Shown piece after piece: positions 1 to 64,000 of a stretch of 64,000 nucleotides of DNA. The stretch lies in assembly GCA_030431255.1 (NCBI GenBank), contig JAUIJL010000001.1:1054001-1118000 (forward strand). The letters run 5' to 3'. Position numbers and translations under genes: made by a program. A model generated the notes under the pieces. It saw nothing but the letters and a program-made list of their open reading frames with translations. It did not search any database and was not told the origin of the DNA. Source of the stretch: Thermoanaerobaculia bacterium. Lineage in GTDB: Bacteria; Acidobacteriota; Thermoanaerobaculia; Multivoradales; J023. Within the stretch, counting starts at the first letter, position 1, and each line of letters opens with the position of its first letter.

Positions 1-1
1 G

Positions 2-1057
2 GGTTTCGTGCCGCCCGTGCTCACCAACAACCTCGGTGTCAGCATCGCCGGAACGACCTCGGTGGCCGGTCTCGGTGTGGCGTCTTATAAATACGGCACC
101 CAAGCGGACAGCGCCATCGAGCTGGAGGTGGTGACCGGCGCCGGTGACATCGTGACCTGCTCCCGGGAGCACAACGCCGACCTATTCAACAGTGTGCGTT
201 CCGGTTTGAGCCAATTCGGCATCATCACCCGGGTCAAGACCAAGTTGCGCCGCTGCAAGCAGAAGGTCCGCATGTACCACCTGCTTTACGACGACCTCGG
301 TGTCTTCATGAAGGACGCGGAAGGCGTCATGGACCCCGACGATACGCGTTTCCACACCCTGGAATCCCGCTGCGCCCCGTGCCCGATTTTCATGAAGCGG
401 ATCGGCGACGGATTGAAATTGCGCGAGGGCGCCCAGCTCTACGCCTATTGGACCTATCCCATGTTCCTGACGGTGGAATACGACGAAGGGGACGAGCCCA
501 ACGACGAAGAGCTGCTCAAGGGCCTCAGCTACCATCGTCATTTGCAAACCGACGAGTACACCCAAGAAGAATTCTGCCGTCGCTTGGAGCCGGTCTTCGA
601 GATCTGGCACAACTCCGGCAATTGGCAGATGGCTCATCCTTGGATGGAAACCGTCCTTCCCTGGGATAAAGCGCAAGAATTCATCGAATTTGCGCTCGAC
701 AATCTTCCACCACAAAGCCTAGGGCCGGCGGGTCACATCCTGCTGTGGCCGTCCCGTGGCGACACCTCAGATGTGCCATTCTTCAAACACCCCGGCGGCG
801 ACTTCGTCATGGGCTGGGGCATCTTGCCGGCCGTTCCCCAGCAATTCCTCGACATGGCGCTCGAAAACCTCGACATGGTCAGCAAGCTGTCCATTGGTTA
901 CGGCGGCAAGCGCTACCTGTCGGGCTTCATCACCTTCAAGACCCCGGCGGAGTGGGAAGAGCACTTCGGCACGGAAACTTGGGAGCGATTCAAGGCCGCC
1001 AAGAAGACCTTCGATCCCGACGGCATCATGAATCCCGGATTCATCAACTACGGCTGA
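2..1057 (+). CDS. FAD-linked oxidoreductase, cytokinin-dehydrogenase-like (5' end outside window)
   Basis: The frame is open from base 2 to a TGA at 1055-1057, so only the C-terminal ~350 residues are present. The opening segment (LTNNLGVSIAGTTSVAGLGV) followed by ELEVVTGAGDIVTCS and LSQFGIITRVK matches the end of a PCMH-type FAD-binding domain. The following substrate-cap region and the terminal FDPDGIMNPGF motif are typical of FAD-linked oxidases. Within that superfamily the spacing and the phrase LELEVVTG...CS..H..DLF most resemble cytokinin dehydrogenases, which oxidatively cleave the isoprenoid side chain of cytokinins. The covalent-FAD histidine motif would lie upstream and cannot be checked. 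Substrate is therefore uncertain; another FAD-linked oxidase of the same fold is possible. Confidence 0.75.
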   Translation, partial: GFVPPVLTNNLGVSIAGTTSVAGLGVASYKYGTQADSAIELEVVTGAGDIVTCSREHNADLFNSVRSGLSQFGIITRVKTKLRRCKQKVRMYHLLYDDLGVFMKDAEGVMDPDDTRFHTLESRCAPCPIFMKRIGDGLKLREGAQLYAYWTYPMFLTVEYDEGDEPNDEELLKGLSYHRHLQTDEYTQEEFCRRLEPVFEIWHNSGNWQMAHPWMETVLPWDKAQEFIEFALDNLPPQSLGPAGHILLWPSRGDTSDVPFFKHPGGDFVMGWGILPAVPQQFLDMALENLDMVSKLSIGYGGKRYLSGFITFKTPAEWEEHFGTETWERFKAAKKTFDPDGIMNPGFINYG

Positions 1058-1076
1058 GCGGATCCGGTCGTTGATC

Positions 1077-2054
1077 GTGAAGAGCAGAGACGCACAAGGC
1101 AGGTGGCCGCGGACAGCGGTGACCTGCCTTTTGTGTGTTGGGTGGATGTTTCCCGGGCTCGTCCCGGTCGTGACCGCCGACGAGGGTGCCGCGGAGTCGA
1201 CGCCTCCCTCAGCCGGCCGCTCCATCGACGACTGGATCAAGGATACCCTCAGTCGGCGGATTCAGGACGAGCGCCTCGCGCTCGGATCAGCACCGCTGAT
1301 CCGGCACCCCGACGTGGAAGCGGCGGCCCAGACCTTTGCCGATGACGTTGCGCAGTCCGGTAGCTGGTTGGGGGTCGATTTGTCGGCGGATCGGGCGGCG
1401 GCCCTGCTGGAAGCGCGGGGCTATATTCACTTCAAGCTCACCACCACTTATTTTGCCGGCGCCATCGGTGATCCCGAGATTTGGGTGGACTCTTGGATCT
1501 CCCGTGCCCGCTCCACGTTTGACAGCTTTCACAATCCGGATCTCAAGCACTTCGGCATCGGCACCGTGCACTTGGAGGGATTGAGCTTCTACTTTTTGAT
1601 GGTGACCACTTCCCAGACCGCCTTTTACGGTGAAGCCACCCTGCCTTTGCAGGATTTGGGGCAGGTACGACAGCGAGCTCTGGAGCTGGTGAATGAGGAG
1701 CGACGGAAGTTGCGTTTGCGCCCCCTCGTGTCCCACCCGGTGTTGGATCGAGTCGCCCAAAACTACGCTCGGGACATGTTCGAACGAGGCTTCTACGGCC
1801 ATACCTCCCCGGAGGGCGAGTCGGTTCGGGATCGAGTGTTGCGGATCGGATACCAGTCGGCCCGGGTCGCAGAGAATCTGGGCAGCGGTCAAACCACGGT
1901 CGAGGAGGTGATGGAAGGCTGGATGGCCAGCCCCGGCCATCGAGCCAATATCCTGCACCGCCGCTTGAGGGAAATCGGCACCGGGGTGGCGATCGGCGAA
2001 CGGGGCGGTGAGTTCAAGATCCTCTGGGTCCAAGTTTTCGCCGGCAAGCGTTGA
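1077..2054 (+). CDS. secreted tandem CAP (SCP/PR-1-like) domain protein
   Basis: A 325-residue protein starting at GTG 1077; a TTG six bases upstream is an alternative, and neither has a clear Shine-Dalgarno. A basic n-region and hydrophobic stretch (TCLLCVGWMFPGLVPVV) give a signal peptide, so it should be exported. The C-terminal ~125 residues form a CAP domain: RALELVNEERRKLRLRPL, then the GHTSPEG and AENLGSG segments, then WMASPGHRANIL, which carries the usual CAP histidines. The preceding ~150 residues (RIQDERLALGSAPLIRHPDV...) look like a second, degenerate CAP copy lacking those histidines. CAP proteins are extracellular and bind lipids, sterols or other ligands; the bacterial role is mostly unknown. 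Its stop overlaps an upstream TTG of the TIR gene, and only 17 bases separate it from the likely TIR start, so the two are probably co-transcribed. Confidence 0.8.
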   Translation: MKSRDAQGRWPRTAVTCLLCVGWMFPGLVPVVTADEGAAESTPPSAGRSIDDWIKDTLSRRIQDERLALGSAPLIRHPDVEAAAQTFADDVAQSGSWLGVDLSADRAAALLEARGYIHFKLTTTYFAGAIGDPEIWVDSWISRARSTFDSFHNPDLKHFGIGTVHLEGLSFYFLMVTTSQTAFYGEATLPLQDLGQVRQRALELVNEERRKLRLRPLVSHPVLDRVAQNYARDMFERGFYGHTSPEGESVRDRVLRIGYQSARVAENLGSGQTTVEEVMEGWMASPGHRANILHRRLREIGTGVAIGERGGEFKILWVQVFAGKR

Positions 2055-2071
2055 AGCGGAGGAGGGAAGCC

Positions 2072-4684
2072 GTGGCCCAAAAACCAGCGAAACAAAAAGC
2101 TTCGAAGAAGCCGTCGAATAAGAAGGCATCGAAGAAGTCCTCGGGTGAGAAGAATCCAACACAACACATCGGCCCCACCGGTCCGCTGACCATCTATGTC
2201 GCCTGGCATCCGGACTGCCCGGACGGTGCTTTTTTGGCCAAGGCGGTGTACGACTGGTTCCGCAAACCGAGCACCGCGGTGGAGCGATCCGGGGCAGGGA
2301 TTCCGGTCTACTATCGCTGTCGGCCCCTGGCCGACAGCGCGTCCGAGATCCGCGAGGTCGGCCAACAGGATCCCGAGACCACGAACGCGCCCCGAACCCC
2401 TCAGCGACCGATCGAATACGAGCATGCGGAGATCAACGTGGTGATCCCGCTGATCGACGAGCATCTGGTCAACGATCCGGAATGGCGCCGATGGCTCTAC
2501 CAAGTGGCCGAGCTGCACCGACAAAGCTTGCCCCGCAGGCCTCGGCAAGGCACCGACGGGGCTCCGGAAGAGCGGCGAGGGCGAGGCGGCCGGGTGTTGA
2601 TGATTCCGGTGCAGCTCCATTCCAGCATTTCACGCCTGGCACCCGTGGTCAGCGCCATCAACGCCGTGCGAGTGGATCGTTGGGACGACGACGACCGCGA
2701 CGACGACCCCGAGCAAGCTCTGGCCCGGCGCAGGGAGCGTCGTGCCCATCGTCTCCGACGGTTTTTGGTCCAAACCTTGGTGCGGGAGCTGCGGCTGCGT
2801 CGGAATCCCCTCAAGACGGATCTCCTGCCCAGGTCGGTTTTTTTGAGCCACGCGAAGGGCGATCGCGCGAGCGGTGTCGGGGTGGCGGAGAAGATTCGCG
2901 CCGAAGCCTTGCACCAGGGTCAGATCGATACCTTCTTCGACACCACGGATCTGGATTGGGGAGCCCACTGGCAAGATCCCATGGAGTCTGCGGCCGGCGA
3001 GCGGACCGCCGCCTTTATCGCCATCTTTGGAGACCTCTACGCGTCTCGCTTCTGGTGCCGCGAGGAAATTCGTCGAGCGCGACATCCTCGAAGGATCAGC
3101 GCGGTCGACGGATCGGTCGCCATCGACCGGAGGAAAGACGGAGCATCGACCGTGGGCACGGATTGGGCGTTGCAACGGATCTGGTGGGTCCAACCGACGG
3201 TGATCGTGGATACCCTCGGTCAGGGCTGGAGCCGGCTGCTGCCCGAGATGTCCGGCACCCCGATCGTCCGCTGGCGGGATGAGCCGGAAGCCATTGCCGA
3301 GATTCTGGACAGGGTGTTGTTGGAAGCGCTGAGGGCGGAGATTCAGGCCCGGCATGCTCTTCTTCTGGCCGGACGCACGGGCCGACGGTACCGGCAAACC
3401 CCTGACGGGCCCGAGCTGGAAGTGCACTTCCTCACCTGGGTCCCGGATCCCTACACCCTCATGGAATGGGCCTATCCCGCCCGCCAGGCTCGAGCGGGGT
3501 CGACCGACGCAAGCCTCGTGGACGAAGCCTTCGGCGAGAAGGAAGTCCAGAGCTTGGTGATTTACCCTGGACACGGCTTAGCCCAAGGGGACGAGCTTCG
3601 CTTGCGGGATTATTGGCGCGAAACCGTGCAATTCATGTCGGTGGAAGAGCTGGCGATGGAATTCCGCAATCCTGATCGTCGTCAAGCTGCTCCGGACTCC
3701 GGCGCTTCGGGCCGTCTGCAACTCGGGAATCAGCCCATGGTCGCCCTTTCCGTCGGCGATCCGGAGCACAGCGAGCTCTACGCCTTGGGCTACGGCCCCG
3801 AGCATTTGGACGACGCCGTCTATCGTCTGGCGACAGCTCTCATCGGGGCCCGCGCCCGTCTGGCTTACGGCGGGGTGCTGTTGCGTACCGAGACCAGCGA
3901 GTTTTTGGTGTCCGTGCTGGACGCCGCCGGCATGATGTTCACCGAGCCTTCACACCGAGGCGGACCCAAGGCCCCGGACGCCCAGCCGGAAACCTTCATC
4001 CACAGCTACCAGGCTTGGGACTTCTACCAAGAAACGGAGGTCGCCACCCGCGCCGACCTCCATGCCCTTTGCACCTTCCATGACGTGTGCGCCGAAGATC
4101 TTCCCGGCGACACGGCTCAACAAGAGTTTTCGGTGCTCGAGCGAGCCCTGTGGCGAGCCAGAAGCCTGAGCGCCATGCGGGGTCGAGTTGCCGAGGAATC
4201 TCAAGCCATGGTGGCGTTAGGGGGCAAGCCCTATGGTTGGGGTGGTTTTGCCCCCGGGGTGGTGGAGGAGATCGCGGTCATGCACCGAGCGGGCAAACCG
4301 GTGCTCGTGCTTTCGAGCTTCGGCGGGGCCGCACGGCGATTGGTCTCCTGGCTGCAACAACCCGACGGTGTGCCTTTCGATTGGCTCGAGCTCGGGCACC
4401 AGCTCGCCCATCCCGACAATGACCATCTGCGAATGATCCAGTCGGCCCTGGCGGACGAGCTCGGCGAGCAAGAAGCCCGCAGGCACTTGGAGCAACGCTA
4501 CGAGCTCCTCCACGAGACCCTAACGGACTTAAAGTCTGTTTTGCTCGAAGCCCTCGCAGGCCGCTCGAGCTACGCCGGCTTGAACAGCGAAGAGCTCGAG
4601 CAGCTGATGACCACCAGCAGCGTCAGCCAGATTCGTCACCTGCTGACCCACCGCGTGGTCCCGCACCTCCATGCGTTGCGCTAA
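2072..4684 (+). CDS. TIR-domain and SLOG-domain protein, candidate antiphage/NAD-depleting effector
   Basis: An 870-residue protein. GTG 2072 is chosen because GGAGGAGGG lies 5 bases upstream; the TTG at 2051 lies before that site. After a Lys/Ser-rich tail (residues 2-30) comes a first TIR-like Rossmann region (~38-175; LTIYVAWHPDCPDGAFLAKAV, INVVIPLIDEHLV). A clearer TIR domain follows (~250-400) with VFLSHAKGD, FFDTTDLDWG and FWCREEI, where Glu332 sits at the WCxxE position used by NAD-cleaving TIRs. Residues ~553-625 (YALGYGPEHLDDAVYRLATAL, RLAYGGVL) and ~712-765 (GFAPGVVEEIAVMHRAGKPV, SSFGGAARRL) match the SLOG/STALD nucleotide-binding fold associated with TIR and Sir2 effectors, as in Thoeris ThsA. 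A region at ~430-545 is unassigned. Membership of TIR and SLOG families is well supported; a defence role is inferred from family precedent. Confidence 0.85.
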   Translation: MAQKPAKQKASKKPSNKKASKKSSGEKNPTQHIGPTGPLTIYVAWHPDCPDGAFLAKAVYDWFRKPSTAVERSGAGIPVYYRCRPLADSASEIREVGQQDPETTNAPRTPQRPIEYEHAEINVVIPLIDEHLVNDPEWRRWLYQVAELHRQSLPRRPRQGTDGAPEERRGRGGRVLMIPVQLHSSISRLAPVVSAINAVRVDRWDDDDRDDDPEQALARRRERRAHRLRRFLVQTLVRELRLRRNPLKTDLLPRSVFLSHAKGDRASGVGVAEKIRAEALHQGQIDTFFDTTDLDWGAHWQDPMESAAGERTAAFIAIFGDLYASRFWCREEIRRARHPRRISAVDGSVAIDRRKDGASTVGTDWALQRIWWVQPTVIVDTLGQGWSRLLPEMSGTPIVRWRDEPEAIAEILDRVLLEALRAEIQARHALLLAGRTGRRYRQTPDGPELEVHFLTWVPDPYTLMEWAYPARQARAGSTDASLVDEAFGEKEVQSLVIYPGHGLAQGDELRLRDYWRETVQFMSVEELAMEFRNPDRRQAAPDSGASGRLQLGNQPMVALSVGDPEHSELYALGYGPEHLDDAVYRLATALIGARARLAYGGVLLRTETSEFLVSVLDAAGMMFTEPSHRGGPKAPDAQPETFIHSYQAWDFYQETEVATRADLHALCTFHDVCAEDLPGDTAQQEFSVLERALWRARSLSAMRGRVAEESQAMVALGGKPYGWGGFAPGVVEEIAVMHRAGKPVLVLSSFGGAARRLVSWLQQPDGVPFDWLELGHQLAHPDNDHLRMIQSALADELGEQEARRHLEQRYELLHETLTDLKSVLLEALAGRSSYAGLNSEELEQLMTTSSVSQIRHLLTHRVVPHLHALR

Positions 4685-4695
4685 TCGGCGGCTGC

Positions 4696-6420
4696 TCAGC
4701 CTTCGGCCAACGGTAGCTCCAGGCAGACCGCCTGATCCGCGTTGCGCAAGAGCAGCCGATTTCCTGAGAGGGCCATGGTGTTCCAGCTTTTGCCGTTCAG
4801 GACTTGCAGGCCGGTGAGCTCTCGCAGCTCGTCGGGATTGGGCTCGATAAGGGTCAGCTCACCCTTTTCCGATTGCACCAACAACAAATCCCCGGCCAAC
4901 AAGATCTGTCCGTGACCGAAACGGCCCCGTTTCCAACACCGATCTCCGGTTTCGGGGTCGAGGCAAACCAAGATGCCGTCGTCCAAACCGTAGATCCGAT
5001 CTTCGAAGCGCAAGAAGTTGGCGAATTTGGCTTTCAGGCCGCGGCTCTCCCAAACCTCCTCGACGGTCCATTCCGAGCTCTCCTCGGACGGTTCGGGCTC
5101 CTGCTCGTCTGAGCCACTCGGCGCTCCGTCTTCGAGATTTGCGTCCTCCGCCTTGGCGGGGCTCTGGTCTTCGGTTGCCGGATCGACCGCGCTCGGAACG
5201 GCATCCGCTTCGCCGTCGGAGACGGAGCCTCGACGGGAGATGTGAAGCAACCTCGCGCCGTGTCCATAACCGCTGGACACCAGAAGCCGGTCACCGGGAA
5301 GGGCCACGGGTTGGGCCACGTGTGGGTGATCCCCCTGCCACTCAAGATCCCACAGGACCCGGCCGTCGGTGGGGGAGTGGCCTGCTACCGTGGTGCCGTT
5401 GAAGATCACGATCTGCTGCTCACCGTCAAAGGTGTAGAGCGAGGGTGAGGAGTAGCCGACCCGATCGTCACCGCCCTGCCAAACAGATTCGCCGGAGTCG
5501 GTGTCAAAGGCCACCAGGGATTTACCGTCCGGCTTGCCGATCGACACCACCACCAAATCACTGTCCTCTTGCAGCCGTTCCACGATGAGGGGGGAAGAGG
5601 TGAAACCCCAATCCGGCGCCTCCGCGCCGAGATCGTCTTGCAAACGGCGATGCCAGCGCAGCTCACCGGAGCTGAGATCCAGGGCGCGCAGATCTCCCAG
5701 CGCTCCGAAAGTGAACACGGTGCCTCGGTGGATCGTCGGTGTGGATCGAGGACCGTTGCCGCCGATCACGGTTTCGAATTTGGCGGGGATGCCGTGGGTC
5801 CAAACCACCTCTCCGGTTCCTAGGTCGTAGCGAGAGACGACCTCCATCTCTCCTTGTTGCTCCAAAGTAACCGCCGCATCTCCGACCACCGCAAAGCTGG
5901 ACCAGGCCTCACCGATGTCGATTCGCCAAAGCTCCTTCGGAGGCTGCGCCTGCCAATCGCGGGCTAGGCGCGCGCTATGGACGACGCCATCTCGGCTCGG
6001 ACCCATGAATTGGGGAAAGTCGTCCGGCGAAACCTCAGCCGGGGCCCGGCCACGGACTTCTTGGTAGGTGGACTCGCCCGCCCAACGGAATTCCAAAATC
6101 GGCACAAGATTGCCGGAAACGCCCTTGATCCGAAACAGCCCGACAAATCCACCCACCACCAGGATGGTCGCCGCCAAGATCTTCAGCCGCGTCCTGCCCG
6201 GCAGCCTGGAGAGCAGCACCAACCACAGCAAGAGCCCTAGGGCACCGAGGGTGGAAAAGAACATGGTTTTGAGAAAAAGCTGCTGATGATCGGTCGTCTC
6301 ACCGGAATGGGCCCGGATCAACGCGGCCAAAGTCAGCAATACGACGAGAACGCCGGGCCACCAGCGGATGCCGACGGTTTTGGATGGTTCTTGGTCTCGG
6401 GACTCCGAATCTGAGCTCAT
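4696..6420 (-). CDS. membrane-anchored PQQ-type beta-propeller protein
   Basis: A 574-residue protein with ATG at 6420, preceded on the minus strand by a GAAGGAA ribosome-binding site. The N-terminus has about three transmembrane segments (WWPGVLVVLLTLAAL, FFSTLGALGLLLWLVLL, ILAATILVVGGFVGLF). Residues ~145 onward form a repeat protein with PQQ-like blades: DLGTGEVVWTHGI, DLSSGELRWHRRL, DTDSGESVWQGG, DPETGDRCWKRG. An opening DDFPQFMGPSRDG resembles the start of planctomycete and acidobacterial PQQ-propeller proteins. A highly acidic low-complexity insertion lies at about 395-445. No PQQ-dehydrogenase catalytic signature was seen, so it is probably a structural or BamB-like scaffold outside the cytoplasm rather than an enzyme. 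It is convergent with the TIR gene, with an 11-base gap. Confidence 0.75.
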   Translation of the reverse strand: MSSDSESRDQEPSKTVGIRWWPGVLVVLLTLAALIRAHSGETTDHQQLFLKTMFFSTLGALGLLLWLVLLSRLPGRTRLKILAATILVVGGFVGLFRIKGVSGNLVPILEFRWAGESTYQEVRGRAPAEVSPDDFPQFMGPSRDGVVHSARLARDWQAQPPKELWRIDIGEAWSSFAVVGDAAVTLEQQGEMEVVSRYDLGTGEVVWTHGIPAKFETVIGGNGPRSTPTIHRGTVFTFGALGDLRALDLSSGELRWHRRLQDDLGAEAPDWGFTSSPLIVERLQEDSDLVVVSIGKPDGKSLVAFDTDSGESVWQGGDDRVGYSSPSLYTFDGEQQIVIFNGTTVAGHSPTDGRVLWDLEWQGDHPHVAQPVALPGDRLLVSSGYGHGARLLHISRRGSVSDGEADAVPSAVDPATEDQSPAKAEDANLEDGAPSGSDEQEPEPSEESSEWTVEEVWESRGLKAKFANFLRFEDRIYGLDDGILVCLDPETGDRCWKRGRFGHGQILLAGDLLLVQSEKGELTLIEPNPDELRELTGLQVLNGKSWNTMALSGNRLLLRNADQAVCLELPLAEG

Positions 6421-6771
6421 GGCGTTATTTCCTTCCAGAACACGTATTTATCCGTGGGATGGTGGTCGAAGCCTCGTCCGGCCCCTGCTCACCCTTGTGG
6501 ATAGAGCTTACGAAGAGATAGGCCTGAGCTTACTTCAAGATCGGGCATTGCTCATGATCCGTAACGAATGGGCAGCATTTACGTATCAGTGACCGAGGCT
6601 CGACGCACTGTCCCTTGTTCGGGCTTCTCCCTTCTGGTACAACGTTCGAGCCCCCGATCGCTGAACCAAAATCTCCCTGCTGGATCCATCTCACTGGATT
6701 TATCTCACTGGATTCATCTCAAAGTGTCGACGGCTCGTATATGGAGCTATTGGCCGTTGGGCGAGCACACC
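6421..6771. other. intergenic region between divergent genes, with a tandem repeat
   Basis: This gap lies between the start of the propeller gene and the probable start of the histidine kinase. The frame of the kinase is open upstream to an ATG at 6568, but the extra 68 residues lack any recognisable domain and contain translated tandem repeat, so I treat this part as regulatory or untranslated. It contains three 14-bp repeats at 6681-6722. No convincing promoter pair was found. Confidence 0.4.
6681..6722 (+). repeat. 14-bp tandem repeat, three diverged copies
   Basis: Consecutive units TGGATCCATCTCAC, TGGATTTATCTCAC and TGGATTCATCTCAA at 6681-6694, 6695-6708 and 6709-6722. Copies differ by one to three substitutions. 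It is one of several similar short tandem triplications in intergenic DNA across the window. Confidence 0.85.
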
Positions 6772-8535
6772 GTGACCAGATCCTCATCTACCATCGAAAC
6801 TCAGCCCTTGCCATCGTTGGCAAATGGGGAGGAGCAGGGCGGAGAAGTCTCCTTCTCCCGCGCCTTGCTGGACCATATCCGCGAGGGGGTCGTCCGCTTC
6901 GAGCAGGACTTGACCATCCGTAGCGGCAACCGAGCCTGGCTGACCATGGTCGGTCTCGATACCGCTTCGGCGGGAGGCCGAGACCTTGCGGAGCATTTGG
7001 AAACCGAAGATCTCGAAAATCTGCGGGCGGCGATGACTGCCTTCACTGCCCGGCAGGATCCAGTGATTCACGGCGGCAGCCCGGGCACCTCGGGCGTTGC
7101 ACCGAGCCGACCGGCCAAGAGCCCGGAGCTCAGCCTGACTTGGAAAGCGTTGGACGGGCGAGCCGTCGACAGCCATACGGTGGTTTTTGCCGAGCGGCAG
7201 ACCGGCGGCGAAGGCGAGGAGACATCTGCTCCTTGGCTTTTCAGCGCACTGGTCCATGATCTGACCGTGGAGAACCTGGCGGCCGAAGAGCGCCGAGCAC
7301 TCAAGGAGCGGCTGAGCAGCACTCAAAAACATGAGAGCCTGGGCATCCTAGCCGGGGGCCTGGCTCACGACTTCAACAATGTGTTGACTGCCATCCTCGG
7401 TTTGGTGGATGTCACCAAGCTCCAGCTGCCGAAAGACTCGCCAGTCGCACCCATCGTTCAAGAAATCGCCAATACCGCCGACTACGCCGCCATTCTCGTC
7501 CGAAATCTGTTGGCCTACGCGGGAAAGGGCCGAGACGGCAGCGAAGACATCGACCTTTCAGGGCTGACCCGAGAAGTCGCTCAGTGGGGAGTTTCTAGGC
7601 ACAAAACCGAGGTGGAGCTTGAGGTCAGCTGCGCCGTCGGTCTTCCCGCCATGTCGGGTGACCCGGCTCAGATCAGGCAGGTAATTACGAATTTATTGCT
7701 CAATGCCACCGAAGCGTTGGGGCCCGGCGCCCACGACCGTCGGCCTGAGCAATCGGCATCGGCCCGTCGCCGAAAGCCGCGGGTACGCCTTGAAACCGGA
7801 GTCGCCTACATCGATACGGCCGATCTCCAGCGGGCTGTGTTTCGCACCAAACCGCGTCCGGGCACCTACCTATTCGTCGAGGTTTGGGACAACGGCTGCG
7901 GAATCGAGCCGGCGTTGGTGCCGCGCATCTTCGACCCGTTTTTCACGACGAAACCGACCGGCCGCGGGCTCGGGCTCGCGGCGGTCCAAGGCATCGTCAA
8001 CAGCCACGACGGATTTCTCATGGTGGATACGGAGGAGGGACGGGGGACGGCGGTGAGGGTTTATTTTCAGATGGCGAGCCTCGACGACGAAGACAGTGTG
8101 AGCCTAGAGTTGAATTCGATCGCGCCGTCCCCGAGCCGGGACTCCGAGGCGGCCCGAGGCACGATCCTAGTGGTCGATGATGAAGAAGCCGTCCGCGGCA
8201 TCGCCAAAGCCACACTGAAAATGGCGGGTTATGAGGTGGACTTGGCGGAAGACGGTCAGGAAGGTTGGGACATGCTGCAGCTGGACGCCGGCCGCTACTC
8301 GGCCGTATTGCTCGACATCACCATGCCTCGCATGACCGGGGATGAGCTGCTCGGGCACCTGCGCACCCTCCGCCCACGGCTTCCGGTGTTGCTCTCCAGC
8401 GGCTTCAGCAGCAACGAGGCTTGCTTCAGCACCACCGACGATCCCTTCACCCGTTTCCTCAAGAAGCCCTATCGAACCCGGGACCTGAAACGAGAGATCG
8501 CCGACCTGATCGCGGTCGCCGCGGATGCCCCTTGA
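6772..8535 (+). CDS. hybrid sensor histidine kinase with PAS-like N-terminus and C-terminal receiver
   Basis: Start taken at GTG 6772 (587 residues); GTG 6724 and ATG 6568 are in-frame alternatives, and none has a strong ribosome-binding site. Residues ~20-110 look like a PAS sensor (LLDHIREGVVRFEQDLTIRS). A HisKA segment has His199 in LAGGLAHDFNN, the phospho-acceptor context of the NtrB-like family. Then come the N box (IRQVITNLLLNATEAL), G1 (VWDNGCGIE), the F box (FDPFFTTK) and G2 (GRGLGLAAV) of the HATPase. The receiver domain begins with ILVVDDEE and has phospho-acceptor Asp515 in LLDITMP and the conserved Lys in FLKKPY. No transmembrane segment was found, so it is a cytoplasmic kinase. 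It contains its own receiver and no adjacent DNA-binding regulator was seen; the signal is unknown. Confidence 0.88.
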   Translation: MTRSSSTIETQPLPSLANGEEQGGEVSFSRALLDHIREGVVRFEQDLTIRSGNRAWLTMVGLDTASAGGRDLAEHLETEDLENLRAAMTAFTARQDPVIHGGSPGTSGVAPSRPAKSPELSLTWKALDGRAVDSHTVVFAERQTGGEGEETSAPWLFSALVHDLTVENLAAEERRALKERLSSTQKHESLGILAGGLAHDFNNVLTAILGLVDVTKLQLPKDSPVAPIVQEIANTADYAAILVRNLLAYAGKGRDGSEDIDLSGLTREVAQWGVSRHKTEVELEVSCAVGLPAMSGDPAQIRQVITNLLLNATEALGPGAHDRRPEQSASARRRKPRVRLETGVAYIDTADLQRAVFRTKPRPGTYLFVEVWDNGCGIEPALVPRIFDPFFTTKPTGRGLGLAAVQGIVNSHDGFLMVDTEEGRGTAVRVYFQMASLDDEDSVSLELNSIAPSPSRDSEAARGTILVVDDEEAVRGIAKATLKMAGYEVDLAEDGQEGWDMLQLDAGRYSAVLLDITMPRMTGDELLGHLRTLRPRLPVLLSSGFSSNEACFSTTDDPFTRFLKKPYRTRDLKREIADLIAVAADAP

Positions 8536-8540
8536 GCTCC

Positions 8541-8594
8541 GGGCGACGAGCGACTTCCAGGCGACGAGCGTTTTCCGGGCGACGGGCGACTATG
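8541..8594 (+). repeat. 18-bp tandem repeat, three diverged copies
   Basis: Units begin GGGCGACGAGCGACTTCC (8541), AGGCGACGAGCGTTTTCC (8559) and GGGCGACGGGCGACTATG (8577). They fill the gap between two convergent genes and reach the last codons of the MscS gene on the minus strand. Confidence 0.8.
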
Positions 8595-10467
8595 GGTTCC
8601 CGTCCGGCTGCTCGACGCCGACCGGCGGTGGGGTCTCGCCTGCCAGGGCGCCGTCCACCAAAGCCCTGGCCCGAGCTTGAGCATCGGCCCGCACGTCCTG
8701 AAGGTGTCGGCCATAGCTGTCGAAGGCCGCCAGGGGCTCGGCATCGCCCGGCCGTTGTAAGTAGACGGTTTGGGTGGGGAAGGCGAAGCTCACCCCGAGG
8801 TCTTGGGCCAAGCGCATGATGTCCAGGGCCAAGCGATGGCGCTCCCGTAGCTCCGTGGCCCAATCCGGTGTGTGGAAGAACATATAGACCAGCACATCGA
8901 TGGAAGAGGCTGAGAATTGATTCAAATACACCTGAAAGGAATCCTTGCGAGTGTACGGGTGCAAGCGAATCAGCTCCCGGACCCCTTCACAGAACGCCTC
9001 CACTTTGTCTGCCGGCGTGTTGTAGGTCAGCGACAGCATGGTCTTCCAGCGGCGATAGGTGCGGACACCCAGGTTGTCCACAGCGGCCGAGATGAGATTG
9101 GCGTTGGGCAGCGTGATGGTGGAATCGTAGAAGGTTCGAATGCGGGTGGACCGGAATCCGAGCTCCACCACCGTGCCTTCCACGTCACCGACCACCACCC
9201 AATCTCCCACCGAGAACGGGCGATCGAGGATCACCATCAACGAGCCGAATAGGTTGCGCACCGCGTCCTGGGCGGCCAAGGCCAACGCCAAACCGCCGAT
9301 GCCGAGACCCGCCACCAGGCTGGTGATGTCCACGTCCAGGTTGTCGGCGATGAAGACGAAACCCAGAGCCGCCACCATCAGCTTGGAGGATTTGCGGAAA
9401 AGAGGCACGAGCAGGTCGTCGAATCGGTTGACGCTGCGCTCCGCGCGGACTTGGAAGACCGCGGCCACGATATCCACCATCCGATAGGCCGCCCAAACGA
9501 AGGCGGTGGTGACCACGAATTTCACCGCCACCACCAGGACCGTCAGCAGGAAAATCGGCAGCCCGAGCCAGAACAGACCGGGCCACCAGACCAAACCGGC
9601 GGTCAGCAGACCCAGGGGCCGCAGGGCCCGATGCAGCTCGTCCGGATCGATTTGCTCCATGCGCCGGCTGAGGTAGCCTTGGATGGCTGCTTGCACCGAC
9701 CGGGTCACCAGCTGGTCCACAGCCAGACCTAGCAAGATCAGTAGGAAGAGCCCGAGCCACTGCCAGTTTTCGAGCACGAGCGGAGCGGAGAGCAAAGAAG
9801 CGGGCATCTTCGATCGAATCCATTGGGAGAAGGTGAGGGGACCTACGTCCTTCACTCCCTCTACCACCTCTCGACCCCGGACCGCCCTCAGCATCGCGGA
9901 CAGCTGCTCGACCGTCGAGCTGGTGAAAAGCCATCGACCGTGCTCATCCCGGGCGATTCGAACCTCATAATCCTCGATGATCGGCAGGACCCAAGGGGGG
10001 CCCTCCTGACGATTCGGAATCTCGGCGAAGTCGATGAACACCGTGCGATCGAGCACCTCCTTGAGCTGCGCGGCCGCTTCTCGTCCTTGGGCCTTGCGCA
10101 AATCGGCACCCAACGTGCTCAAGTCCAGGGAGAAGGCGCCGCGGTCCAACGGCTCCCATCCCTCGGGGGCTTTTTCCGGGTCGAAAGCCTCCAAGAAGGT
10201 CCTCATGGTCGCCCTGGGATTGCTCAGCTCGGGGGGGACCTCCACCTTAGGCGGAGAGGCAGGCTCGTTGTCTTGGTCGGTGCCGGATGCGTCTTCGGCA
10301 GGAGCGGTTTGGGCGGGTTCCTGGGCCTGAAGATCCGCTGGGCCAAAGGTCATGGTCCAGGCCAGGAGGCCGACCAGAGCTAGCAGGATGCGGAGCGAAC
10401 GAGCCCCTCTCAAAGCGAGGACGGAAGAGAAAGGAGAAAGATGATGGGCACAGCGGCTACAAGGCAT
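8590..10467 (-). CDS. MscS-family mechanosensitive channel with secreted N-terminal domain
   Basis: A 625-residue protein, ATG at 10467. A signal peptide (LRILLALVGLLAWTMTFG) leads into a ~200-residue periplasmic region with an Ala/Glu-rich linker and a predicted globular part. Several transmembrane helices follow (ENWQWLGLFLLILLGLAV, GLPIFLLTVLVVAVKFVV, LMVAALGFVFIADNL). The pore-lining TM3 is seen in GLGIGGLALALAAQDAVRN near residue 390, followed by the MscS beta-domain (FSVGDWVVVGDVEGTVVELG, TFYDSTITLPNANLI). MscS channels open on membrane tension to release solutes during hypo-osmotic shock. The large periplasmic extension makes this an MscK/YbdG-like large variant; its regulatory input is unknown. 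Confidence 0.9.
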   Translation of the reverse strand: MPCSRCAHHLSPFSSVLALRGARSLRILLALVGLLAWTMTFGPADLQAQEPAQTAPAEDASGTDQDNEPASPPKVEVPPELSNPRATMRTFLEAFDPEKAPEGWEPLDRGAFSLDLSTLGADLRKAQGREAAAQLKEVLDRTVFIDFAEIPNRQEGPPWVLPIIEDYEVRIARDEHGRWLFTSSTVEQLSAMLRAVRGREVVEGVKDVGPLTFSQWIRSKMPASLLSAPLVLENWQWLGLFLLILLGLAVDQLVTRSVQAAIQGYLSRRMEQIDPDELHRALRPLGLLTAGLVWWPGLFWLGLPIFLLTVLVVAVKFVVTTAFVWAAYRMVDIVAAVFQVRAERSVNRFDDLLVPLFRKSSKLMVAALGFVFIADNLDVDITSLVAGLGIGGLALALAAQDAVRNLFGSLMVILDRPFSVGDWVVVGDVEGTVVELGFRSTRIRTFYDSTITLPNANLISAAVDNLGVRTYRRWKTMLSLTYNTPADKVEAFCEGVRELIRLHPYTRKDSFQVYLNQFSASSIDVLVYMFFHTPDWATELRERHRLALDIMRLAQDLGVSFAFPTQTVYLQRPGDAEPLAAFDSYGRHLQDVRADAQARARALVDGALAGETPPPVGVEQPDGNP

Positions 10468-10663
10468 GGAAATTCCTCGAGGTATTTGACGCGTCTTGGC
10501 AGGGGGAGGGGATCCGTCGACGGCCCTAGCCTACATGAGAACGGATCGTTATATGCTTCGCCTGCGGGTCGGTCGGTCAATGTGCGCTCAAATCCCCAGC
10601 CACCTTCACCACCCAGCCGACTCATTCCGTTCTGATCCCCGAAACTCCGTTGGAGAATGCTTC

Positions 10664-13267
10664 ATGCCGCAGCGCCACCCTGTGTCGTCCTCAATGCTCA
10701 TTCGGATCTCGTTGCTCCTAGCTTGCAGCTTCGGGCTCCTGTCTCCAACCGCGTACGGTATTCCACTGATGGGGGATGACGAGGTAGAGGCGAGCAAGGC
10801 GTCCGGCGACGCTCCTGAAGAGGGTCTGCCCAGCCTAGAGGAGAAGATTCAGGGGTTGACGGCAAAAGACGGTTTTTTGACCACTTATCCAGACCCGGAC
10901 CACGGCAGCTATTGGTTGCGCTTGCCGGCGCCGACCGAAGGGGACGTCAGCCAACGGTTGCTCTATGTGGAAGGTTTGCGGACCGGTTTGGGCTCCAATC
11001 CGGTCGGCCTCGACCGGGGACAGATCAACAATAGCTACATCATCGACATTCGGGTCCTCGGCAATCGGGTGCTCTTTCAAGCGGCGAATCTCGATTTCCG
11101 GGCCGACACCACCGACCCGGGCGAGCTTCAAGCGACCGCGGAAAGCTTCGCCCCGTCGGTAATTTGGGCCGGGGCAGTGGCGGCAAAAGATGCGGACGGT
11201 GATGTCCTGGTGGATCTAGCGTCATTTCTGGTCCGGGATGCCCACGGAGTCGAGGCCACCACCCGAGAGACTGAGCAGGGCCGTTACGTCTTGGATGCCG
11301 ATCGGTCGGCGGTCGATTTTTCTGCCGCCCTTTCCTTTCCCGACAATCTCGAGCTCGAGGCGCTGCTGACCTACAAGCTGGAAGCCGACGAGCCTGGGGT
11401 GTTGATCGCGGAGACGGCACCCACCGGCAGCTCCTTCAGCCTGGTTCAGCACCACTCCCTGATCCGACTGCCGGACGACGGTTTCGAGCCGCGGGTGGCG
11501 GATCCGAGGATGCCCTTCTTCGGTCCGTCCTATGCGGACTACGCCGCTCCGTTGACCGAGTCGATCCACAAACGGCTGATCGCACGGCATCGATTGATCA
11601 AAAAAAATCCGGGTGCCGAAAGATCCGAAGCCGTGGAGCCGATCGTCTACTACGTCGACCATGGTGCTCCCGAGCCGATCCGAAGCGCGCTCCTGGAAGG
11701 CGCGCGGTGGTGGTCGGAGGCCTTTGAGGCCGCCGGTTTCATCGACGGATATCAGGTCAAGGTTCTGCCCGAGGACGTCCACCCTCTGGATGTGCGGTAC
11801 AACGTCATCCAATGGGTGCATAGATCCACCCGCGGCTGGTCCTACGGCAATGCCATCAGCGATCCTCGAACCGGTGAGATCGTCAAAGGGCATGTCAGCT
11901 TGGGATCTCTGCGGGTGCGTCAGGATCGGTTGATTTTCGAGGGGCTCTTCGGAGCAGAGGCCACCGGCAAAGGGGGGCCGAACGACCCCTTGGAGCTGGC
12001 CTTGGCGAGGATTCGTCAGCTTGCCGCCCACGAGGTCGGGCATACCCTCGGCCTGACCCACAATTTCGCCGCTTCGACCTATGGGGATCGGGAGTCGGTC
12101 ATGGACTATCCCGCCCCTTGGATTCAGGCCCCGGAAGGTGGAGGTCTCGACGGCTCCAAGGCCTATGGAGTCGGGGTCGGAGCCTGGGACGTGATGTCGA
12201 TCCGTTACGGCTACTCGGAGCTGCCGTCGGGAGCCGAGGGGCAGAAGGCCTTGGGCGCCATGGTCCGCGAATCGATCGACCGAGGTTTGCTCTTCCTCAG
12301 CGACGAAGACGCCCGGCCGGCCGGGGCTTCGGATCCCCGGGCCAGCTTGTGGGACAACGGCTCCGACGCCGTCGCCTCCTTGGAAGAGGTGCTGACGGTT
12401 CGACGACGGGCTTTGGACCATTTCGGCTCCGGCAATCTGGCCGAGGGTCGTCCCGTGGCGTTTCTCCAAGAGGTCTTGGTACCGATCTATCTCTACCACC
12501 GCTACCAGCTCGATGCCGCGGTCAAAACCATCGGTGGCATGGAATACACCTACGCCGTCAACGGTGATGGTCAAACCGCGACGGCGCCCATCTCCGCGGA
12601 GCGCCAAGGGCGAGCGCTGGAAGTGGTTCTGCGCCTGTTGGAGCCCGAGGAGCTGGACCTCCCGGACCGGGTCATCGAGCTGATGGCGCCCCGTCCGTAT
12701 CGCTACGAGCGCAATCGCGAGATGTTCGCGGGCTCGTCGGAGCTGTTCTTCGATCCGATGGCTGCGGCGGCCGTCGCCGCGGATCAAGTGCTGGCCTCCC
12801 TCTTGCACCCGGAGCGTCTGGCTCGGGCGGCGGACTTCCACCGTCGACTTTCGATGCTGCCCGGGCCCGAGCAAATTCTGGAAGAGATTTCCACCCGGGT
12901 CTTTGCGGACGCGTCGGAGTCTTCGAGACGTGCCGGTATTCGACGTGAGGTCCAAAGACTCTTTGTCCATCACTTGATGACATTGAGCGCGGATTCAGGG
13001 GTCGTGGGCGAGGTGCGATTCCGAGTGGATCAAGTCTTAGAGAAGCTCAGCGATCGATTGGCGGGTGGGGGAGAGCACGAAAAATGGCTGTCCACATCCA
13101 TTGATCGTTTCTCCGACCGTCCGTTCGTAGCCCACCCGGACGGTGGTGGCGCCCCTCCGGCCCCGCCCGGCAGCCCGATCGGCAGCCCGTTCCGTGACCC
13201 ATTGCATTCGAAGGTTGCGGCACAAGGAGCCCAGGCCATGGGTTGCGGATTCGCGGGTGGGCTGTGA
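10664..13267 (+). CDS. secreted zinc metalloprotease, metzincin-like (DUF4953/DUF5117 type)
   Basis: An 867-residue protein. ATG 10664 is preferred because GGAG lies 8 bases upstream and the N-terminus is a signal peptide (MLIRISLLLACSFGLLSPTAYG). Around residue 456 it has HEVGHTLGLTHN, the HExxHxxGxxH zinc site of metzincins, and DVMSIRYGY shortly after provides the Met-turn methionine. The N-terminal third resembles DUF5117 and the domain around the zinc site resembles DUF4953, families of large secreted bacterial metalloproteases. Function is predicted peptidase activity in the periplasm or outside the cell; the substrate is unknown. The TGA ends one base before the likely start of the glutaminyl-cyclase lipoprotein gene, suggesting an operon. 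Confidence 0.85.
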   Translation: MPQRHPVSSSMLIRISLLLACSFGLLSPTAYGIPLMGDDEVEASKASGDAPEEGLPSLEEKIQGLTAKDGFLTTYPDPDHGSYWLRLPAPTEGDVSQRLLYVEGLRTGLGSNPVGLDRGQINNSYIIDIRVLGNRVLFQAANLDFRADTTDPGELQATAESFAPSVIWAGAVAAKDADGDVLVDLASFLVRDAHGVEATTRETEQGRYVLDADRSAVDFSAALSFPDNLELEALLTYKLEADEPGVLIAETAPTGSSFSLVQHHSLIRLPDDGFEPRVADPRMPFFGPSYADYAAPLTESIHKRLIARHRLIKKNPGAERSEAVEPIVYYVDHGAPEPIRSALLEGARWWSEAFEAAGFIDGYQVKVLPEDVHPLDVRYNVIQWVHRSTRGWSYGNAISDPRTGEIVKGHVSLGSLRVRQDRLIFEGLFGAEATGKGGPNDPLELALARIRQLAAHEVGHTLGLTHNFAASTYGDRESVMDYPAPWIQAPEGGGLDGSKAYGVGVGAWDVMSIRYGYSELPSGAEGQKALGAMVRESIDRGLLFLSDEDARPAGASDPRASLWDNGSDAVASLEEVLTVRRRALDHFGSGNLAEGRPVAFLQEVLVPIYLYHRYQLDAAVKTIGGMEYTYAVNGDGQTATAPISAERQGRALEVVLRLLEPEELDLPDRVIELMAPRPYRYERNREMFAGSSELFFDPMAAAAVAADQVLASLLHPERLARAADFHRRLSMLPGPEQILEEISTRVFADASESSRRAGIRREVQRLFVHHLMTLSADSGVVGEVRFRVDQVLEKLSDRLAGGGEHEKWLSTSIDRFSDRPFVAHPDGGGAPPAPPGSPIGSPFRDPLHSKVAAQGAQAMGCGFAGGL

Positions 13268-13268
13268 C

Positions 13269-14273
13269 GTGACGCCGACAGCGTCTTCGCAACCGGATTT
13301 CTGGATCCCCAGTCGACGCACTAGAATAGGCTTGGTCGGCTGGATCTTACCTATCTTGTTTTTCGTCTTATGTGGCTGCGCCCCTGCAGCGCCGCCCGAA
13401 GCTGATCGAGCAACCGATAGTCAGAATTCGTCCACTTCCCGCAGCGGGGACGCGCACCCATCCGAATCCCCTCGGAGCACGCCTGGCACCGATGACAAGG
13501 ACGCTCCGGGCGGAAGAAGCACTGGCGACCCAGAATCGTCCGTCGGAGACGTGTCGCCCGGAGATATTGTGGAGCAGCTTTCTATTCAGGTCTTGGCTTC
13601 TTATCCCCATGATCCCACAGCCTTCACCCAAGGTTTGATGTGGCATGAGGGGGAGCTTTATGAGTCGACGGGACTTTATGGGCGATCGAGCTTGCGGCGC
13701 ACCGTTCCTGAAAACGGGGAGATCCTCGTTCGTCACAATTTGGAGCGGAATCTTTTTGCCGAAGGGCTGACCCTCGTCGACGACAAATTGGTGCTGCTGA
13801 CCTGGAAGGCCGGTTTGGCCCTCGTCTTTGATCCGGAGACCCTGGAGCCTATCGACCAATGGGGCTACAACGGCGAGGGGTGGGGCCTGACCTTCGATGG
13901 TCGACACCTGATCATGAGCGACGGCTCGCCTCGGATTACCTTCAGAGACCGCAACGATTTCCGCTGGCTTCGCACCGTCGAGGTGACCCTCAACGGCCGT
14001 CCGCTGGCCCAAATCAATGAGCTGGAATTCGTCGACGGCCAGCTCTACGCCAACGTTTGGGGGGAAGACCGCATCGTTCGTTTGGACCCGGAGACGGGCG
14101 TGGTCAACGGGGTCATCCACGCGACCGGGTTGCTGAGCCCCGCGGAGAGCCGTCTGGTCGATGTGCTCAACGGCATTGCCTACGATGCCGGCTCGGCAAC
14201 TTTCTGGCTCACCGGAAAGTTCTGGCCCCGGATGTTCCAGGTCCGATTCGTGCCGGCGGGTGAGTCCTCCTGA
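13269..14273 (+). CDS. glutaminyl-peptide cyclotransferase, lipoprotein
   Basis: A 334-residue protein. GTG 13269 follows the protease stop directly; TTG 13332 is an alternative closer to the hydrophobic segment. VGWILPILFFVLCGC ends in a lipobox (LCGC), so the mature protein should be a lipid-anchored lipoprotein with a Ser/Pro/Gly-rich linker. Residues ~100-330 match the plant and bacterial five-bladed propeller glutamine cyclotransferase family: SYPHDPTAFTQGLMWHEGEL, YESTGLYGRSSLR, NGEGWGLTFDG, INELEFVDGQLYANVW, VDVLNGIAYD. These enzymes convert N-terminal glutamine to pyroglutamate on exported proteins. Position directly behind a secreted protease suggests co-expression, perhaps for N-terminal protection of exported proteins, which is inference. 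Confidence 0.88.
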   Translation: MTPTASSQPDFWIPSRRTRIGLVGWILPILFFVLCGCAPAAPPEADRATDSQNSSTSRSGDAHPSESPRSTPGTDDKDAPGGRSTGDPESSVGDVSPGDIVEQLSIQVLASYPHDPTAFTQGLMWHEGELYESTGLYGRSSLRRTVPENGEILVRHNLERNLFAEGLTLVDDKLVLLTWKAGLALVFDPETLEPIDQWGYNGEGWGLTFDGRHLIMSDGSPRITFRDRNDFRWLRTVEVTLNGRPLAQINELEFVDGQLYANVWGEDRIVRLDPETGVVNGVIHATGLLSPAESRLVDVLNGIAYDAGSATFWLTGKFWPRMFQVRFVPAGESS

Positions 14274-14336
14274 GCTCTCTCTCGGGGCGCGTCGGCGTGC
14301 CGACACCGGGGGAGCCGACCTTCACCCTAGCCGCAA

Positions 14337-14391
14337 TTTCACCGCGATGATTTCACGGCGATAATTTCACGGCGATGATTCACTGCGATGG
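14337..14391 (+). repeat. 14-bp tandem repeat, four copies
   Basis: Units TTTCACCGCGATGA, TTTCACGGCGATAA, TTTCACGGCGATGA and a 13-base TTCACTGCGATGG lie end to end in the gap between two convergent genes. Confidence 0.85.
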
Positions 14392-14395
14392 ATCC

Positions 14396-15184
14396 CTACT
14401 CAGGCTCGGGCCCTGCTTGCAGGCTTCGACTGCGCTCAAAGAGCACGATCGCCGCGGAGACCGTGGCGTTTAAGGATTCCACTCGGCCGGACATGGGGAT
14501 GGTGACCGAAAGGTTGGCCAGCTCCAACGCCTCCCGAGAGACACCAGGTCCTTCCGCACCCACCACCAGAACCCAGGTTTCCCGCCAGCTCAGCTGATAA
14601 AGAGAGGTGCCCTCTCTGGGCGCGAGGGTCGCCCAAGTGGGGGAGAGGGCTTCGAGGTGGAGATGGAGATCTTTCGGGGAGACCCCCGAAGCATAGGGCA
14701 GGCGGAGCAAGCTTCCCGCTGAAGCCCGCAGCGCCCTGGGGTGTCCGACGAAACAAGAACCCGGACCGGTGATCAGAGCGTTGGCCCCCGCCGCTTCCGC
14801 GACCCTCGCGAGGGCTCCCAAATTTCCCGGATCCTGAATGCCGTCGGCGAAGACATAGAGCCCGTTCCGCTGGATCTCGATCCGGTCCAGCCCCGAAGGC
14901 GGCAGCTCGGCGATGGCCAGAATCCCGCGCGGTGAATCGCTGTCGCACAGCTCAACCAAGAGCCGGGGATCGATCCACAAGGGGGGACGGTCCAGGCGCT
15001 CGGCCAGCCCAGCGCCCGTCGGGCTGCTGAGAAAATCGGGGACCGCCAAGACCGCTTCGAGAGGCAAACCTTCCGACAAGGCTTCGTTGACCAAATGGGG
15101 CCCCTCGAGCAAAACCCGCGGTCCTTTACTTCGGCGAAGGCGGCGAATATCCTTCACCCATCTATTCTGTCGACTATTGATCAT
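14396..15184 (-). CDS. TrmH/SpoU-family RNA 2'-O-methyltransferase
   Basis: A 262-residue protein if started at ATG 15184 (MINSRQNRWVKDIRRLRRS); upstream in-frame ATGs at 15205 and beyond are possible. The N-terminal substrate-binding part (VLLEGPHLVNEAL) is followed by the SPOUT catalytic fold with its motifs: VFADGIQDPGNLGALARVAE (motif 1), VVGAEGPGVSREAL (motif 2) and IPMSGRVESLNATVSAAIVL (motif 3). The family uses S-adenosylmethionine to methylate ribose 2'-OH in rRNA or tRNA, and the N-terminal domain suggests an rRNA target. The start codon overlaps head-to-head with the start of the plus-strand gene in the shared CATG at 15182-15185. Specific nucleotide target cannot be told. Confidence 0.87.
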   Translation of the reverse strand: MINSRQNRWVKDIRRLRRSKGPRVLLEGPHLVNEALSEGLPLEAVLAVPDFLSSPTGAGLAERLDRPPLWIDPRLLVELCDSDSPRGILAIAELPPSGLDRIEIQRNGLYVFADGIQDPGNLGALARVAEAAGANALITGPGSCFVGHPRALRASAGSLLRLPYASGVSPKDLHLHLEALSPTWATLAPREGTSLYQLSWRETWVLVVGAEGPGVSREALELANLSVTIPMSGRVESLNATVSAAIVLFERSRSLQAGPEPE

Positions 15185-15893
15185 GGGTGACGATATTAAG
15201 GGCATCTGGCATCGTTTCCAATCCGGATTGGACGTCACTGTAGCGGTGCGGGGTCATGCGCCGGAGAAGAGCTTGGGAGTCCGCGATGGATTCCTTCGCT
15301 ATTTGCACGACGTGCTGCAAGACGCGCCTCCGCTCACCGTGCGCATCCATCAAGTCGAAGGCAAGCCCGAGCTGCCGATGACCGATTCAGATTCCTTGAC
15401 GGCGGCGCGGGAGCTGGTCCGGCTCACGCGGCAGGAGCAACCCGAGACGTTTTTCGTGGTCGCCTGCGAGGAAGGGCTTTCCGAGGTCGTCGTCGAAGGT
15501 CCCTCAGCCGGCCGCACCTCGGCCGGCCGCACCTCAGCCGGCCGCACCTCAGCCGGCCGCACCTCAGCCGGCCGCACCTCAGCCGGCCGCACCGTTCGAC
15601 ACTTGGTCAAAAGCTGGGCCGTGGTCGACCTACAAACCGGCGGTCAACCCAGCGCTTATGAGCAGGCATGGGGTTGTAGCGGGGGCGTGCAGATCCCCGA
15701 CTCGGTGCTCGGCACGGTGAGCGATTCTCCCGTCGGATTCAGAACCGGGCCGTCGCCGGTCTTTCCCAGCACCCGCCGCGGACAAGGTTTGGTTCAGGCG
15801 ATCACCGGCAACCTGGAAAACCGACGGAGCACCACCGGCCAAGCCGTCTTCTACGCTCTATGTAGTCTCTTCTACGGACGTCTCTCCAGCTAG
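15183..15893 (+). CDS. hypothetical protein with a pentapeptide (SAGRT) tandem repeat
   Basis: A 236-residue protein starting at ATG 15183; no good ribosome-binding site is visible. I do not recognise the family. The N-terminal ~100 residues look globular (LDVTVAVRGHAPEKSLGVRD, FFVVACEEGLSEVVVEG). Then a run of six SAGRT units (residues ~108-137) encoded by perfect or near-perfect 15-bp repeats interrupts the sequence, and a second globular part continues (VRHLVKSWAVVDLQTGG ... VFYALCSLFYGRL). The even codon usage on both sides and lack of stops argue for a real gene rather than a shadow. It is divergent from the RNA methyltransferase gene and upstream of metK. Confidence 0.55.
   Translation: MGDDIKGIWHRFQSGLDVTVAVRGHAPEKSLGVRDGFLRYLHDVLQDAPPLTVRIHQVEGKPELPMTDSDSLTAARELVRLTRQEQPETFFVVACEEGLSEVVVEGPSAGRTSAGRTSAGRTSAGRTSAGRTSAGRTVRHLVKSWAVVDLQTGGQPSAYEQAWGCSGGVQIPDSVLGTVSDSPVGFRTGPSPVFPSTRRGQGLVQAITGNLENRRSTTGQAVFYALCSLFYGRLSS
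15504..15593 (+). repeat. 15-bp tandem repeat, six copies, inside a coding region
   Basis: Six consecutive units of TCAGCCGGCCGCACC; only the second differs (TCGGCCGGCCGCACC). The length is a multiple of three, so copy-number change would keep the frame and alter a run of SAGRT pentapeptides. Confidence 0.95.
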
Positions 15894-15915
15894 CTCAGAG
15901 CCCGGGTCGATTCAA

Positions 15916-15945
15916 TTGACCCTATTTTTGGGGGTCTGGTAGGAT
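15916..15945 (+). promoter_or_regulatory. probable sigma-70 promoter of metK
   Basis: TTGACC at 15916-15921 and TAGGAT at 15940-15945, separated by 18 bases, lie about 195 bases upstream of the metK start in otherwise non-coding DNA. This leaves a leader of roughly 190 nt with several short hairpins (for example CTCGGC..GCCGAG near 16012-16028). I could not match the leader to a known SAM riboswitch. Confidence 0.55.
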
Positions 15946-16139
15946 CCCGCCCTCAACGGTGTCTTTCACACCTACCGCGAGACCGCAAATCCCAAAAAGC
16001 GAGCTCAGCTCTCGGCCTCGAGCCGAGATTCACCGCCGGCGCGGCACGAGCATCACCCCGCACGCATAAAAGAACGAGCGAGCTTCCGCGCCCCAAGACC
16101 GGCCCTACTTGATGACCTTCCCGAAGGAGTGTCTGTGTT

Positions 16140-17288
16140 ATGACAGAGGCGAGCAGTTATCTTTTTACGTCCGAATCGGTCACGGAAGGCCATCCCGACA
16201 AGGTCTCCGACCAGATTTCCGATGCCGTTCTCGACGAGGCGTTGAATCAGGACCCCAACAGCCGTGTGGCTTGTGAGACGTTGGTCAACACAGGTCTCGT
16301 CGTTTTGGCCGGTGAGATCACCACCAACGGCTACATCGATTTTCCGGGTATCGCGCGGCAGACCATCAAAGACATCGGTTACACCGACGCTTCCATGGGC
16401 TTCGACTACAACAGCTGCGCCGTGTTGTCGGCCATCGATCCCCAGAGCCCCGACATCGCCATGGGCGTCGATCCGGGTGGTGCCGGTGATCAAGGTCTGA
16501 TGTTCGGTTACGCCTGCCGCGAAACCGACGAGCTCATGCCCCTTCCGATCACCCTCGCGCATCATCTGACACGCAGCCTGGCCACCGTGCGCAAGGCCGG
16601 TGAGCTGTCATGGCTCCGCCCGGACGGCAAGAGTCAGGTCACCGTGGAATACGAGGGCACCACCCCGAAACGCGTCCACACTGTGGTGATCTCCACCCAG
16701 CACAATCCCGACGTGACCCAGGAAGATATTCGCACAGGCATCATCGACAAGGTCATTCGCCCCACGGTGCCCGCCCATCTTTTGGACGACGATGTGATCT
16801 TCCACGTCAATCCCACCGGCCGGTTCGTGGTCGGTGGCCCGCAAGGGGATTGCGGTCTGACCGGCCGCAAGATCATTGTCGACACCTACGGTGGCATGGG
16901 CGCCCACGGCGGCGGTGCCTTCTCCGGCAAAGACTCCACCAAGGTCGATCGCTCCGCGAGCTACATGGGACGCCACATTGCCAAGAATCTCGTCGGTGCC
17001 GGTCTAGCCGAACGGGTCCTCGTGCAGTTGGCTTACGCCATCGGCGTCGCCGACCCGGTGTCGATCCACGTCGACACTTACGGCACCGGCACGGTCGATG
17101 ATCGTCGCCTGGAAGCGGTGGTCCGCGACATCTTCCCGCTGACGCCCAAGGGCATCATCGACCACCTCGAGCTGCGCCGTCCGATCTTCCGTCCCACCGC
17201 CGCCTACGGTCACTTCGGCCGCGACGAGGAAGGATTTACTTGGGAGCACCTCGACCACGTCGACGATCTCAAGTCCGCCGTCGGCTGA
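16140..17288 (+). CDS. metK: S-adenosylmethionine synthetase
   Basis: A 382-residue protein with GGAG eight to ten bases upstream of ATG 16140. It makes SAM from methionine and ATP in the cytoplasm. Signature segments are present: [20 protein letters not shown] at the N-terminus with the catalytic His and metal Asp, [16 protein letters not shown] (signature 1, ATP binding), [17 protein letters not shown], and [20 protein letters not shown] (signature 2, the P-loop-like glycine motif with catalytic Lys). Length is normal for the bacterial family (~380-400). It appears to be monocistronic, with its own promoter upstream and a strong terminator downstream. Product SAM would feed the several SAM-dependent enzymes in this window (TrmH, MiaB, methyltransferase). 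Confidence 0.98.
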
Positions 17289-17306
17289 TCCGAGATCATC
17301 GACCGA

Positions 17307-17348
17307 GAAAACGCCGGTGGGGGAGACTCCGCCGGCGTTTTCTTTTTT
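17307..17348 (+). terminator. rho-independent terminator after metK
   Basis: An 11-bp perfect stem (17307-17317 with 17332-17342, arm GAAAACGCCGG) and 14-base loop, followed by six T residues at 17343-17348. A-run on the 5' side may let it also serve the convergent lptF-lptG gene. Confidence 0.85.
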
Positions 17349-17364
17349 GAGAGTGCCGCGAGCG

Positions 17365-19761
17365 CTAGCTGCGAACGCCCAGGAAGAGGTAGAGGGAGAA
17401 CACGGCGAAGATTGCCGCTGGGCTCCATATCGCCACGATCGGCGGCAAGATGGCGTTGTTGCCGAGGGCGGTGAAGACCGAGAGCACCACCAGTAAAATG
17501 ATGCCGAGCACCAACGAGATACCAATGCCGTAGAGGGCACCGTGGCGTCCCAGGCGGAAGGCGAAGGGTAGAGCCACCAACGCCATCACTAGGGAGATGA
17601 AGGGATAGGCGATCTTGTTGTAGAGCTCGACTTCCAAGCTCGGCACTTCCTGCCCACTCGTCTTGAGCTCGTGGACGTAGTCCCTGAGCTCGACGAAGCT
17701 CATTTCCTCCGGTGGCTTGAGACCACCGGCAAAATAGTCCGGAGGCTCCTGAAGTCGATATTTGACTGGGGTATCGAAAGTGGAGAAGCCGGTGATCTCC
17801 CGCCCCTCAAATGTCCGAGCCCATCCTCGGGAAAAGGTCCACCAACCGTTTTCAATATGGGTGGCCTTCTCAACCCGAAGCCGAGCGACCAGCCGATAGT
17901 CGGGGTCGAATTTGAAGATCTGAAGGTTGTGTAGCTCCCGCCGCTTCTCGTCATAGAAGGAGTAGTTGTAGAGCTGGTTCTCCTTGCCGTAGATCCAGAG
18001 CCGATCAGCCCTTCGTCCCGGGTGCAGGATCGATTGCCCCTGCTGACCTTTGATCACCGCTTTAAGCTCGGCAACTCGACTGTTCGCGGCAGGTAACACC
18101 TCGGACTGCAGCGTGCCGGCCAGGAAAGCGAGCACCGCTGCCGCCGCCAGCACCGGAATCGACATTCTGTAGAGACTGATTCCAGCAGCTTTACAAGCGG
18201 TCACCTCATTGGTTCGCGACAGCAGGCCGAAAGTGGTCAGGGTGGTGACGAGCACGATGATCGGAGCGATCTCATAGATGATCGAGAAGCTCTTGTAGCG
18301 GTAATAGTCGAAGACCACGCTGGAGGCGATCTCGTTCTGCAGGATGTCCTCTACGTTCTCTGTGAGATCCGCGACCAAGTAGACCGACAAACCCGAGAAG
18401 AGGGCGACCACCAGCACGTTGAAAAAACGCACCAAGATGTAGCGGTCCAAAGTGTTGGGGAATCGTAGCCGCAGCTCCGGCAAACGCAGCACCAATTGAG
18501 TGGCATTGCGGCCCGAGGTTTTTGCGCGTCCCATAGCCCTTTGCCGGCGCTGTTGCTCCTGCCGGGCTTGGAGCTTCGCCTCGCGCCGGGCCTTCACCTG
18601 CAACATGCGACCCCAAAACCGTTCCTGAATCCACCGGTCGACATTCTGCAGCAGCAGACTCTTGTCGCGGTTCTTGCGCGCCAACAAAAAGACACCCGCG
18701 GCAAGCATCAGCACATTCGGCGACCACACCGCCAGCCAGGCGGGGAGGGCGCCGTCCCTCGCGGCTTCCTCGCCGGAGTTGAAGATCAGGTAGTACACCA
18801 GGACCACGCCGATCGACAGAGCGAATCCCGAAGACCGTCCGCCACGGGCATTGGAGAAACCTAGGGGCAGACCCAGCAGACCAAAAACTAGACAAGCGGC
18901 GGGGAAGCTGAACTTCTTGTGGATCTCTACCTTGGCGAGATTCCGGTGGTGCTCGGGGCTGCTCTTGTCACGGGCCTTCGCTTGCAACTCCTTTAGCGAG
19001 AGCTCACGGAGAGTCTTGGAAACGGACACCGACTGCTGTTGGTTTTGGGACGCAAGCAAGAGGTTGTAGCTGTCCTGCGCGGACGCTTGATAGACGTCGG
19101 GGCGGTCCATGTCGACTCCGTGGGTCACCACATCCTCGAGCTGCAGAAGCACCTGACCGGTGTTGTCGTCCGCTTGGGCTCGTCCCCATTCCGCCACCCA
19201 GACGCTGTTCTCACGACCGGGTATGGAGTCCGCCAAGAACACTCCACGCCATCGACGCTCATCGGGCGGAGCCTCAAATACGTAGAGCACCTTGTCCTGC
19301 CAACCTGTGTGAGGAATACGAGGTTTGATCTCCTCGGTCAGGCTCTGGGTCAAGATGTCCACCCGAAGCTTTGATAAGGCGTGGTTGCCGGCCGGCAGAA
19401 CCTCCAGCATCAGATAGGTGTTCAGACCCATCAACAGGGCTGAGAGCAGGAGGATCGGTCGGTAGAGCGAGAACAGACTGATGCCTCCGGCCCGAATCGC
19501 AATCAGCTCACTGTCCGTCGACAGCCGCCCTATGCCGATCAGGATTCCGAACAGCAATGACATCGGGATGGTCATCACCACAATCCAGGGCAAGGACAAC
19601 AAGAGAAGCCGTCCAACAGTCTCAAGGGCCACGCCGCTGCCGATCAGCAGCTCGGCGGACTTGAAGAGAACCTGGATGAGCAGGATGAAGGTGTATACGA
19701 GGAAACCGAGGGCCAAGGGCCCCAGGACTTCGGCGAGGATGTATCGGTCGAGTCGACGCAT
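17365..19761 (-). CDS. lptF/lptG: LptF-LptG fusion, LPS export ABC transporter permease
   Basis: A 798-residue protein, ATG 19761. LptF and LptG are normally two ~360-residue inner-membrane proteins that with LptB extract lipopolysaccharide from the inner membrane. Here residues 1-~375 form one full YjgP/YjgQ permease (MRRLDRYILAEVLGPLALGF, a periplasmic beta-jellyroll region, then LVFGLLGLPLGFSNARGGRS and two more helices). A charged linker (~375-425, ARREAKLQARQEQQRRQ) joins it to a second complete permease (TLDRYILVRFFNVLVVALFS ... FISLVMALVALPFAFRLGRHG). Both halves keep the terminal helices, so this looks like a functional fusion rather than an annotation error; no stop or frameshift is visible at the junction. 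Partners lptB and an LptC/A-like gene are at 34.9-37.7 kb. Confidence 0.9.
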   Translation of the reverse strand: MRRLDRYILAEVLGPLALGFLVYTFILLIQVLFKSAELLIGSGVALETVGRLLLLSLPWIVVMTIPMSLLFGILIGIGRLSTDSELIAIRAGGISLFSLYRPILLLSALLMGLNTYLMLEVLPAGNHALSKLRVDILTQSLTEEIKPRIPHTGWQDKVLYVFEAPPDERRWRGVFLADSIPGRENSVWVAEWGRAQADDNTGQVLLQLEDVVTHGVDMDRPDVYQASAQDSYNLLLASQNQQQSVSVSKTLRELSLKELQAKARDKSSPEHHRNLAKVEIHKKFSFPAACLVFGLLGLPLGFSNARGGRSSGFALSIGVVLVYYLIFNSGEEAARDGALPAWLAVWSPNVLMLAAGVFLLARKNRDKSLLLQNVDRWIQERFWGRMLQVKARREAKLQARQEQQRRQRAMGRAKTSGRNATQLVLRLPELRLRFPNTLDRYILVRFFNVLVVALFSGLSVYLVADLTENVEDILQNEIASSVVFDYYRYKSFSIIYEIAPIIVLVTTLTTFGLLSRTNEVTACKAAGISLYRMSIPVLAAAAVLAFLAGTLQSEVLPAANSRVAELKAVIKGQQGQSILHPGRRADRLWIYGKENQLYNYSFYDEKRRELHNLQIFKFDPDYRLVARLRVEKATHIENGWWTFSRGWARTFEGREITGFSTFDTPVKYRLQEPPDYFAGGLKPPEEMSFVELRDYVHELKTSGQEVPSLEVELYNKIAYPFISLVMALVALPFAFRLGRHGALYGIGISLVLGIILLVVLSVFTALGNNAILPPIVAIWSPAAIFAVFSLYLFLGVRS

Positions 19762-19913
19762 GGGCTGCCGATTATAGACGCTTAGGGCTGATTAGGACCG
19801 CGGAAATGTAGGATTTGCGGGAACTTTGCTGCGTCGCAACATTCACACCTGGCGTCTGATAAGATAAGTTATGTAAACTAATGAACGTGAGAACAAATCG
19901 AGATCCACTCCTA

Positions 19914-19961
19914 CACGATGAAGATCAAGCACGATGAAGATCAAGCACGATGAAGATCAAG
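19914..19961 (+). repeat. 16-bp direct repeat, three identical copies
   Basis: Three perfect tandem copies of CACGATGAAGATCAAG. Position upstream of lptF-lptG and downstream of parB; function unknown. Confidence 0.92.
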
Positions 19962-20186
19962 CTGACTATTGAAGCTTTCGGTTTCAGATCCGAGGAAGAG
20001 GGTCACGTTTCCACGTAATTTCGGGTGCTTTGCAAGCTGTCTCGCGAATCCTGACTGATGGGCAAGACTATCCTCCCTGCTCACCAGACGCTCTCCGCTG
20101 GCCAACACCCGGGGGGACGGCCATCGGACCGTGCATTGTCGGAAGGTGGGTGGCTGCCTGCGACGAGCCCACTCAAACCGTGAGGC

Positions 20187-20218
20187 AAAAAAAATTGACC
20201 GGCTGGCTGAAACCGGTC
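20187..20218 (-). terminator. rho-independent terminator downstream of parB
   Basis: Read on the minus strand, GACCGG...CCGGTC (arms 20213-20218 and 20197-20202, 10-base loop) is followed by AA and then a run of eight T residues (A run at 20187-20194 on the plus strand). It lies about 100 bases beyond the parB stop, consistent with the end of a parAB transcript. Confidence 0.7.
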
Positions 20219-20313
20219 ATGGATAAGGTTTGCGGCTGGTTGCCAAGCTTGGACAGGCTCGGCGATACAGGAAACCTACTAGGCAGGCTCTGTATCTTTA
20301 GTATAACAGATTC

Positions 20314-21219
20314 TTAAAGCGATGGCTCAACATTTGTCCGAAGATCTTCAAGAATTCCTTCTAAAGTATTGATGAGCTCATCTTTAGAAACCGAGCTTTG
20401 TCGAAATTTCAACGACAAGCTATAGCTCTTATCCTCGGGCCGGAAGTTGAAGACAAACGGACGCCTCCTCGGCGCACCAGACTTCGTCTTGTCGGTGCGA
20501 GTTTGGCGCCGGAGATCATCTCTGCTCAGACCGTGACGACTCACCTGTTCGAGCAGCCGGATCATTTCCTCCTCGGTCTCTGCTTTCAAGATCTCGAGCA
20601 GGATCGACTTCGTGCTGATACCCAGGGCTTGAGCCGTCTCACGAACCCGAATCGGGATTGCGAGAAGAGCCAAGCTTTCGGTGACCACCGTCCGTGATTT
20701 CCCCACCGCCTTGGAGATGTTCTCGTGGGTGTAATCGAAACGGTCGGAGAGAGCCTTATAACCTTCAGCCTCTTCAAAGGGTGTCAGATCTTTCCGCTGC
20801 AGATTCTCGATCAGGGCAATCTCGAGGGCTTCCTCCTCGGAGATGTCCATTTCGATGACTGGAATTTCCGACAGACCAGCCTGCATCGAAGCACGATAGC
20901 GGCGCTCACCGCTGATGATCATCAATGGCGCGGTCGCTTCTGAGCCTCTGTCGCCGGTGTTGGAGCCGTCCTGGAGGTTGGGGTTCGGGCGAACGAGGAT
21001 CGGCTCAAGAACACCTTTGTCTTGAATTGAGGCTGCGAGCTCCCCGAGGTCACCCATGGTGGTTCGGGGTTGCTTGGGATCGGGCACCACCGATGAAAGC
21101 GGAACCATCTTCCCCACCGGGGTCTCACTCCGACCAGCCAGCTCTTCCACAAAATGGCTGGTGTGCCTCATCCGAACCTTCTTTGGTAAGCCCCTCTTTT
21201 TTGCTGCAGAGCTAGACAC
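20314..21219 (-). CDS. parB: ParB-family chromosome/plasmid partition protein
   Basis: A 301-residue protein. GTG 21219 is chosen: it overlaps the parA stop by 8 bases, and a longer frame upstream adds nothing recognisable. The N-terminal CTPase domain has QPRTTMGDLGELAASI, GERRYRASMQAGLSEIPVIE (the arginine-rich box for CTP) and ENLQRKDLTPFEEAEGYKAL. The helix-turn-helix reads ISKAVGKSRTVVTESLALLA, diverged from the usual GKSRxxVxNxLRLL recognition helix, so it may bind a site other than the canonical TGTTTCACGTGAAACA parS. The C-terminal part is shorter and less conserved. ParB loads at parS as a clamp and with ParA segregates DNA. Paired with the palindromes at 22.1-22.6 kb. Confidence 0.9.
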   Translation of the reverse strand: MSSSAAKKRGLPKKVRMRHTSHFVEELAGRSETPVGKMVPLSSVVPDPKQPRTTMGDLGELAASIQDKGVLEPILVRPNPNLQDGSNTGDRGSEATAPLMIISGERRYRASMQAGLSEIPVIEMDISEEEALEIALIENLQRKDLTPFEEAEGYKALSDRFDYTHENISKAVGKSRTVVTESLALLAIPIRVRETAQALGISTKSILLEILKAETEEEMIRLLEQVSRHGLSRDDLRRQTRTDKTKSGAPRRRPFVFNFRPEDKSYSLSLKFRQSSVSKDELINTLEGILEDLRTNVEPSL

Positions 21220-21970
21220 GTCCCAAAATCTCTTCCGACAATTTGTAGTACTCGTAGGCGCCACTCGATTGAGGGGCGAAGCTAAAGATGGCTTCTTTGT
21301 AGGCGGGGCTCTCTTCGAGTCTTACGCTCTTAGAGATGGTGGTTTCGAAGAGTCGATCGCCAAAGACGTCGGCAATCTGGTCTCTAATATCGCGTGCTAG
21401 AACCGTCCGTTTATCGTACAAAGTGATCACCGCGCCCAGGATCTGAAGATCCGGGTTAGCCCGCACTTTGATCTTGTCCACCGTCTCCAAGAGATCATCC
21501 GTACCCTCAAGGGCGAAGTAGCTGGATTGAATCGGAATCAACACGTGACTGGCAGCCACCAGTGCGTTGACCGTGATGATTCCAAGGGTCGGCGGAGTGT
21601 CGATCACCATGTAGTCGAATTGTTCTCGAATAAGATCGATCTCATCTTTGAGGCGAAAATGACTGTCGAGCTCCCCAAGGAGCTTCGCTTCGATCTTCGC
21701 CAAGGCAATCGTAGAAGGAGCGACGAATAGGTTTGGGGTATTCGACGACTCGTGCATGATGTCTGCGATGTGGATATCCGGCTCAGTAAGAGCCTCGTAC
21801 ATCGCGGCTTCGAGCTCGTGAACCTCCATGAAAGACATCGAGCTGTTGGCTTGGGGGTCCAAGTCAATCAGCAGCGTCTTGAAACCTTTGGAGGCTAAGG
21901 CGGCTGAGAGATTGATGGCGGTTGTGGTTTTTCCCACTCCACCCTTCTGATTGGTGATGGCAATAATCAT
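21212..21970 (-). CDS. parA: ParA-family partition ATPase
   Basis: A 252-residue Walker-type ATPase, ATG 21970. The deviant Walker A box KGGVGKTTTAINLSAALA includes the signature Lys; LLIDLDPQANSS is switch I/Walker A', and YMVIDTPPTLGIITVNAL is Walker B. Length and lack of an N-terminal DNA-binding extension fit chromosomal Soj/ParA type Ia-short or type Ib proteins. It overlaps parB by 8 bases, so translation is probably coupled. A ~200-base leader separates its start from the palindrome array, which may act both as partition site and as operator. Confidence 0.93.
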   Translation of the reverse strand: MIIAITNQKGGVGKTTTAINLSAALASKGFKTLLIDLDPQANSSMSFMEVHELEAAMYEALTEPDIHIADIMHESSNTPNLFVAPSTIALAKIEAKLLGELDSHFRLKDEIDLIREQFDYMVIDTPPTLGIITVNALVAASHVLIPIQSSYFALEGTDDLLETVDKIKVRANPDLQILGAVITLYDKRTVLARDIRDQIADVFGDRLFETTISKSVRLEESPAYKEAIFSFAPQSSGAYEYYKLSEEILGRV

Positions 21971-22166
21971 GATCGACTCGAAGTCTATGAAGGCAAGAAT
22001 TCACATTCAAGACTTGTATCTCTTTTCGAAATGTGCCTGCCTTGAAGGCACGCACTAAATTTGACGCTCGACAGTCTCAGGCCGACTCATCGTGCTGAGT
22101 TTCCTCCCAAGATCGACCTCGGAACAATCCTCAACCTGTTGACGGCATCTTCGACTTGAAGAATCG

Positions 22167-22392
22167 TGTCGGCGCGCCGACAATGAGTATGGTGTCTTTC
22201 GAGTCGTGTGTCGACACGTCGACCACTCCATCAACTAGTTTTCGATTGGATGTCGGCACGCCGACAATTGAAGAGATCGCTGTTAGACAATGTCGGCACG
22301 CCGACAATCGAGCAAAAAGCTTCCTGCAAGCCGATGTCGGCGCGCCGACAATTCTGGGAACAGAACGAGCATAGGATGTCGGCACGCCGACA
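22167..22392. repeat. phased array of six 16-bp palindromes, candidate parS centromere
   Basis: Copies of TGTCGGCRCGCCGACA start at 22167, 22251, 22291, 22335 and 22377. A degenerate copy at 22209 (TGTCGACACGTCGACC) carries paired substitutions G to A and C to T that keep the dyad. Start-to-start distances are 42, 42, 40, 44 and 42 bases, about four helical turns, so all dyads lie on roughly one face of the DNA. Canonical parS is also a 16-bp palindrome beginning TGT and ending ACA. The array lies upstream of parA-parB whose ParB has an unusual recognition helix. Further single copies occur at 22517, 23795 (same site, opposite orientation of the central base), 14290 (first base changed) and 34209 (inside rpoN). 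Repetition and spacing are directly seen; the centromere role is inferred. Confidence 0.7.
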
Positions 22393-22516
22393 TCCAAGAG
22401 TCATTGACTGCAGGTAACGGCGATGGCCTACTGCCTGCCGGCATGACCCCAAGAGCTTGGGTACGCTCAACGCTGCAAAAGCGAGATGGACCCGTAAAGT
22501 CTCAGACCGCGCCTAA

Positions 22517-22532
22517 TGTCGGCGCGCCGACA
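22517..22532. repeat. isolated copy of the 16-bp palindrome
   Basis: A perfect TGTCGGCGCGCCGACA, 140 bases from the last array member and therefore outside the 42-base phasing. Confidence 0.8.
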
Positions 22533-22590
22533 TTGGACTTGGGGAGGTCGGCGAAGCGTCGGGGTCACGAGCTAGTGCGCAGGCACATCT

Positions 22591-22684
22591 GTTGAACCCC
22601 TCAGGGTTCGGAATGACGATGCTTGTAAACCCAGGGTGGCGCGTCGCTTACCCTGGGATGTTGGATGTAACCCCTTTGTGGTTG
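22591..22684 (+). repeat. hairpin-rich intergenic repeat-like element
   Basis: Three consecutive stem-loops: AACCC..GGGTT near 22593-22606, CCCAGGGT (22630-22637) with ACCCTGGG (22650-22657), and AACC..GGTT near 22669-22683. Similar fragments (ACCCTGAGCTGTCGGGTTACC near 24748; ACCCC/GGGGT near 23366-23383) occur elsewhere nearby, suggesting a decayed interspersed repeat family. Assignment to a named family is not possible here. Confidence 0.4.
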
Positions 22685-22919
22685 CAAGGCATCTTTGTTG
22701 GATTTCCAAAACCTCGTAGAGCACTGGTCGGATGGGCGTTGGGCGCAGGTTGGGCGAGTTCCCCCGTTAAAGCACGAAGATACCCCCCCCTTATCGGGCT
22801 CCTCCCTGCATCGCTCGATGGGTTATGAGTCGAACGGCGTAGACCAAGGCGCATGGGCCGAGCGGCACGCAGGGAGATGGGGTTGGGTGATAGAAGTTGA
22901 ATTCTGAAGATTGGACGCC

Positions 22920-22963
22920 CAGTAGGCTTAGCAACAGAGGCCAGTAGGCTTAGCAACAGAGGA
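22920..22963 (+). repeat. 22-bp direct repeat, two copies
   Basis: Two adjacent copies sharing CAGTAGGCTTAGCAACAGAG (starts 22920 and 22942), followed by GC and GA. Non-coding context. Confidence 0.85.
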
Positions 22964-23794
22964 CGGAGACATGGAGATGGGTCGTGAGAATTGGACTGCG
23001 AAGGTTGGGCCGCGGATGCCGAGCTGTGGGGAGAGGCCAGGCTGTTGGGGTTGGGTCGTGGAGGCCGGGACCGCGGGGACCATTGAACCACAGGGACACA
23101 TAGGTGGGCTCGAGAGCCCTTACTCTGGCCTGGGCTTGGCCGGCCACCAGCCGAAGCCAACCAAGCAAAGCCGCATATTTGCAAGCCGTCAGTAGGGACT
23201 CGTTTCCCATTCTTCGGATCGGGGACTCTCTCTGCGGAGGCTTCGTTAGCGAGCTGAGTAGTCAGAATCAGGTGGGGACGTCCTGCTAAGGACTCAGAGG
23301 CACAGCTAGGAGACAGAGGTGATTTTCCGCTTCCAGATTGTAAGCTTCATGAGCGAGCTTCCTCTGGGGTATTCCTGAACCCCGGAGTTTAGAATCCCCT
23401 TCGGGCTGGTGTGAGAGACTCTTCCAATGAGTCTCTCCGTACCCCCAAAGGGGCATTACCCGGAATCCCAAGGATTAGAGACCAGATTGCAAGCGAAGCG
23501 CCACCTTGGGATTGTAGATACGCAAAGCCCGAACCCTGAAGAGGTTCTACAAATACATGCTGCGGCCGATGCAGATGCACGGGGGCTGCCCGTCAGGGAC
23601 AAAGCAATCGCTAGCTGCGGAGCTCATCCTTGGCTGGGCACCACGGCAGGCTGCCGCCATGGTGCTACCGGCATCGACAGGGAACGATGCGCCGAACGTC
23701 GACGATTTCGGTAGGAGCCCAGTTGTCAGCCTGGAATGCTCGCCGAGAGCTCCGGCTCCCACCTTGGTTTCCGACAGGCTTTCAATGAATCAAA

Positions 23795-23810
23795 TGTCGG
23801 CGTGCCGACA
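23795..23810. repeat. isolated copy of the 16-bp palindrome
   Basis: TGTCGGCGTGCCGACA, the reverse-complement form of the A-type array members, 1.4 kb from the array and upstream of the DUF151 gene. Confidence 0.75.
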
Positions 23811-23953
23811 TCTGCAAGACCTCCAGGCCGAGAACTGAGTCCAGAGCTCTTCGGCAAGGAAGCTCGAAGCGGGTGGACCCCTAGAGGTCACCTGATTCGT
23901 TCCGATCAAGGTTGCCCTTGACCTGCCCTACCCCACCACCTCAGAATGGATTC

Positions 23954-24460
23954 ATGAGCGATTCCGACCAAGACGAATTCATCCAGATGGAAGTCAAGGG
24001 CCTCATGTTGGACCCGATTTCCGACGCCCCTATTGTGGTTCTGAGGGATGTCAACGGATCTCGTTTTCTGCCCATCTGGATCGGGGTGCCAGAGGCCAAC
24101 GCCATTGCGCTCGTCTTGGAGGACGTCACGGTTCCTAGACCAATGACCCACGACCTTTTCGTGACGACTCTACATGGTCTGGGTGCCTCTGTGGTTCAGA
24201 TCGAGGTGCACAACTTGATCAAGAACACCTTTTACGCCAGGCTCCATATCGAGGTGGACGGCGCCCCCAAGTTGGTGGACGCGCGCCCGAGTGATGCCAT
24301 CGCCATCGCGCTCCGAGCAGGTGCTCCTATCTTGGTGAGCGAAAGCGTTCTCAAGAACGCCCGCGCGAATCCTTTGCTCGACAATTTGAGCGAGGATGAG
24401 AAGATCAAAGAGATCTTGAAGAACCTCGACGAGGAAGATCTCGGTGACTACACGATGTAG
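23954..24460 (+). CDS. bifunctional nuclease family protein (DUF151)
   Basis: A 168-residue protein; ATG 23954 gives an N-terminus (MSDSDQDEFIQMEVKGLMLD) that fits the family. The conserved DUF151 core is clear: PIVVLRDVNGSRFLPIWIG, the EANAIALVLEDVTVPRPMTHDLF segment and RPSDAIAIALRAGAPILVSE. Homologues include plant bifunctional nucleases with RNase and DNase activity; in bacteria the role is poorly known. The acidic C-terminal tail (EDEKIKEILKNLDEEDLGDY) is common. It reads toward miaB, which is convergent; the two genes are separated by about 730 bases of non-coding DNA. Confidence 0.9.
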   Translation: MSDSDQDEFIQMEVKGLMLDPISDAPIVVLRDVNGSRFLPIWIGVPEANAIALVLEDVTVPRPMTHDLFVTTLHGLGASVVQIEVHNLIKNTFYARLHIEVDGAPKLVDARPSDAIAIALRAGAPILVSESVLKNARANPLLDNLSEDEKIKEILKNLDEEDLGDYTM

Positions 24461-24765
24461 CTCGCTTCTCCTGTGCTACGTTCTTCCAAGGGGATAACGC
24501 CCCCAATCGTCTGCGGCTCCATGACGTCTTCGACGTCCGGCTGATAGAAGTCGTCGCCTACTCTCCCCTCAGCTCTCCGCTCAGCCCTCTCGGTCCTTTG
24601 TCCTCTTCCGAATTGGGAGCAATGTAGCTCAGCTCCTGCTCGAGTTTCTTAGATACGTCGGAAGTCATCACGTGTGTGCTGAACTTTTGGAGCCTTCAAA
24701 GAGCTCTCCGATTCGAATGCCGCACACCCAAGGTGGTGCTTGGCTAACCCTGAGCTGTCGGGTTA

Positions 24766-24845
24766 CCGCCCCTTGGGTGTTCAACCCGGTGGTCCAGCGC
24801 TTCGGCCTGGTCTATGACATCACCGAATTCTCGGCCACCATCTCC
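24766..24845 (+). pseudogene. 80-bp fragment duplicated from the cyclase-like gene at 51-53 kb
   Basis: Bases 24766-24845 match 52117-52196 with one mismatch (T for G early in the block). The source encodes residues SAPWVVNPVVQRFGLVYDIT and onward of the cyclase-like protein. Nine bases just upstream (GAGCTGTCG at 24752) also match the source at 52083, separated by 5 bases here and 25 in the gene, so the copy may have begun further upstream and lost about 20 bases. It has no start or domain context and cannot encode a useful product. Confidence 0.85.
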
Positions 24846-25091
24846 CTAGTTTGATTTGAGACCAGGGCCACAGCGTGGCTAACCCGTCCCAAGAATTCAC
24901 TTTAGAGAATTAGCTTGAAGTTCGAGTGGCGACGGGAAATCTAGAGAAGATCCTTGGCCCGATGTGGAATGCTGCATGGCAGCACATGGTGCGGTGATCC
25001 TGCGGGTAGCTCACCCACCCACTCGCAGGTAGAAGGTGAGCCCCTCAGCTCGGGGTAGCACGCCTTCAGGTAGCCAGAAGTTTGCCGCTAT

Positions 25092-25123
25092 AAAAAAGGC
25101 CCCTCTCATCGGAGAGGGGCCTT
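25092..25123 (-). terminator. rho-independent terminator of miaB
   Basis: Perfect 12-bp stem AAGGCCCCTCTC with its complement (25112-25123 and 25096-25107), loop of four, followed on the minus strand by a T run (A run 25092-25097). It lies about 70 bases past the miaB stop and would end the long minus-strand gene cluster. Confidence 0.9.
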
Positions 25124-25194
25124 GGGTAGATGGGGCTGCGGATCCTAGATGGCGGTGACAGGGGCAGCTGGGGAGACTGAGCCTGCCCAGCTGG

Positions 25195-26538
25195 TCAAGC
25201 TACTCGACGACCGATCAGGGAATGGGGCAGCCCCTTCTCCACCTCGAGCTGAATGAGGCTACCCAGCTCGACCGCCGCGTCGCCGTACTCGAAGTGGATC
25301 AGGCGGTGGCAGGGGGTGCGGCCAGTTTGGGTGCCGGCCCGTTTACCCCATTGGGTGACCAGGACCTCGAAGGTCTCCCCCACGAGGTCTTGGTTCAGCT
25401 CCTGCTGAATTTGACCCTGGAGCGCGAAGAGGTCCTGCAGTCTTCGGTCGGCCGCCTTGGGCTCTACCTCGTCGAGCTTGAGTCTTGGGGCGGCGGTCCC
25501 GGGGCGGGGCGAGTATTTGAAGGCAAAGATCTGGGCGAACCTCAGCTCCTTGACCAGATCGTAGGTCGCCTGGAAGTCCTCTTCGGTCTCGCCTGGAAAG
25601 CCGACGATCAGGTCGGTGGATAGGGCGATCCCAGGCCGGGCCTGCCGGATGCGACGGATCAGGTCTCGATAGGGCTCAATCTCGTAGCCTCGACCCATGA
25701 GCTTGAGGATTCGGTTGGAACCCGACTGCACCGGTAGGTGCAAATAGGGCGAGATGTTTTCGTGGCGGGCGAATTGGTCCACCATGGCCTGGGAAAAATC
25801 TCGGGGATAGGAGGTGACGAAGCGGAGACGCCGCATTCCCATTCGGGCTACCTTATCCAGGAGCACTGCGAAGTCGGCCCCGGTCTCGGGATCTTGCCAG
25901 TGGTTGACGGTCTGCCCCAGCAGCTCGATCTCCACGAAGCCGTAGTCGAGAAGGTGCTGGACCTCGCTGAGGATGTCGCCCAGGGGTCGGCTCTGCTCGG
26001 GGCCTCGGGTGGACGGCACGATGCAGAAGGTGCACTTCTTGTTGCACCCCTCGATGATCGTGACCATGCCCTTGAAGGTTCCCTCGCGGGATAGCGTGTC
26101 GAGCTCGTAGTTGCGTGTGGTGGCGTCGGGGAATCCGGTGGCGACGATCGGCTTTCCCGAAACGCGACGCCTCTGAACGATCTCTGCCAGCTCCCCAACC
26201 CTGCCCGGTCCGACCACGAAGTCCAAGTCGTCGACCCGGCGGATCGCCTTCTCGCCTTCCTGTTGGGCCACGCATCCGCAGAAACCGATCATTAGGTGGG
26301 GGCGATCACGCTTCAGCAGGCGGTATTCGCCCAGCCTGGAATAAGCCTTTTGCGCCGCCTTCTCCCGCACACTGCACGAGTTCAGCAGGATGATGTCCGC
26401 TTCCTTCGGCTCACGGGTCGGCAGGATTCCTTGTTGCATGAGCTGCCCTGTCATGCGCTGGGAGTCCAGCTCATTCATTTGGCAGCCCCAAGTCTCGACG
26501 TAGAAACGCCGCGGAGAGGGGATCGATGTGGCAATCAT
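25195..26538 (-). CDS. miaB: tRNA-2-methylthio-N6-isopentenyladenosine methylthiotransferase
   Basis: A 447-residue protein from ATG 26538 (MIATSIPSPRRFYVETWGCQ); frame extends upstream but into the preceding gene. The UPF0004 domain supplies three Cys for the auxiliary 4Fe-4S cluster (WGCQMN, NSCSVREKA, GFCGCVAQQ). The radical SAM domain has CNKKCTFC with VPSTRGPEQSRP, and the C-terminal TRAM domain follows (LVGETFEVLVTQWGKR ... LIQLEVEKG). MiaB adds a methylthio group to i6A37 of tRNAs reading UNN codons, in the cytoplasm. It is the last gene of the minus-strand cluster, 5 bases after the lipoprotein gene, with a strong terminator beyond it. MiaA is not in the window. Confidence 0.95.
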   Translation of the reverse strand: MIATSIPSPRRFYVETWGCQMNELDSQRMTGQLMQQGILPTREPKEADIILLNSCSVREKAAQKAYSRLGEYRLLKRDRPHLMIGFCGCVAQQEGEKAIRRVDDLDFVVGPGRVGELAEIVQRRRVSGKPIVATGFPDATTRNYELDTLSREGTFKGMVTIIEGCNKKCTFCIVPSTRGPEQSRPLGDILSEVQHLLDYGFVEIELLGQTVNHWQDPETGADFAVLLDKVARMGMRRLRFVTSYPRDFSQAMVDQFARHENISPYLHLPVQSGSNRILKLMGRGYEIEPYRDLIRRIRQARPGIALSTDLIVGFPGETEEDFQATYDLVKELRFAQIFAFKYSPRPGTAAPRLKLDEVEPKAADRRLQDLFALQGQIQQELNQDLVGETFEVLVTQWGKRAGTQTGRTPCHRLIHFEYGDAAVELGSLIQLEVEKGLPHSLIGRRVA

Positions 26539-26543
26539 GGTTC

Positions 26544-27410
26544 TCAGTTGTCGTTCGGTTCCCGGGTCACGGGCTCGCCCGGCTCGACCGTGTCGATGTC
26601 GGAGGCGAGGGTCCGTTCCTCGGTGGTGGGCTCGAGCTCCCACCCCTGGTTGAGCCAACCCTGAAGGGCGCCCGCTTGCCGACCGTCGTCGAGGAAGTCG
26701 TCGAGCTCGGTTTCATAGCGGGAAGCTTGCTGGCGTAGGGCATCCATACGATCCAGGACGCGATCCCATGCGGGTTTGATTTGGCTGTCCCGGATGTACG
26801 GATCCTCTTCGGCATAGAATTGTTGCCGAAGGGCCGCTGATTCTAATTCGAGACGGCTCAAGTCGTCGATAGCCCGACGCCATCCCATCCGCAGCTCAAG
26901 GGCGCGATTGCGCCAATACTCTTCGTCTCGGATGTCACCATCGTCGTCGTCATCGTCTTCGGCGAAGGCTTCCGCGTAGTCCTCGGCGGTGGGCTCCGGC
27001 GCGGCCGGCTCCGATTCGAGCACGATTACCTCACCGCCCTCGGCGTATTCCGCGAGGTTCTCGTCGTTGATCTCAGCGATCGGCTTTTGCACCCCACGGG
27101 CTCGCTTCTGGGCCTTCGCGAGACGGGATGCCTCGATCAAGGTCTTGGGCTGCTCGGTGCCACCGGGATCGATGACCCGTACGGCGTTCTGCCCGCCCGT
27201 GGTCGGCTCGACTTGACGGATGGGCGGCGGCAACGGCGGAGCCGGTGGGGGCGGCTCCATTTGCGGCGTCACCTGGGTCGGGGCGGGAAAGGTTTCGGGG
27301 GATTTCTTATCTCCACAACCGATTGACGCCACGCAAAGCATACCGGTGAGCAGGACGAAGGGAGCACGATGCCGGAGCCGCGCGCGCTGTATCGAGTGAT
27401 GCCGAGTCAT
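26544..27410 (-). CDS. predicted lipoprotein of unknown function, charged
   Basis: A 288-residue protein. ATG 27410 is chosen because AGGAG precedes it at good spacing and it gives a signal peptide with lipobox (VLLTGMLCVASIGCGDKK). After a Pro-rich linker (PPPPAPPLPPPIRQ) the protein is acidic, with an Asp run (EDDDDDDGDIRDEEYW) and a C-terminal helical region with coiled-coil look (ALELRMGWRRAIDDLSRLEL ... RMDALRQQASRYETELDDFL). I do not recognise a family. It sits between ptsI and miaB with short gaps (13 and 5 bases) so is probably in the same transcript. The lipid anchor places it in an envelope membrane. Confidence 0.7.
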   Translation of the reverse strand: MTRHHSIQRARLRHRAPFVLLTGMLCVASIGCGDKKSPETFPAPTQVTPQMEPPPPAPPLPPPIRQVEPTTGGQNAVRVIDPGGTEQPKTLIEASRLAKAQKRARGVQKPIAEINDENLAEYAEGGEVIVLESEPAAPEPTAEDYAEAFAEDDDDDDGDIRDEEYWRNRALELRMGWRRAIDDLSRLELESAALRQQFYAEEDPYIRDSQIKPAWDRVLDRMDALRQQASRYETELDDFLDDGRQAGALQGWLNQGWELEPTTEERTLASDIDTVEPGEPVTREPNDN

Positions 27411-27423
27411 GGTGATCTCCTGG

Positions 27424-29196
27424 TCAGGAGCGAACCGTGCCGGCCTCACCGACGGGCTCGCTCTGAAATACTGAATCAAGATAATGGTCCACCTCTTCGC
27501 CGGTAGACAGGTGCGCGCAACGCTCTACCACTTGCTCCAGGCCTTCGATGGTCAGCTCGCGGACGCGGCGTTTGATCGAGGGCACTTGGCGTGGGCTGAC
27601 CGAAACCCTCCTCAGCCCACAGCCGAGAAGGATCGGTGTCAGCCTGGGGTCCGAGGCCATCTCACCGCACAAGCTGACCTCGATGCCGGCATGTCTGGCG
27701 TTGCTCGTGATCATCTTGAGCATGCGGATCAAGGCGGGGTGCAGTGGACGATAAAGGTCCGCAACGTGCTCGTTGTTGCGGTCGACTGCCAATGAATACT
27801 GAATGAGGTCGTTGGTGCCGATGGAAAAGAAGTCGACCTCTTTGGCCATCAGATCACTGATCACCGCAGCCCCCGGGACCTCGATCATGGTGCCGAGCTT
27901 GAAGTCTCGATGGAAGGGCAAGCCCTCTTCTTCCAGCTCCTCCATCACCTCCTCCGCAACCCTGCGGAACTCGCGAATCTCTTCGACGATGGTCACCAAA
28001 GGCAGCATGATCCAGAGCTCGCCGAAGATCGTAGCTCGGATCAGCGCGCGGATCTGAGTCTTGAAGATATCCGGTCGCGCTAGGGTGAGGCGGATGCCCC
28101 GCAAGCCCAGGACGGGATTCTCTTCTTTGGTCTCCATGACCTCCCGGGCGATTTTTCGCCCACCCAGGTCATAGGTGCGGATGATGGCCGGATGGGGGGC
28201 GACGGCTTCGATCAGGTGCCGATACAGCGCCACATGCTCTTCCTCGGTGGGCAGAGCCGGGCTCTTCTCGATGTACAAAAATTCACTTCGGTAGAGACCG
28301 ACGCCGGCGGCGCCGAAACGAACCGCGTCGCCGATTTCTTCGGGCAGGTCGATATTGGCCATGACCTTGACTTCGATTCCGTCTTTGGAAACCGCGGCCA
28401 AGAGGCTCGTTTCGAGCAGCTGCAGCTCGCGACGCTCGTTGTCTTTGAGTCGTTGACGATACAGCTCGAGGGTGGGTGGATCCGGCCACAGGATCACATG
28501 GCCATCGCCGCCGTCGACCACGATCGGCACCTCTGCCTGGTCGGAGATTTGGCGCCGAATGCCGGCCACACCGACTACCGCCGGAATTCCCAGGCTGCGG
28601 GCGATGATCGTGGTGTGGGAGGTGCGGCTGCCGTGCTCGATCACGAAGCCGACCACATTCTCACGGCCCAAGCGCACGGCGTCGGACGGCGAGAGATCGT
28701 CGGCGACGATCACTACCTCACCCTTTACCTCGGAAAGCTGATGCAGATGCATGCCACGCAGGTTGCGCACGACGTATCGACAGGCGTGCTTCAGATCCTC
28801 GCTGCGCTCACGCAGGTGTTCCGCGTCGATTTCGTCGAATCGGGCTTGGATTTCAGATACGGTTTCCTGGAGGGCCCACTCGGCGTTCACCGCCTCTTGA
28901 ACGATGTGATGCTCTACTTGGCGCAGGAAAGACGGGTCTTGGAGAAAGAGAGTTTGGGCGTCGAAAATGCCGGCCAGCTCGTTGGACAGTTCCTCCCCGA
29001 CCCGCTCTTGCATCTTGCTCAGCTCGACCACACTAGCTTCCACAGCTTGGTGAAAACGCGCAATTTCAGCATCGATCTCCGATTCCAGAATGGGAATTTG
29101 GAAGATGTCGGCGATGCGGGTAGAGATGCAGACAGCTTTGCCGATGACCGCGCCATCCGCAGCTCCCAATCCCTCAAATTGCGTCATCTCGCCCAT
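27424..29196 (-). CDS. ptsI: PTS enzyme I (phosphoenolpyruvate-protein phosphotransferase)
   Basis: A 590-residue protein; ATG 29196 or ATG 29187 (MTQFEGLGAADG) are both possible. Enzyme I takes phosphate from PEP onto a histidine and passes it to HPr. The N-terminal domain carries the swivelling phosphohistidine in EHGSRTSHTTIIAR (His194 counting from 29196). The C-terminal PEP-binding barrel has FGAAGVGLYRSEFLYI, NPVLGLRGIRLTL, IGTNDLIQYSLAVDRNNEHV and SLCGEMASDP with the catalytic Cys. All key residues are present and length is normal. It lies 6 bases after HPr; with EIIA-Man, HprK, PtsN and RapZ it forms a PTS without an EIIB/EIIC permease. Confidence 0.96.
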   Translation of the reverse strand: MGEMTQFEGLGAADGAVIGKAVCISTRIADIFQIPILESEIDAEIARFHQAVEASVVELSKMQERVGEELSNELAGIFDAQTLFLQDPSFLRQVEHHIVQEAVNAEWALQETVSEIQARFDEIDAEHLRERSEDLKHACRYVVRNLRGMHLHQLSEVKGEVVIVADDLSPSDAVRLGRENVVGFVIEHGSRTSHTTIIARSLGIPAVVGVAGIRRQISDQAEVPIVVDGGDGHVILWPDPPTLELYRQRLKDNERRELQLLETSLLAAVSKDGIEVKVMANIDLPEEIGDAVRFGAAGVGLYRSEFLYIEKSPALPTEEEHVALYRHLIEAVAPHPAIIRTYDLGGRKIAREVMETKEENPVLGLRGIRLTLARPDIFKTQIRALIRATIFGELWIMLPLVTIVEEIREFRRVAEEVMEELEEEGLPFHRDFKLGTMIEVPGAAVISDLMAKEVDFFSIGTNDLIQYSLAVDRNNEHVADLYRPLHPALIRMLKMITSNARHAGIEVSLCGEMASDPRLTPILLGCGLRRVSVSPRQVPSIKRRVRELTIEGLEQVVERCAHLSTGEEVDHYLDSVFQSEPVGEAGTVRS

Positions 29197-29202
29197 GGCC
29201 GG

Positions 29203-29472
29203 CTAGGCGTCCTCTCCAAAACGATTGCCGATCAAGTCGATGACCGACTCCATAGCCTCCCGTTCGTCGCCACCTTCACAGCGGACACGGATCTGGCTGC
29301 CCTTGGTCGCACCGAGCTGAAGAAGGCCTAGAATGCTCTTGGCGTCCACCTCGTCATCGTCCTTGACGACGGTGATCTCACTAGAAAAGCGGCCGGCGGT
29401 ATGAACCAGCTTGGCGGCCGCCCGGGCATGAAGCCCTCGACTATTGACGATTTCTAAATCTCTCTCAACCAT
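29203..29472 (-). CDS. ptsH: PTS phosphocarrier protein HPr
   Basis: An 89-residue protein. His15 sits in SRGLHARAA, the site phosphorylated by enzyme I, and Ser46 sits in DAKSILGLLQLGA, the site phosphorylated by HPr kinase; a hprK gene 2 kb upstream in the same cluster makes Ser46 regulation plausible. This is an intact HPr with both sites rather than the Ser-only Crh type. It relays phosphate to the EIIA proteins encoded nearby. Confidence 0.97.
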   Translation of the reverse strand: MVERDLEIVNSRGLHARAAAKLVHTAGRFSSEITVVKDDDEVDAKSILGLLQLGATKGSQIRVRCEGGDEREAMESVIDLIGNRFGEDA

Positions 29473-29523
29473 GTCTGCTGCGCAAAATCGGGCCGAGCTC
29501 CGATCCGCGTCTCCTCTCGTTGT

Positions 29524-29949
29524 TCAACAACCGAGCTTCTTTCCGGGTCGTGGCAAGCTATCGCCCGTGCAGATGCTGGCCCGCCCCTTCCCTTGAATCC
29601 ACACCGCCATGTCGTTCACCGGCATTTCCGTAGACGAGGCGGAAAGGCATGCCAGCCGAACCACCATCGGTAGGTTGACTCCGGAGACGACTTCGACGGT
29701 TCCGGGAACCATCAGCTTCATCGCCACATTGAACGGAGTGCCTCCGAAAATGTCGGTCAAGATCAGCACGCCTTCTCCTTGGTCGAGCCGGCTCAGGGAC
29801 TCCTCGACTTTGGCGCGAGCGGTCTCCAAGCTGTCATCCCATTCGAGCGTCAAGGCGGCGAAGCCGTTGAGCTCACCCATGATGGTTCTACCCGCGATGA
29901 GCAGCTCTTCAGCCATTCGCCCGTGGGTAAGAATTAGAATGCCGACCAT
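29524..29949 (-). CDS. PTS EIIA component, mannose/fructose (EIIA-Man) family
   Basis: A 141-residue protein with His9 in ILTHGRMAEEL, the phosphorylation site of EIIA-Man, and the Walker-like LILTDIFGGTPFNVAMKL and VVSGVNLPMVVRL motifs of the family. EIIA-Man normally donates to a fused or separate EIIB, none of which is present here, so this stand-alone copy probably has a regulatory role, as in other permease-free PTS clusters. It ends 51 bases before HPr. Confidence 0.9.
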   Translation of the reverse strand: MVGILILTHGRMAEELLIAGRTIMGELNGFAALTLEWDDSLETARAKVEESLSRLDQGEGVLILTDIFGGTPFNVAMKLMVPGTVEVVSGVNLPMVVRLACLSASSTEMPVNDMAVWIQGKGRASICTGDSLPRPGKKLGC

Positions 29950-30210
29950 TTCTAGTCCATCGGCCCTTTCTCCGGCGGCACGCCGGTCTCCGTCCGCGTC
30001 ATGCCGGTTTCGGCCCGCATTTTTACCGGGCCGCGTCCAGCGCGGAGCTTAGCTCACATCATAACCTAAGCAGGGGTTTCGGGCTCACCAGCTCGGCCGC
30101 GGGGGGCCGAGATCGGCGGGTTGGGAGGTGGTCAGGAGTCTAGCCGGCCGGCTTTGCGTGTCGGGGGCGTTCGAAGGGGTCCTGGGTTTGGATCCGAGGA
30201 ACGCGGAAGC

Positions 30211-31104
30211 TCACCGTCGGTCGACGTCCCGATGGCTGAGCCGAGCTTCCCATCCTTCGCCGTTGAGATCGCTCGCCAGCTGCTCGGCAGTGGCCACGGA
30301 TCGGTGGCGTCCCCCGGTGCAACCGATACCGAGGGTCAGGTAGCGCCGATTCTCTGCCCGGTACTTGGGTAATAAGAAAAGCAGAAGATCTTTGAGGCGC
30401 CTCACCAGCTCCCCGAAATCCTCTTGGCCCTCCAGGAATCGTTTCACGTCTTGATCTCGACCCGTCTGCTCGCGCAGATGGGGCACGAAGTAAGGGTTGG
30501 CCAAAAAGCGAACGTCGATCATCAGGTCAGCGCCGGCGGGCGGGCCGTGCTTAAACCCAAAGCTCACCAAGGAGACCACCAGGCTGCCGCTTTCATTGCC
30601 TTCCGAGCCGAGCTCCCTGAAGATGGCCTTCCGCATGTGGTGCACCGACCAATCGGTGGTGTCGAGCACCATGTCGGCGGCGTCCCGCATCGGTGCCAGG
30701 ATCTCCTTCTCACGGCGGATGCCGTCGACCACGGGCCGATCCCCTTCTCCGATGGGATGACTGCGGCGGGTTTCCGAATAGCGTCGGACCAGGACTTCCT
30801 CCGATGCCTCCAGGTAGACGAGGATCCGTTCCATGGGGCTACGGTCGATATCTTCTAAAAGCCCTTGGACGGAATCGGCAAAACCCGGGGAGCGGATGTC
30901 TGTCACCACCGCGATTCTGCGGTGTCCTCCCGCATGGCTTTCGGGGTCTTCGAGGAAAAGTCTGAGTAGAGATAAGGGGAGGTTGTCGACCACGTAGTAG
31001 CCGAGATCTTCAAAGGCGTTCGCGGCGACGCTTTTGCCCGAGCCCGAAAGGCCCGTGACCAGCACCAGGCGGCGAGTTTCTTCTGTTGGACTAGCGTTCT
31101 TCAA
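30211..31104 (-). CDS. rapZ: RapZ-family RNase adapter / nucleotide-binding protein (YvcJ/YhbJ)
   Basis: A 297-residue protein. The start is probably TTG 31104 (MKNASPTEETRRLVLVTG), overlapping the end of hprK by 14 bases; no ATG is nearby. The N-terminal P-loop is GLSGSGKSVAANAFEDLG, followed by VDNLPLSLL, and the C-terminal domain carries the conserved KYRAENRRYLTLGIGCTGGR with HRSV. In Escherichia coli RapZ senses glucosamine-6-phosphate and guides RNase E to the sRNA GlmZ; Gram-positive YvcJ has other roles. The adjacency of hprK, rapZ and PTS genes is a widespread arrangement. No glmS or sRNA is visible here. Confidence 0.93.
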   Translation of the reverse strand: MKNASPTEETRRLVLVTGLSGSGKSVAANAFEDLGYYVVDNLPLSLLRLFLEDPESHAGGHRRIAVVTDIRSPGFADSVQGLLEDIDRSPMERILVYLEASEEVLVRRYSETRRSHPIGEGDRPVVDGIRREKEILAPMRDAADMVLDTTDWSVHHMRKAIFRELGSEGNESGSLVVSLVSFGFKHGPPAGADLMIDVRFLANPYFVPHLREQTGRDQDVKRFLEGQEDFGELVRRLKDLLLFLLPKYRAENRRYLTLGIGCTGGRHRSVATAEQLASDLNGEGWEARLSHRDVDRR

Positions 31105-32032
31105 GTCGAGCCTCGAGCTCCATCACCAGCTCCCGGGCGGAATCGTGGCCTTGGAGCTTCAAGACGTGATTGCGAGCGGCGATTTCAACCAAACCCGCGA
31201 CGTTGCGACCGGGAGCCACCGGCATGCGCAGGTAGGGAACGGGGGTTTCGAGAATCGTGTGCACGGTTTCGTCCAACCCGAGTCGGTCGTAGACCTTGCC
31301 GGCTTCCCAGCGCTCGAGCTCGATGACCAAATCGATGTTGGTTCGCTCCCGAATGGCCGCGAGACCGAAGAGATCACGCACGTTGACGATTCCGAGCCCA
31401 CGCAGCTCCATGTGGTACTTGGCCGGTGCTTCCGCGTATCCGATCAGGTCACCGCTCGGGTAGCGCCGCACGGTGACGATGTCGTCGGCCACCAGACTGT
31501 GCCCGCGGGTGATCAAGTCCAATGCGCTTTCGCTTTTTCCGACCCCGCTCTTGCCGATCAGCAAGACCCCCAGCCCGTAGATCTCGATCAGCCCGCCATG
31601 CAGTCGGGTGACCGGCACCAAATGGTCTTCCAAGAAGAATGAGAGGCGTTTGATGGTGATCGAGCTCATGGCGCCGGTGCTGAAGACCGGTACGTTGCGC
31701 TCTTTGCACAGCTCTAAGAAGGTAGGAAAGGGCTCCAATCCTTTGCTGATGACGAATACCGGAACTTTGGGATGCACGATGTGACTGAAGCGATCCCGGC
31801 GGACCTCGACCTCTACGGTTTTGAGGAACTCGGTTTCACTCTCGCCGATGATCTGGACTCGCCCCGGTTTGATGTAGGCGTAGTACCCGGCAAAGGCAAG
31901 ACCCGGCTTTTGGACCCGCGGATGGGTGATCCGTCGTTCCAGGTGCTGCTCACCACAGAGCACTTTGAAGTGTAGGTCCCGGAGCTCGTTCCCGAGCAGC
32001 TCGCTGACCTCCACATAAGCCGCGCGCCCCAT
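31091..32032 (-). CDS. hprK: HPr kinase/phosphorylase
   Basis: A 313-residue protein, ATG 32032, overlapping the ptsN stop by one base (TGATG). The N-terminal domain is the HprK_N type (VSELLGNELRDLHFKVLCGE, RRITHPRVQKPGLAFAGY). The C-terminal kinase domain has the P-loop LLIGKSGVGKSESALDL, the adjacent catalytic region HGGLIEIYGLGV and LVADDIVTV, and the family signature LRGLGIVNVRDLFG. It phosphorylates HPr on Ser46 using ATP or pyrophosphate and reverses this. Cytoplasmic. HprK in a diderm lacking a PTS permease is usually taken as a regulator of nitrogen or carbon status. Confidence 0.95.
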   Translation of the reverse strand: MGRAAYVEVSELLGNELRDLHFKVLCGEQHLERRITHPRVQKPGLAFAGYYAYIKPGRVQIIGESETEFLKTVEVEVRRDRFSHIVHPKVPVFVISKGLEPFPTFLELCKERNVPVFSTGAMSSITIKRLSFFLEDHLVPVTRLHGGLIEIYGLGVLLIGKSGVGKSESALDLITRGHSLVADDIVTVRRYPSGDLIGYAEAPAKYHMELRGLGIVNVRDLFGLAAIRERTNIDLVIELERWEAGKVYDRLGLDETVHTILETPVPYLRMPVAPGRNVAGLVEIAARNHVLKLQGHDSARELVMELEARLEER

Positions 32033-32490
32033 CAGCTATCGCCCGACTGACCGAGTATCTCAAGCATGGATTGGGTGCTTTCGGCGGCGAGCAAGTCGTC
32101 GATTCGACCGCTCTTCTGGACCCATTTTGAAATGGCCGACAAACACTGAAGGTGAGCCGCGGGCTGACTATCCGGCGAGATCACCAAAAAGAACAGACGC
32201 ACCGGCTGGCCGTCCACTGCTCCGAAAGGCAAGCCCTTGGGCACATGGCCGATCGCCAGGATCACTTCTGAGATCCCGACGACCTTGCAGTGGGGTATGG
32301 CCACACCATGGCCGATGCCGGTGGATCCCAGCTGCTCTCGTTCCCAAAGAGCTTGGTAAAGGGAGTCGGCATCGGCCACTTTGCCGGTGGCGGCCACACG
32401 ATCCGCGAAGGCTCGCAACACCGTTGACACATCAAAGGCCGGGAGATCCGGAAATACGAGGTCCGGAGCCACCAAAGTCTCAAGCTGCAT
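32032..32490 (-). CDS. ptsN: PTS EIIA, nitrogen-regulatory/fructose type (PtsN-like)
   Basis: A 152-residue protein with the phosphohistidine His67 in GIGHGVAIPHCK and the following VPKGLPFGAVDGQPVRLFFL region of PTS EIIA type 2 domains. Without an EIIBC it fits PtsN, which in proteobacteria modulates potassium transport, sigma-54-dependent genes and stress. The gene is two genes downstream of rpoN, separated only by hpf; the rpoN-hpf-ptsN-hprK-rapZ order closely matches the proteobacterial rpoN neighbourhood. Confidence 0.92.
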   Translation of the reverse strand: MQLETLVAPDLVFPDLPAFDVSTVLRAFADRVAATGKVADADSLYQALWEREQLGSTGIGHGVAIPHCKVVGISEVILAIGHVPKGLPFGAVDGQPVRLFFLVISPDSQPAAHLQCLSAISKWVQKSGRIDDLLAAESTQSMLEILGQSGDS

Positions 32491-32527
32491 TCTCGATGCG
32501 CCTCAGTGGGGAGCCGAAAGACCCGAA

Positions 32528-33073
32528 TCAGAATTCGGGTGCGATCAGTCCGTAGTTGTTGTCCTTGCGACGGACGAGCACGCTGACCTTTTCCGTTGAC
32601 GAGTCGAGGAAGACGAAGAAATCGTTCTTCGACTCGTCGAGTGCAACGGAAGCTTGTTCAACGCTCATCGGCTTGATCGGCAGGTGGGTGGTTTTGATAA
32701 CCCTCGGCGAGGTGGCGGAAAGCGAGTCTTTTTCCAGCACCTCCATGGGCCAACCGCTGCTTTCCATCTGCCGTTGGGAGCGACGACGCTTGTCCATGAA
32801 CTTCTTCTTAGACCGGCGCGCTTGTTTGGTGACGGTTTCGACGACCGCCAGAACGGAGTCCCGCATGTCTTCCGCCGCTTCGGACGCTTGGAGGTGCCCA
32901 AAGCGGTGGCTGACATGGATCTCTGCAATCTCACGGAGCTTCTCAGTCTCGAAGATGAGGTGCACTTCCACCGGCTCCTCAACAAAAGGTTCGAGCTTGG
33001 TCAGCTTCTTCTCGGCATATTCTTTGATTTCTTCGCTGAGACGATAGTGCCGAGCCGTGAATTCAATGTTCAT
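32528..33073 (-). CDS. hpf: ribosome hibernation-promoting factor, long form
   Basis: A 181-residue protein starting at ATG 33073 (MNIEFTARHYRLSEEIKEYA), with GAGAGGA just upstream. The N-terminal S30AE domain has the alpha-beta pattern of RaiA/HPF (KKLTKLEPFVEEPVEVHLIF, AEIHVSHRFGHLQASEAAED). The C-terminal ~55 residues (KTTHLPIKPMSVEQASVALD ... FVFLDSSTEKVSVLVRRKDN) are the dimerisation domain of long HPF, which makes 100S ribosome dimers by itself. It is 19 bases downstream of rpoN. Confidence 0.94.
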   Translation of the reverse strand: MNIEFTARHYRLSEEIKEYAEKKLTKLEPFVEEPVEVHLIFETEKLREIAEIHVSHRFGHLQASEAAEDMRDSVLAVVETVTKQARRSKKKFMDKRRRSQRQMESSGWPMEVLEKDSLSATSPRVIKTTHLPIKPMSVEQASVALDESKNDFFVFLDSSTEKVSVLVRRKDNNYGLIAPEF

Positions 33074-33092
33074 TGCTGGTCCTCTCTGGATG

Positions 33093-34829
33093 TTAGAAGA
33101 TCCGCTTCCGCTCTGTAGAAGAGGGAATTCCCAGCTCGTCACGGTATTTGGCGACCGTCCGCCGAGCGATCTGAATTCCCTCACGCTTCAAAATCCTCAT
33201 CAGCTCACTATCGGATAGGGGCTTCTTCGGTTCCTCATCCTGGATCATTTGCTTGATCTTGCGCTTGACCGTCAGGGAGGAAATGTCGCCACCATATTCT
33301 CGATCGATGCCGGAATGAAAAAAGAACTTCATCGGCAACAGGCCGCGGGGGGTGTGGATGTATTTATTGGACACTACCCGGCTGACCGTGGACTCGTGCA
33401 TTTCGATATCTTCTGCCACGTCTCGCAACACCATCGGTCGGAGATGGTCGACACCGTGATCCAAGAATCCGCGTTGCTGTTTGACGATCGACTCCGCGAC
33501 TTTGTAGATCGTTCTTTGCCGCTGGTCGAGGCTCTTGATCAACCAGAAGGCGGAGCGCATTTTTTCTTTGATGTACTGCTGGGCCTCTTCTTCACTGCCC
33601 TTCTGGCTCATGGCCCGGAGCATCTGACGATAGGCGCGGCTCACCCGAAGCCGAGGTAGCCCATTGTCGTTGAGCTGGATCACATATTCTTCGCCAACCT
33701 TGACCACGTGCACGTCGGGCTCCACATATTGGGTACGTTCCGTGGCGAACTCGCGACCCGGTCGAGTTTCGAGACTGCTGATCCGCTCGACCACGGGTTT
33801 CAGCTTGGCGAGGGGCAGGCCCAGCTCTTTGGCGATTTGCTCAAATTTACGACGGGTGAAGAGATCCCACTTCTCGGAGACCAGGATTCGGGTCAAGGAG
33901 TCCTCGGCCTCTCCCATGCGGTCCAGCTGGCAAAGCAGACTTTCACGGAGATCCGCACAGGCCACCCCGGGCGGCTCGAAGCTACGGACCAGCTCCAGCG
34001 CTTCGATCACGACCTCGCGAGGATAGGAGCCGGGAGGCAGCTCAATGGGCTCAGCTCCCAGTGCTTCCTCAGCGGTTTCGGATTCCGAAGCGGCTCCGGA
34101 ATCGACGGCGACTTGTGGCGTGGCTTCTTCGGCTGAAGAGTCCTGCTCGGAGCCGGCTGACGTGGTGGAGCCCAGTATCGCGTCGTCGGTCGCCGACGCC
34201 TCGGTTTCTGTCGGCCCGCCGACAATTTCCGTGAGATCAGGGTCTTCTTCGGTGGTCTCAGAGGGGGTTCGAGGAGAGCGGGTATCCCGGCCCGGCTCAC
34301 TGAATCCGTCAGCACCCATCCGCTGGATTTCTTCCACTGTGGCTTTGAGAAAGCCGTCTTCGTCGAGGTTACCGATGATCAGCTCGGCGATCTCTCGAAC
34401 CAGCGCCGGCACCTCGGTCATATGCAGCTGGAAAAGGAGATTGTCGTAGAGATCGTCTTCCTGACTGAGGGTGTTTTCGAGCGGTGGCCCTTCTCTCTCC
34501 TCGTAGATCGAGGCTGCGCCGGTACCTTCCCAGCTCTCGGCATAGTCACCGAAGAAGGCATCCAAGTCCACATCGTTAAGCGCCGCTTCCTCTAATTTGG
34601 CGTCGGCCGCATCCTTGGCCTCTTGGGCGGCTTCCTGAGCTTCCTGGGCTCGATCTTCCTCACTGCTGGGCTCCGCCTCTTCGAGCACCGGGTTTTCTAC
34701 GAGCTCTTGCGTCAAAACCCCTTCGAGCTCGAGACGCGTCATTTGCAGCAGCTTGATCGCCTGCTGCAAAGAGGGCGTCATGACTAGCTTCTGCGCCAGC
34801 TTGAGTGAAAGTTTCTGCTCTAGGGCCAT
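33093..34829 (-). CDS. rpoN: RNA polymerase sigma-54 factor
   Basis: A 578-residue protein, ATG 34829. Region I (LKLAQKLVMTPSLQQAIKLLQMTRLELEG) binds activator; then an acidic region II; core-binding and HTH domains follow, and the RpoN box ARRTVAKYRDELGIP near the C-terminus contacts the -24 element. It directs transcription from -24/-12 promoters with AAA+ activators. It is about 80-100 residues longer than usual: residues ~180-275 form a low-complexity Ser/Thr/Glu-rich insertion (SSAEEATPQVAVDSGAASES). The DNA for this insertion contains a copy of the 16-bp palindrome (34209-34224). None of the activators in this window has a visible sigma-54 AAA+ domain. Confidence 0.95.
   Translation of the reverse strand: MALEQKLSLKLAQKLVMTPSLQQAIKLLQMTRLELEGVLTQELVENPVLEEAEPSSEEDRAQEAQEAAQEAKDAADAKLEEAALNDVDLDAFFGDYAESWEGTGAASIYEEREGPPLENTLSQEDDLYDNLLFQLHMTEVPALVREIAELIIGNLDEDGFLKATVEEIQRMGADGFSEPGRDTRSPRTPSETTEEDPDLTEIVGGPTETEASATDDAILGSTTSAGSEQDSSAEEATPQVAVDSGAASESETAEEALGAEPIELPPGSYPREVVIEALELVRSFEPPGVACADLRESLLCQLDRMGEAEDSLTRILVSEKWDLFTRRKFEQIAKELGLPLAKLKPVVERISSLETRPGREFATERTQYVEPDVHVVKVGEEYVIQLNDNGLPRLRVSRAYRQMLRAMSQKGSEEEAQQYIKEKMRSAFWLIKSLDQRQRTIYKVAESIVKQQRGFLDHGVDHLRPMVLRDVAEDIEMHESTVSRVVSNKYIHTPRGLLPMKFFFHSGIDREYGGDISSLTVKRKIKQMIQDEEPKKPLSDSELMRILKREGIQIARRTVAKYRDELGIPSSTERKRIF
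34209..34224. repeat. copy of the 16-bp palindrome inside rpoN
   Basis: TGTCGGCCCGCCGACA lies in the segment coding the low-complexity insertion of sigma-54 (about residue 204). It is the same family as the array upstream of parA, with a variant central pair. Confidence 0.7.
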
Positions 34830-34848
34830 AATATGAAGGGTCGCTCTC

Positions 34849-34910
34849 AGACGGACATTTTAGAGACTGTACGTTAAAGACTGCACGTTAAAGACTACAC
34901 GTTAAAGACT
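34849..34910. repeat. diverged tandem repeat at the rpoN-lptB junction
   Basis: Three 14-bp units ending in ACGTTAAAGACT begin at 34869, 34883 and 34897, the last reaching over the lptB stop. Just before them, 34849-34867 (AGACGGACATTTTAGAGAC) matches 54058-54076 in 18 of 19 bases. Confidence 0.8.
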
Positions 34911-35630
34911 GAACTCTTCTCCGAGATAGATCTTTCGCACTTGCTTGTCGGCGGAAAGCTCTTGGGGCGAGCCCGTCCGCAGAATCTCACCATTGTTGAT
35001 GATATAAGCGCGATCCGTAATCTTCAAAGTCTCCCGCACGTTGTGATCGGTAATCAGAATGCCGATCCCCATCTCCTTGAGATGTTTGATGATGCCTTGG
35101 ATATCGAGCACCGCGATCGGATCAATTCCGGCAAATGGCTCATCCAACAGGATAAAGAGTGGGTCGATGGCGAGGGCTCGGGCGATTTCAACCCTCCTCC
35201 TCTCACCGCCGGACAGCGCGTACCCGGGGCTCTTACGGATGTGCTCGAGACCAAATTCTCGCAACAGCAAATCCGTCCTGCGCTGCCGTTCGGCCCGCGC
35301 CAGATCCAGCGTCTCGAAGACCGCCAGCAGGTTCGCTTCCACGGACATCTTCCGAAAGACCGAGGCCTCTTGCGGCAGGTAGCTGATGCCCTGTTGGGCA
35401 CGCAAATACATCGGCAGATCCGTGATGTCCGTATCTCCCAGCACCACTGCGCCGCGGTCCGGGGGCGTCAGACCGACCACCATGTAGAAAGTCGTCGTTT
35501 TACCCGCACCGTTGGGGCCCAGCAATCCAACGATCTCACCTTGGTTGACCTCCAAAGAGACGTCGTTGACCACGGGGCGCCCACGGTAGACTTTCCGTAG
35601 GTTTTGGGTCGAGAGGGATGCGCGCGTCAT
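34902..35630 (-). CDS. lptB: LptB, ATPase of the LPS export transporter
   Basis: A 242-residue ABC ATPase, ATG 35630. Walker A is [20 protein letters not shown]-loop [20 protein letters not shown], signature [15 protein letters not shown] and Walker [35 protein letters not shown] is the H-loop region characteristic of LptB rather than of branched-amino-acid LivG, which it otherwise resembles. It powers LptF-LptG; in this window that permease is a fusion at 17.4-19.8 kb. The rpoN gene follows, an arrangement conserved in many proteobacteria (lptA-lptB-rpoN). Confidence 0.95.
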
Positions 35631-35652
35631 AAGCTCAGAATACCCAATCCGC

Positions 35653-37740
35653 TCATTGGGATCCAGCCCCAGCAGCTGCCGGCGGACGTGCGCTCAGCCG
35701 GGTTTCGCCGCTGTCCAAATCGTAATGTAGATACCCTCCCACTAAACGGTTTCCCTCCGCTGTTTCCACCAATCGAACCTCTTCGCCGAAGATCTCCACT
35801 TTGCGCGCGGCCACGTTGAAGACCGCACGATCTCCGGACACTCGCTTGCCGGTGACCGGATCGACGAAACGGACCTCTTCTCGACAGATCATTTTGTCCG
35901 CCGTCCCGGTGTCCGCCACCATGTGAACCAGAAGCTCCTTGCATTGGAGCTTCCGCGATTCTTGGACGACCACCACGTCACCGGTATAGGCCAGCACGTT
36001 GTCCGCACCACGGAATGCCATGGTCGCGGAGCTTACCTCGATGGGCGCGTCCGATCTGGCCGCCTGAGGGGCAGCGCTCGTGGGATCGAATCCAGTGGGA
36101 TCGGGAACGGTCACTGCGCGCTGGGGTACCCAAACCGTCCTCACTCCTCCACTGGCCGCCACTTCTCGGCTCGCGTCATCGCCGCGCATCTGCTCGGCTA
36201 GAAGCAGATTCTGTCCCCTCCAAGCCCGGACGTCTCCCTTAAAAACAAACCCTGGAGGAACCTCAGTCCAGTGCGCTTCGCGAGACTGGATGTACACAGG
36301 GCCCTCGGTAGCCGACAACGGCGTTTTTTCCAAGGACGTTCCCGCCTCCGCATCGAAGGTGGCTTGCACACCCCCTTGGGCTTTGATCAGACCCGTCGAC
36401 CGGTTGTATCGAATATCCGGGGAGAGGATATCACCGCGATCGGTGAAGAGCCCCACGGACGGTCCCCGCAACTGCATGGAGCCGGTGCTGGTGTCGACCA
36501 CCGCTTCGTCGGCGCCACTGGCATAGAATTGCGGATCCCGCAGCTCTACCCTACCTTTGAGGAACATCTGACCGATTTCACCGGTGGGCAGGAAACCCGC
36601 GCTCAAGCTGGCTGCGCAGACCCAGCGCAGGCGGTGTCGCTCGTCGGGCATGTCCAAGAACTCCACCATGGTGAGGGGGCTACCAAATCCTTGCAATCGG
36701 CCGATTCGTCCGCCCTCCCCCTGGGTTTCCAACCGGAATCCTTGCAGGGTCCGTCCAAGACCGTCGGCCTGGACCATGCGCAGCCGTGCCGGTCCCTCTT
36801 CGCCGCCCTCCAAGGTGACGGTGCGGAATTCCGGATTGGCTTCCGCGGGTTGGATTTCGAGGAATTGGGCCTGCATCTCGGCGACCTGCTCCCCGCCCGC
36901 GTCGTCCAGCTCTTTGATACGTCCTTCGACTTTGAATCGGGCTCGCAAGGTCTTGAGCGTGCGACCGTCTTCCCTCAGAAAGATGCTGAGAAAGTGGGAC
37001 GAGAGCTCTTGCCCACCGCGACGCAGGAAGACGTCTTCGACAGCCCGTATCAATCCTTCCCCTCGGACATAGATGAGCCGTTTGCTATCCAAGCGAAACG
37101 GCTCTTCTTCCAAGGTGCCGGTCGAACGAATATGGACACCGTCCGCCAGGGTGACCGTATCCGTGACCTTGTCGATCCGCATGCGGCTGGCGCGTCCGAT
37201 GATGTTCGGTGGGTAGTTGAACTCGACCGTCTCCCGACTGATCAGCACCCGACCGTTCTGGCGCACCTCGATGGCTCTGGATTTGAGCACCAAATCGCTC
37301 CAACCGGAGATCCTGACATTGCCTTCCAACAGGGCTTCGCCGGAGTCTTGCTCCAATTTCGCGCGATCGCTCTTGATCGTGTAGATCTCACCGCTTTCCC
37401 GATACACGTCCAGCGTGACGTCTTCCAATCGAGACTGGCCCTCGGCATCTTGCAAGCTGCGCTCGGCCCGAACTCGAAATACGGGCTTGCCACCGCTATT
37501 TTGAACGTAGTCGATGTTCTCGCTGGAGGTGACGATGCCCTCTTCGGTGGGGATCCGAGAGCTGCGCTCGGTCTGCACCTGGTCCACGTTGCCGAAGTGG
37601 TAGGCGGCCAGCATGAGGGCCAAACCCGCGATGCCGGCAATGCCGGCGAGCAGGAGGAATCGACGAAGCCAGCGATACGGCGACCTGGCACGTTTTCGGA
37701 TCGGCCTCCGGGTGGGTGGAGGGGGTGGGATGGGATTCAT
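35653..37740 (-). CDS. LptC N-terminal and LptA/OstA-like periplasmic LPS-transport protein
   Basis: A 695-residue protein, ATG 37740, with one N-terminal transmembrane anchor after a Pro/Arg-rich start ([20 protein letters not shown]). The following ~150 residues look like LptC ([57 protein letters not shown]). The remaining part is made of LptA/OstA-type beta-jellyroll repeats up to [10 protein letters not shown] and [10 protein letters not shown]-like segments ([20 protein letters not shown]), ending with [15 protein letters not shown]-like strands ([18 protein letters not shown]). LptC and LptA are usually separate ~190-residue proteins, so this fused or expanded protein may form much of the periplasmic bridge. 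It lies between recJ and lptB in the same transcript. Confidence 0.8.
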
Positions 37741-37741
37741 A

Positions 37742-39472
37742 TCATCTAAGCTCGCGATCTCGCTGGGCGAGTCGGCAATCCAAAAGGCGGAGAATCATCT
37801 TGCCACGATACCGGTCGAGCTCTAGATGACCGAGCACCTCGATCTCGCCCTCTAGTTGACGAGCACGGCTCTGCCATCCCCAACCGACGATCGTTATTCT
37901 ACCCCGATCCGAGCCCACTAGCTCGGCCTCGATGTGATCCCGGCCGAATTGGCGCGGTGCCCGGGCCAACCGCAGGGGGCCGGGAATACGCAATAGGGGT
38001 CTAGAGTTGCCCTGGCCGAAGGGCTCTAACCGTTGCAGTCCCTCCAGCACCTCCGGGCTCAGGTAGGACGCCTCCATTTCGAGCTCGTAGTCGTAGAAGC
38101 GAGTGCCGATTTGCTCGCTCCAGGCCTTGGCTGCGGCGCTTTCCCACTCCCCTTTCAAACGTTCCAGCTGGGCGACGTCGGCGGTGAGGCCGATCGCTTG
38201 GGAGTGCCCGCCGAACTTTGCCAGATCCTCGCGCCAGCCCTCGAGAAAGTCGAAGAGGTGGATTCCTTTGATGCTGCGCCCCGAGCCGGTGGCCTGAGCG
38301 GGTCGATCGGGATGCTCATCTTCCTTCTCTTGGGCCAATAAGATGACTGGACGATGTAGCTCTCGGGCCAAGCGACCGGCGGCGATGCCCACCACGCCGC
38401 GATGCCAAGTCTCCCTCCACGCCACCAGGATCGGCGGCAAGGGATCTAGGGCTTTGAAGATCTCCCTGGCTTCGTCGGCGACCTGCCGTTCCCACGATTG
38501 CCGTTCTCGATTCCAGGCATCCAAATCCCCGGCCAGCTTCTTGGCTCGGTCCGGATCTCGCGCCAAAAGCAGCTCCAGAGATTTATCGGCAGATCCCAAG
38601 CGTCCCGGTGCGTTGAGCCGCGGGCCGATGCGAAAACCCACGTCTTCGGTGGTAAACGGCGGGCTCAACCGTGCGACTTCAAATAGCGCCCGCAAACCTA
38701 CTGACCTCGAGCGCGCCAGCTCTCGGAGACCAAGAGCCGCGATCACTCGATTCTCCCCCAGCAGGGGCACCATATCGGCGATGGTGCCGAGGCAAGCCAC
38801 CCTCAGCAGAAGGCCCGGATCGATGGGGCGATCACAGGCAGCGGCGAAGGCGAGCGCCAGCTTGAGCGCCAGGCCCGCTCCCGACAGCTCATCGAAGGGA
38901 TAATGACAATCCGGCTGTTTGGGATTGATGACCAGGACCCCCGCTGGGAGCTCCCCGCCGAGCAGATGATGGTCGGTGACGACGACCTTCAGCCCTCTTT
39001 CCAGGGCCAGTTGGATGGCTTTGCCGGAGGTGATCCCACAATCCACGGTCACTAGAACACGGCATTCTGCCGCCTCGGCCTGATCGACATGGGACGGTTG
39101 AAATCCGTAGCCGTCTTTCAGCCGGTGGGGCAAGATCGTCTCGACCTCGATTCCGCAGGCCCGAAGCACCGCGCTCAGCACCGCGGTGCCGCTGACCCCA
39201 TCGACATCGTAGTCCCCGATGATGGCCACTCTATGACGGTTCTCGCGAGCTTGCAGCAGGCACTCCACCGACGGTTTCAGGCCGTGTAGCAGCTCGGCGT
39301 CGTGGAGCTGGTCGAGGGTGGGGTTGAGGAAGGATTCGGCGTCTTCCGGAGTCTCGACTCCCCTCCTCGCCAGAAGATCCGCCAACCAGGAGGGGTAGCC
39401 GGCGTCCTTGAGGGTCCGAGCGTGCTCGGGGACCGGAGCCCGCCGCCAAACCACGGTGGTCCCGCAAGCCAC
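37742..39472 (-). CDS. recJ: single-stranded-DNA-specific exonuclease RecJ
   Basis: A 576-residue protein, GTG start 39472. The DHH superfamily motifs are visible: HRVAIIGDYDVDGVSGTAVL (motif I), VTVDCGITSG (motif II), VVVTDHHLLGGELPAGVLVI (DHH motif III), and FDELSGAGLALKLALAFA. The DHHA1 domain carries HRGVVGIAAGRLARELHRPV and FGGHSQAIGLT (GGH motif), followed by the OB domain. RecJ degrades 5' single strands in recombination and mismatch repair, in the cytoplasm. It is 12 bases downstream of accA and next to the Lpt genes. Confidence 0.95.
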   Translation of the reverse strand: MACGTTVVWRRAPVPEHARTLKDAGYPSWLADLLARRGVETPEDAESFLNPTLDQLHDAELLHGLKPSVECLLQARENRHRVAIIGDYDVDGVSGTAVLSAVLRACGIEVETILPHRLKDGYGFQPSHVDQAEAAECRVLVTVDCGITSGKAIQLALERGLKVVVTDHHLLGGELPAGVLVINPKQPDCHYPFDELSGAGLALKLALAFAAACDRPIDPGLLLRVACLGTIADMVPLLGENRVIAALGLRELARSRSVGLRALFEVARLSPPFTTEDVGFRIGPRLNAPGRLGSADKSLELLLARDPDRAKKLAGDLDAWNRERQSWERQVADEAREIFKALDPLPPILVAWRETWHRGVVGIAAGRLARELHRPVILLAQEKEDEHPDRPAQATGSGRSIKGIHLFDFLEGWREDLAKFGGHSQAIGLTADVAQLERLKGEWESAAAKAWSEQIGTRFYDYELEMEASYLSPEVLEGLQRLEPFGQGNSRPLLRIPGPLRLARAPRQFGRDHIEAELVGSDRGRITIVGWGWQSRARQLEGEIEVLGHLELDRYRGKMILRLLDCRLAQRDRELR

Positions 39473-39483
39473 GGAGCTCTCGC

Positions 39484-40443
39484 TCAGGGGTTGACCCTTC
39501 CCTCAATGACCCCGAGTCGGCGAAATTTGGCCGCACGGTCTGCAACGATCTGCTGAGGGGTGAGCTGGAGAAGCTCCTTGAGGGAGGCTTCCAATTGGTC
39601 GCCGACTCGGGCGCAAATCGTGTCGGGATCTGTGTGTGCCCCGCCGAGCGGCTCGCTCAAGACTCCGTCGACCACCCCCAAATTCAGCAGCTCGGGTGCC
39701 GTCAAACGCAGAGCGGCAGCCGCTTCCGCCTTCCGATTCTGGTCTTTCCACAGAATGGCGGCGCATCCTTCGGGCGAGATCACGGAGTAGATGGAGTATT
39801 CGAGCATGTAGACACGATTTCCGACGCCGAGAGCAAGGGCTCCTCCACTGCCTCCTTCACCGGTCACCACCACCACGATGGGCACCGTCAACGAGGCCAT
39901 CTCGATCAGGTTGCGGGCGATTGCCTCCGCTTGCCCTCGCTCTTCCGCTCCAATGCCTGGATAGGCTCCCGGGGTGTCGATGAAGGTGATCAACGGAAGT
40001 TGGAATTTCTCGGCCATCTCGAAAACCCTGAGGGCTTTTCGATAGCCTTCAGGGCGAGGTTGGCCGAAATTGCGGCGAATGCGCTCTTTGGTTCCGCGGC
40101 CTTTTTGGTGCCCGACGACGGCGACCGAGCGACCACGGAAGGTCGCCAAGCCCGCGACAATCGCAGGGTCGTCGGAAAAACGCCGATCACCGTGGATCTC
40201 TACCCAGTCGGTCATCAAGCGTTCGATGTAGTCGAGCGTATAGGGGCGGTCGAAGTGACGGGCCACTAGGGCCTTCTGCCAGTTCGTCAGCTTGGCAAAG
40301 ACGTCTCTGGTGCTCTTCTCCAGAGACTTGCGCAGCTTTTCGAGCTCGGCTTCGTGTCCGCTTCCCTCGGGAAATCCTTCGAGCTCCTCGATTCTGCGGC
40401 GAAGCTCGACGAGAGGTTTTTCAAATTGGTCGTCATTGGCCAT
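39484..40443 (-). CDS. accA: acetyl-CoA carboxylase carboxyltransferase subunit alpha
   Basis: A 319-residue protein, ATG 40443. The N-terminal coiled segment (LVELRRRIEELEGFP) and the family-specific core are clear: RPYTLDYIERLMTDWVEIHG, FRGRSVAVVGHQKGRGTKER, the oxyanion-hole region TFIDTPGAYPGIGAEERGQA and VVVTGEGGSGGALALGVGNR. With AccD it transfers carboxyl from biotin to acetyl-CoA for fatty-acid synthesis. accD, accB and accC are not in the window. Confidence 0.97.
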   Translation of the reverse strand: MANDDQFEKPLVELRRRIEELEGFPEGSGHEAELEKLRKSLEKSTRDVFAKLTNWQKALVARHFDRPYTLDYIERLMTDWVEIHGDRRFSDDPAIVAGLATFRGRSVAVVGHQKGRGTKERIRRNFGQPRPEGYRKALRVFEMAEKFQLPLITFIDTPGAYPGIGAEERGQAEAIARNLIEMASLTVPIVVVVTGEGGSGGALALGVGNRVYMLEYSIYSVISPEGCAAILWKDQNRKAEAAAALRLTAPELLNLGVVDGVLSEPLGGAHTDPDTICARVGDQLEASLKELLQLTPQQIVADRAAKFRRLGVIEGRVNP

Positions 40444-40518
40444 GGCGGCGGGACGCTAGCAGAGGGGCGACCGGGCGTCAATCGAGCTGTCCGGAGCGGA
40501 AGCCGGCCGGCATCCGGC

Positions 40519-42999
40519 TCACATGAGGTCTTGGGGATCCACATCGACGGTCAAAACCGCCCGCTGAGAGTGGCTCAGCAAGTCCAGGGAGCGCAACAAC
40601 ATGCGCTTGATCCGCGCGCCGGATGTGCCGCGCAGCAGGAGCTGAAATCGCCATTTGCCGCGGAGCCGCTCCAGGGGCGCGGCGCTCGGGCCGACCAATC
40701 GAACGTCGCTGATCTCGGGTTGGGTGACCAGGATCCGAGCCAGGCGATCCGACGCGTCGAGGGCTTCGGTTTTGTCGGCGCTCTGGGCCAACACCTTGAC
40801 CACCCGCGTGTAGGGTGGATAGTGAAAGATGCGACGGAAACGCATCTCTTCCTCGGCAAACGCGGTGTCGTTTTGATGGAGGGCCGCCTGGATTGCGTAA
40901 TGGTCCGGGTGGTAGGTCTGAATGACCACCCGCCCGGGCCTGTCTCCTCGTCCCGCCCGGCCCGCCAATTGGGTCAACAGGGCGTAGGTCCTTTCCACGG
41001 CGCGGAAATCCGGAAAGCTGAGATAGGTGTCGGCGAACATGACCGCAGCCAAAGAGACCCTCGGAAAGTGGTGCCCTTTGGCGACCATTTGAGTCCCGAT
41101 CAGGACTTGGGTCCGGCCTTGGGAGAATCGCTCCAGGACCGCCGCGGCTCCTCCAGAACGTCGGCTGACGTCCGCGTCCAAGACGTCCACGGCGACTCCG
41201 GGGAAAAGCTCTCGAAACCGTTCCTCGACCCTTTCTGTTCCGGCACCCATGGGCTCGAGAGCCGGCTCCTCACAGGCTCGGCACCTGCGCGGCGCCGGCT
41301 GCTCGTGACCGCAATAGTGGCAAGCCAGTCGATGTCCTCTGCGATGGTAGGTCATCGGCAGGCCGCAATCCTCGCAACGATGATCCTCGCCGCAGCTCCT
41401 GCACAGCAAAATCGGCGCGTATCCTCGCCGATTTCGCATCAGGATGGCCTGCTCATCGGCATCGAGCGTGGCGCGAATTTCATGCATCAGCCGGCCGGAG
41501 AAATGGACTTCCCCGGGTTGGCGGGCCCCTGTTTCTTGGCGTAGATCCACCAGGATGCTGCGCGGAAGCTCGCCCACTCCGGCCCTTTGGCTTAGAAACA
41601 GCAAGTCGAGCCGATCGAGGGTCACGTTGTGTCGGCTCTCCAGGCTCGGGGTCGCCGAGGCCAAGACCGCCACGGCGTTGTGATTACGAGCTCGCAGCAA
41701 CGCCAGGTCGCGACCGTTGTATCGGGGAGCTTTGTCCTGTTTGTACGAGGCGTCGTGCTCCTCATCGACCACCAAGAGCCCAAGCCGTTGGACCGGTGCC
41801 CAAAGGGCCGAACGGGGCCCCAAGACCACCCGGGCTTCCCCTCGGCGGATGCGTCCCCACTCCTGCTGGCGCTCCGAGGACGAGAGCCCGGAATGCAGCA
41901 CCGCCAGCTCCGAGCCGAAGCGGGCCCGCACCTCTCCGGCCAGAGCCGGCACCAAGGCGATTTCCGGAACCATGAGGATGGACCCGCGGTCCATGTCCAG
42001 GCATGCGGAGACCGCCCGCAAATAGACTTCCGTTTTGCCGGAGCCGGTCATGCCGTGCAGGAGGAAAGGACGAAACGCCTCGCTTTCCAGAGCCGACAGC
42101 AGAGCCTCGACCGCCGTCCGTTGATCCGCGCGCAGCACGATTTGCTTGGAGTCCGGTGAAGAAAGTCGATGGCGCTCCATCGACAAACGCTCGGGTTGCA
42201 TGAATTCCCTGAGCAGGCCGAGCTTGCTCAGCCGTGTGATCACCGCCGGGCCGCATTCGACCCTCATTTTAATCTCGCGGAGGGTCGCCGGCCGGCCGAG
42301 CGCAGCGAGCATTTCGAGCACGGCGCGTCCCTTCGGGGATCTCCCGGCTGCCTCCAAATGATCTTGCAGCTCCCCCGGAGCGAGCTCCACGGCCTTGACG
42401 AATCTGCCACCTCGCCGACCGGGCTCCTCCACCGAAACCCGCCCCATGCTCCGCATGCTGTCGAGTCGGCGCGCTAGGTCGGGAAGACCGAGCTTGCGTT
42501 GCATGTCCGCCAATCGTGAGCGAGGGCTCTCCAATAGGAAAGCAACAATAGCTGCCTCTTCTGCATCTCTGGCGGGGGCTAGGGCGCCGCCGTCGGTCAG
42601 CGAAACCCGTCGATCCCCCCAGGGCGGCAAGTCGCCGGGAATCATCAGGCGAACGGACTCGCCGATGGGTGCCAAATAGTAGCCCGCGATGAACTCGGCG
42701 AGCTCGAGCAGCTCGTGGGGAACGACCGGCTCGAGATCCAGGGCCTCGGCGATCGATTTGACCTTGAAACCTTCCGGGGCTTGCTCGGACAAGGCCATCA
42801 CCACCCCGGTGAGAAGGCGACGTCCGACGGAGACTTTGACCCGGCAACCTACCTGAGCTTGGCTCAGAAGCGTTTCAGGGACGCCGTAGGTCAAAGCGTC
42901 GGGCAGTGGAACCGGAACAGCGACTTGCGCGTAGGCGGCGAAGGTGCCGCCCACGTCCTCTCCGGCTCCTTCGAGGCCATCGAGGGTCCCTTGTTTCAC
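40519..42999 (-). CDS. priA: primosomal replication restart helicase PriA
   Basis: An 826-residue protein from GTG 42999; the open frame continues 42 codons upstream but into the TPR gene. The N-terminal DNA-binding part starts YAQVAVPVPLPDALTYGVPE. The helicase core has Walker A in LLHGMTGSGKTEVYLRAV (about residue 323), Walker B in LLVVDEEHDASYKQDKAPRY, and motif VLASATPSLESRHN. Paired Cys for two zinc sites fall around residues 533-575 (CRSCGEDHRCEDCGLPM, CHYCGHEQPAPRRCRACE). It reloads the replicative helicase at stalled forks. Length is a little above the E. coli enzyme. Confidence 0.95.
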   Translation of the reverse strand: MKQGTLDGLEGAGEDVGGTFAAYAQVAVPVPLPDALTYGVPETLLSQAQVGCRVKVSVGRRLLTGVVMALSEQAPEGFKVKSIAEALDLEPVVPHELLELAEFIAGYYLAPIGESVRLMIPGDLPPWGDRRVSLTDGGALAPARDAEEAAIVAFLLESPRSRLADMQRKLGLPDLARRLDSMRSMGRVSVEEPGRRGGRFVKAVELAPGELQDHLEAAGRSPKGRAVLEMLAALGRPATLREIKMRVECGPAVITRLSKLGLLREFMQPERLSMERHRLSSPDSKQIVLRADQRTAVEALLSALESEAFRPFLLHGMTGSGKTEVYLRAVSACLDMDRGSILMVPEIALVPALAGEVRARFGSELAVLHSGLSSSERQQEWGRIRRGEARVVLGPRSALWAPVQRLGLLVVDEEHDASYKQDKAPRYNGRDLALLRARNHNAVAVLASATPSLESRHNVTLDRLDLLFLSQRAGVGELPRSILVDLRQETGARQPGEVHFSGRLMHEIRATLDADEQAILMRNRRGYAPILLCRSCGEDHRCEDCGLPMTYHRRGHRLACHYCGHEQPAPRRCRACEEPALEPMGAGTERVEERFRELFPGVAVDVLDADVSRRSGGAAAVLERFSQGRTQVLIGTQMVAKGHHFPRVSLAAVMFADTYLSFPDFRAVERTYALLTQLAGRAGRGDRPGRVVIQTYHPDHYAIQAALHQNDTAFAEEEMRFRRIFHYPPYTRVVKVLAQSADKTEALDASDRLARILVTQPEISDVRLVGPSAAPLERLRGKWRFQLLLRGTSGARIKRMLLRSLDLLSHSQRAVLTVDVDPQDLM

Positions 43000-43006
43000 G
43001 TCCGGC

Positions 43007-43639
43007 TCAGGAGCTCTTGCGACGCTCGATCTCGGCGACCAAGCGATTGACGTCGGGATTATTGGGCTGGAGGTTGCGCAGCTCCTCCAACGGTGGACCC
43101 GCCGCCTCCAGATCACCGAGGTCAAAGGCCAGAATCAGGACCTCGTTGAAACGAGCCTGCCAGTGGTCGGGCCTATCGGTGAGAACCTCGCGGAAGAGGC
43201 GCAAGGCATCGTCGAAACGTCCCAAATTGCGGTAGCAGGCGCCTAGGTCGGTCTTGGCGTCCACATCGTCGGGGGAGCGGCTCAGCAGCCGCTCGTAGAG
43301 CTCCGCCGCCCGTTGCCAATTGCTGATGTCGTAGTTCATGTTCGCCAGTTGGCGAGTGGCGTCGATATCGTCGGGATTCTCTTCCACATAGGCGCGCAGC
43401 CGCTGAACTTGCTCCATGGCAGCGGCACCGCCTCCCGGAGGCGGTGACGAGGCGCTAGGACCGCCGCCGGCATTGGGGGCACCGCCGGCAATCGGTCCGG
43501 CGGAAGCTTGTTGGCCGGCCCCGGCACCGTGCCAAAGCGGAGCCGGTTGACGGCTCGCCATGGATTCTTGGACTAGGTAACCCGCAATAAAACCGCCGAG
43601 GATGCCGATTACCAAAAAGAGAAAGTGGTCTCGATTCAA
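43007..43639 (-). CDS. membrane-anchored TPR protein
   Basis: A 210-residue protein, ATG 43639. One N-terminal helix (FLFLVIGILGGFIAGYLVQ) anchors it, then a Gly/Ala/Pro-rich linker (~35-75), then about three tetratricopeptide repeats: AAMEQVQRLRAYVEENPDDI, WQRAAELYERLLSRSPDDVD and GRFDDALRLFREVLTDRPDH. Such proteins are often CcmI/NrfG-like or general scaffolds. It lies 7 bases upstream of priA. No specific partner can be named. Confidence 0.75.
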   Translation of the reverse strand: MNRDHFLFLVIGILGGFIAGYLVQESMASRQPAPLWHGAGAGQQASAGPIAGGAPNAGGGPSASSPPPGGGAAAMEQVQRLRAYVEENPDDIDATRQLANMNYDISNWQRAAELYERLLSRSPDDVDAKTDLGACYRNLGRFDDALRLFREVLTDRPDHWQARFNEVLILAFDLGDLEAAGPPLEELRNLQPNNPDVNRLVAEIERRKSS

Positions 43640-43808
43640 GATGATCTCCCGTTGCCTTCAGCCGGATCAGCCACTGAATACGGTCGTCTGTCGATGGTGG
43701 GTGCCGGGCCCAGACGCAAGAAAGGCCGCCCTGCGAAGAGAGCGACCTTCCGAGCGCTACGAAAAGGCCGTGCGTCGACCTTATAGCTTCTCAGCCGAGG
43801 GGTAAAGA

Positions 43809-44387
43809 TCAGCCGGCCGCGGCTTCCACCGTTTCGGTGTCACCGACCTCGACCACTTCCGCTTTACCCGATTTGGGAGTGGCGACCTTGCCGAGCTTGT
43901 CGAGACTCTTCTGCAAAGCGCCTTCGACGATGCTCTCGGCTTCGGGCTCCTCGACTTCTTTGACGTGAGCGACCTCACTGACGATGAAGTACTTGGCCCG
44001 TTCGTACATTTTCTTCTCACGGAAAGACAGACTCTTCTTCTGGCTGACCAGACAAAGATTCTTCAGCACCTCCGCAACCTCGGTGAGACGACCGGTCTTC
44101 ATCTTGTCGAGGTTTTGCTTATAACGGCCTTTCCAATCCTTATAGGTATCGATATTGCCGTCTTCGAGAATGCCGAACAGGGTCTTGATCTCGCCTTGAT
44201 CGCCGAGAGGGCGCAGGCCTACGAGATCCAAATTCTCTTCTGGAACCATGACTTTGGAGTTGTTCGACAGCAACCGCAGGTGGTAGAAAGTCTGCTCGAC
44301 GCCATCGAAATTCAGTGATGAAACTTCTTCGATGACACTCACACCATGATTCGGATAGACGACTTTTTGTCCAACCTCAAACGTCAC
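43809..44387 (-). CDS. carD: CarD-family transcription regulator
   Basis: A 192-residue protein from GTG 44387 with AGGGGG seven bases upstream. The N-terminal RNA-polymerase-interacting domain (RID) reads FEVGQKVVYPNHGVSVIEEV and YHLRLLSNNSKVMVPEENLD; the C-terminal helical DNA-binding domain reads WKGRYKQNLDKMKTGRLTEV and AEVLKNLCLVSQKKSLSFRE. An acidic/Ala tail of ~35 residues follows. CarD stabilises open complexes at rRNA and other promoters in bacteria such as mycobacteria and acidobacteria. It is preceded by a strong promoter (44594-44622). Confidence 0.94.
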   Translation of the reverse strand: MTFEVGQKVVYPNHGVSVIEEVSSLNFDGVEQTFYHLRLLSNNSKVMVPEENLDLVGLRPLGDQGEIKTLFGILEDGNIDTYKDWKGRYKQNLDKMKTGRLTEVAEVLKNLCLVSQKKSLSFREKKMYERAKYFIVSEVAHVKEVEEPEAESIVEGALQKSLDKLGKVATPKSGKAEVVEVGDTETVEAAAG

Positions 44388-44777
44388 GTGTACCCCCTTT
44401 TTCGATATATCGGGCAACGGCTTCCGAGGCCAAGGGCGGCCGGGCCGCTGCCCAACTCGCTTCACACCCACATTTTTCCTGGGCAGATCCGTCTACGGGC
44501 AGACCTGTCGCGGATTGTGGGAGGGCAAGCTCTTTTCCTGGTTCTTGGAGTGGCCGGTCCGGCCTGATGTGGGTTCCTAAGCTCAAGGTGTAAATTATAC
44601 AATAATTTGAGCTTATTCACAACCCCAGGGCGCGTGCAATTTTCGCGCCGGGTAGGTCTCTCTTGTGTATCGCGGCAGGATTTGGATCGGCCCCGTCGAA
44701 GACTGCTCCTCGGGCGCTTCTTTGGGAGGCTTTCTTGAACGCTCCCACCCCAACCACGAAGCCTTATCTTAGCATCT
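44388..44777. other. divergent promoter region between carD and a methyltransferase
   Basis: Holds the minus-strand carD promoter (44594-44622), its bracketing inverted repeat, and a ~200-nt carD leader. I see no clear promoter for the plus-strand methyltransferase and no gene. Confidence 0.6.
44578..44622 (-). promoter_or_regulatory. carD promoter with bracketing inverted repeat
   Basis: On the minus strand TTGTGA (complement of 44617-44622) and a perfect TATAAT (complement of 44594-44599) are 17 bases apart. A 9-bp inverted repeat TAAGCTCAA/TTGAGCTTA occupies 44578-44586 and 44607-44615, with its arms on either side of the -10 element and overlapping the spacer, so it could be an operator. 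Confidence 0.75.
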
Positions 44778-45572
44778 ATGCACCAAACGCTCAAAGCCCT
44801 CTACCATCGATCGATTCCCCCAGAGATTCGCTATCCCATCGGAAGGCTGCGCCGAGCCGGTCTCGACACCTTGCGTCGACTTTCGAGCTCCGGTCCCCTG
44901 CCGCCTCGAGATTTGCTCCAATTTGTCCAGATGACCCCTTGGGTCGACGAATATTTGCGGGTCGGAAAGCTGTCCCACGGGGCGGTTTGTCGCGTCTTTG
45001 AGGAGCATGGGCTCGACACCACCCGTGAGGTGCGAATTCTCGACTTCGGCTGCGGCTTGGGGCGGACCCTCCGGTTTTTCCGAGACGACCCCCGCCGGCT
45101 CTGTGGCTGTGACATCGATTCGAGGCTGGTCGACTGGACCCGCCGGGCATTTCCCACCATGGATATCCGGCTGAGCTCCACTGCCCCACCCCTGCCTTGG
45201 GAAGCGAGCCACTTCGACGGTCTCTTCGCCATTTCAGTGTTCACCCACTTCGATGTGGATCAGCAACGAGCCTGGGCGGAAGAAGCCTACCGACTTTTGG
45301 CCCCTGGGGGTTTGGTGGCCATGACGACCATGGGCCCTCACGCTCTCGGAGGATTTCCCAACCTGGCAAACGATGCGAACCGTCGGGAGTTGTTGGAAAA
45401 CGGGTTTTTTTTCCACCGTGGTGGAAGCGCTTTCAACGCCAACGGGGCGTTTCATACCGCCGAAGGCATACGCCGTTTTTTTGGCCCCTTGTTCGAGCTG
45501 GAGTCGTGGACAGAAGGGGGGCTCGACGGTTTTCAGGACCTCTCCGTTCTCAGGCGCCGAAGCGAACCGTAA
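44778..45572 (+). CDS. class I SAM-dependent methyltransferase
   Basis: A 264-residue protein starting at ATG 44778. A ~85-residue N-terminal region precedes a Rossmann methyltransferase fold: motif I ILDFGCGLGRTLRFF, then CGCDIDSRLVDWTRRAF, motif post-I, and FDGLFAISVFTHFDVDQQRA with AYRLLAPGGLVAMTTMGPHA (motif III-like). Family is the generic Methyltransf_11/25 type; the substrate cannot be inferred. The ILDFGCGLGR motif is intact. It lies divergent from carD, just upstream of the tRNA-Leu. Confidence 0.82.
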   Translation: MHQTLKALYHRSIPPEIRYPIGRLRRAGLDTLRRLSSSGPLPPRDLLQFVQMTPWVDEYLRVGKLSHGAVCRVFEEHGLDTTREVRILDFGCGLGRTLRFFRDDPRRLCGCDIDSRLVDWTRRAFPTMDIRLSSTAPPLPWEASHFDGLFAISVFTHFDVDQQRAWAEEAYRLLAPGGLVAMTTMGPHALGGFPNLANDANRRELLENGFFFHRGGSAFNANGAFHTAEGIRRFFGPLFELESWTEGGLDGFQDLSVLRRRSEP

Positions 45573-45647
45573 TTCCTCGACGGCGACCATTGACACAGGG
45601 GTCGAATCGCGCCTACCATTCGTTTCCCAGCCGACGTGGCTCGGCTT

Positions 45648-45733
45648 GCCGGAGTGGCGGAATGGTAGACGCGACGGATTCAAAATCCGTTGTCCGCAAG
45701 GGCGTGTGGGTTCGAGTCCCTCCTCCGGCACCA
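45648..45733 (+). tRNA. tRNA-Leu(CAA)
   Basis: An 86-nt tRNA with a 7-bp acceptor stem GCCGGAG (45648-45654) and CTCCGGC (45723-45729), discriminator A and encoded CCA at 45731-45733. The anticodon loop TTCAAAA between ACGGA and TCCGT gives anticodon CAA, reading UUG. A long variable arm (TGTCCGCAAGGGCGT) and the GTTCGAGTCC T-arm are as expected of tRNA-Leu. MiaB in this window would act on a tRNA of this type. Confidence 0.95.
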
Positions 45734-45900
45734 CCTCTCGACGTTCAGTCGTTTCCCAAGCCTCGTTCGCTCACCTCCCAGCTGCCCAGGTTCGCCCAGC
45801 CCGATCCAGAGCCGAATAGTCGGCGAAGGCATGAAGCGACCGGAGCGCGAGCGTCGGGCCTTCGCCGCATTCCCTCAGCAGACCGATCCAGGGGTTAGCC

Positions 45901-47019
45901 ATGCAGGTACCCAAGCCACCCACTAGACGGCTTTTGCACCCAGACCTTCTAGTCGGCGACTTTCTCATAGGCTTGGCATTGCTGACCCTATCCGGCATTC
46001 TCCTCCCTCCGGCTCCTGCAACGGCCCAGGAGCCCAAGCCCCTCTTGGCTTTCGGTGACAGCATTACCGTCGGGTTTCGCGAGTCGGGAGTCGATTGCAG
46101 CCGTCCCATTGCCACTGCCAAGGGATATACCGAGCACCTAGAAGAGCTGTTGGCCGACGACGGTTTCATGGTGGACATCACCCCCGCGGGAAAATGTGGC
46201 GAGACCACCCAACAGGGCGTGACGCGCATCGATCAGATTTTGAGCTCGCGAGAAGGTGATGTGGTGCTGATCATGGAAGGCACCAATGACATCTCGGCCG
46301 GCGGGGCGGATATCGTGTCCAACGAGACGATTCTGCGGAATTTGGGCATCATGGCTCAGAAAGTGATGGCCGACGGAAGAATTCCTCTGATGGCCTCGGT
46401 GATTCCCTATGGGCCGAATATCAGCAGCCAACAAACCAACAACCTGAGGGCCAGAAACCTCGCCGCGGACATTCGCGAATGGGCCGAGGAGCGGGGTCTC
46501 CCCTTTGCCGACCCCTTCAACTATCTGATTTCGGTTCCCAACGTCTTTCAGGCTTACTACCACCCGGACAGCTATCACCTGAACGCGGCCGGTAACGAGG
46601 TGCTCGCCGGCGCTTTCCGCACCCCCACTGCTGAGGCCCTTGGCGGCTTGTGTGAGCCCGGGCCCTGCGAGGCCGGACCCGGCACGCTCTGTTTGGCCGA
46701 GAACCGATTCGAGGTTGAGATCGAATGGCAGGCGGGCGACGAATCCGGCATGGGGCAGGTTCAGCCCCTGGCGGGAGGGGACACCGGCACGGTCTGGTTC
46801 TTCGACCCCGAGAATATTGAGATGGTGGTCAAGGTGCTCGACGGTCGCTGCTCGAACGGTGCTTTCTGGGTCTTCTACGGGGCGCTCTCCGACGTTCAAT
46901 TCAACCTCAAGGTCACGGATACCGAAACTTGCAAGCAGGCCTTCTACGACAACCCCCAGGGCAAGATCGCCAGTGCGGGGGATACGGTGGCATTTATCGA
47001 GGCCTGCCCCAACCCCTGA
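45901..47019 (+). CDS. secreted SGNH/GDSL hydrolase with C-terminal beta domain
   Basis: A 372-residue protein starting at ATG 45901 with an N-terminal signal peptide (LIGLALLTLSGILLPPAPATA). SGNH blocks are LAFGDSITVGF (block I Ser), LIMEGTNDISAG (block III, with the GxND Asn) and PDSYHLNAAGNEV (block V with catalytic Asp and His). After the esterase domain, residues ~265-370 (GTLCLAENRFEVEIEWQAGD ... VWFFDPENIEMVVKVLDGR ... FWVFYGALSDVQFNLKVTDT) form a Trp-rich beta domain that recurs in secreted proteins of Acidobacteriota and related phyla. Likely an esterase/lipase or acetylhydrolase outside the cytoplasm. Confidence 0.88.
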   Translation: MQVPKPPTRRLLHPDLLVGDFLIGLALLTLSGILLPPAPATAQEPKPLLAFGDSITVGFRESGVDCSRPIATAKGYTEHLEELLADDGFMVDITPAGKCGETTQQGVTRIDQILSSREGDVVLIMEGTNDISAGGADIVSNETILRNLGIMAQKVMADGRIPLMASVIPYGPNISSQQTNNLRARNLAADIREWAEERGLPFADPFNYLISVPNVFQAYYHPDSYHLNAAGNEVLAGAFRTPTAEALGGLCEPGPCEAGPGTLCLAENRFEVEIEWQAGDESGMGQVQPLAGGDTGTVWFFDPENIEMVVKVLDGRCSNGAFWVFYGALSDVQFNLKVTDTETCKQAFYDNPQGKIASAGDTVAFIEACPNP

Positions 47020-47121
47020 TCGCCGCGCCTCTCTTCACTTCTCCGCGAAAAGGGGCCGCCCGGGCCGCAGGGGCGCCACACCTACCGAAAATCCGTTTCT
47101 GGAGCGAGCCCTAAGATACAA

Positions 47122-47154
47122 AAAGAGCCCTGCACTAGACAGGCAGGGCTCTTT
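47122..47154. terminator. terminator hairpin between convergent genes
   Basis: Perfect 12-bp stem AAAGAGCCCTGC (47122-47133) with its complement (47143-47154) and a 9-base loop. A-tracts on the 5' side give a T-run in the minus-strand RNA, so it works best for the TolC-like gene and may also stop the SGNH transcript. Confidence 0.8.
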
Positions 47155-47190
47155 CGCGCTTCTTGGACTTAGGACTTACTTACTCGCGGG

Positions 47191-48861
47191 TCAATCCTCG
47201 GCAGCCAGCGTCACGCGGTTGACTTCGAGCAATTGACCGGTGAGCAGATAGAAGGACGTCAACGCCTTCCGATATCCAATGACCGCCGTCACCTCGCGGC
47301 TCCGGGCGGCCGAGAGATCTTCCTGAATCTCCAAGACCTGGAAGCTGGTGGAAAGGCCGTTCTCGTAGCGTTTCTGCTCGGCCTCGAGATTCTTTTGCGC
47401 CAATTTGCTCGAGACCTTGGCCGACTCGATGGCTTTGGCCGCAGTCTCCACCGCGCGGGCTGCTCTGCGAACCTCGACCATCACTTGGTCTTTGAGGTCC
47501 CTCAGCTCGAGCTGGTTTTGCTCCACCAAGAGATCCGCCTGAGCGGCTCGCGCTTTGGCCGCCCGGTTTTGGAGCGGCATGGCGAAGTTCAACACCACCG
47601 ACCAGCCGTCGAAGTCGAGTCCAGTGATGGAGTCGAGGGCGTCGGAATAGGAGGTCTCTCCGGTGAAGGTCTTACCGGCCACCGCGTTGAGGCGGTATTG
47701 AGCGGTGAGGTCCAACCGGGGCTTGACCTGGTTGTGAGCCACTTCGGCGTCGAGCTCGCTGGTGCTGTTGGTCAACGCCTTTTGAAGAACATCCGATCGC
47801 TTCTCGAAGGCGGTTTCCACGGCCGTTTTGAGGTCGATGGGCTCGTGGGCAATTTCAGGGTCGGTGGAAGGGTCGAGCGGCACGTCCCACAGGTCCCCTT
47901 GCTCGAGATTGATCAGACGGCGGATGGAATCTTCCGAGTCTCCCACCGACTGACGCCGCCGGATGATCTCTTCTTCGCGGGTCGCGACACCTACTTCACT
48001 CTGGACCATTTCCAAGGGCGCGAGGGTTCCTACCTCCACCTGGATCTTGTTCATGCGATGGAGATCCTTGGCCAGTGCCAAGCTTTCCTCCGACACCGCC
48101 AGCTGGGCCTTGGCTTCCACCAAATCCCAATAGACATCGGACACACTTCGGACGACGGTCTCCACCTGCTGGCGGAACTGCTCTCGATTGATTTTCGAGT
48201 TGGTTTTGGCAACGATGATGTTGCGCTCGGTGACGGTCCGTCCGAAATTCCTCAACAAAGGCTGTTGATAGCCGATATCCAAGTCGACCACGTATTGGGG
48301 ATTGGGCTGGACGTTCTCATTCGACGATTCGGTGCGGCGATTGGCGAAGGTGACGCTGCCACCGCCACCGAAGGGTGAGGCTTGTTGCAGGCCAAAATTC
48401 CACACCTCACTATCGGAGGTGACGATTTGCGCCTCCTCCAGCAACGAAGTGGGGGGGCTGCTCTCGTTGGACGCGGTCAAATCCGCAGTCAGCTCGAGAT
48501 CGTAGATACCTCGGGCTTCGGTAATTCCCAACAACGTGCTGCTGCGTTGGTATCGCTCGACCGCCAAAGAGACGTTGTGTTGTAGGGCTCTGAGGATCGC
48601 CTCGTTGAGGCTGACCTTAAAGCTTTCCCCCGCATCCGTAGAGTACGAATCCAAAGGCTCACCGACCTCGGTCGGCACCTCTACCCCATCGGAGGGCTCG
48701 GCCACCAATGCGGGGGTGGCCACAAACATCGCAGAAAGCCCGCCGAGGGCGACAGCCATCGCCAGAGGGCTTCGGATCGAAGCGCAAACCTTGAAAAAGA
48801 CGTCTTCCAGACCTGCGGACGCTCCGCCTTGGGTCTGGAATCGATCGAACTTATGGCTCAT
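47191..48861 (-). CDS. TolC-family outer membrane efflux/secretion channel
   Basis: A 556-residue protein, ATG 48861. After a ~50-residue leader with signal-like hydrophobic stretch (AMAVALGGLSAMFVATPALVA) comes the OEP fold duplicated in sequence: FKVSLNEAILRALQHNVSLA, VDLDIGYQQPLLRNFGRTVT, QQVETVVRSVSDVYWDLVEA in the first half and RSDVLQKALTNSTSELDAEV, WSVVLNFAMPLQNRAAKARA and AAKAIESAKVSSKLAQKNLE in the second. TolC trimers form the exit duct of type I secretion and RND efflux. No inner-membrane partner is adjacent. Confidence 0.9.
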   Translation of the reverse strand: MSHKFDRFQTQGGASAGLEDVFFKVCASIRSPLAMAVALGGLSAMFVATPALVAEPSDGVEVPTEVGEPLDSYSTDAGESFKVSLNEAILRALQHNVSLAVERYQRSSTLLGITEARGIYDLELTADLTASNESSPPTSLLEEAQIVTSDSEVWNFGLQQASPFGGGGSVTFANRRTESSNENVQPNPQYVVDLDIGYQQPLLRNFGRTVTERNIIVAKTNSKINREQFRQQVETVVRSVSDVYWDLVEAKAQLAVSEESLALAKDLHRMNKIQVEVGTLAPLEMVQSEVGVATREEEIIRRRQSVGDSEDSIRRLINLEQGDLWDVPLDPSTDPEIAHEPIDLKTAVETAFEKRSDVLQKALTNSTSELDAEVAHNQVKPRLDLTAQYRLNAVAGKTFTGETSYSDALDSITGLDFDGWSVVLNFAMPLQNRAAKARAAQADLLVEQNQLELRDLKDQVMVEVRRAARAVETAAKAIESAKVSSKLAQKNLEAEQKRYENGLSTSFQVLEIQEDLSAARSREVTAVIGYRKALTSFYLLTGQLLEVNRVTLAAED

Positions 48862-48895
48862 TCAATGTCACTCCCGTGCTTGGTCCCGGAGCACA

Positions 48896-48940
48896 GCGGG
48901 CCGCTTCTTGGCGGGCCGCATCCTCGCGGGTGGAATTCTG
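48896..48940. repeat. 15-bp tandem repeat, three diverged copies
   Basis: Units GCGGGCCGCTTCTTG, GCGGGCCGCATCCTC and GCGGGTGGAATTCTG at 48896, 48911 and 48926, in the leader of the TolC-like gene. Confidence 0.8.
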
Positions 48941-49086
48941 GACAATGCTACGCAAACTAACCGCAAAAGTTACCTAGTGTCCATCCCGGAAAGCCCTTTC
49001 CGTCTGTCGCTCTGGGTGTCTCCAGAGCGAGCTTCCAACCTTCGGCATGCCACGGTTTTAGCTCTAAATGGTTGAGGAGGATGAAG

Positions 49087-50070
49087 TTAGGCGGTAGAGC
49101 TCAAGGGGTGATGGCAAGCATGCTTCCGTCCATCGAGCTCCACCAGGCAAGGACCGCGGCTTCGACAGAGCTCCGTCGACCGGCTGCACCTCGGATGGAA
49201 GTGGCAACCGCTCGGGGGATTCTCCGGACTGGGGACCTCACCGGTCAAAGTTTGGGCTCGTAGAAATTCGGGATCCGGTCGTAGTGGCGGCACCGCTGCC
49301 AGGAGCGCTTCGGTATACGGATGAAACGGCCGAGCAAAGGTGTCAGCGACCTTCCCGGTTTCCACCACGCGCCCCAGATAAAGCACGGCCACGCGATCCA
49401 CCACCTGCTCGATCACCCCGAGATCATGACCGATGAAGATCAGACTCAAGCCCAGCTCGCTGCGGAGACGGCGCAACAGCTCCAGAATCTGACCGCGAAG
49501 CGACACATCCAGGGCGGATACCGGCTCGTCGAGTATCAAAATCTCCGGTCTCGCAGCCAGCGCTCGCGCAATCGTCACTCGCTGACGTTGGCCTCCAGAA
49601 AGCTCGTGAGGATAACGTCGGGCCATGGACGGAGCAAGTCCCACGGACTCCAACAGACCTGCGACTGAATAACGAGCATCCACGGGACCGTCCGCCAGGG
49701 TGACCGCTTGACTCAGCGCATCACCCACCCGCAGGCGAGGATTCAAGGCGCCGGCGGAGTCCTGGAAGACCAGCTGCATCCGCCGGCGAGCCTGTCGAAG
49801 GTATGGTCCGGAAAGGGCCGTCAAGTCTTCACCGTCGAGCCAGACGCGTCCCGAGTCCGGCTCGATCAGCCGCGGCAGGCAAAGGGCTAGGGTGCTTTTG
49901 CCGCTCCCTGACTCCCCTACCAGCCCAAGGCTCTCCCCTGCCCTCAGCTCAAAGCTCACTCCGTCCACGGCGGCCAATGAGAAGGTCTTCAGCCGAAAGC
50001 CTTGACGGCGCACGATCTCGAAGCGCTTTCGAAGGTCCTCGACCACCAATATGGGACGTTTCGAGCTCAT
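49087..50070 (-). CDS. oligopeptide/dipeptide ABC transporter ATPase, OppF/DppF type
   Basis: A 327-residue protein from ATG 50070; the frame continues upstream but inside the next gene. Walker A GLVGESGSGKSTLALCLPRL, Q-loop, signature HELSGGQRQRVTIARALAA, Walker B EILILDEPVSALDVSL and H-loop FIGHDLGVIEQVVDRVAVLY. The C-terminal oligopeptide-transporter motif is clear (FHPYTEALLAAVPPL, SGCHFHPRC..S and a Cys-rich end). It overlaps the upstream ATPase by four bases. No permease or binding protein is adjacent, so the cognate transporter may be elsewhere. Confidence 0.92.
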   Translation of the reverse strand: MSSKRPILVVEDLRKRFEIVRRQGFRLKTFSLAAVDGVSFELRAGESLGLVGESGSGKSTLALCLPRLIEPDSGRVWLDGEDLTALSGPYLRQARRRMQLVFQDSAGALNPRLRVGDALSQAVTLADGPVDARYSVAGLLESVGLAPSMARRYPHELSGGQRQRVTIARALAARPEILILDEPVSALDVSLRGQILELLRRLRSELGLSLIFIGHDLGVIEQVVDRVAVLYLGRVVETGKVADTFARPFHPYTEALLAAVPPLRPDPEFLRAQTLTGEVPSPENPPSGCHFHPRCSRSTELCRSRGPCLVELDGRKHACHHPLSSTA

Positions 50071-50903
50071 GGGTGTCGCGCCCCGGAGGTTGGGTGACTT
50101 CTCGAGGCCAGAGCTTTTTCCGCTCCGACCGCGGCGACGAGCTCTTGGGTCTTGGCATGGCTTGGGCGCCCAAAGATTTGGTCCACGGACCCTTCTTCGA
50201 CCAAGGTCCCTTCGTCCATGACCAAAACGTGCTCGCAAGTTTGGGCTACCACGCCGAGATCGTGAGTGATCAGCAGGATCGACAAACCCAATCTGTGATT
50301 CAGGTTCATCAGCAGGCGCAAGACCTGCGCCTGTACCGTCACGTCGAGGGCGGTGGTCGGCTCGTCGGCTACGAGCAACCGTGGCTCGGAAGCCAAGGCC
50401 ATCGCCAAGAGCGCTCGCTGCTTCTGACCGCCCGACAGCTGATGGGGAAAAGCGTTCCAACGGCTTTCGGGATCGGGCATCGCCACCTGACGCAGGAGCG
50501 AGATCCCTTTCGCTTTTCGCTCCTCCCTCGACATCCGGCGCCGTTGACCTACCAATGCCTCGTTGAGCTGAAATCCCAGGCTCAACACCGGATTCAGCGC
50601 GCTCATCGGCTCCTGGAAGACCATAGAGATTCCCCGACCCAGCCAGTCCGCCGATCGCGAAAGAAGTCGGCCGTCAAATTTGATGGTGCCACCGAGCCGT
50701 TGGATCGCGGGAGGCAGCAAGCCGAGCAACGAAAGCCCGGTGAGGGTTTTGCCGCTACCGGACTCGCCGACCACGCCGACGATTTGGCCGGCGTGCACGC
50801 GAAAGCTCAAGCAGTCGACAATCGGCCGTCTTGAGGCCTCGAGGCCGAGGGTGAGATCTTCCACCTCGAGCAGGGGCTCGTCCGGAGTTTCGGATTCAAT
50901 CAT
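50067..50903 (-). CDS. oligopeptide/dipeptide ABC transporter ATPase, OppD/DppD type
   Basis: A 278-residue protein, ATG 50903. Walker A GVVGESGSGKTLTGLSLLGL, Q-loop FQEPMSALNPVLSLGFQLNE, signature QLSGGQKQRALLAMALASEP, Walker B LLVADEPTTALDVTVQAQVL, H-loop LLITHDLGVVAQTCEHVLVM. Shorter than typical DppD at the C-terminus: the usual Cys-containing tail is absent, ending AVGAEKALASRSHPTSGARH. Its stop codon overlaps the start of the OppF-type gene (ATGA). Confidence 0.9.
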   Translation of the reverse strand: MIESETPDEPLLEVEDLTLGLEASRRPIVDCLSFRVHAGQIVGVVGESGSGKTLTGLSLLGLLPPAIQRLGGTIKFDGRLLSRSADWLGRGISMVFQEPMSALNPVLSLGFQLNEALVGQRRRMSREERKAKGISLLRQVAMPDPESRWNAFPHQLSGGQKQRALLAMALASEPRLLVADEPTTALDVTVQAQVLRLLMNLNHRLGLSILLITHDLGVVAQTCEHVLVMDEGTLVEEGSVDQIFGRPSHAKTQELVAAVGAEKALASRSHPTSGARHP

Positions 50904-51023
50904 TGGGGTGAGCTGGAAGGGCCATATTTCGGCGTTTATGTTATACCCTTAGACCTCGTTGCAGCGGCTGTTGATCGGTCATTTTCAAAAATCGGGTTCA
51001 AAAAAATCGGGGCCCAACCCTAG

Positions 51024-53036
51024 ATGTCCCATTCCACCGTCGACCTACTGAGTCGTGGAAATTTCATTTTCTTGCGGCCGGACGCGAGCGAGATCCGCAA
51101 AGCACTGCCCGGTGCCGACGATCTGCTGCCGGCTCCGCAGAAGATTTTTCTCGAAGACGAGTCGTCGCCGCCGCTGAACGGTTTCCCGATTCTGGTCACC
51201 AACGCTCTCAAGCGGCTCGATCAGCTGCTGATGGACTATTTGTCCGCCGAGGAAGAAAACCAAGTCGCCAACGCCGTGCGCGGCTCGTTCGATAGCCGAG
51301 CCTACGCTGCTCGCCTGCAGGCCTATCAAGCCGCCTTGCTGCCGATGCTCGAGAATGCGACGGTCGCCGGCCTGAGCTACGACTACAGCTCCGTGTTTTG
51401 GCTTCGGCACTCTTTGGCGGTCGCCCGTTACCTTCAAGGGGCTCCCAGGCGCATCCGACAAAACGATCCGTCCGTCGGGCGTGAGCACGGCGACATCATC
51501 AAGTACAAGATTTTGGCGCGATGGCTGGATCGCGTCACTACCCTGACCAACGATTTAGCCAAGCAGCTGGCGGCAGAGATGCACGAGGAAGAGGAGGCCC
51601 TTTTCCCGCCCGTTTTGGGTCTGATGCGCGACAATATTCTGGTGTTGTCGGAGGACTACATCAGCCCCGATCTCTCGGAGCTTTCCAGCTTCTTCCGCGG
51701 CTACCTGGACCAGGAATTCAAAGAATTTCGTCGCCGATTGACCGCTCTCGAGCAATGGCATGCCTCCACGATCGGTCGAGACCCGGTGCTGCGGGCAGCC
51801 GCCACCGAGCTGCTCGGTAGCGATCCGGACAGCGAGGAGCCCAATCGCGTCCTCTTCCGTCCGAATTACGTGGCATTTTTGAGCCGCCATCCCGGATATC
51901 GGAGCGACTTCCTCACCACTGAGCAGATCGAGCAGCTGAACGCTCTTTTGGGCCGTTTGCGCCGGTTCGAAATTCTGCACGCCCTGAGAAAGCTGCTGGT
52001 GCCTTTGACCGAGGAGGATTCGAAGCTGGTGTGTCGGGACCGCAGCTTCAACAGCACGTGGGTGGGTGGGCCGCCGGTCCTCGAGCTGTCGAAAGGCACC
52101 CGGCCGATCGACTTCTCCGCCCCTTGGGTGGTCAACCCGGTGGTCCAGCGCTTCGGCCTGGTCTATGACATCACCGAATTCTCGGCCACCATCTCCATGC
52201 TCGGACGGGTTGAGAAAACGGCGATCGAAACCGCGTTCCGGATGACGGCCCAATTCCAGCGAAAAATCGACAAGCTGGCGGCCGACCTCGGCCTGAGATT
52301 GGAGAAATACCTCGGCGACGGTGCCTTCTACTCCGGCCGGAGGTCCCTGCGAATTTTGGCGATGGCCATTCTGATGCAGAGAATCTACCCGGATTTCGTC
52401 TCCCGTGGTTTCCCCTTCGACAAGGGGATGAGGCTGGCGCTGAATTTCGGCGAATACCGCCTCCTACCTCTCGACTCCGAAGAGTGGTCGAAAGCTCCTC
52501 GATACGAGTACTTCGGGCACGGCTTGGTGGAGCTGTCGAGGCTCTCCACCGGCAAGAAGACCCAAGAGCTCGACACCTTCCGAACCTATTTGGTGTCCAG
52601 GGGTTACCCCGAGTCGGCCGTCAACAAATTCTTCGCACCGATGATGCGCAAGGACGCGGAGCTGGTTTCTCGAATCGATGAGTCGAGACCGTTCTACGCC
52701 TACATCAATCAAAACGACACCCTGATCAATGAGGGCATCGTCGCCACTGAGCCTTTCATCCAGCACCTGGGCAGCTTCGACAGCCTGAGGTACACCCGAG
52801 AGCACGGCAGGGGTTTCATCGTGATCCCGATCGAGAGCCATCTGGGTGAGCTGACGGTGGGCATCAGGAAGTTGGGAAAGGCCCGCTTCAAGGGATTGGA
52901 GCCGATGCCCGTATATGAGGTGGTAGACGGTCGAGATTGGGATCCCGCTGCCATGAAGGTCGTGCCTCCCCAACCTCTGACTCAGGCCTTAGAACGGCTC
53001 TTCACCCAGACCATGGCGGCGTCCCAGGCCCGCTGA
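51024..53036 (+). CDS. divergent class III nucleotidyl-cyclase-like protein, family unknown
   Basis: A 670-residue protein, ATG 51024. Residues 1-~370 are mostly helical and unassigned. Residues ~380-500 resemble a class III adenylate/guanylate cyclase: VYDITEFSATISMLG mirrors DITGFT with the first metal Asp, EKYLGDGAFYSGR mirrors KxxGDxxxA with the second Asp and preceding Lys, then MRLALNFGEYRL and YEYFGHGLVELSRLST mirror the RIGLNTGE and GDxVNLAxRL segments. Several consensus residues are changed (the Asn/Arg catalytic pair is not obvious), so it may be inactive or a sensor. No transmembrane segment is evident. An 80-bp piece of this gene (52117-52196) has a near-identical copy at 24766-24845. 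The next gene is purC, 109 bases on. Confidence 0.6.
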   Translation: MSHSTVDLLSRGNFIFLRPDASEIRKALPGADDLLPAPQKIFLEDESSPPLNGFPILVTNALKRLDQLLMDYLSAEEENQVANAVRGSFDSRAYAARLQAYQAALLPMLENATVAGLSYDYSSVFWLRHSLAVARYLQGAPRRIRQNDPSVGREHGDIIKYKILARWLDRVTTLTNDLAKQLAAEMHEEEEALFPPVLGLMRDNILVLSEDYISPDLSELSSFFRGYLDQEFKEFRRRLTALEQWHASTIGRDPVLRAAATELLGSDPDSEEPNRVLFRPNYVAFLSRHPGYRSDFLTTEQIEQLNALLGRLRRFEILHALRKLLVPLTEEDSKLVCRDRSFNSTWVGGPPVLELSKGTRPIDFSAPWVVNPVVQRFGLVYDITEFSATISMLGRVEKTAIETAFRMTAQFQRKIDKLAADLGLRLEKYLGDGAFYSGRRSLRILAMAILMQRIYPDFVSRGFPFDKGMRLALNFGEYRLLPLDSEEWSKAPRYEYFGHGLVELSRLSTGKKTQELDTFRTYLVSRGYPESAVNKFFAPMMRKDAELVSRIDESRPFYAYINQNDTLINEGIVATEPFIQHLGSFDSLRYTREHGRGFIVIPIESHLGELTVGIRKLGKARFKGLEPMPVYEVVDGRDWDPAAMKVVPPQPLTQALERLFTQTMAASQAR

Positions 53037-53056
53037 GCCCGAAGACTCGCTTCGCT

Positions 53057-53111
53057 GCCCGGGACTTGCCTCAGGCGTTCCCGGGCCTCGACCCAAGGGT
53101 CCGCGACCCTT
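53057..53111 (+). other. two strong hairpins upstream of purC
   Basis: GCCCGGGA (53057-53064) pairs with TCCCGGGC (53079-53086), with an inner GCC/GGC pair; AAGGGTC (53095-53101) pairs with GACCCTT (53105-53111). No T tract follows either. They may attenuate read-through from the cyclase-like gene or structure the purC leader. They do not match a purine riboswitch core that I can identify. Confidence 0.5.
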
Positions 53112-53145
53112 CCCGTTATCCGAAAAGCACTGAGAGGAAAACATA

Positions 53146-54039
53146 ATGTCAGAAACGGTTTGGCAAACCGATCTCCCCGATCTACCCGCTCCAAAGCGGG
53201 GCAAGGTGCGCGATCTTTACGACCTTGGGGACACCCTTCTATTGGTCGCCTGTGATCGCATCTCTGCTTACGACCACGTTCTGGCTCCGGGCATTCCCGG
53301 CAAGGGCAAGATCCTCAATCAGCTGACCAACTTTTGGTTCGAGCACTTCTCGTCGGTGGTGCCCAACCACCTTCTGGCCGTCGACCCGGAAGACTTCCCA
53401 GCCCCGGCTCGTCAATACGCCGATGTGCTGAGGGGGCGCTCGGTGTTGGTCAAAAAATGCGAGGTCATTCCGTTCGAATGCGTCGCCCGCGGCTTCCTCG
53501 CCGGCAGCGCTTTTCGCGAGTATAAAAAAACGGGCTCGACCTGCGGCATCGAGCTACCTGAAGGATTGCAGCGCGCGGATCGGCTGGACTCTCCCCTCTT
53601 CACCCCGGCCACCAAGGCCGAGGAAGGTCACGACGAAAACGTGGATTTCGACTTCATGGCGAGCCACATCGGTGACGAAACCGCCGGTAAGCTGCGGGAT
53701 CTGACCCTCGAGCTCTACTCCATGGGCCGAGACCACGCGGCGGGGAAAGGCATGTTGTTGGCGGATACCAAATTCGAATTCGGCCGGCACGACGGTGAGA
53801 TTATTTTCATCGACGAGGTGCTGACTCCCGATTCCTCTCGCTACTGGGATGCCGAAAGCTGGACGCCGGGCCAAGAGCCGGTTTCATTCGACAAGCAATT
53901 CGTCCGCAACTGGCTGGACGAAGAGGGCTGGGACCATGAGAACAAGCCGCCTGAGCTTCCGCATCAAGTGGTTCAGGGAACCCTCGATCGCTACATCGAG
54001 GCGTTCCGGAGGATCACCGGCACCGATCCGATTCTCTGA
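53146..54039 (+). CDS. purC: phosphoribosylaminoimidazole-succinocarboxamide synthase (SAICAR synthase)
   Basis: A 297-residue protein with GAGAGG before ATG 53146. ATP-grasp-like SAICAR synthase motifs: GKVRDLYDLGDTLLLVACDR, ISAYDHVLAPGIPGKGKILN, CEVIPFECVARGFLAGSAFR, LADTKFEFGR and the C-terminal DEVLTPDSSRYWD. It condenses CAIR with aspartate in de novo purine synthesis. The length matches the longer, yeast-like form. Cytoplasmic. Confidence 0.97.
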   Translation: MSETVWQTDLPDLPAPKRGKVRDLYDLGDTLLLVACDRISAYDHVLAPGIPGKGKILNQLTNFWFEHFSSVVPNHLLAVDPEDFPAPARQYADVLRGRSVLVKKCEVIPFECVARGFLAGSAFREYKKTGSTCGIELPEGLQRADRLDSPLFTPATKAEEGHDENVDFDFMASHIGDETAGKLRDLTLELYSMGRDHAAGKGMLLADTKFEFGRHDGEIIFIDEVLTPDSSRYWDAESWTPGQEPVSFDKQFVRNWLDEEGWDHENKPPELPHQVVQGTLDRYIEAFRRITGTDPIL

Positions 54040-54086
54040 GACGGATTTCTCTCCTTGAGACGGACATCTTAGAGACGGGATTCCCG
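54038..54086. repeat. diverged tandem GAGACGGA repeats
   Basis: Three units starting GAGACGGATTTCTCT (54038), GAGACGGACATCTTA (54057) and GAGACGGGATTCCCG (54072). The middle one continues into a 19-bp sequence also found at 34849-34867 (18 of 19 bases). Confidence 0.7.
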
Positions 54087-54099
54087 CCCGAAACCGTCC

Positions 54100-54123
54100 A
54101 AGGCTCCCCGACCGGGGAGCCTT
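54100..54123. terminator. hairpin between convergent purC and nadE
   Basis: A 10-bp perfect stem AAGGCTCCCC (54100-54109) with GGGGAGCCTT (54114-54123) and loop GACC. There is no long T tract, so termination strength is uncertain; the stem reaches the nadE stop codon. Confidence 0.6.
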
Positions 54124-56134
54124 AAGTAGACGCAGAGTCCGCCATCAGGCGATCGACATGGGCCTTCAGCTCCCCCAGCTCCCGCTCGTACCCGCCGGAC
54201 AATATCGGGAAACGACACCAGGTCTTGGGATCTAGGTTTTCATCGTCCACATGGAACGAAGGGGCGTACCTTTCCCGCTTCCACTGGTTTCTGCACCATA
54301 ATCTGAAGAAACGATCCACCCATTCCTGGAGCCGGCGGGGATCTTCCTCACCGTAAAACGGCTTGAGGCTTCGGAAGACCTCGAAGGGTGTTTTCTTGTC
54401 GCCGATCGCAGCCCTCTCGATGGCGTCGAGGACCTCATAGGGCATCAAATCGTCCTCATCGGTTTGGTGGGCGCCGGCCGGCCGAAGCTCGGCCGTGGGT
54501 TCCAGTCGATTGACCGCCGCGACTGCCGGCACAGGGCCGATGCCCTCCGGGCCGGTTTTTTCGAGCCAGGTCAGCCACCTCCGCAGAAAATTCTTGTCGA
54601 TGCCCGCAATGGGCGACAAGCCGCCGGCGGTATCGCCGTCCATGGTGGCGTACCCCACCGCCGCCTCTGAACGATTCGACGTCGAGAGCAAAAGCGCGCC
54701 TCGCAGATTCGCCAACATCCAAACGCTCGGCGCACGGCTGCGGGCTTGAATATTTTGCAGGGTTAGATCGTCGGTCTCCCACCGGAGCTTTCGACCGATG
54801 GCGTCTTCGATGAGCTGCGTATAACCGCAAACCAAGGCATCGACATCTAAGCGGTAGAGCTCGGCTCCAAGCCCTTCCGCCACTACGCGGGCGGCGTTCC
54901 AGGTGGTTTCCGAGCTGTTGCGAGTCGACTGATACACGCACACCAACAGCTGTCGAATCATATCTTCCAGCGTCGATTCCGGTGCCCAATCGACGTAGCT
55001 CAGCCGCTTCTTGAGCCCTTCCAAGCCGAGCTCCTGGGCCGCCAAACGCAGACAGAGGGCGACGAGGCACGCGGTGGCCGTCGAATCAGCGCCTCCGGAC
55101 AGGGACACGACACAACCTCGAGAACGGCTTTTTCGCATGTAATCGAAAAGGCCGAGGCAAGTGGCGCGGGTAAACTCCTCCGTCTTTAGTTCCCGACCTG
55201 CGGCTCCCGTCTCTTGATCCAGAGCTTCGGCGGACGGCGAGAGCTCAGGAAGCTCAAATCCCGCGGCTTCGATCCTCTCCTCCGGTCGCGGGGTGAAGTC
55301 CGGCGTAAAGCTGCCGGTTCGAATCTGGCGGAGGCGACTCTCGTCAATGTCGACGACGGCCGTGGTCAGATGCCAGGATCGGAAAGAGAATCGAGGCCCT
55401 TCGCGAAGCAGCCGGCCATCGTTGGCGATCATCGCTCCGCCGTCAAAAATCATCCGACCGGAAGAGTTACCGAGGATATTGGAAAAAACGTAGCTCACCC
55501 CGAAGGCCCTGGATCCTTCCAGCACGAATCGTCGTCGGATCTCCTGTTTTCCGAAAGCGAAATGAGAAGCCGAAGGGTTGAACACCACGTCGACCCCTCG
55601 CGCGGCCAACGAGCTGCCCGGGCGATCCGCGACCCATGCCTCTTCGCAAATCTCGAAACCGATCGACACCCCATCACAAACGAAGACCAGATCGCCGATC
55701 GGATAGCTCTTTCCTCGAATGCTTACCGTCCCACAATGCCGCTCGGGCCAGGGCTTGAACCAGCGGGGCTCGTAGTAGAGACCGTCTCCGGCCAGAAAGC
55801 GCTTGGCGGCGAAACCGATCAGCTCGCCGTCGACCAGCATCGCGGCACAGTTGAAGAGAGCTTTGCGGTAGACCACAGGCAGGCCCAACGAGACCACCAT
55901 GCCCCGAGTAGAAGGAGCCAGCTCAAAAAGCACATCCAAAGAGGTTTCCTGAACCCCGGTGCTTTGGTAGGCGTCGTCGCAACCGTAACCGGGAATGCAA
56001 AGCTCGGGAAGACAAAGAAAGCTGACCCCGCGCGATCGAGCCGCGTCAATGGCGCGTTCAATGTTCCGTTGGTTTTGGCTCCAGTCCAAGGGAGTTTGGT
56101 TGAGGACTGCCGCACCGATGTGAATGTATTTCAT
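54122..56134 (-). CDS. nadE: glutamine-dependent NAD+ synthetase
   Basis: A 670-residue protein, ATG 56134. The N-terminal nitrilase-type glutaminase domain has GVSFLCLPELCIPGYGCDD (catalytic Glu), a middle Lys, and GVSIGFEICEEAWV with the nucleophilic Cys. The C-terminal ammonia-dependent synthetase has the PP-loop CVVSLSGGADSTATACLVA (about residue 346), GTTxN-like NLQNIQARSRAPSVWMLANL and LLSTSNRSEAAVGYATMDGD. It makes NAD+ from deamido-NAD, ATP and glutamine in the cytoplasm. The length matches the two-domain mycobacterial and eukaryotic type. NAD supply is relevant to the predicted NAD-cleaving TIR protein. Confidence 0.95.
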   Translation of the reverse strand: MKYIHIGAAVLNQTPLDWSQNQRNIERAIDAARSRGVSFLCLPELCIPGYGCDDAYQSTGVQETSLDVLFELAPSTRGMVVSLGLPVVYRKALFNCAAMLVDGELIGFAAKRFLAGDGLYYEPRWFKPWPERHCGTVSIRGKSYPIGDLVFVCDGVSIGFEICEEAWVADRPGSSLAARGVDVVFNPSASHFAFGKQEIRRRFVLEGSRAFGVSYVFSNILGNSSGRMIFDGGAMIANDGRLLREGPRFSFRSWHLTTAVVDIDESRLRQIRTGSFTPDFTPRPEERIEAAGFELPELSPSAEALDQETGAAGRELKTEEFTRATCLGLFDYMRKSRSRGCVVSLSGGADSTATACLVALCLRLAAQELGLEGLKKRLSYVDWAPESTLEDMIRQLLVCVYQSTRNSSETTWNAARVVAEGLGAELYRLDVDALVCGYTQLIEDAIGRKLRWETDDLTLQNIQARSRAPSVWMLANLRGALLLSTSNRSEAAVGYATMDGDTAGGLSPIAGIDKNFLRRWLTWLEKTGPEGIGPVPAVAAVNRLEPTAELRPAGAHQTDEDDLMPYEVLDAIERAAIGDKKTPFEVFRSLKPFYGEEDPRRLQEWVDRFFRLWCRNQWKRERYAPSFHVDDENLDPKTWCRFPILSGGYERELGELKAHVDRLMADSAST

Positions 56135-56532
56135 GATTGCAACAAACTATCCTTTTTTCCGCTGCCGTCGCTACACCTAGTCAGCTTTTTGTGCCCCACC
56201 TATTCGGCTCCTCTACCCCTGAGCAGACGACGTGCTTTGCTGAGAGACAATGCCCAGGAATCATTGTCTAAATTACCCCCTCATCTCGCGGATACCTCCG
56301 TCTGCTTGACCGGCCCTATCGCCTGGAATAACTTGAGAGCCTGGTCGCCCGAGCCCCTCCTGGTGGTGACAAAGCAAGTCAAGCAAAAGGCCGCATCCGT
56401 TTCCTAGGGACGACTCTTCTTCTGTGAAGACCCCAGTCTCGGAAATGTCGGAGTGCGTTTCATCCGAGAACGCCAATAAGGACTCGATCTATCACTTCCT
56501 TTCAGCTCCTCGGCAAACCGTTTTGGCTCCAG

Positions 56533-58002
56533 TTGGGCTTGATCTTCGGCCTGATGGGTTTGCCTCTCGATGGTCAGCAGCAGACTCCCTTGGCCGGCGT
56601 CGAGATCCTGGACATTGCGCAAACAGCAGACGGGGTCCTTTGGCTGGCGACTCCCCAAGGCCTCTTGAGCTACGACGGCGGCTCATCGCTCGCACCCGAT
56701 TTGGCCGCCGCTCCCACGTCCAAGCTCGGTCAGAGCTACATCTCGTCGGTATTCCCCGATCTTCATGGCTACCTTTGGGTGGGCACCAGACGGCAAGGAT
56801 TGTTCAGATTCGACGGCCGATCCGTGATTCCGTCTTCCCGTCCCAATCGCCTGGGCACCGGATGGGAGGTCACGACGCTGCTGCAAGACCAGTCCGGGAT
56901 TCTTTGGATCGGCACTCCCAGCGACTTACTTCTACTCGAAGGGGCGGCGACCTCCTCATTCCACGGCCTACCCGGCGTAGACGTTCATCGGATTATGGAA
57001 GATCCCTATGGCCATGTCTGGGTTTCGGTGGGCTCCGCGATGTTTAGAAGAGTGCAGGAGATCTTCCAGAGCATCAGCGTTCCTTTTGGGCTGGACAGCT
57101 CATTTATCCACGATCTCGAAATGGGGCCTGAAGGTGGGCTCTGGATCGCACGTGAGGCGGATCTCCTGCGTTTCGAAGGCGACTTCGAGCGAGCGGGCTT
57201 ACCCCAGACCTACACAGCCGTCGGAGGGTTCGATTCTGGCGCTGCACGCAAGCTGGTGGCCGATTCGGACGGTCTCTGGATCGGAACCCGCGACGGTGAG
57301 CTTTTTCGCTGGAGGGAGGGAGAGCTGAGCTCCGTTGAGCTTTCGTCCGACGGCTCCGAAATCACCAGCCTGTGGGTCGGACGCTTTGGCTATCTCTGGA
57401 TTGGAACCAGACGAGGTCTGCTAAAACACGACCTGCTCTCCGGGTCCGAGGTGGCGGCTCCTCCCAGCGCTCGAATCGCGGCGCTCACCTCCCAGGGAGA
57501 GCTTCGGCCGCTGCCGCTCGGTTCCGCGAGCCCCCGCTCCCTGCTGCCGGAAGACCGTGAAGTAGAGGTGCGATTCGCTGCGGCAGCGTTCCGGCCCGGG
57601 CAAGAGCCGGTATTCCGATCCCGATTAGAGCCGTTGGAGCCGGAATGGAGTCCCTTGGAAACGAGCCACCTGCTTCGGATGGAGGGCCTCAAACCGGGCG
57701 AATACGAGCTCCTGGCGCAAGCATCTCTCGATGGCGCAAACTGGGGGCCGACGGCTAGCCAGGTTCTGATTCGGCAGGCTCGTTTCTATCAAGCTCCCCA
57801 GCTATGGCTGTGGGCAGCCGGCATCTTTTCGGCCCTCGGGTTGCTCTGGCTCGCTCACCGACTGCATCGGGCTCATCTGGAACGATTGCATCGGGAAATG
57901 ATCGCTGCCGAGCTCGAGCAGCTCGGAGACGGAATCCGTCTCGAAGACTGGCAGGCAACCGCCGAAACGGAGTTGGTGGTCGATGATCGGAGAGAGGGCT
58001 AG
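56533..58002 (+). CDS. two-component-regulator-type propeller sensor lacking an output domain
   Basis: A 489-residue protein; TTG 56533 is the first usable start, and the open frame extends a little upstream without ATG or GTG, so the real start is unclear. GLIFGLMGLPLDGQ resembles a short signal peptide end. Repeats with W[LV]GT: GVLWLATPQGLLSYDG, GYLWVGTRRQGLFRFDG, GILWIGTPSDLLLLEG, GLWIGTRDGELFRWREG, GYLWIGTRRGLLKHDL form Reg_prop blades. A Y_Y_Y-like domain (VFRSRLEPLEPEWSPL..LKPGEYELLAQAS) and one transmembrane helix (LWAAGIFSALGLLWLAHRLH) follow, then ~45 cytoplasmic residues. Histidine-kinase or GGDEF modules that normally follow are missing. A partner gene is not seen. Confidence 0.7.
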   Translation: MGLIFGLMGLPLDGQQQTPLAGVEILDIAQTADGVLWLATPQGLLSYDGGSSLAPDLAAAPTSKLGQSYISSVFPDLHGYLWVGTRRQGLFRFDGRSVIPSSRPNRLGTGWEVTTLLQDQSGILWIGTPSDLLLLEGAATSSFHGLPGVDVHRIMEDPYGHVWVSVGSAMFRRVQEIFQSISVPFGLDSSFIHDLEMGPEGGLWIAREADLLRFEGDFERAGLPQTYTAVGGFDSGAARKLVADSDGLWIGTRDGELFRWREGELSSVELSSDGSEITSLWVGRFGYLWIGTRRGLLKHDLLSGSEVAAPPSARIAALTSQGELRPLPLGSASPRSLLPEDREVEVRFAAAAFRPGQEPVFRSRLEPLEPEWSPLETSHLLRMEGLKPGEYELLAQASLDGANWGPTASQVLIRQARFYQAPQLWLWAAGIFSALGLLWLAHRLHRAHLERLHREMIAAELEQLGDGIRLEDWQATAETELVVDDRREG

Positions 58003-58017
58003 CCGGCCCCAAGTCAG

Positions 58018-58665
58018 CTAATGAGCGAGATCGCTCTCTTGGACGAAGCCCATCCCAAAGAGACCGAGCAGCATTTCGTATCGTTCTCGGGCGTTCGGGG
58101 CTTCGAGCAGCGCCTGTTTCTCAAGGGGTGAAAACGGCAAATTCATGGCCAAGCCATTGAGCAAAGCCAAACCAGAGACTTCGCTGAGCTTCTCCATATT
58201 GATTTCTAGACCCTGAGACTTGCCGAAAGCGTCGAGCGCCGCCAGTAAACGTTCCGTTTCGACCTCTGCTTCTTGGTCCTGAAGATCGATCTGAAATTCC
58301 CGATAGTCCACCAGCGCCTTGCGATATCCCCGGGTTACCTCGAGCTCATCTTTCAGCCGAAATCGCCGAAGACCTTTGAGAATCACCAGGTAGCGCCCCT
58401 GAGGTAGCTGCTGCACTTGATCCAACACTCCGGCACAGCCGATGCCGTAGAGCGAAGGATGAGCATCCTGAGATTCCAGGATGCCGTGGTTGTCCGCGGG
58501 ATTGGGCTGCTTGGGTTGGATCATGCCCAGTGTACGGTGATCGTCGATAATGTCTTCAATCAGATTGCAATAGCGCTCTTCGAAGACATGCAAGGGCAAT
58601 AAACCTCCCGGAAGAAGCAGGCTGCCCGTTAGGGGAAATAGAGGAAGAATAGAAGGCTGACGCAT
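58018..58665 (-). CDS. Lon N-terminal (LON) substrate-binding domain protein
   Basis: A 215-residue protein, ATG 58665, beginning ILPLFPLTGSLLLPGGLLPL and HVFEERYCNLIEDIIDDHRT, as in the LON_substr_bdg domain, followed by GVLDQVQQLPQGRYLVILKG and RFRLKDELEVTRGYRKALVD. There is no AAA+ or protease domain. Such stand-alone proteins are common in bacteria and of unknown role, perhaps substrate recognition. It is the next gene downstream of the CinA-like gene on the same strand, 54 bases away. Confidence 0.88.
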   Translation of the reverse strand: MRQPSILPLFPLTGSLLLPGGLLPLHVFEERYCNLIEDIIDDHRTLGMIQPKQPNPADNHGILESQDAHPSLYGIGCAGVLDQVQQLPQGRYLVILKGLRRFRLKDELEVTRGYRKALVDYREFQIDLQDQEAEVETERLLAALDAFGKSQGLEINMEKLSEVSGLALLNGLAMNLPFSPLEKQALLEAPNARERYEMLLGLFGMGFVQESDLAH

Positions 58666-58719
58666 AACACCGGGTCGTTCAGTTGACCGATCTCCCAGAC
58701 CGGTTGCCCATGTAATCTT

Positions 58720-59457
58720 TCAGCGGGAAAGCCCAGAAGAAGGCAGCAGATCGAGCAGCGCGCGGGCGGCTTGATCGACCCGGGCTTGATCTCGACCGTC
58801 GAAAGTGATGATCAGGTAGCTCGATCCCTCCTCCCAACAGGGGTAGCTGCCTATATTTACGTCGGAGAAGTCGTCGGCCAGCTTCCGTAGAAGCGCGGCT
58901 ACACTTCCTTCGTCGGTTTGGAGGTCGACCTGTTTCGAAAAGAAGGGTTGTCCGGGAGTAATGTGGTCTTTGAGCATCGGCACCTTCAGCCGAAATACCT
59001 CTGGTAGACCCGGCAAAATGAAGACATTGCCCAAACGGACCAGAGGCCACTTGGAGCCTTTGCTCCACAGAATCTCAGCCCCTTCGGGCACGTCGGCCAT
59101 CGCCAGATGCTCCGGCAAGAGTCGACTGCCGTAGTGGCGGCTCAGAGCCTGCACCAGCTCGGGGCTTCGAACGATCGACCGGGAGAATGCTTCCGCCACC
59201 GCCACCATGGTGACGTCGTCATGGGTGGGTCCTACCCCGCCGGACGTGAATACATGATCGTATCGGGCAGAAAGCCGCGCTACATCTTCGGAAATAACCT
59301 CCACCTCGTCGGGGCAGATCTCCACTCGACGAAATCGAATCCCCAAGCTGAACAGCTCCTTGGCCAATACGGCCACGTTTCGCTCTTCGAACTTGCCCGA
59401 AAGCAGCTCGTTGCCGATCACGAGCATGGATGCTGTTTGTATAGGTCCCATATCCAT
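58720..59457 (-). CDS. CinA N-terminal / molybdopterin-binding-like domain protein
   Basis: A 245-residue protein, ATG 59457. MLVIGNELLSGKFEERNVAV and YDHVFTSGGVGPTHDDVTMV are the MoCF_biosynth motifs of CinA; RLGNVFILPGLPEVFRLKVP and the terminal domain follow. The C-terminal PncC amidohydrolase of full CinA is absent. CinA-N hydrolyses ADP-ribose or FAD-like pyrophosphates in some bacteria, so a nucleotide-cleaning role linked to NAD turnover is possible but not shown. It is separated from the Lon-N gene by 54 bases. Confidence 0.88.
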   Translation of the reverse strand: MDMGPIQTASMLVIGNELLSGKFEERNVAVLAKELFSLGIRFRRVEICPDEVEVISEDVARLSARYDHVFTSGGVGPTHDDVTMVAVAEAFSRSIVRSPELVQALSRHYGSRLLPEHLAMADVPEGAEILWSKGSKWPLVRLGNVFILPGLPEVFRLKVPMLKDHITPGQPFFSKQVDLQTDEGSVAALLRKLADDFSDVNIGSYPCWEEGSSYLIITFDGRDQARVDQAARALLDLLPSSGLSR

Positions 59458-60704
59458 TCTAAGGCGCCCATTTGTCGTACGCTGCGGAGAATATCAGATC
59501 CGCTGGAATCCGGCCGGGATGCGCCGAGCCGGCTTTTAGAGGCACCGGCCCGAGCTTTTCCGACAAAGAGCGCCTCCGAGATCGAGAGCATCCCATGTAG
59601 CCACTGAGCAGCCTTTCAGAGCTGATGAAAGGGGGGGGCGACGTGGCCACGATTCATCTCTATGATGCAAAAGAATTTCACCTTCCGACCGGTCGTTTCT
59701 GAACTTTCTGACTGGCTTGGAGCTTGGGTGAAGTTGGTTAAGATTTTTACCTTCAGTAGCTTAGGGCCAAGAGTAAAAGATCGTGTGATTCTCGTAATGC
59801 TGGCCTTAATCCAGAAATGGAGATAATATGTATCTTGAATGATGAATAGATCCGGCATCCGAAGGATCGTTTTTGAGGTAAACGCTCTATGCATTCCACC
59901 GTTCTCTTTGAAGCTCTTGATCGGCAGTCCGATGTGAGGCATCTCCTCAAGAGAGGTAGTGTCAAATCCAGGACTTATCAAATCCGGATCCAGTCGGATG
60001 CCAGGCCGCCGAGAATGGTTCCGATTCCCGAGCCCCGGAGCCAGCAGAACGACTCTTCTCCGGGTCGGCGGATTCTACAAGGGCCGCTCCTTCGGCGGGT
60101 CGGCTGAGCAGCGGAGCTTCCTCCAGCCTTCTCTTCCCGAGGTCGGTACCGGAAGCCTATTCGCCCGCCTCAAGGCGGGCTTTTGGTTTTCTGCGGGGCC
60201 TTCACGATCGCGTTCCTGTGCCATTCTGATATGGCCCCACGGCCGAGGGGCGGACGGCGACTCCTCATCACCTATTTCGGCCTTATCTCAGCGCGCTATC
60301 TGATTCAGATTCCATGAACAGGTCCCATAGGCTCGGGACCTCGGAGGCTCTTGGATCTCTGCTGGACCACCAGCCCATCGGCGGTAGCGCAGTTTTCCCT
60401 GGGCACATTGGACCCATCGAGCAACTGGCCCTGGACATAGGCGCCGTAGACATTTATTCTGTACGCCGTTTCTTTCACGGGCTTCTTCACGATTCCGAAA
60501 TAGGAATCCGAATTCGGCTGTCTCAAGTCCCCCTCAAGTGGCTGAATGATGGCGTTGGGAGATCACCTTCTGTACAATCGAAAACGGCCCAAATGTCGAT
60601 CAAGACAGATCTAACCGCGGATCCTGTTGCTCGCGGCCGTCGATCCGGGATAGGATCGACGGAGTGGTAAACATAGGCACCTTAGATACCTTGGAGAGGT
60701 CCTG
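59458..60704. other. 1.2-kb intergenic region with an AT-rich block and terminator
   Basis: Bases ~59640-59960 are visibly richer in A and T than the rest. A minus-strand frame at 59616-59981 (121 residues) spans it but has no family or composition support. A plus-strand terminator lies at 60163-60190. A few more short frames occur, none convincing. The block could be a decayed insertion or a small RNA locus. Confidence 0.4.
60163..60190 (+). terminator. rho-independent terminator without an assigned gene
   Basis: GCCCGCC (60163-60169) pairs with GGCGGGC (60174-60180), loop TCAA, followed by TTTTGGTTTT. The transcript it ends is unknown; no plus-strand gene lies within about 2 kb upstream. 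Confidence 0.75.
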
Positions 60705-61661
60705 ATGCTCGATCTCAGCCAACTCCACGCTGGGAAACACAAGATCCTCGTCGTCGACGACGAAGAGGACATCCATGTCGTTTCTCGGCTGACGTTGAAG
60801 ACTCTGCGATACCAAGGAAGACGGGTGGAGATTATCTCTGCCAGGTCTGGCGCGGAGTGTGTCGAAAAAGTCAAAACGATCCCGAACATCGCGGTCATCC
60901 TTCTGGACGTGGTGATGGAATCCGATCATGCAGGCCTCGATGCCTGTAGGACCATTCGGGAGGACCTCGGAAATTCTTTCTCCAGAGTGTTGCTGCGTAC
61001 CGGCCAACCGGGTGCCGCACCTGAAAAAAGGGTCATCCAAGAGTACGACATCGACGGTTACCTCCCGAAGGGCGAGCTGACTGCGGCGCGTCTTTATACG
61101 AGTGTTCGAACCTCGTTGAAGGCCTTCTGCGAGCTTGTCGACTTGGAGCGCCACCGTCAGGCCTTGGCTTCGATTCATGACTGTATCGTCGGCCTTCGCC
61201 CCTATGAGCCGGTCGAAACAGCTCTCGAGCGAATTGTCAGCACCACCCTCGACGTCTGCCCTGCTCAGCTTGCAGCGCTACAGCTGCAGACTTTCGAAGA
61301 AGAAGGTAACCCCCAAAACTATTTCCTATTCGAGGCACCGGGCAAAGATCCGGTGATGTCGGAAGCAGCAGCGGAGCAAGTGCGCATGCGCGTGGCCGCC
61401 TCTTGGCGACCGCGGAGCGCGATGAATCCTGGTGACACTTTAGCGCCTGAGCCGTTCGGCGAAGGCTACCTCGTCCCTCTCAATATCGACCATGAGCTGG
61501 GATTCGGTTGGATCTACGTTGAAAATACCGAACCCGATCAACTCGCTCTCCACAGCCTTTCCTTGCTGGCTGCCCATGCGGTGAACTCACTGTATGCGGC
61601 TGTCGCGCAATCGATGATGGCTAATCAGGAAGGCGAGCTCTTCGACCAGATGTCGATTTGA
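60705..61661 (+). CDS. response regulator with DUF3369/GAF-like C-terminus
   Basis: A 318-residue protein with GGAGAGG upstream of ATG 60705. The receiver domain is KILVVDDEEDIHVVSRLTLK, with phospho-acceptor Asp68 in VILLDVVMES and Lys in DGYLPKGELT. Residues ~150-300 resemble DUF3369 or a GAF-like sensor (ASIHDCIVGLRPYEPVETAL, FGWIYVENTEPDQLALHSLS), a domain often between a receiver and an HD-GYP or GGDEF output; here the output is absent. It may act through protein binding. The next gene downstream is the molybdopterin oxidoreductase. Confidence 0.85.
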   Translation: MLDLSQLHAGKHKILVVDDEEDIHVVSRLTLKTLRYQGRRVEIISARSGAECVEKVKTIPNIAVILLDVVMESDHAGLDACRTIREDLGNSFSRVLLRTGQPGAAPEKRVIQEYDIDGYLPKGELTAARLYTSVRTSLKAFCELVDLERHRQALASIHDCIVGLRPYEPVETALERIVSTTLDVCPAQLAALQLQTFEEEGNPQNYFLFEAPGKDPVMSEAAAEQVRMRVAASWRPRSAMNPGDTLAPEPFGEGYLVPLNIDHELGFGWIYVENTEPDQLALHSLSLLAAHAVNSLYAAVAQSMMANQEGELFDQMSI

Positions 61662-61770
61662 GCTTTTCGGATCGAAATGCCGATACCGAATCTAGGTGAC
61701 CGGATGACCTTCCCGAATGAAGGATCATTGGGTGACTAACGGACAGAGATGATCGAACAAGCTGGGATTT

Positions 61771-64000
61771 ATGAGTAGAGTCACACCTTCGTCCGAATCT
61801 TCGAGCTCTCCCGCGACTTTAGCTGGTGGCCAATCTGGTCTGCCCACGGCACCTCCAGAACAAGCCTTACCGACCATCGATCACGCAGGAATGCTCGAAG
61901 ACCTCTTCGAGACTCCTCCCTATGTGCTTCCGAGCCATGAGCGGGGCAGACCCCAAATCGGTCTGATTTCCTGTTCTTATTGTGGTGTCGGAGATAGCGG
62001 CATATTCGGCTCGGAGAGCCCGCCTAGTGTCGAGGCCTTGATTCCTTCCGTCGATGAGAAGGGTAAACGGCGTCGCCGATCCGGCTCCATCACGGTCCTA
62101 TTTGAGGGGAGAAAGGTCAAGCTTCCCGCGCGGGTCAACTCGTCCGGCCAAGTAGAGGTCGGGACCACAATTCCCTTGACGCCACCGGGCGGTGGAATCC
62201 GTGGTGAGCTGATTATCGACGGAATGCCCACATCGTTCCTGGGCCGAGCGGTAGGCTCTCGGGAAGACGACGAAGGACGGCTCATCGCCCAAATCTTCGC
62301 GCCCCACACCTCCCGGGTGAAGGTCACCAAATTCAAAATCTCCGACCAGAAACCCACAACGGGTTGCGTCAAGCTCAGGATCTCGACCATGCGGCAAAGG
62401 TCCGCATACCCGATCCACACGGCGCCGACGATCTTGGATCCCGAAACCGGGACGCGGAAGACCATTACCTACCAAGAAGCCGTTTCTCGCCTTGCGGACA
62501 TGGTCATGGCCCATCGCGCGGAGAAGCACCGGACCCTGCTCTATGGAAGCGGTCAGCTCGACTACTTCTCCATTTTTGCGATGCAAGAGGTTTTCCGCCT
62601 TCTAGGCATCCGGAATATGACGGGCAATGCCGAGCATTGCTTGAATGCGGGCGCGGTGCACAATGAGATTCTGACCGGTCAAGAAGGGCCGTTCATCACC
62701 CTCGACCAGGCCATGAGCGGTCACAATCGGGTTTTCTTGATGAACGGCTGGAACGGGATGATTACCCATCCTCCCGTCTACCGGGCCCTGACCCGCCGGG
62801 AGCTGCTCGACGGATATTTGGTCGAGGTGATGGTGACCGAGACCGCCAAGGGGTTGGCTCAGAAAATGGGTGTCGACCGGATCATGCTGATCCGACCGCG
62901 CTCCGACGCCCACATTGCTCTAGCGGTGGCCCATGAGATCATCAATCTCTATCCCCATGCGATCGACCAGCGTTTCGTGGAGCGTTTCGCCGACAACGAG
63001 AGCTTTCAACGCTTCCGTGCGCTGGCGGCCTCCGCTCAATTCGCTCCGGATCGCGTGGCGGAGCGGGTCGCGCCGGAACCAAAATACGAAAAAATCCTGC
63101 TGAAAGGCATTCGGATGTTGGCGGTCAAAATGGCCGATCCGGATACCGTGCCGATCATCATTCCTTCGGTGGGACTCTCCCAATCCAGCGGTGTCGTAGC
63201 CCATTGCATTTGGGGAAGCGTGCTCGCGTTGCTCGGGAAATACGGCCTCAAGGCTCCTGGTGAGCCGGCGGGGGGCGTGCTCCGGGTCCCGGGCCAGATC
63301 AACGCCGAGACCGAGGTTCAAGGGCTCAGCCGCAAATACTTCATGGGCCGGATTCCCTTGCAGCATTCCGCGGAAGCAGCCCGAAGAATGGGTCTGCCGG
63401 AGGATGCCTATCAGAGGGCTGAGGCCGACTTGCCGAGAACAGCCCTGGATTACTCGGAACCCACTCCTGGAGAAAAAGAGCTGTTCCTGTGCTTCGGCAC
63501 GCAATTCGAAGCCAACATGCCGAATCGTCGGCGGTGGATCGACAAGCTCAAGGATCCCCAGAACACGTTGGTGGTGGTGGACCCGATTCCGGATCCATGG
63601 TCGATCAAGAATGCACACTTGATCATCCCTTCCCCACCCCATCCAGCGACCACAAAGCTCTATCAGAACGGGGAATGGCGACTCTCGATCTCCATCCCAC
63701 AAAAGCAAGCAGCTCCGGAGACCCGATCGGACCCGACCATCATCTACGATTTGATGGCCGAGATCACGCGCCGCCTCGAAACGCAACCCGAGCTCGCCGC
63801 AGACAACCAGGACCTAATACCTCACCTGCAATCCGGGTATTTGAGGCAACGTTTCTGCTCACCCCAAGAAGGAGCCAACGGCAATAGTGGAGGCGGCCTG
63901 ACGCGGATCGATGGAGAGGTCAGCCGGGTTGAGCTGTGGGATCGGGTTCAAGCGTATCTACACGGCGGCAGTGGACCTCTCTACTGCAGTCTGGACCATG
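61771..64000 (+). CDS. molybdopterin-dependent oxidoreductase, FdhF/nitrate-reductase superfamily (3' end outside window)
   Basis: Open from ATG 61771 to the window edge (743 codons). After ~45 residues come HAGMLEDLFETPPYVLP and SCSYCGVGDSG, a 4Fe-4S motif reading C68-x2-C71-x3-D75, then Cys199 in GCVKLRIS. In the formate dehydrogenase/nitrate reductase family the third ligand is Cys and the fourth follows ~26 residues later; here the third is Asp and an insertion of ~120 residues (beta-rich, ITVLFEGRKVKLPARVNSSG) precedes the fourth. The Mo-cofactor domain is conserved: LYGSGQLDYFSIFAMQEVFR, GNAEHCLNAGAVHNEILTG, NGWNGMITHPPVYRALTR, EVMVTETAKGLAQKMGVDRI. Activity and substrate unknown. Confidence 0.75.
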   Translation, partial: MSRVTPSSESSSSPATLAGGQSGLPTAPPEQALPTIDHAGMLEDLFETPPYVLPSHERGRPQIGLISCSYCGVGDSGIFGSESPPSVEALIPSVDEKGKRRRRSGSITVLFEGRKVKLPARVNSSGQVEVGTTIPLTPPGGGIRGELIIDGMPTSFLGRAVGSREDDEGRLIAQIFAPHTSRVKVTKFKISDQKPTTGCVKLRISTMRQRSAYPIHTAPTILDPETGTRKTITYQEAVSRLADMVMAHRAEKHRTLLYGSGQLDYFSIFAMQEVFRLLGIRNMTGNAEHCLNAGAVHNEILTGQEGPFITLDQAMSGHNRVFLMNGWNGMITHPPVYRALTRRELLDGYLVEVMVTETAKGLAQKMGVDRIMLIRPRSDAHIALAVAHEIINLYPHAIDQRFVERFADNESFQRFRALAASAQFAPDRVAERVAPEPKYEKILLKGIRMLAVKMADPDTVPIIIPSVGLSQSSGVVAHCIWGSVLALLGKYGLKAPGEPAGGVLRVPGQINAETEVQGLSRKYFMGRIPLQHSAEAARRMGLPEDAYQRAEADLPRTALDYSEPTPGEKELFLCFGTQFEANMPNRRRWIDKLKDPQNTLVVVDPIPDPWSIKNAHLIIPSPPHPATTKLYQNGEWRLSISIPQKQAAPETRSDPTIIYDLMAEITRRLETQPELAADNQDLIPHLQSGYLRQRFCSPQEGANGNSGGGLTRIDGEVSRVELWDRVQAYLHGGSGPLYCSLDH

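Follow-up and report, generated by a model that had tools for sequence, protein, structure and literature searches.

Genes and features of the locus

The window, by which we mean the whole 64,000-nucleotide stretch of Thermoanaerobaculia bacterium DNA analysed here, carries an 80-bp partial copy of one of its own genes (Table 1). The copy sits in a 734-base interval between a gene with a bifunctional-nuclease domain and a radical-SAM gene, the latter of which we take to be MiaB-like. The stretch from the par genes to the MiaB-like gene contains three members of a family of REP-like hairpins, and one of them overlaps a 178-aa ORF (22648-23184) without a Pfam match. The order of these genes was compared with that in seven relatives, for which regions were fetched out of 18 relatives with a match. 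In all seven, the nuclease gene shares its strand with the MiaB-like, ParA and ParB genes, and in the window it alone is flipped. The flipped gene is bracketed by one minus-strand and one plus-strand REP-like copy, whose cores share 17 of 19 bases.

Table 1. Features of the locus and of the other short copies in the sampled genome. Positions are those of the window unless a contig is named.
Feature	Position	Strand	Remarks
Third REP-like element, same locus	22628..22684	+	Found by profile model and core pattern
Second REP-like element	23440..23511	-	Opposite orientation, far side of flipped gene; E 0.0063, two-copy model
Bifunctional-nuclease-domain gene (PF02577)	23912..24460	+	Inverted relative to 7/7 relatives examined
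Quasi-palindrome	24724..24780	+	10-bp perfect arms ACACCCAAGG (24724-24733) and CCTTGGGTGT (24771-24780)
REP-like hairpin element	24726..24781	+	Overlaps first 16 bases of the copy; nhmmer two-copy model
80-bp partial gene copy	24766..24845	+	79/80 against the 670-aa gene; intergenic
Unambiguous copied tract, 65 bp	24781..24845	+	Identical to the gene; beyond the REP-like hairpin save base 24781
12/13 direct repeat GCGTGGCTAACCC	24873..24885	+	Repeats 24738-24750, inside the REP-like element
Intrinsic-terminator-like hairpin	25096..25123	-	Follows the MiaB-like gene and separates it from the copy
Radical-SAM gene (UPF0004 + Radical_SAM)	25195..26658	-	Pfam; other neighbour of the copy
Source gene, 670 aa	51024..53036	+	In 17/19 relatives searched; no Pfam family
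Source segment inside the 670-aa gene	52117..52196	+	Self-match; conserved among orthologues
Two-copy pair	C27:189259		66 bp, 1.1 kb apart
Two-copy pair	C49:133579		64 bp, 2.8 kb apart, plus 41-bp piece
Two-copy pair	C35:333533		50 bp, 3' part of tRNA-Thr gene
Two gene-length duplications in sample			2353 and 1181 bp

The same region holds a 16-bp palindrome, TGTCGGC[AG][CT]GCCGACA, in seven copies (22167-22532 and 23795-23810) beside parA/parB (20314-21970, minus strand). The 10.19-Mb genome has no further sites beyond those seven, and a looser form of the pattern adds one at 34209. Of 19 loci examined from 18 relatives, 12 have the parS-like palindrome close to the nuclease gene, against 2 of 80 named loci, and in each of the seven relatives mapped it is flanked by parA and the nuclease gene. 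The canonical parS pattern had no match in a 2.34-Mb sample of the host genome. The cluster beside parAB looks like a putative lineage-specific, divergent centromere site, and this conserved cluster is of more interest than the 80-bp copy itself. The copy of the palindrome at 23795 lies on the 5' side of the nuclease gene, while in one relative (G012) the site is on the MiaB side, so that its position here would fit a flip of the nuclease gene.

The copy and its source gene

The copy and its source run in the same orientation (self-BLAST E 3e-34) and differ only in the T at 24780, which is G at 52131 in the gene. The near-identity that a first-pass annotation had reported was thereby confirmed. 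They form the only dispersed match within the window at E<1e-3, the other self-match being a tandem array at 15502-15593. The whole host genome (10,192,622 bases, 54 contigs, 98.8% complete) holds the sequence in these two places and in no third, the remaining flank matches having E values of 0.5 or worse. The copy lies within a 1.22-Mb contig with unique sequence on either side, and the source of the copied tract has been left intact, as in a templated insertion. A small ORF running across the copy, from an ATG at 24717 to a TGA at 24854, found no support.

The 670-aa protein belongs to a conserved family of this order that has no Pfam or PDB match. The window protein itself matched neither a Pfam family nor, at E<=1, a PDB chain, which leaves its earlier label of cyclase-like unconfirmed, and 16 of its orthologues gave only scattered single-member Pfam matches at E 0.08 or worse. 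Its DI.EF and KYLGDG motifs presumably resemble those of class III cyclases.

The orthologues give the direction of copying. We examined 21 orthologous loci, four of which were repeats of a gene, leaving 17 distinct genes. The position of the mismatch is G in 15 of them, A in two and T in none. T at 24780 is, judging from this comparison, the derived base, and the gene holds the ancestral state at that position. Since no T occurs in any of the 17, copying went from the gene into intergenic DNA. The source segment is conserved among orthologues rather than variable. Among the 29 relatives searched, a count that leaves out the host's own genome, 14 have a match to the copied segment, one each. 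Eleven of these matches lie inside the gene's own orthologue and the other three (G025, G028 and G029) fall outside the orthologue search. A second copy, which had been suggested as something to look for in other genomes, was therefore seen in none of the 29, with at most one match apiece.

A REP-like element at the left edge

Up to and including base 24781, the left flank of the copy belongs to a dispersed hairpin family with the consensus AACCCAGGGTGGCGCTTCGCTTACCCTGGGCTGTTGGATACAACCCCTTCGGGGTTAAG. Profile searches and self-comparison were run on the sample of 2,340,212 bases of the host genome. The iterated profile was circular for the element at 24726-24781, so the model was rebuilt from two copies on another contig (C27) alone. 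Run with nhmmer over the 2.34-Mb sample, this two-copy model recovers 24711-24778 at E 0.0022, the next unrelated match there having E 0.17; on 3.1 kb of local intergenic sequence it does so at E 2.9e-6. The sample holds six strong copies, three of them at this locus. A plain scan for the arms CCCAAGG/CCTTGGG gave three per strand against about three expected, so that the arms alone are not enriched and it is the profile model that defines the family. The core pattern at <=3 mismatches, which misses more degenerate copies, occurs at seven places genome-wide, and in this locus only in the copy at 22628. The counts in three genomes of the same family are 13, 15 and 7, and the pattern is absent from the other 26 of the 29 relatives. 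The regions fetched from seven relatives, together with the other fetched loci, gave one weak match to the element (E 0.16), and the right flank of the copy (24782-25194) contains none save one match of E above 3.

The elements resemble the REP and REPIN repeats described in PMC3116915 and PMC3733652 in being dispersed, repeated hairpins, which are present in three of 29 relatives as well. They differ from the repeats described there in their low copy number, in lacking a consistent GTAG/CGTC tag and in having no linked Y1 transposase that we could find. REP elements are reported at over 100 per genome (PMC2817692), against the seven places of the core at <=3 mismatches here. With regard to RAYT-type tags, GTAG occurs within 45 bases of an end in one of the six copies and its complement CTAC in one of six, and CGTC was found on the 5' side, the side examined, in none of the six.

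The assignment of the left flank to this family changes how two earlier observations are read. The flanks had been described as AACCC/GGGTT repeats, which they are not: on the left, these are the stems of the REP-like hairpin. The 9-bp match reported upstream, GAGCTGTCG, is present as described, but it lies inside the REP-like element, so that no origin in the gene has to be assumed for it. An initial copy extending as far as GAGCTGTCG, in which a hairpin template switch then replaced 25 bases by 5, was considered and dropped, the stretch aligning with the REP-like element.

Junctions and local repeats

The copied tract begins within the terminal stem of the REP-like element, and bases 24766-24780 also fit the end of that element. 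The left junction has up to 14 bp in common with the gene, of which 6-7 bp are backed by other REP-like copies; homology of that length to the source is reached by 5-19% of the gene's 45-mers. The runs that other REP-like copies have in common with the source (CCTTGGG, CCCCTT and CAACCC) are not all located in a single stem. At the right junction no donor homology was found, the longest run in common with the 60 bases downstream in the gene being 6 bp. An 18/18-bp match of the right flank at C27:327201-327218 (E 0.5), which might have pointed to a second donor, is likely due to chance.

The derived T at 24780 completes the right arm of a 10-bp inverted repeat and agrees with the REP-like consensus, so that here the mutation makes the inverted repeat more perfect. 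The fold of 24721-24784 is stable (z = -3.65 as DNA and -3.68 as RNA; 1 of 200 shuffles as good), while that of a longer stretch, 24715-24900, is unremarkable (z -1.97; 10 of 200 as good). Post hoc shuffles reached the inverted repeat in 5 of 2000 cases, its 9-bp version against the gene in 13 of 2000, the 10-bp exact run of the direct repeat in 8 of 2000 and the upstream 9-mer in 26 of 2000. The 12/13-bp direct repeat also bears on a mobile-element target-site duplication, a reading that is weakened by the location of one side of the repeat in the REP-like element.

No empty site was found in a sister strain within the named collection, which may omit near records, and the single same-genus genome is too diverged (nuclease protein identity 52%). 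The pre-insertion sequence and its junctions were therefore not seen directly.

Origin of the copy

Taken together, the copy is probably the scar of a fairly recent templated insertion, produced by template switching or illegitimate recombination and without function. Of the origins and fates proposed in the first-pass annotation, a recent event and simple debris are the two that are borne out, whereas nothing was found in favour of upkeep by gene conversion. Replication or break repair would have been under way at this palindrome-rich intergenic site when DNA synthesis switched for a short while to the gene, 27 kb off, as its template. Short homology likely primed the switch, with the REP-like stem (CCCCTT or CCTTGGG) pairing with the gene's CCGCCCCTTGGGTG; priming at this stem is no more than plausible. 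About 65-80 bases would then have been copied in the same orientation before synthesis returned. The mismatched T could stem from the hairpin's part of the junction, or it could have been made by self-correction of the quasi-palindrome.

This sequence of steps belongs to an event class that is already known, and the case is otherwise ordinary. The insertions ascribed to replication template switching or MMBIR (PMC2621351) share with it a short copied tract, a source that is kept, possible microhomology and complex local rearrangement; the present case differs in that one junction lacks detected homology and the empty site was not seen. In E. coli, template switching linked to palindromes is an established process (PMC7202029). 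The quasi-palindrome mutations described in that species (PMC7202029, PMC8794818) likewise involve an imperfect inverted repeat, the mismatch in our copy perfecting 10 bp, but in those accounts the switch takes place inside one hairpin, whereas in our case the main template lies at a distance of 27 kb. The small variable segments of intergenic DNA attributed to illegitimate recombination (PMC2884548) are short segments of a similar kind; in contrast to those described, the source of ours is identified in the same genome and strain-to-strain variation was not seen.

Capture at a break by end joining of a stray double- or single-stranded gene fragment, instead of template switching, is an unlikely origin. 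In its favour, the copy is bracketed by the 12/13-bp direct repeat, and homology to the gene at the right junction does not exceed 6 bp. However, no Ku match was found in the whole of this 98.8%-complete genome, which still leaves Ku-independent joining, and the left unit of the repeat lies inside the REP-like element, so that no target-site duplication is required.

The start of the copy at the end of a REP-like element, and the 11 matches to IS200-like Y1 transposases in the genome (10 over the cut-off), would suit movement of single-stranded DNA at the hairpin by a REP-associated Y1 transposase that carried the gene fragment along. This we regard as very doubtful, given that none of the four sampled Y1 matches (C43, C35, C27 and C15) lies within 5 kb of a strong REP-like copy, the other seven falling outside the sample, that no REP-like element is listed at the source gene and that the GTAG and CTAC tags are as scarce as noted above. 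A broader proposal, which we rate only slightly higher and still as quite improbable, is that in this lineage REP-like hairpins act as capture points for short scraps of chromosomal genes and for single-gene inversions, owing either to an IS200-like Y1 enzyme that nicks and transfers strands or to stalled forks, with scraps accumulating at the hairpin loci. With respect to the flipped neighbour, the REP-like copies around it have diverged and the insert has not; inversion and insertion therefore need not be one event.

Slighter still is the chance that the copy has a regulatory role towards its source, whether as antisense RNA, sponge or recombination donor, even with its near-identity to a conserved gene and the stable hairpin at its left edge. 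Neither strand of 24400-25250 has a sigma-70-type promoter-like site, a point that is weak since shuffles average 0.4, and read-through from the upstream nuclease gene would yield sense RNA. A terminator-like hairpin stands between the copy and the opposing gene. The earlier suggestion of a guide for antisense pairing thus gains no support from promoters, nor does that of a recombination donor, the gene segment being conserved, not variable, and a second copy having been seen in none of the 29 relatives. An assembly artefact is scarcely credible, for while short repeats can be misjoined, the copy has unique sequence on both sides and differs from its source by a base.

A diversity-generating retroelement or a retro-copied mRNA was also considered and rejected: the genome has no RVT_1 reverse-transcriptase match above the cut-off and a single one below it, and the only mismatch, G to T, is not adenine-specific.

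The copy offers a clean example of a coding scrap entering bacterial intergenic DNA at a hairpin repeat, beside a gene inversion and in a genome in which no Ku gene was found. It also counsels caution, in that a near-identical piece of a gene found in non-coding DNA is not necessarily a regulator.

Other short copies in the genome

Self-comparison of the 2,340,212-base sample gave 36 pairs of >=35 bp at >=92% identity lying more than 500 bases apart. The 17 that were looked at, the 80-bp pair included, comprise among others low-complexity repeats, coding-repeat or paralogous motifs and a tRNA-Thr piece, and one duplicate among them is presumably tuf-like. Two-copy pairs of >=50 bp at >=95% number six in the sample, one of which is the 80-bp copy. 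It is the longest two-copy match there bar two gene-length duplications, and such events are therefore rare here. Of three apparent partial copies of protein genes in the sample, it is both the most identical and the most distant from its source.

A second apparent partial copy, at C49:133579-133680, joins in order two pieces of an ORF about 2.8 kb away (136372-136435, 95%; 136502-136542, 100%) with an internal gap, and gene debris therefore occurs in the host genome. The 50-bp tRNA-Thr copy, an exact match to the 3' part of the gene (C35:333533-333582 and 384923-384972), lies 51 kb from it and is a probable attachment-site duplication around an integrated island. At C43:194778-195487 (L226:12778-13487), an IS200-like Y1 transposase is enclosed by an inverted repeat of roughly 55 bp (93%). 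A weak RVT_1-like stretch stands beside it (C43:194494-194664), and the 210-aa ORF over that stretch, whose frame was not matched to the RVT_1-like one, has no Pfam family. Finally, at least four places (C15:802907-803136 and 885231-885453; C27:334986-335214; C35:251663-251904) carry a dispersed repeat whose copies are 93-96% identical and reach about 230 bp; a 63-bp part of it also stands at C15:184847, and the repeat is possibly a miniature mobile element.
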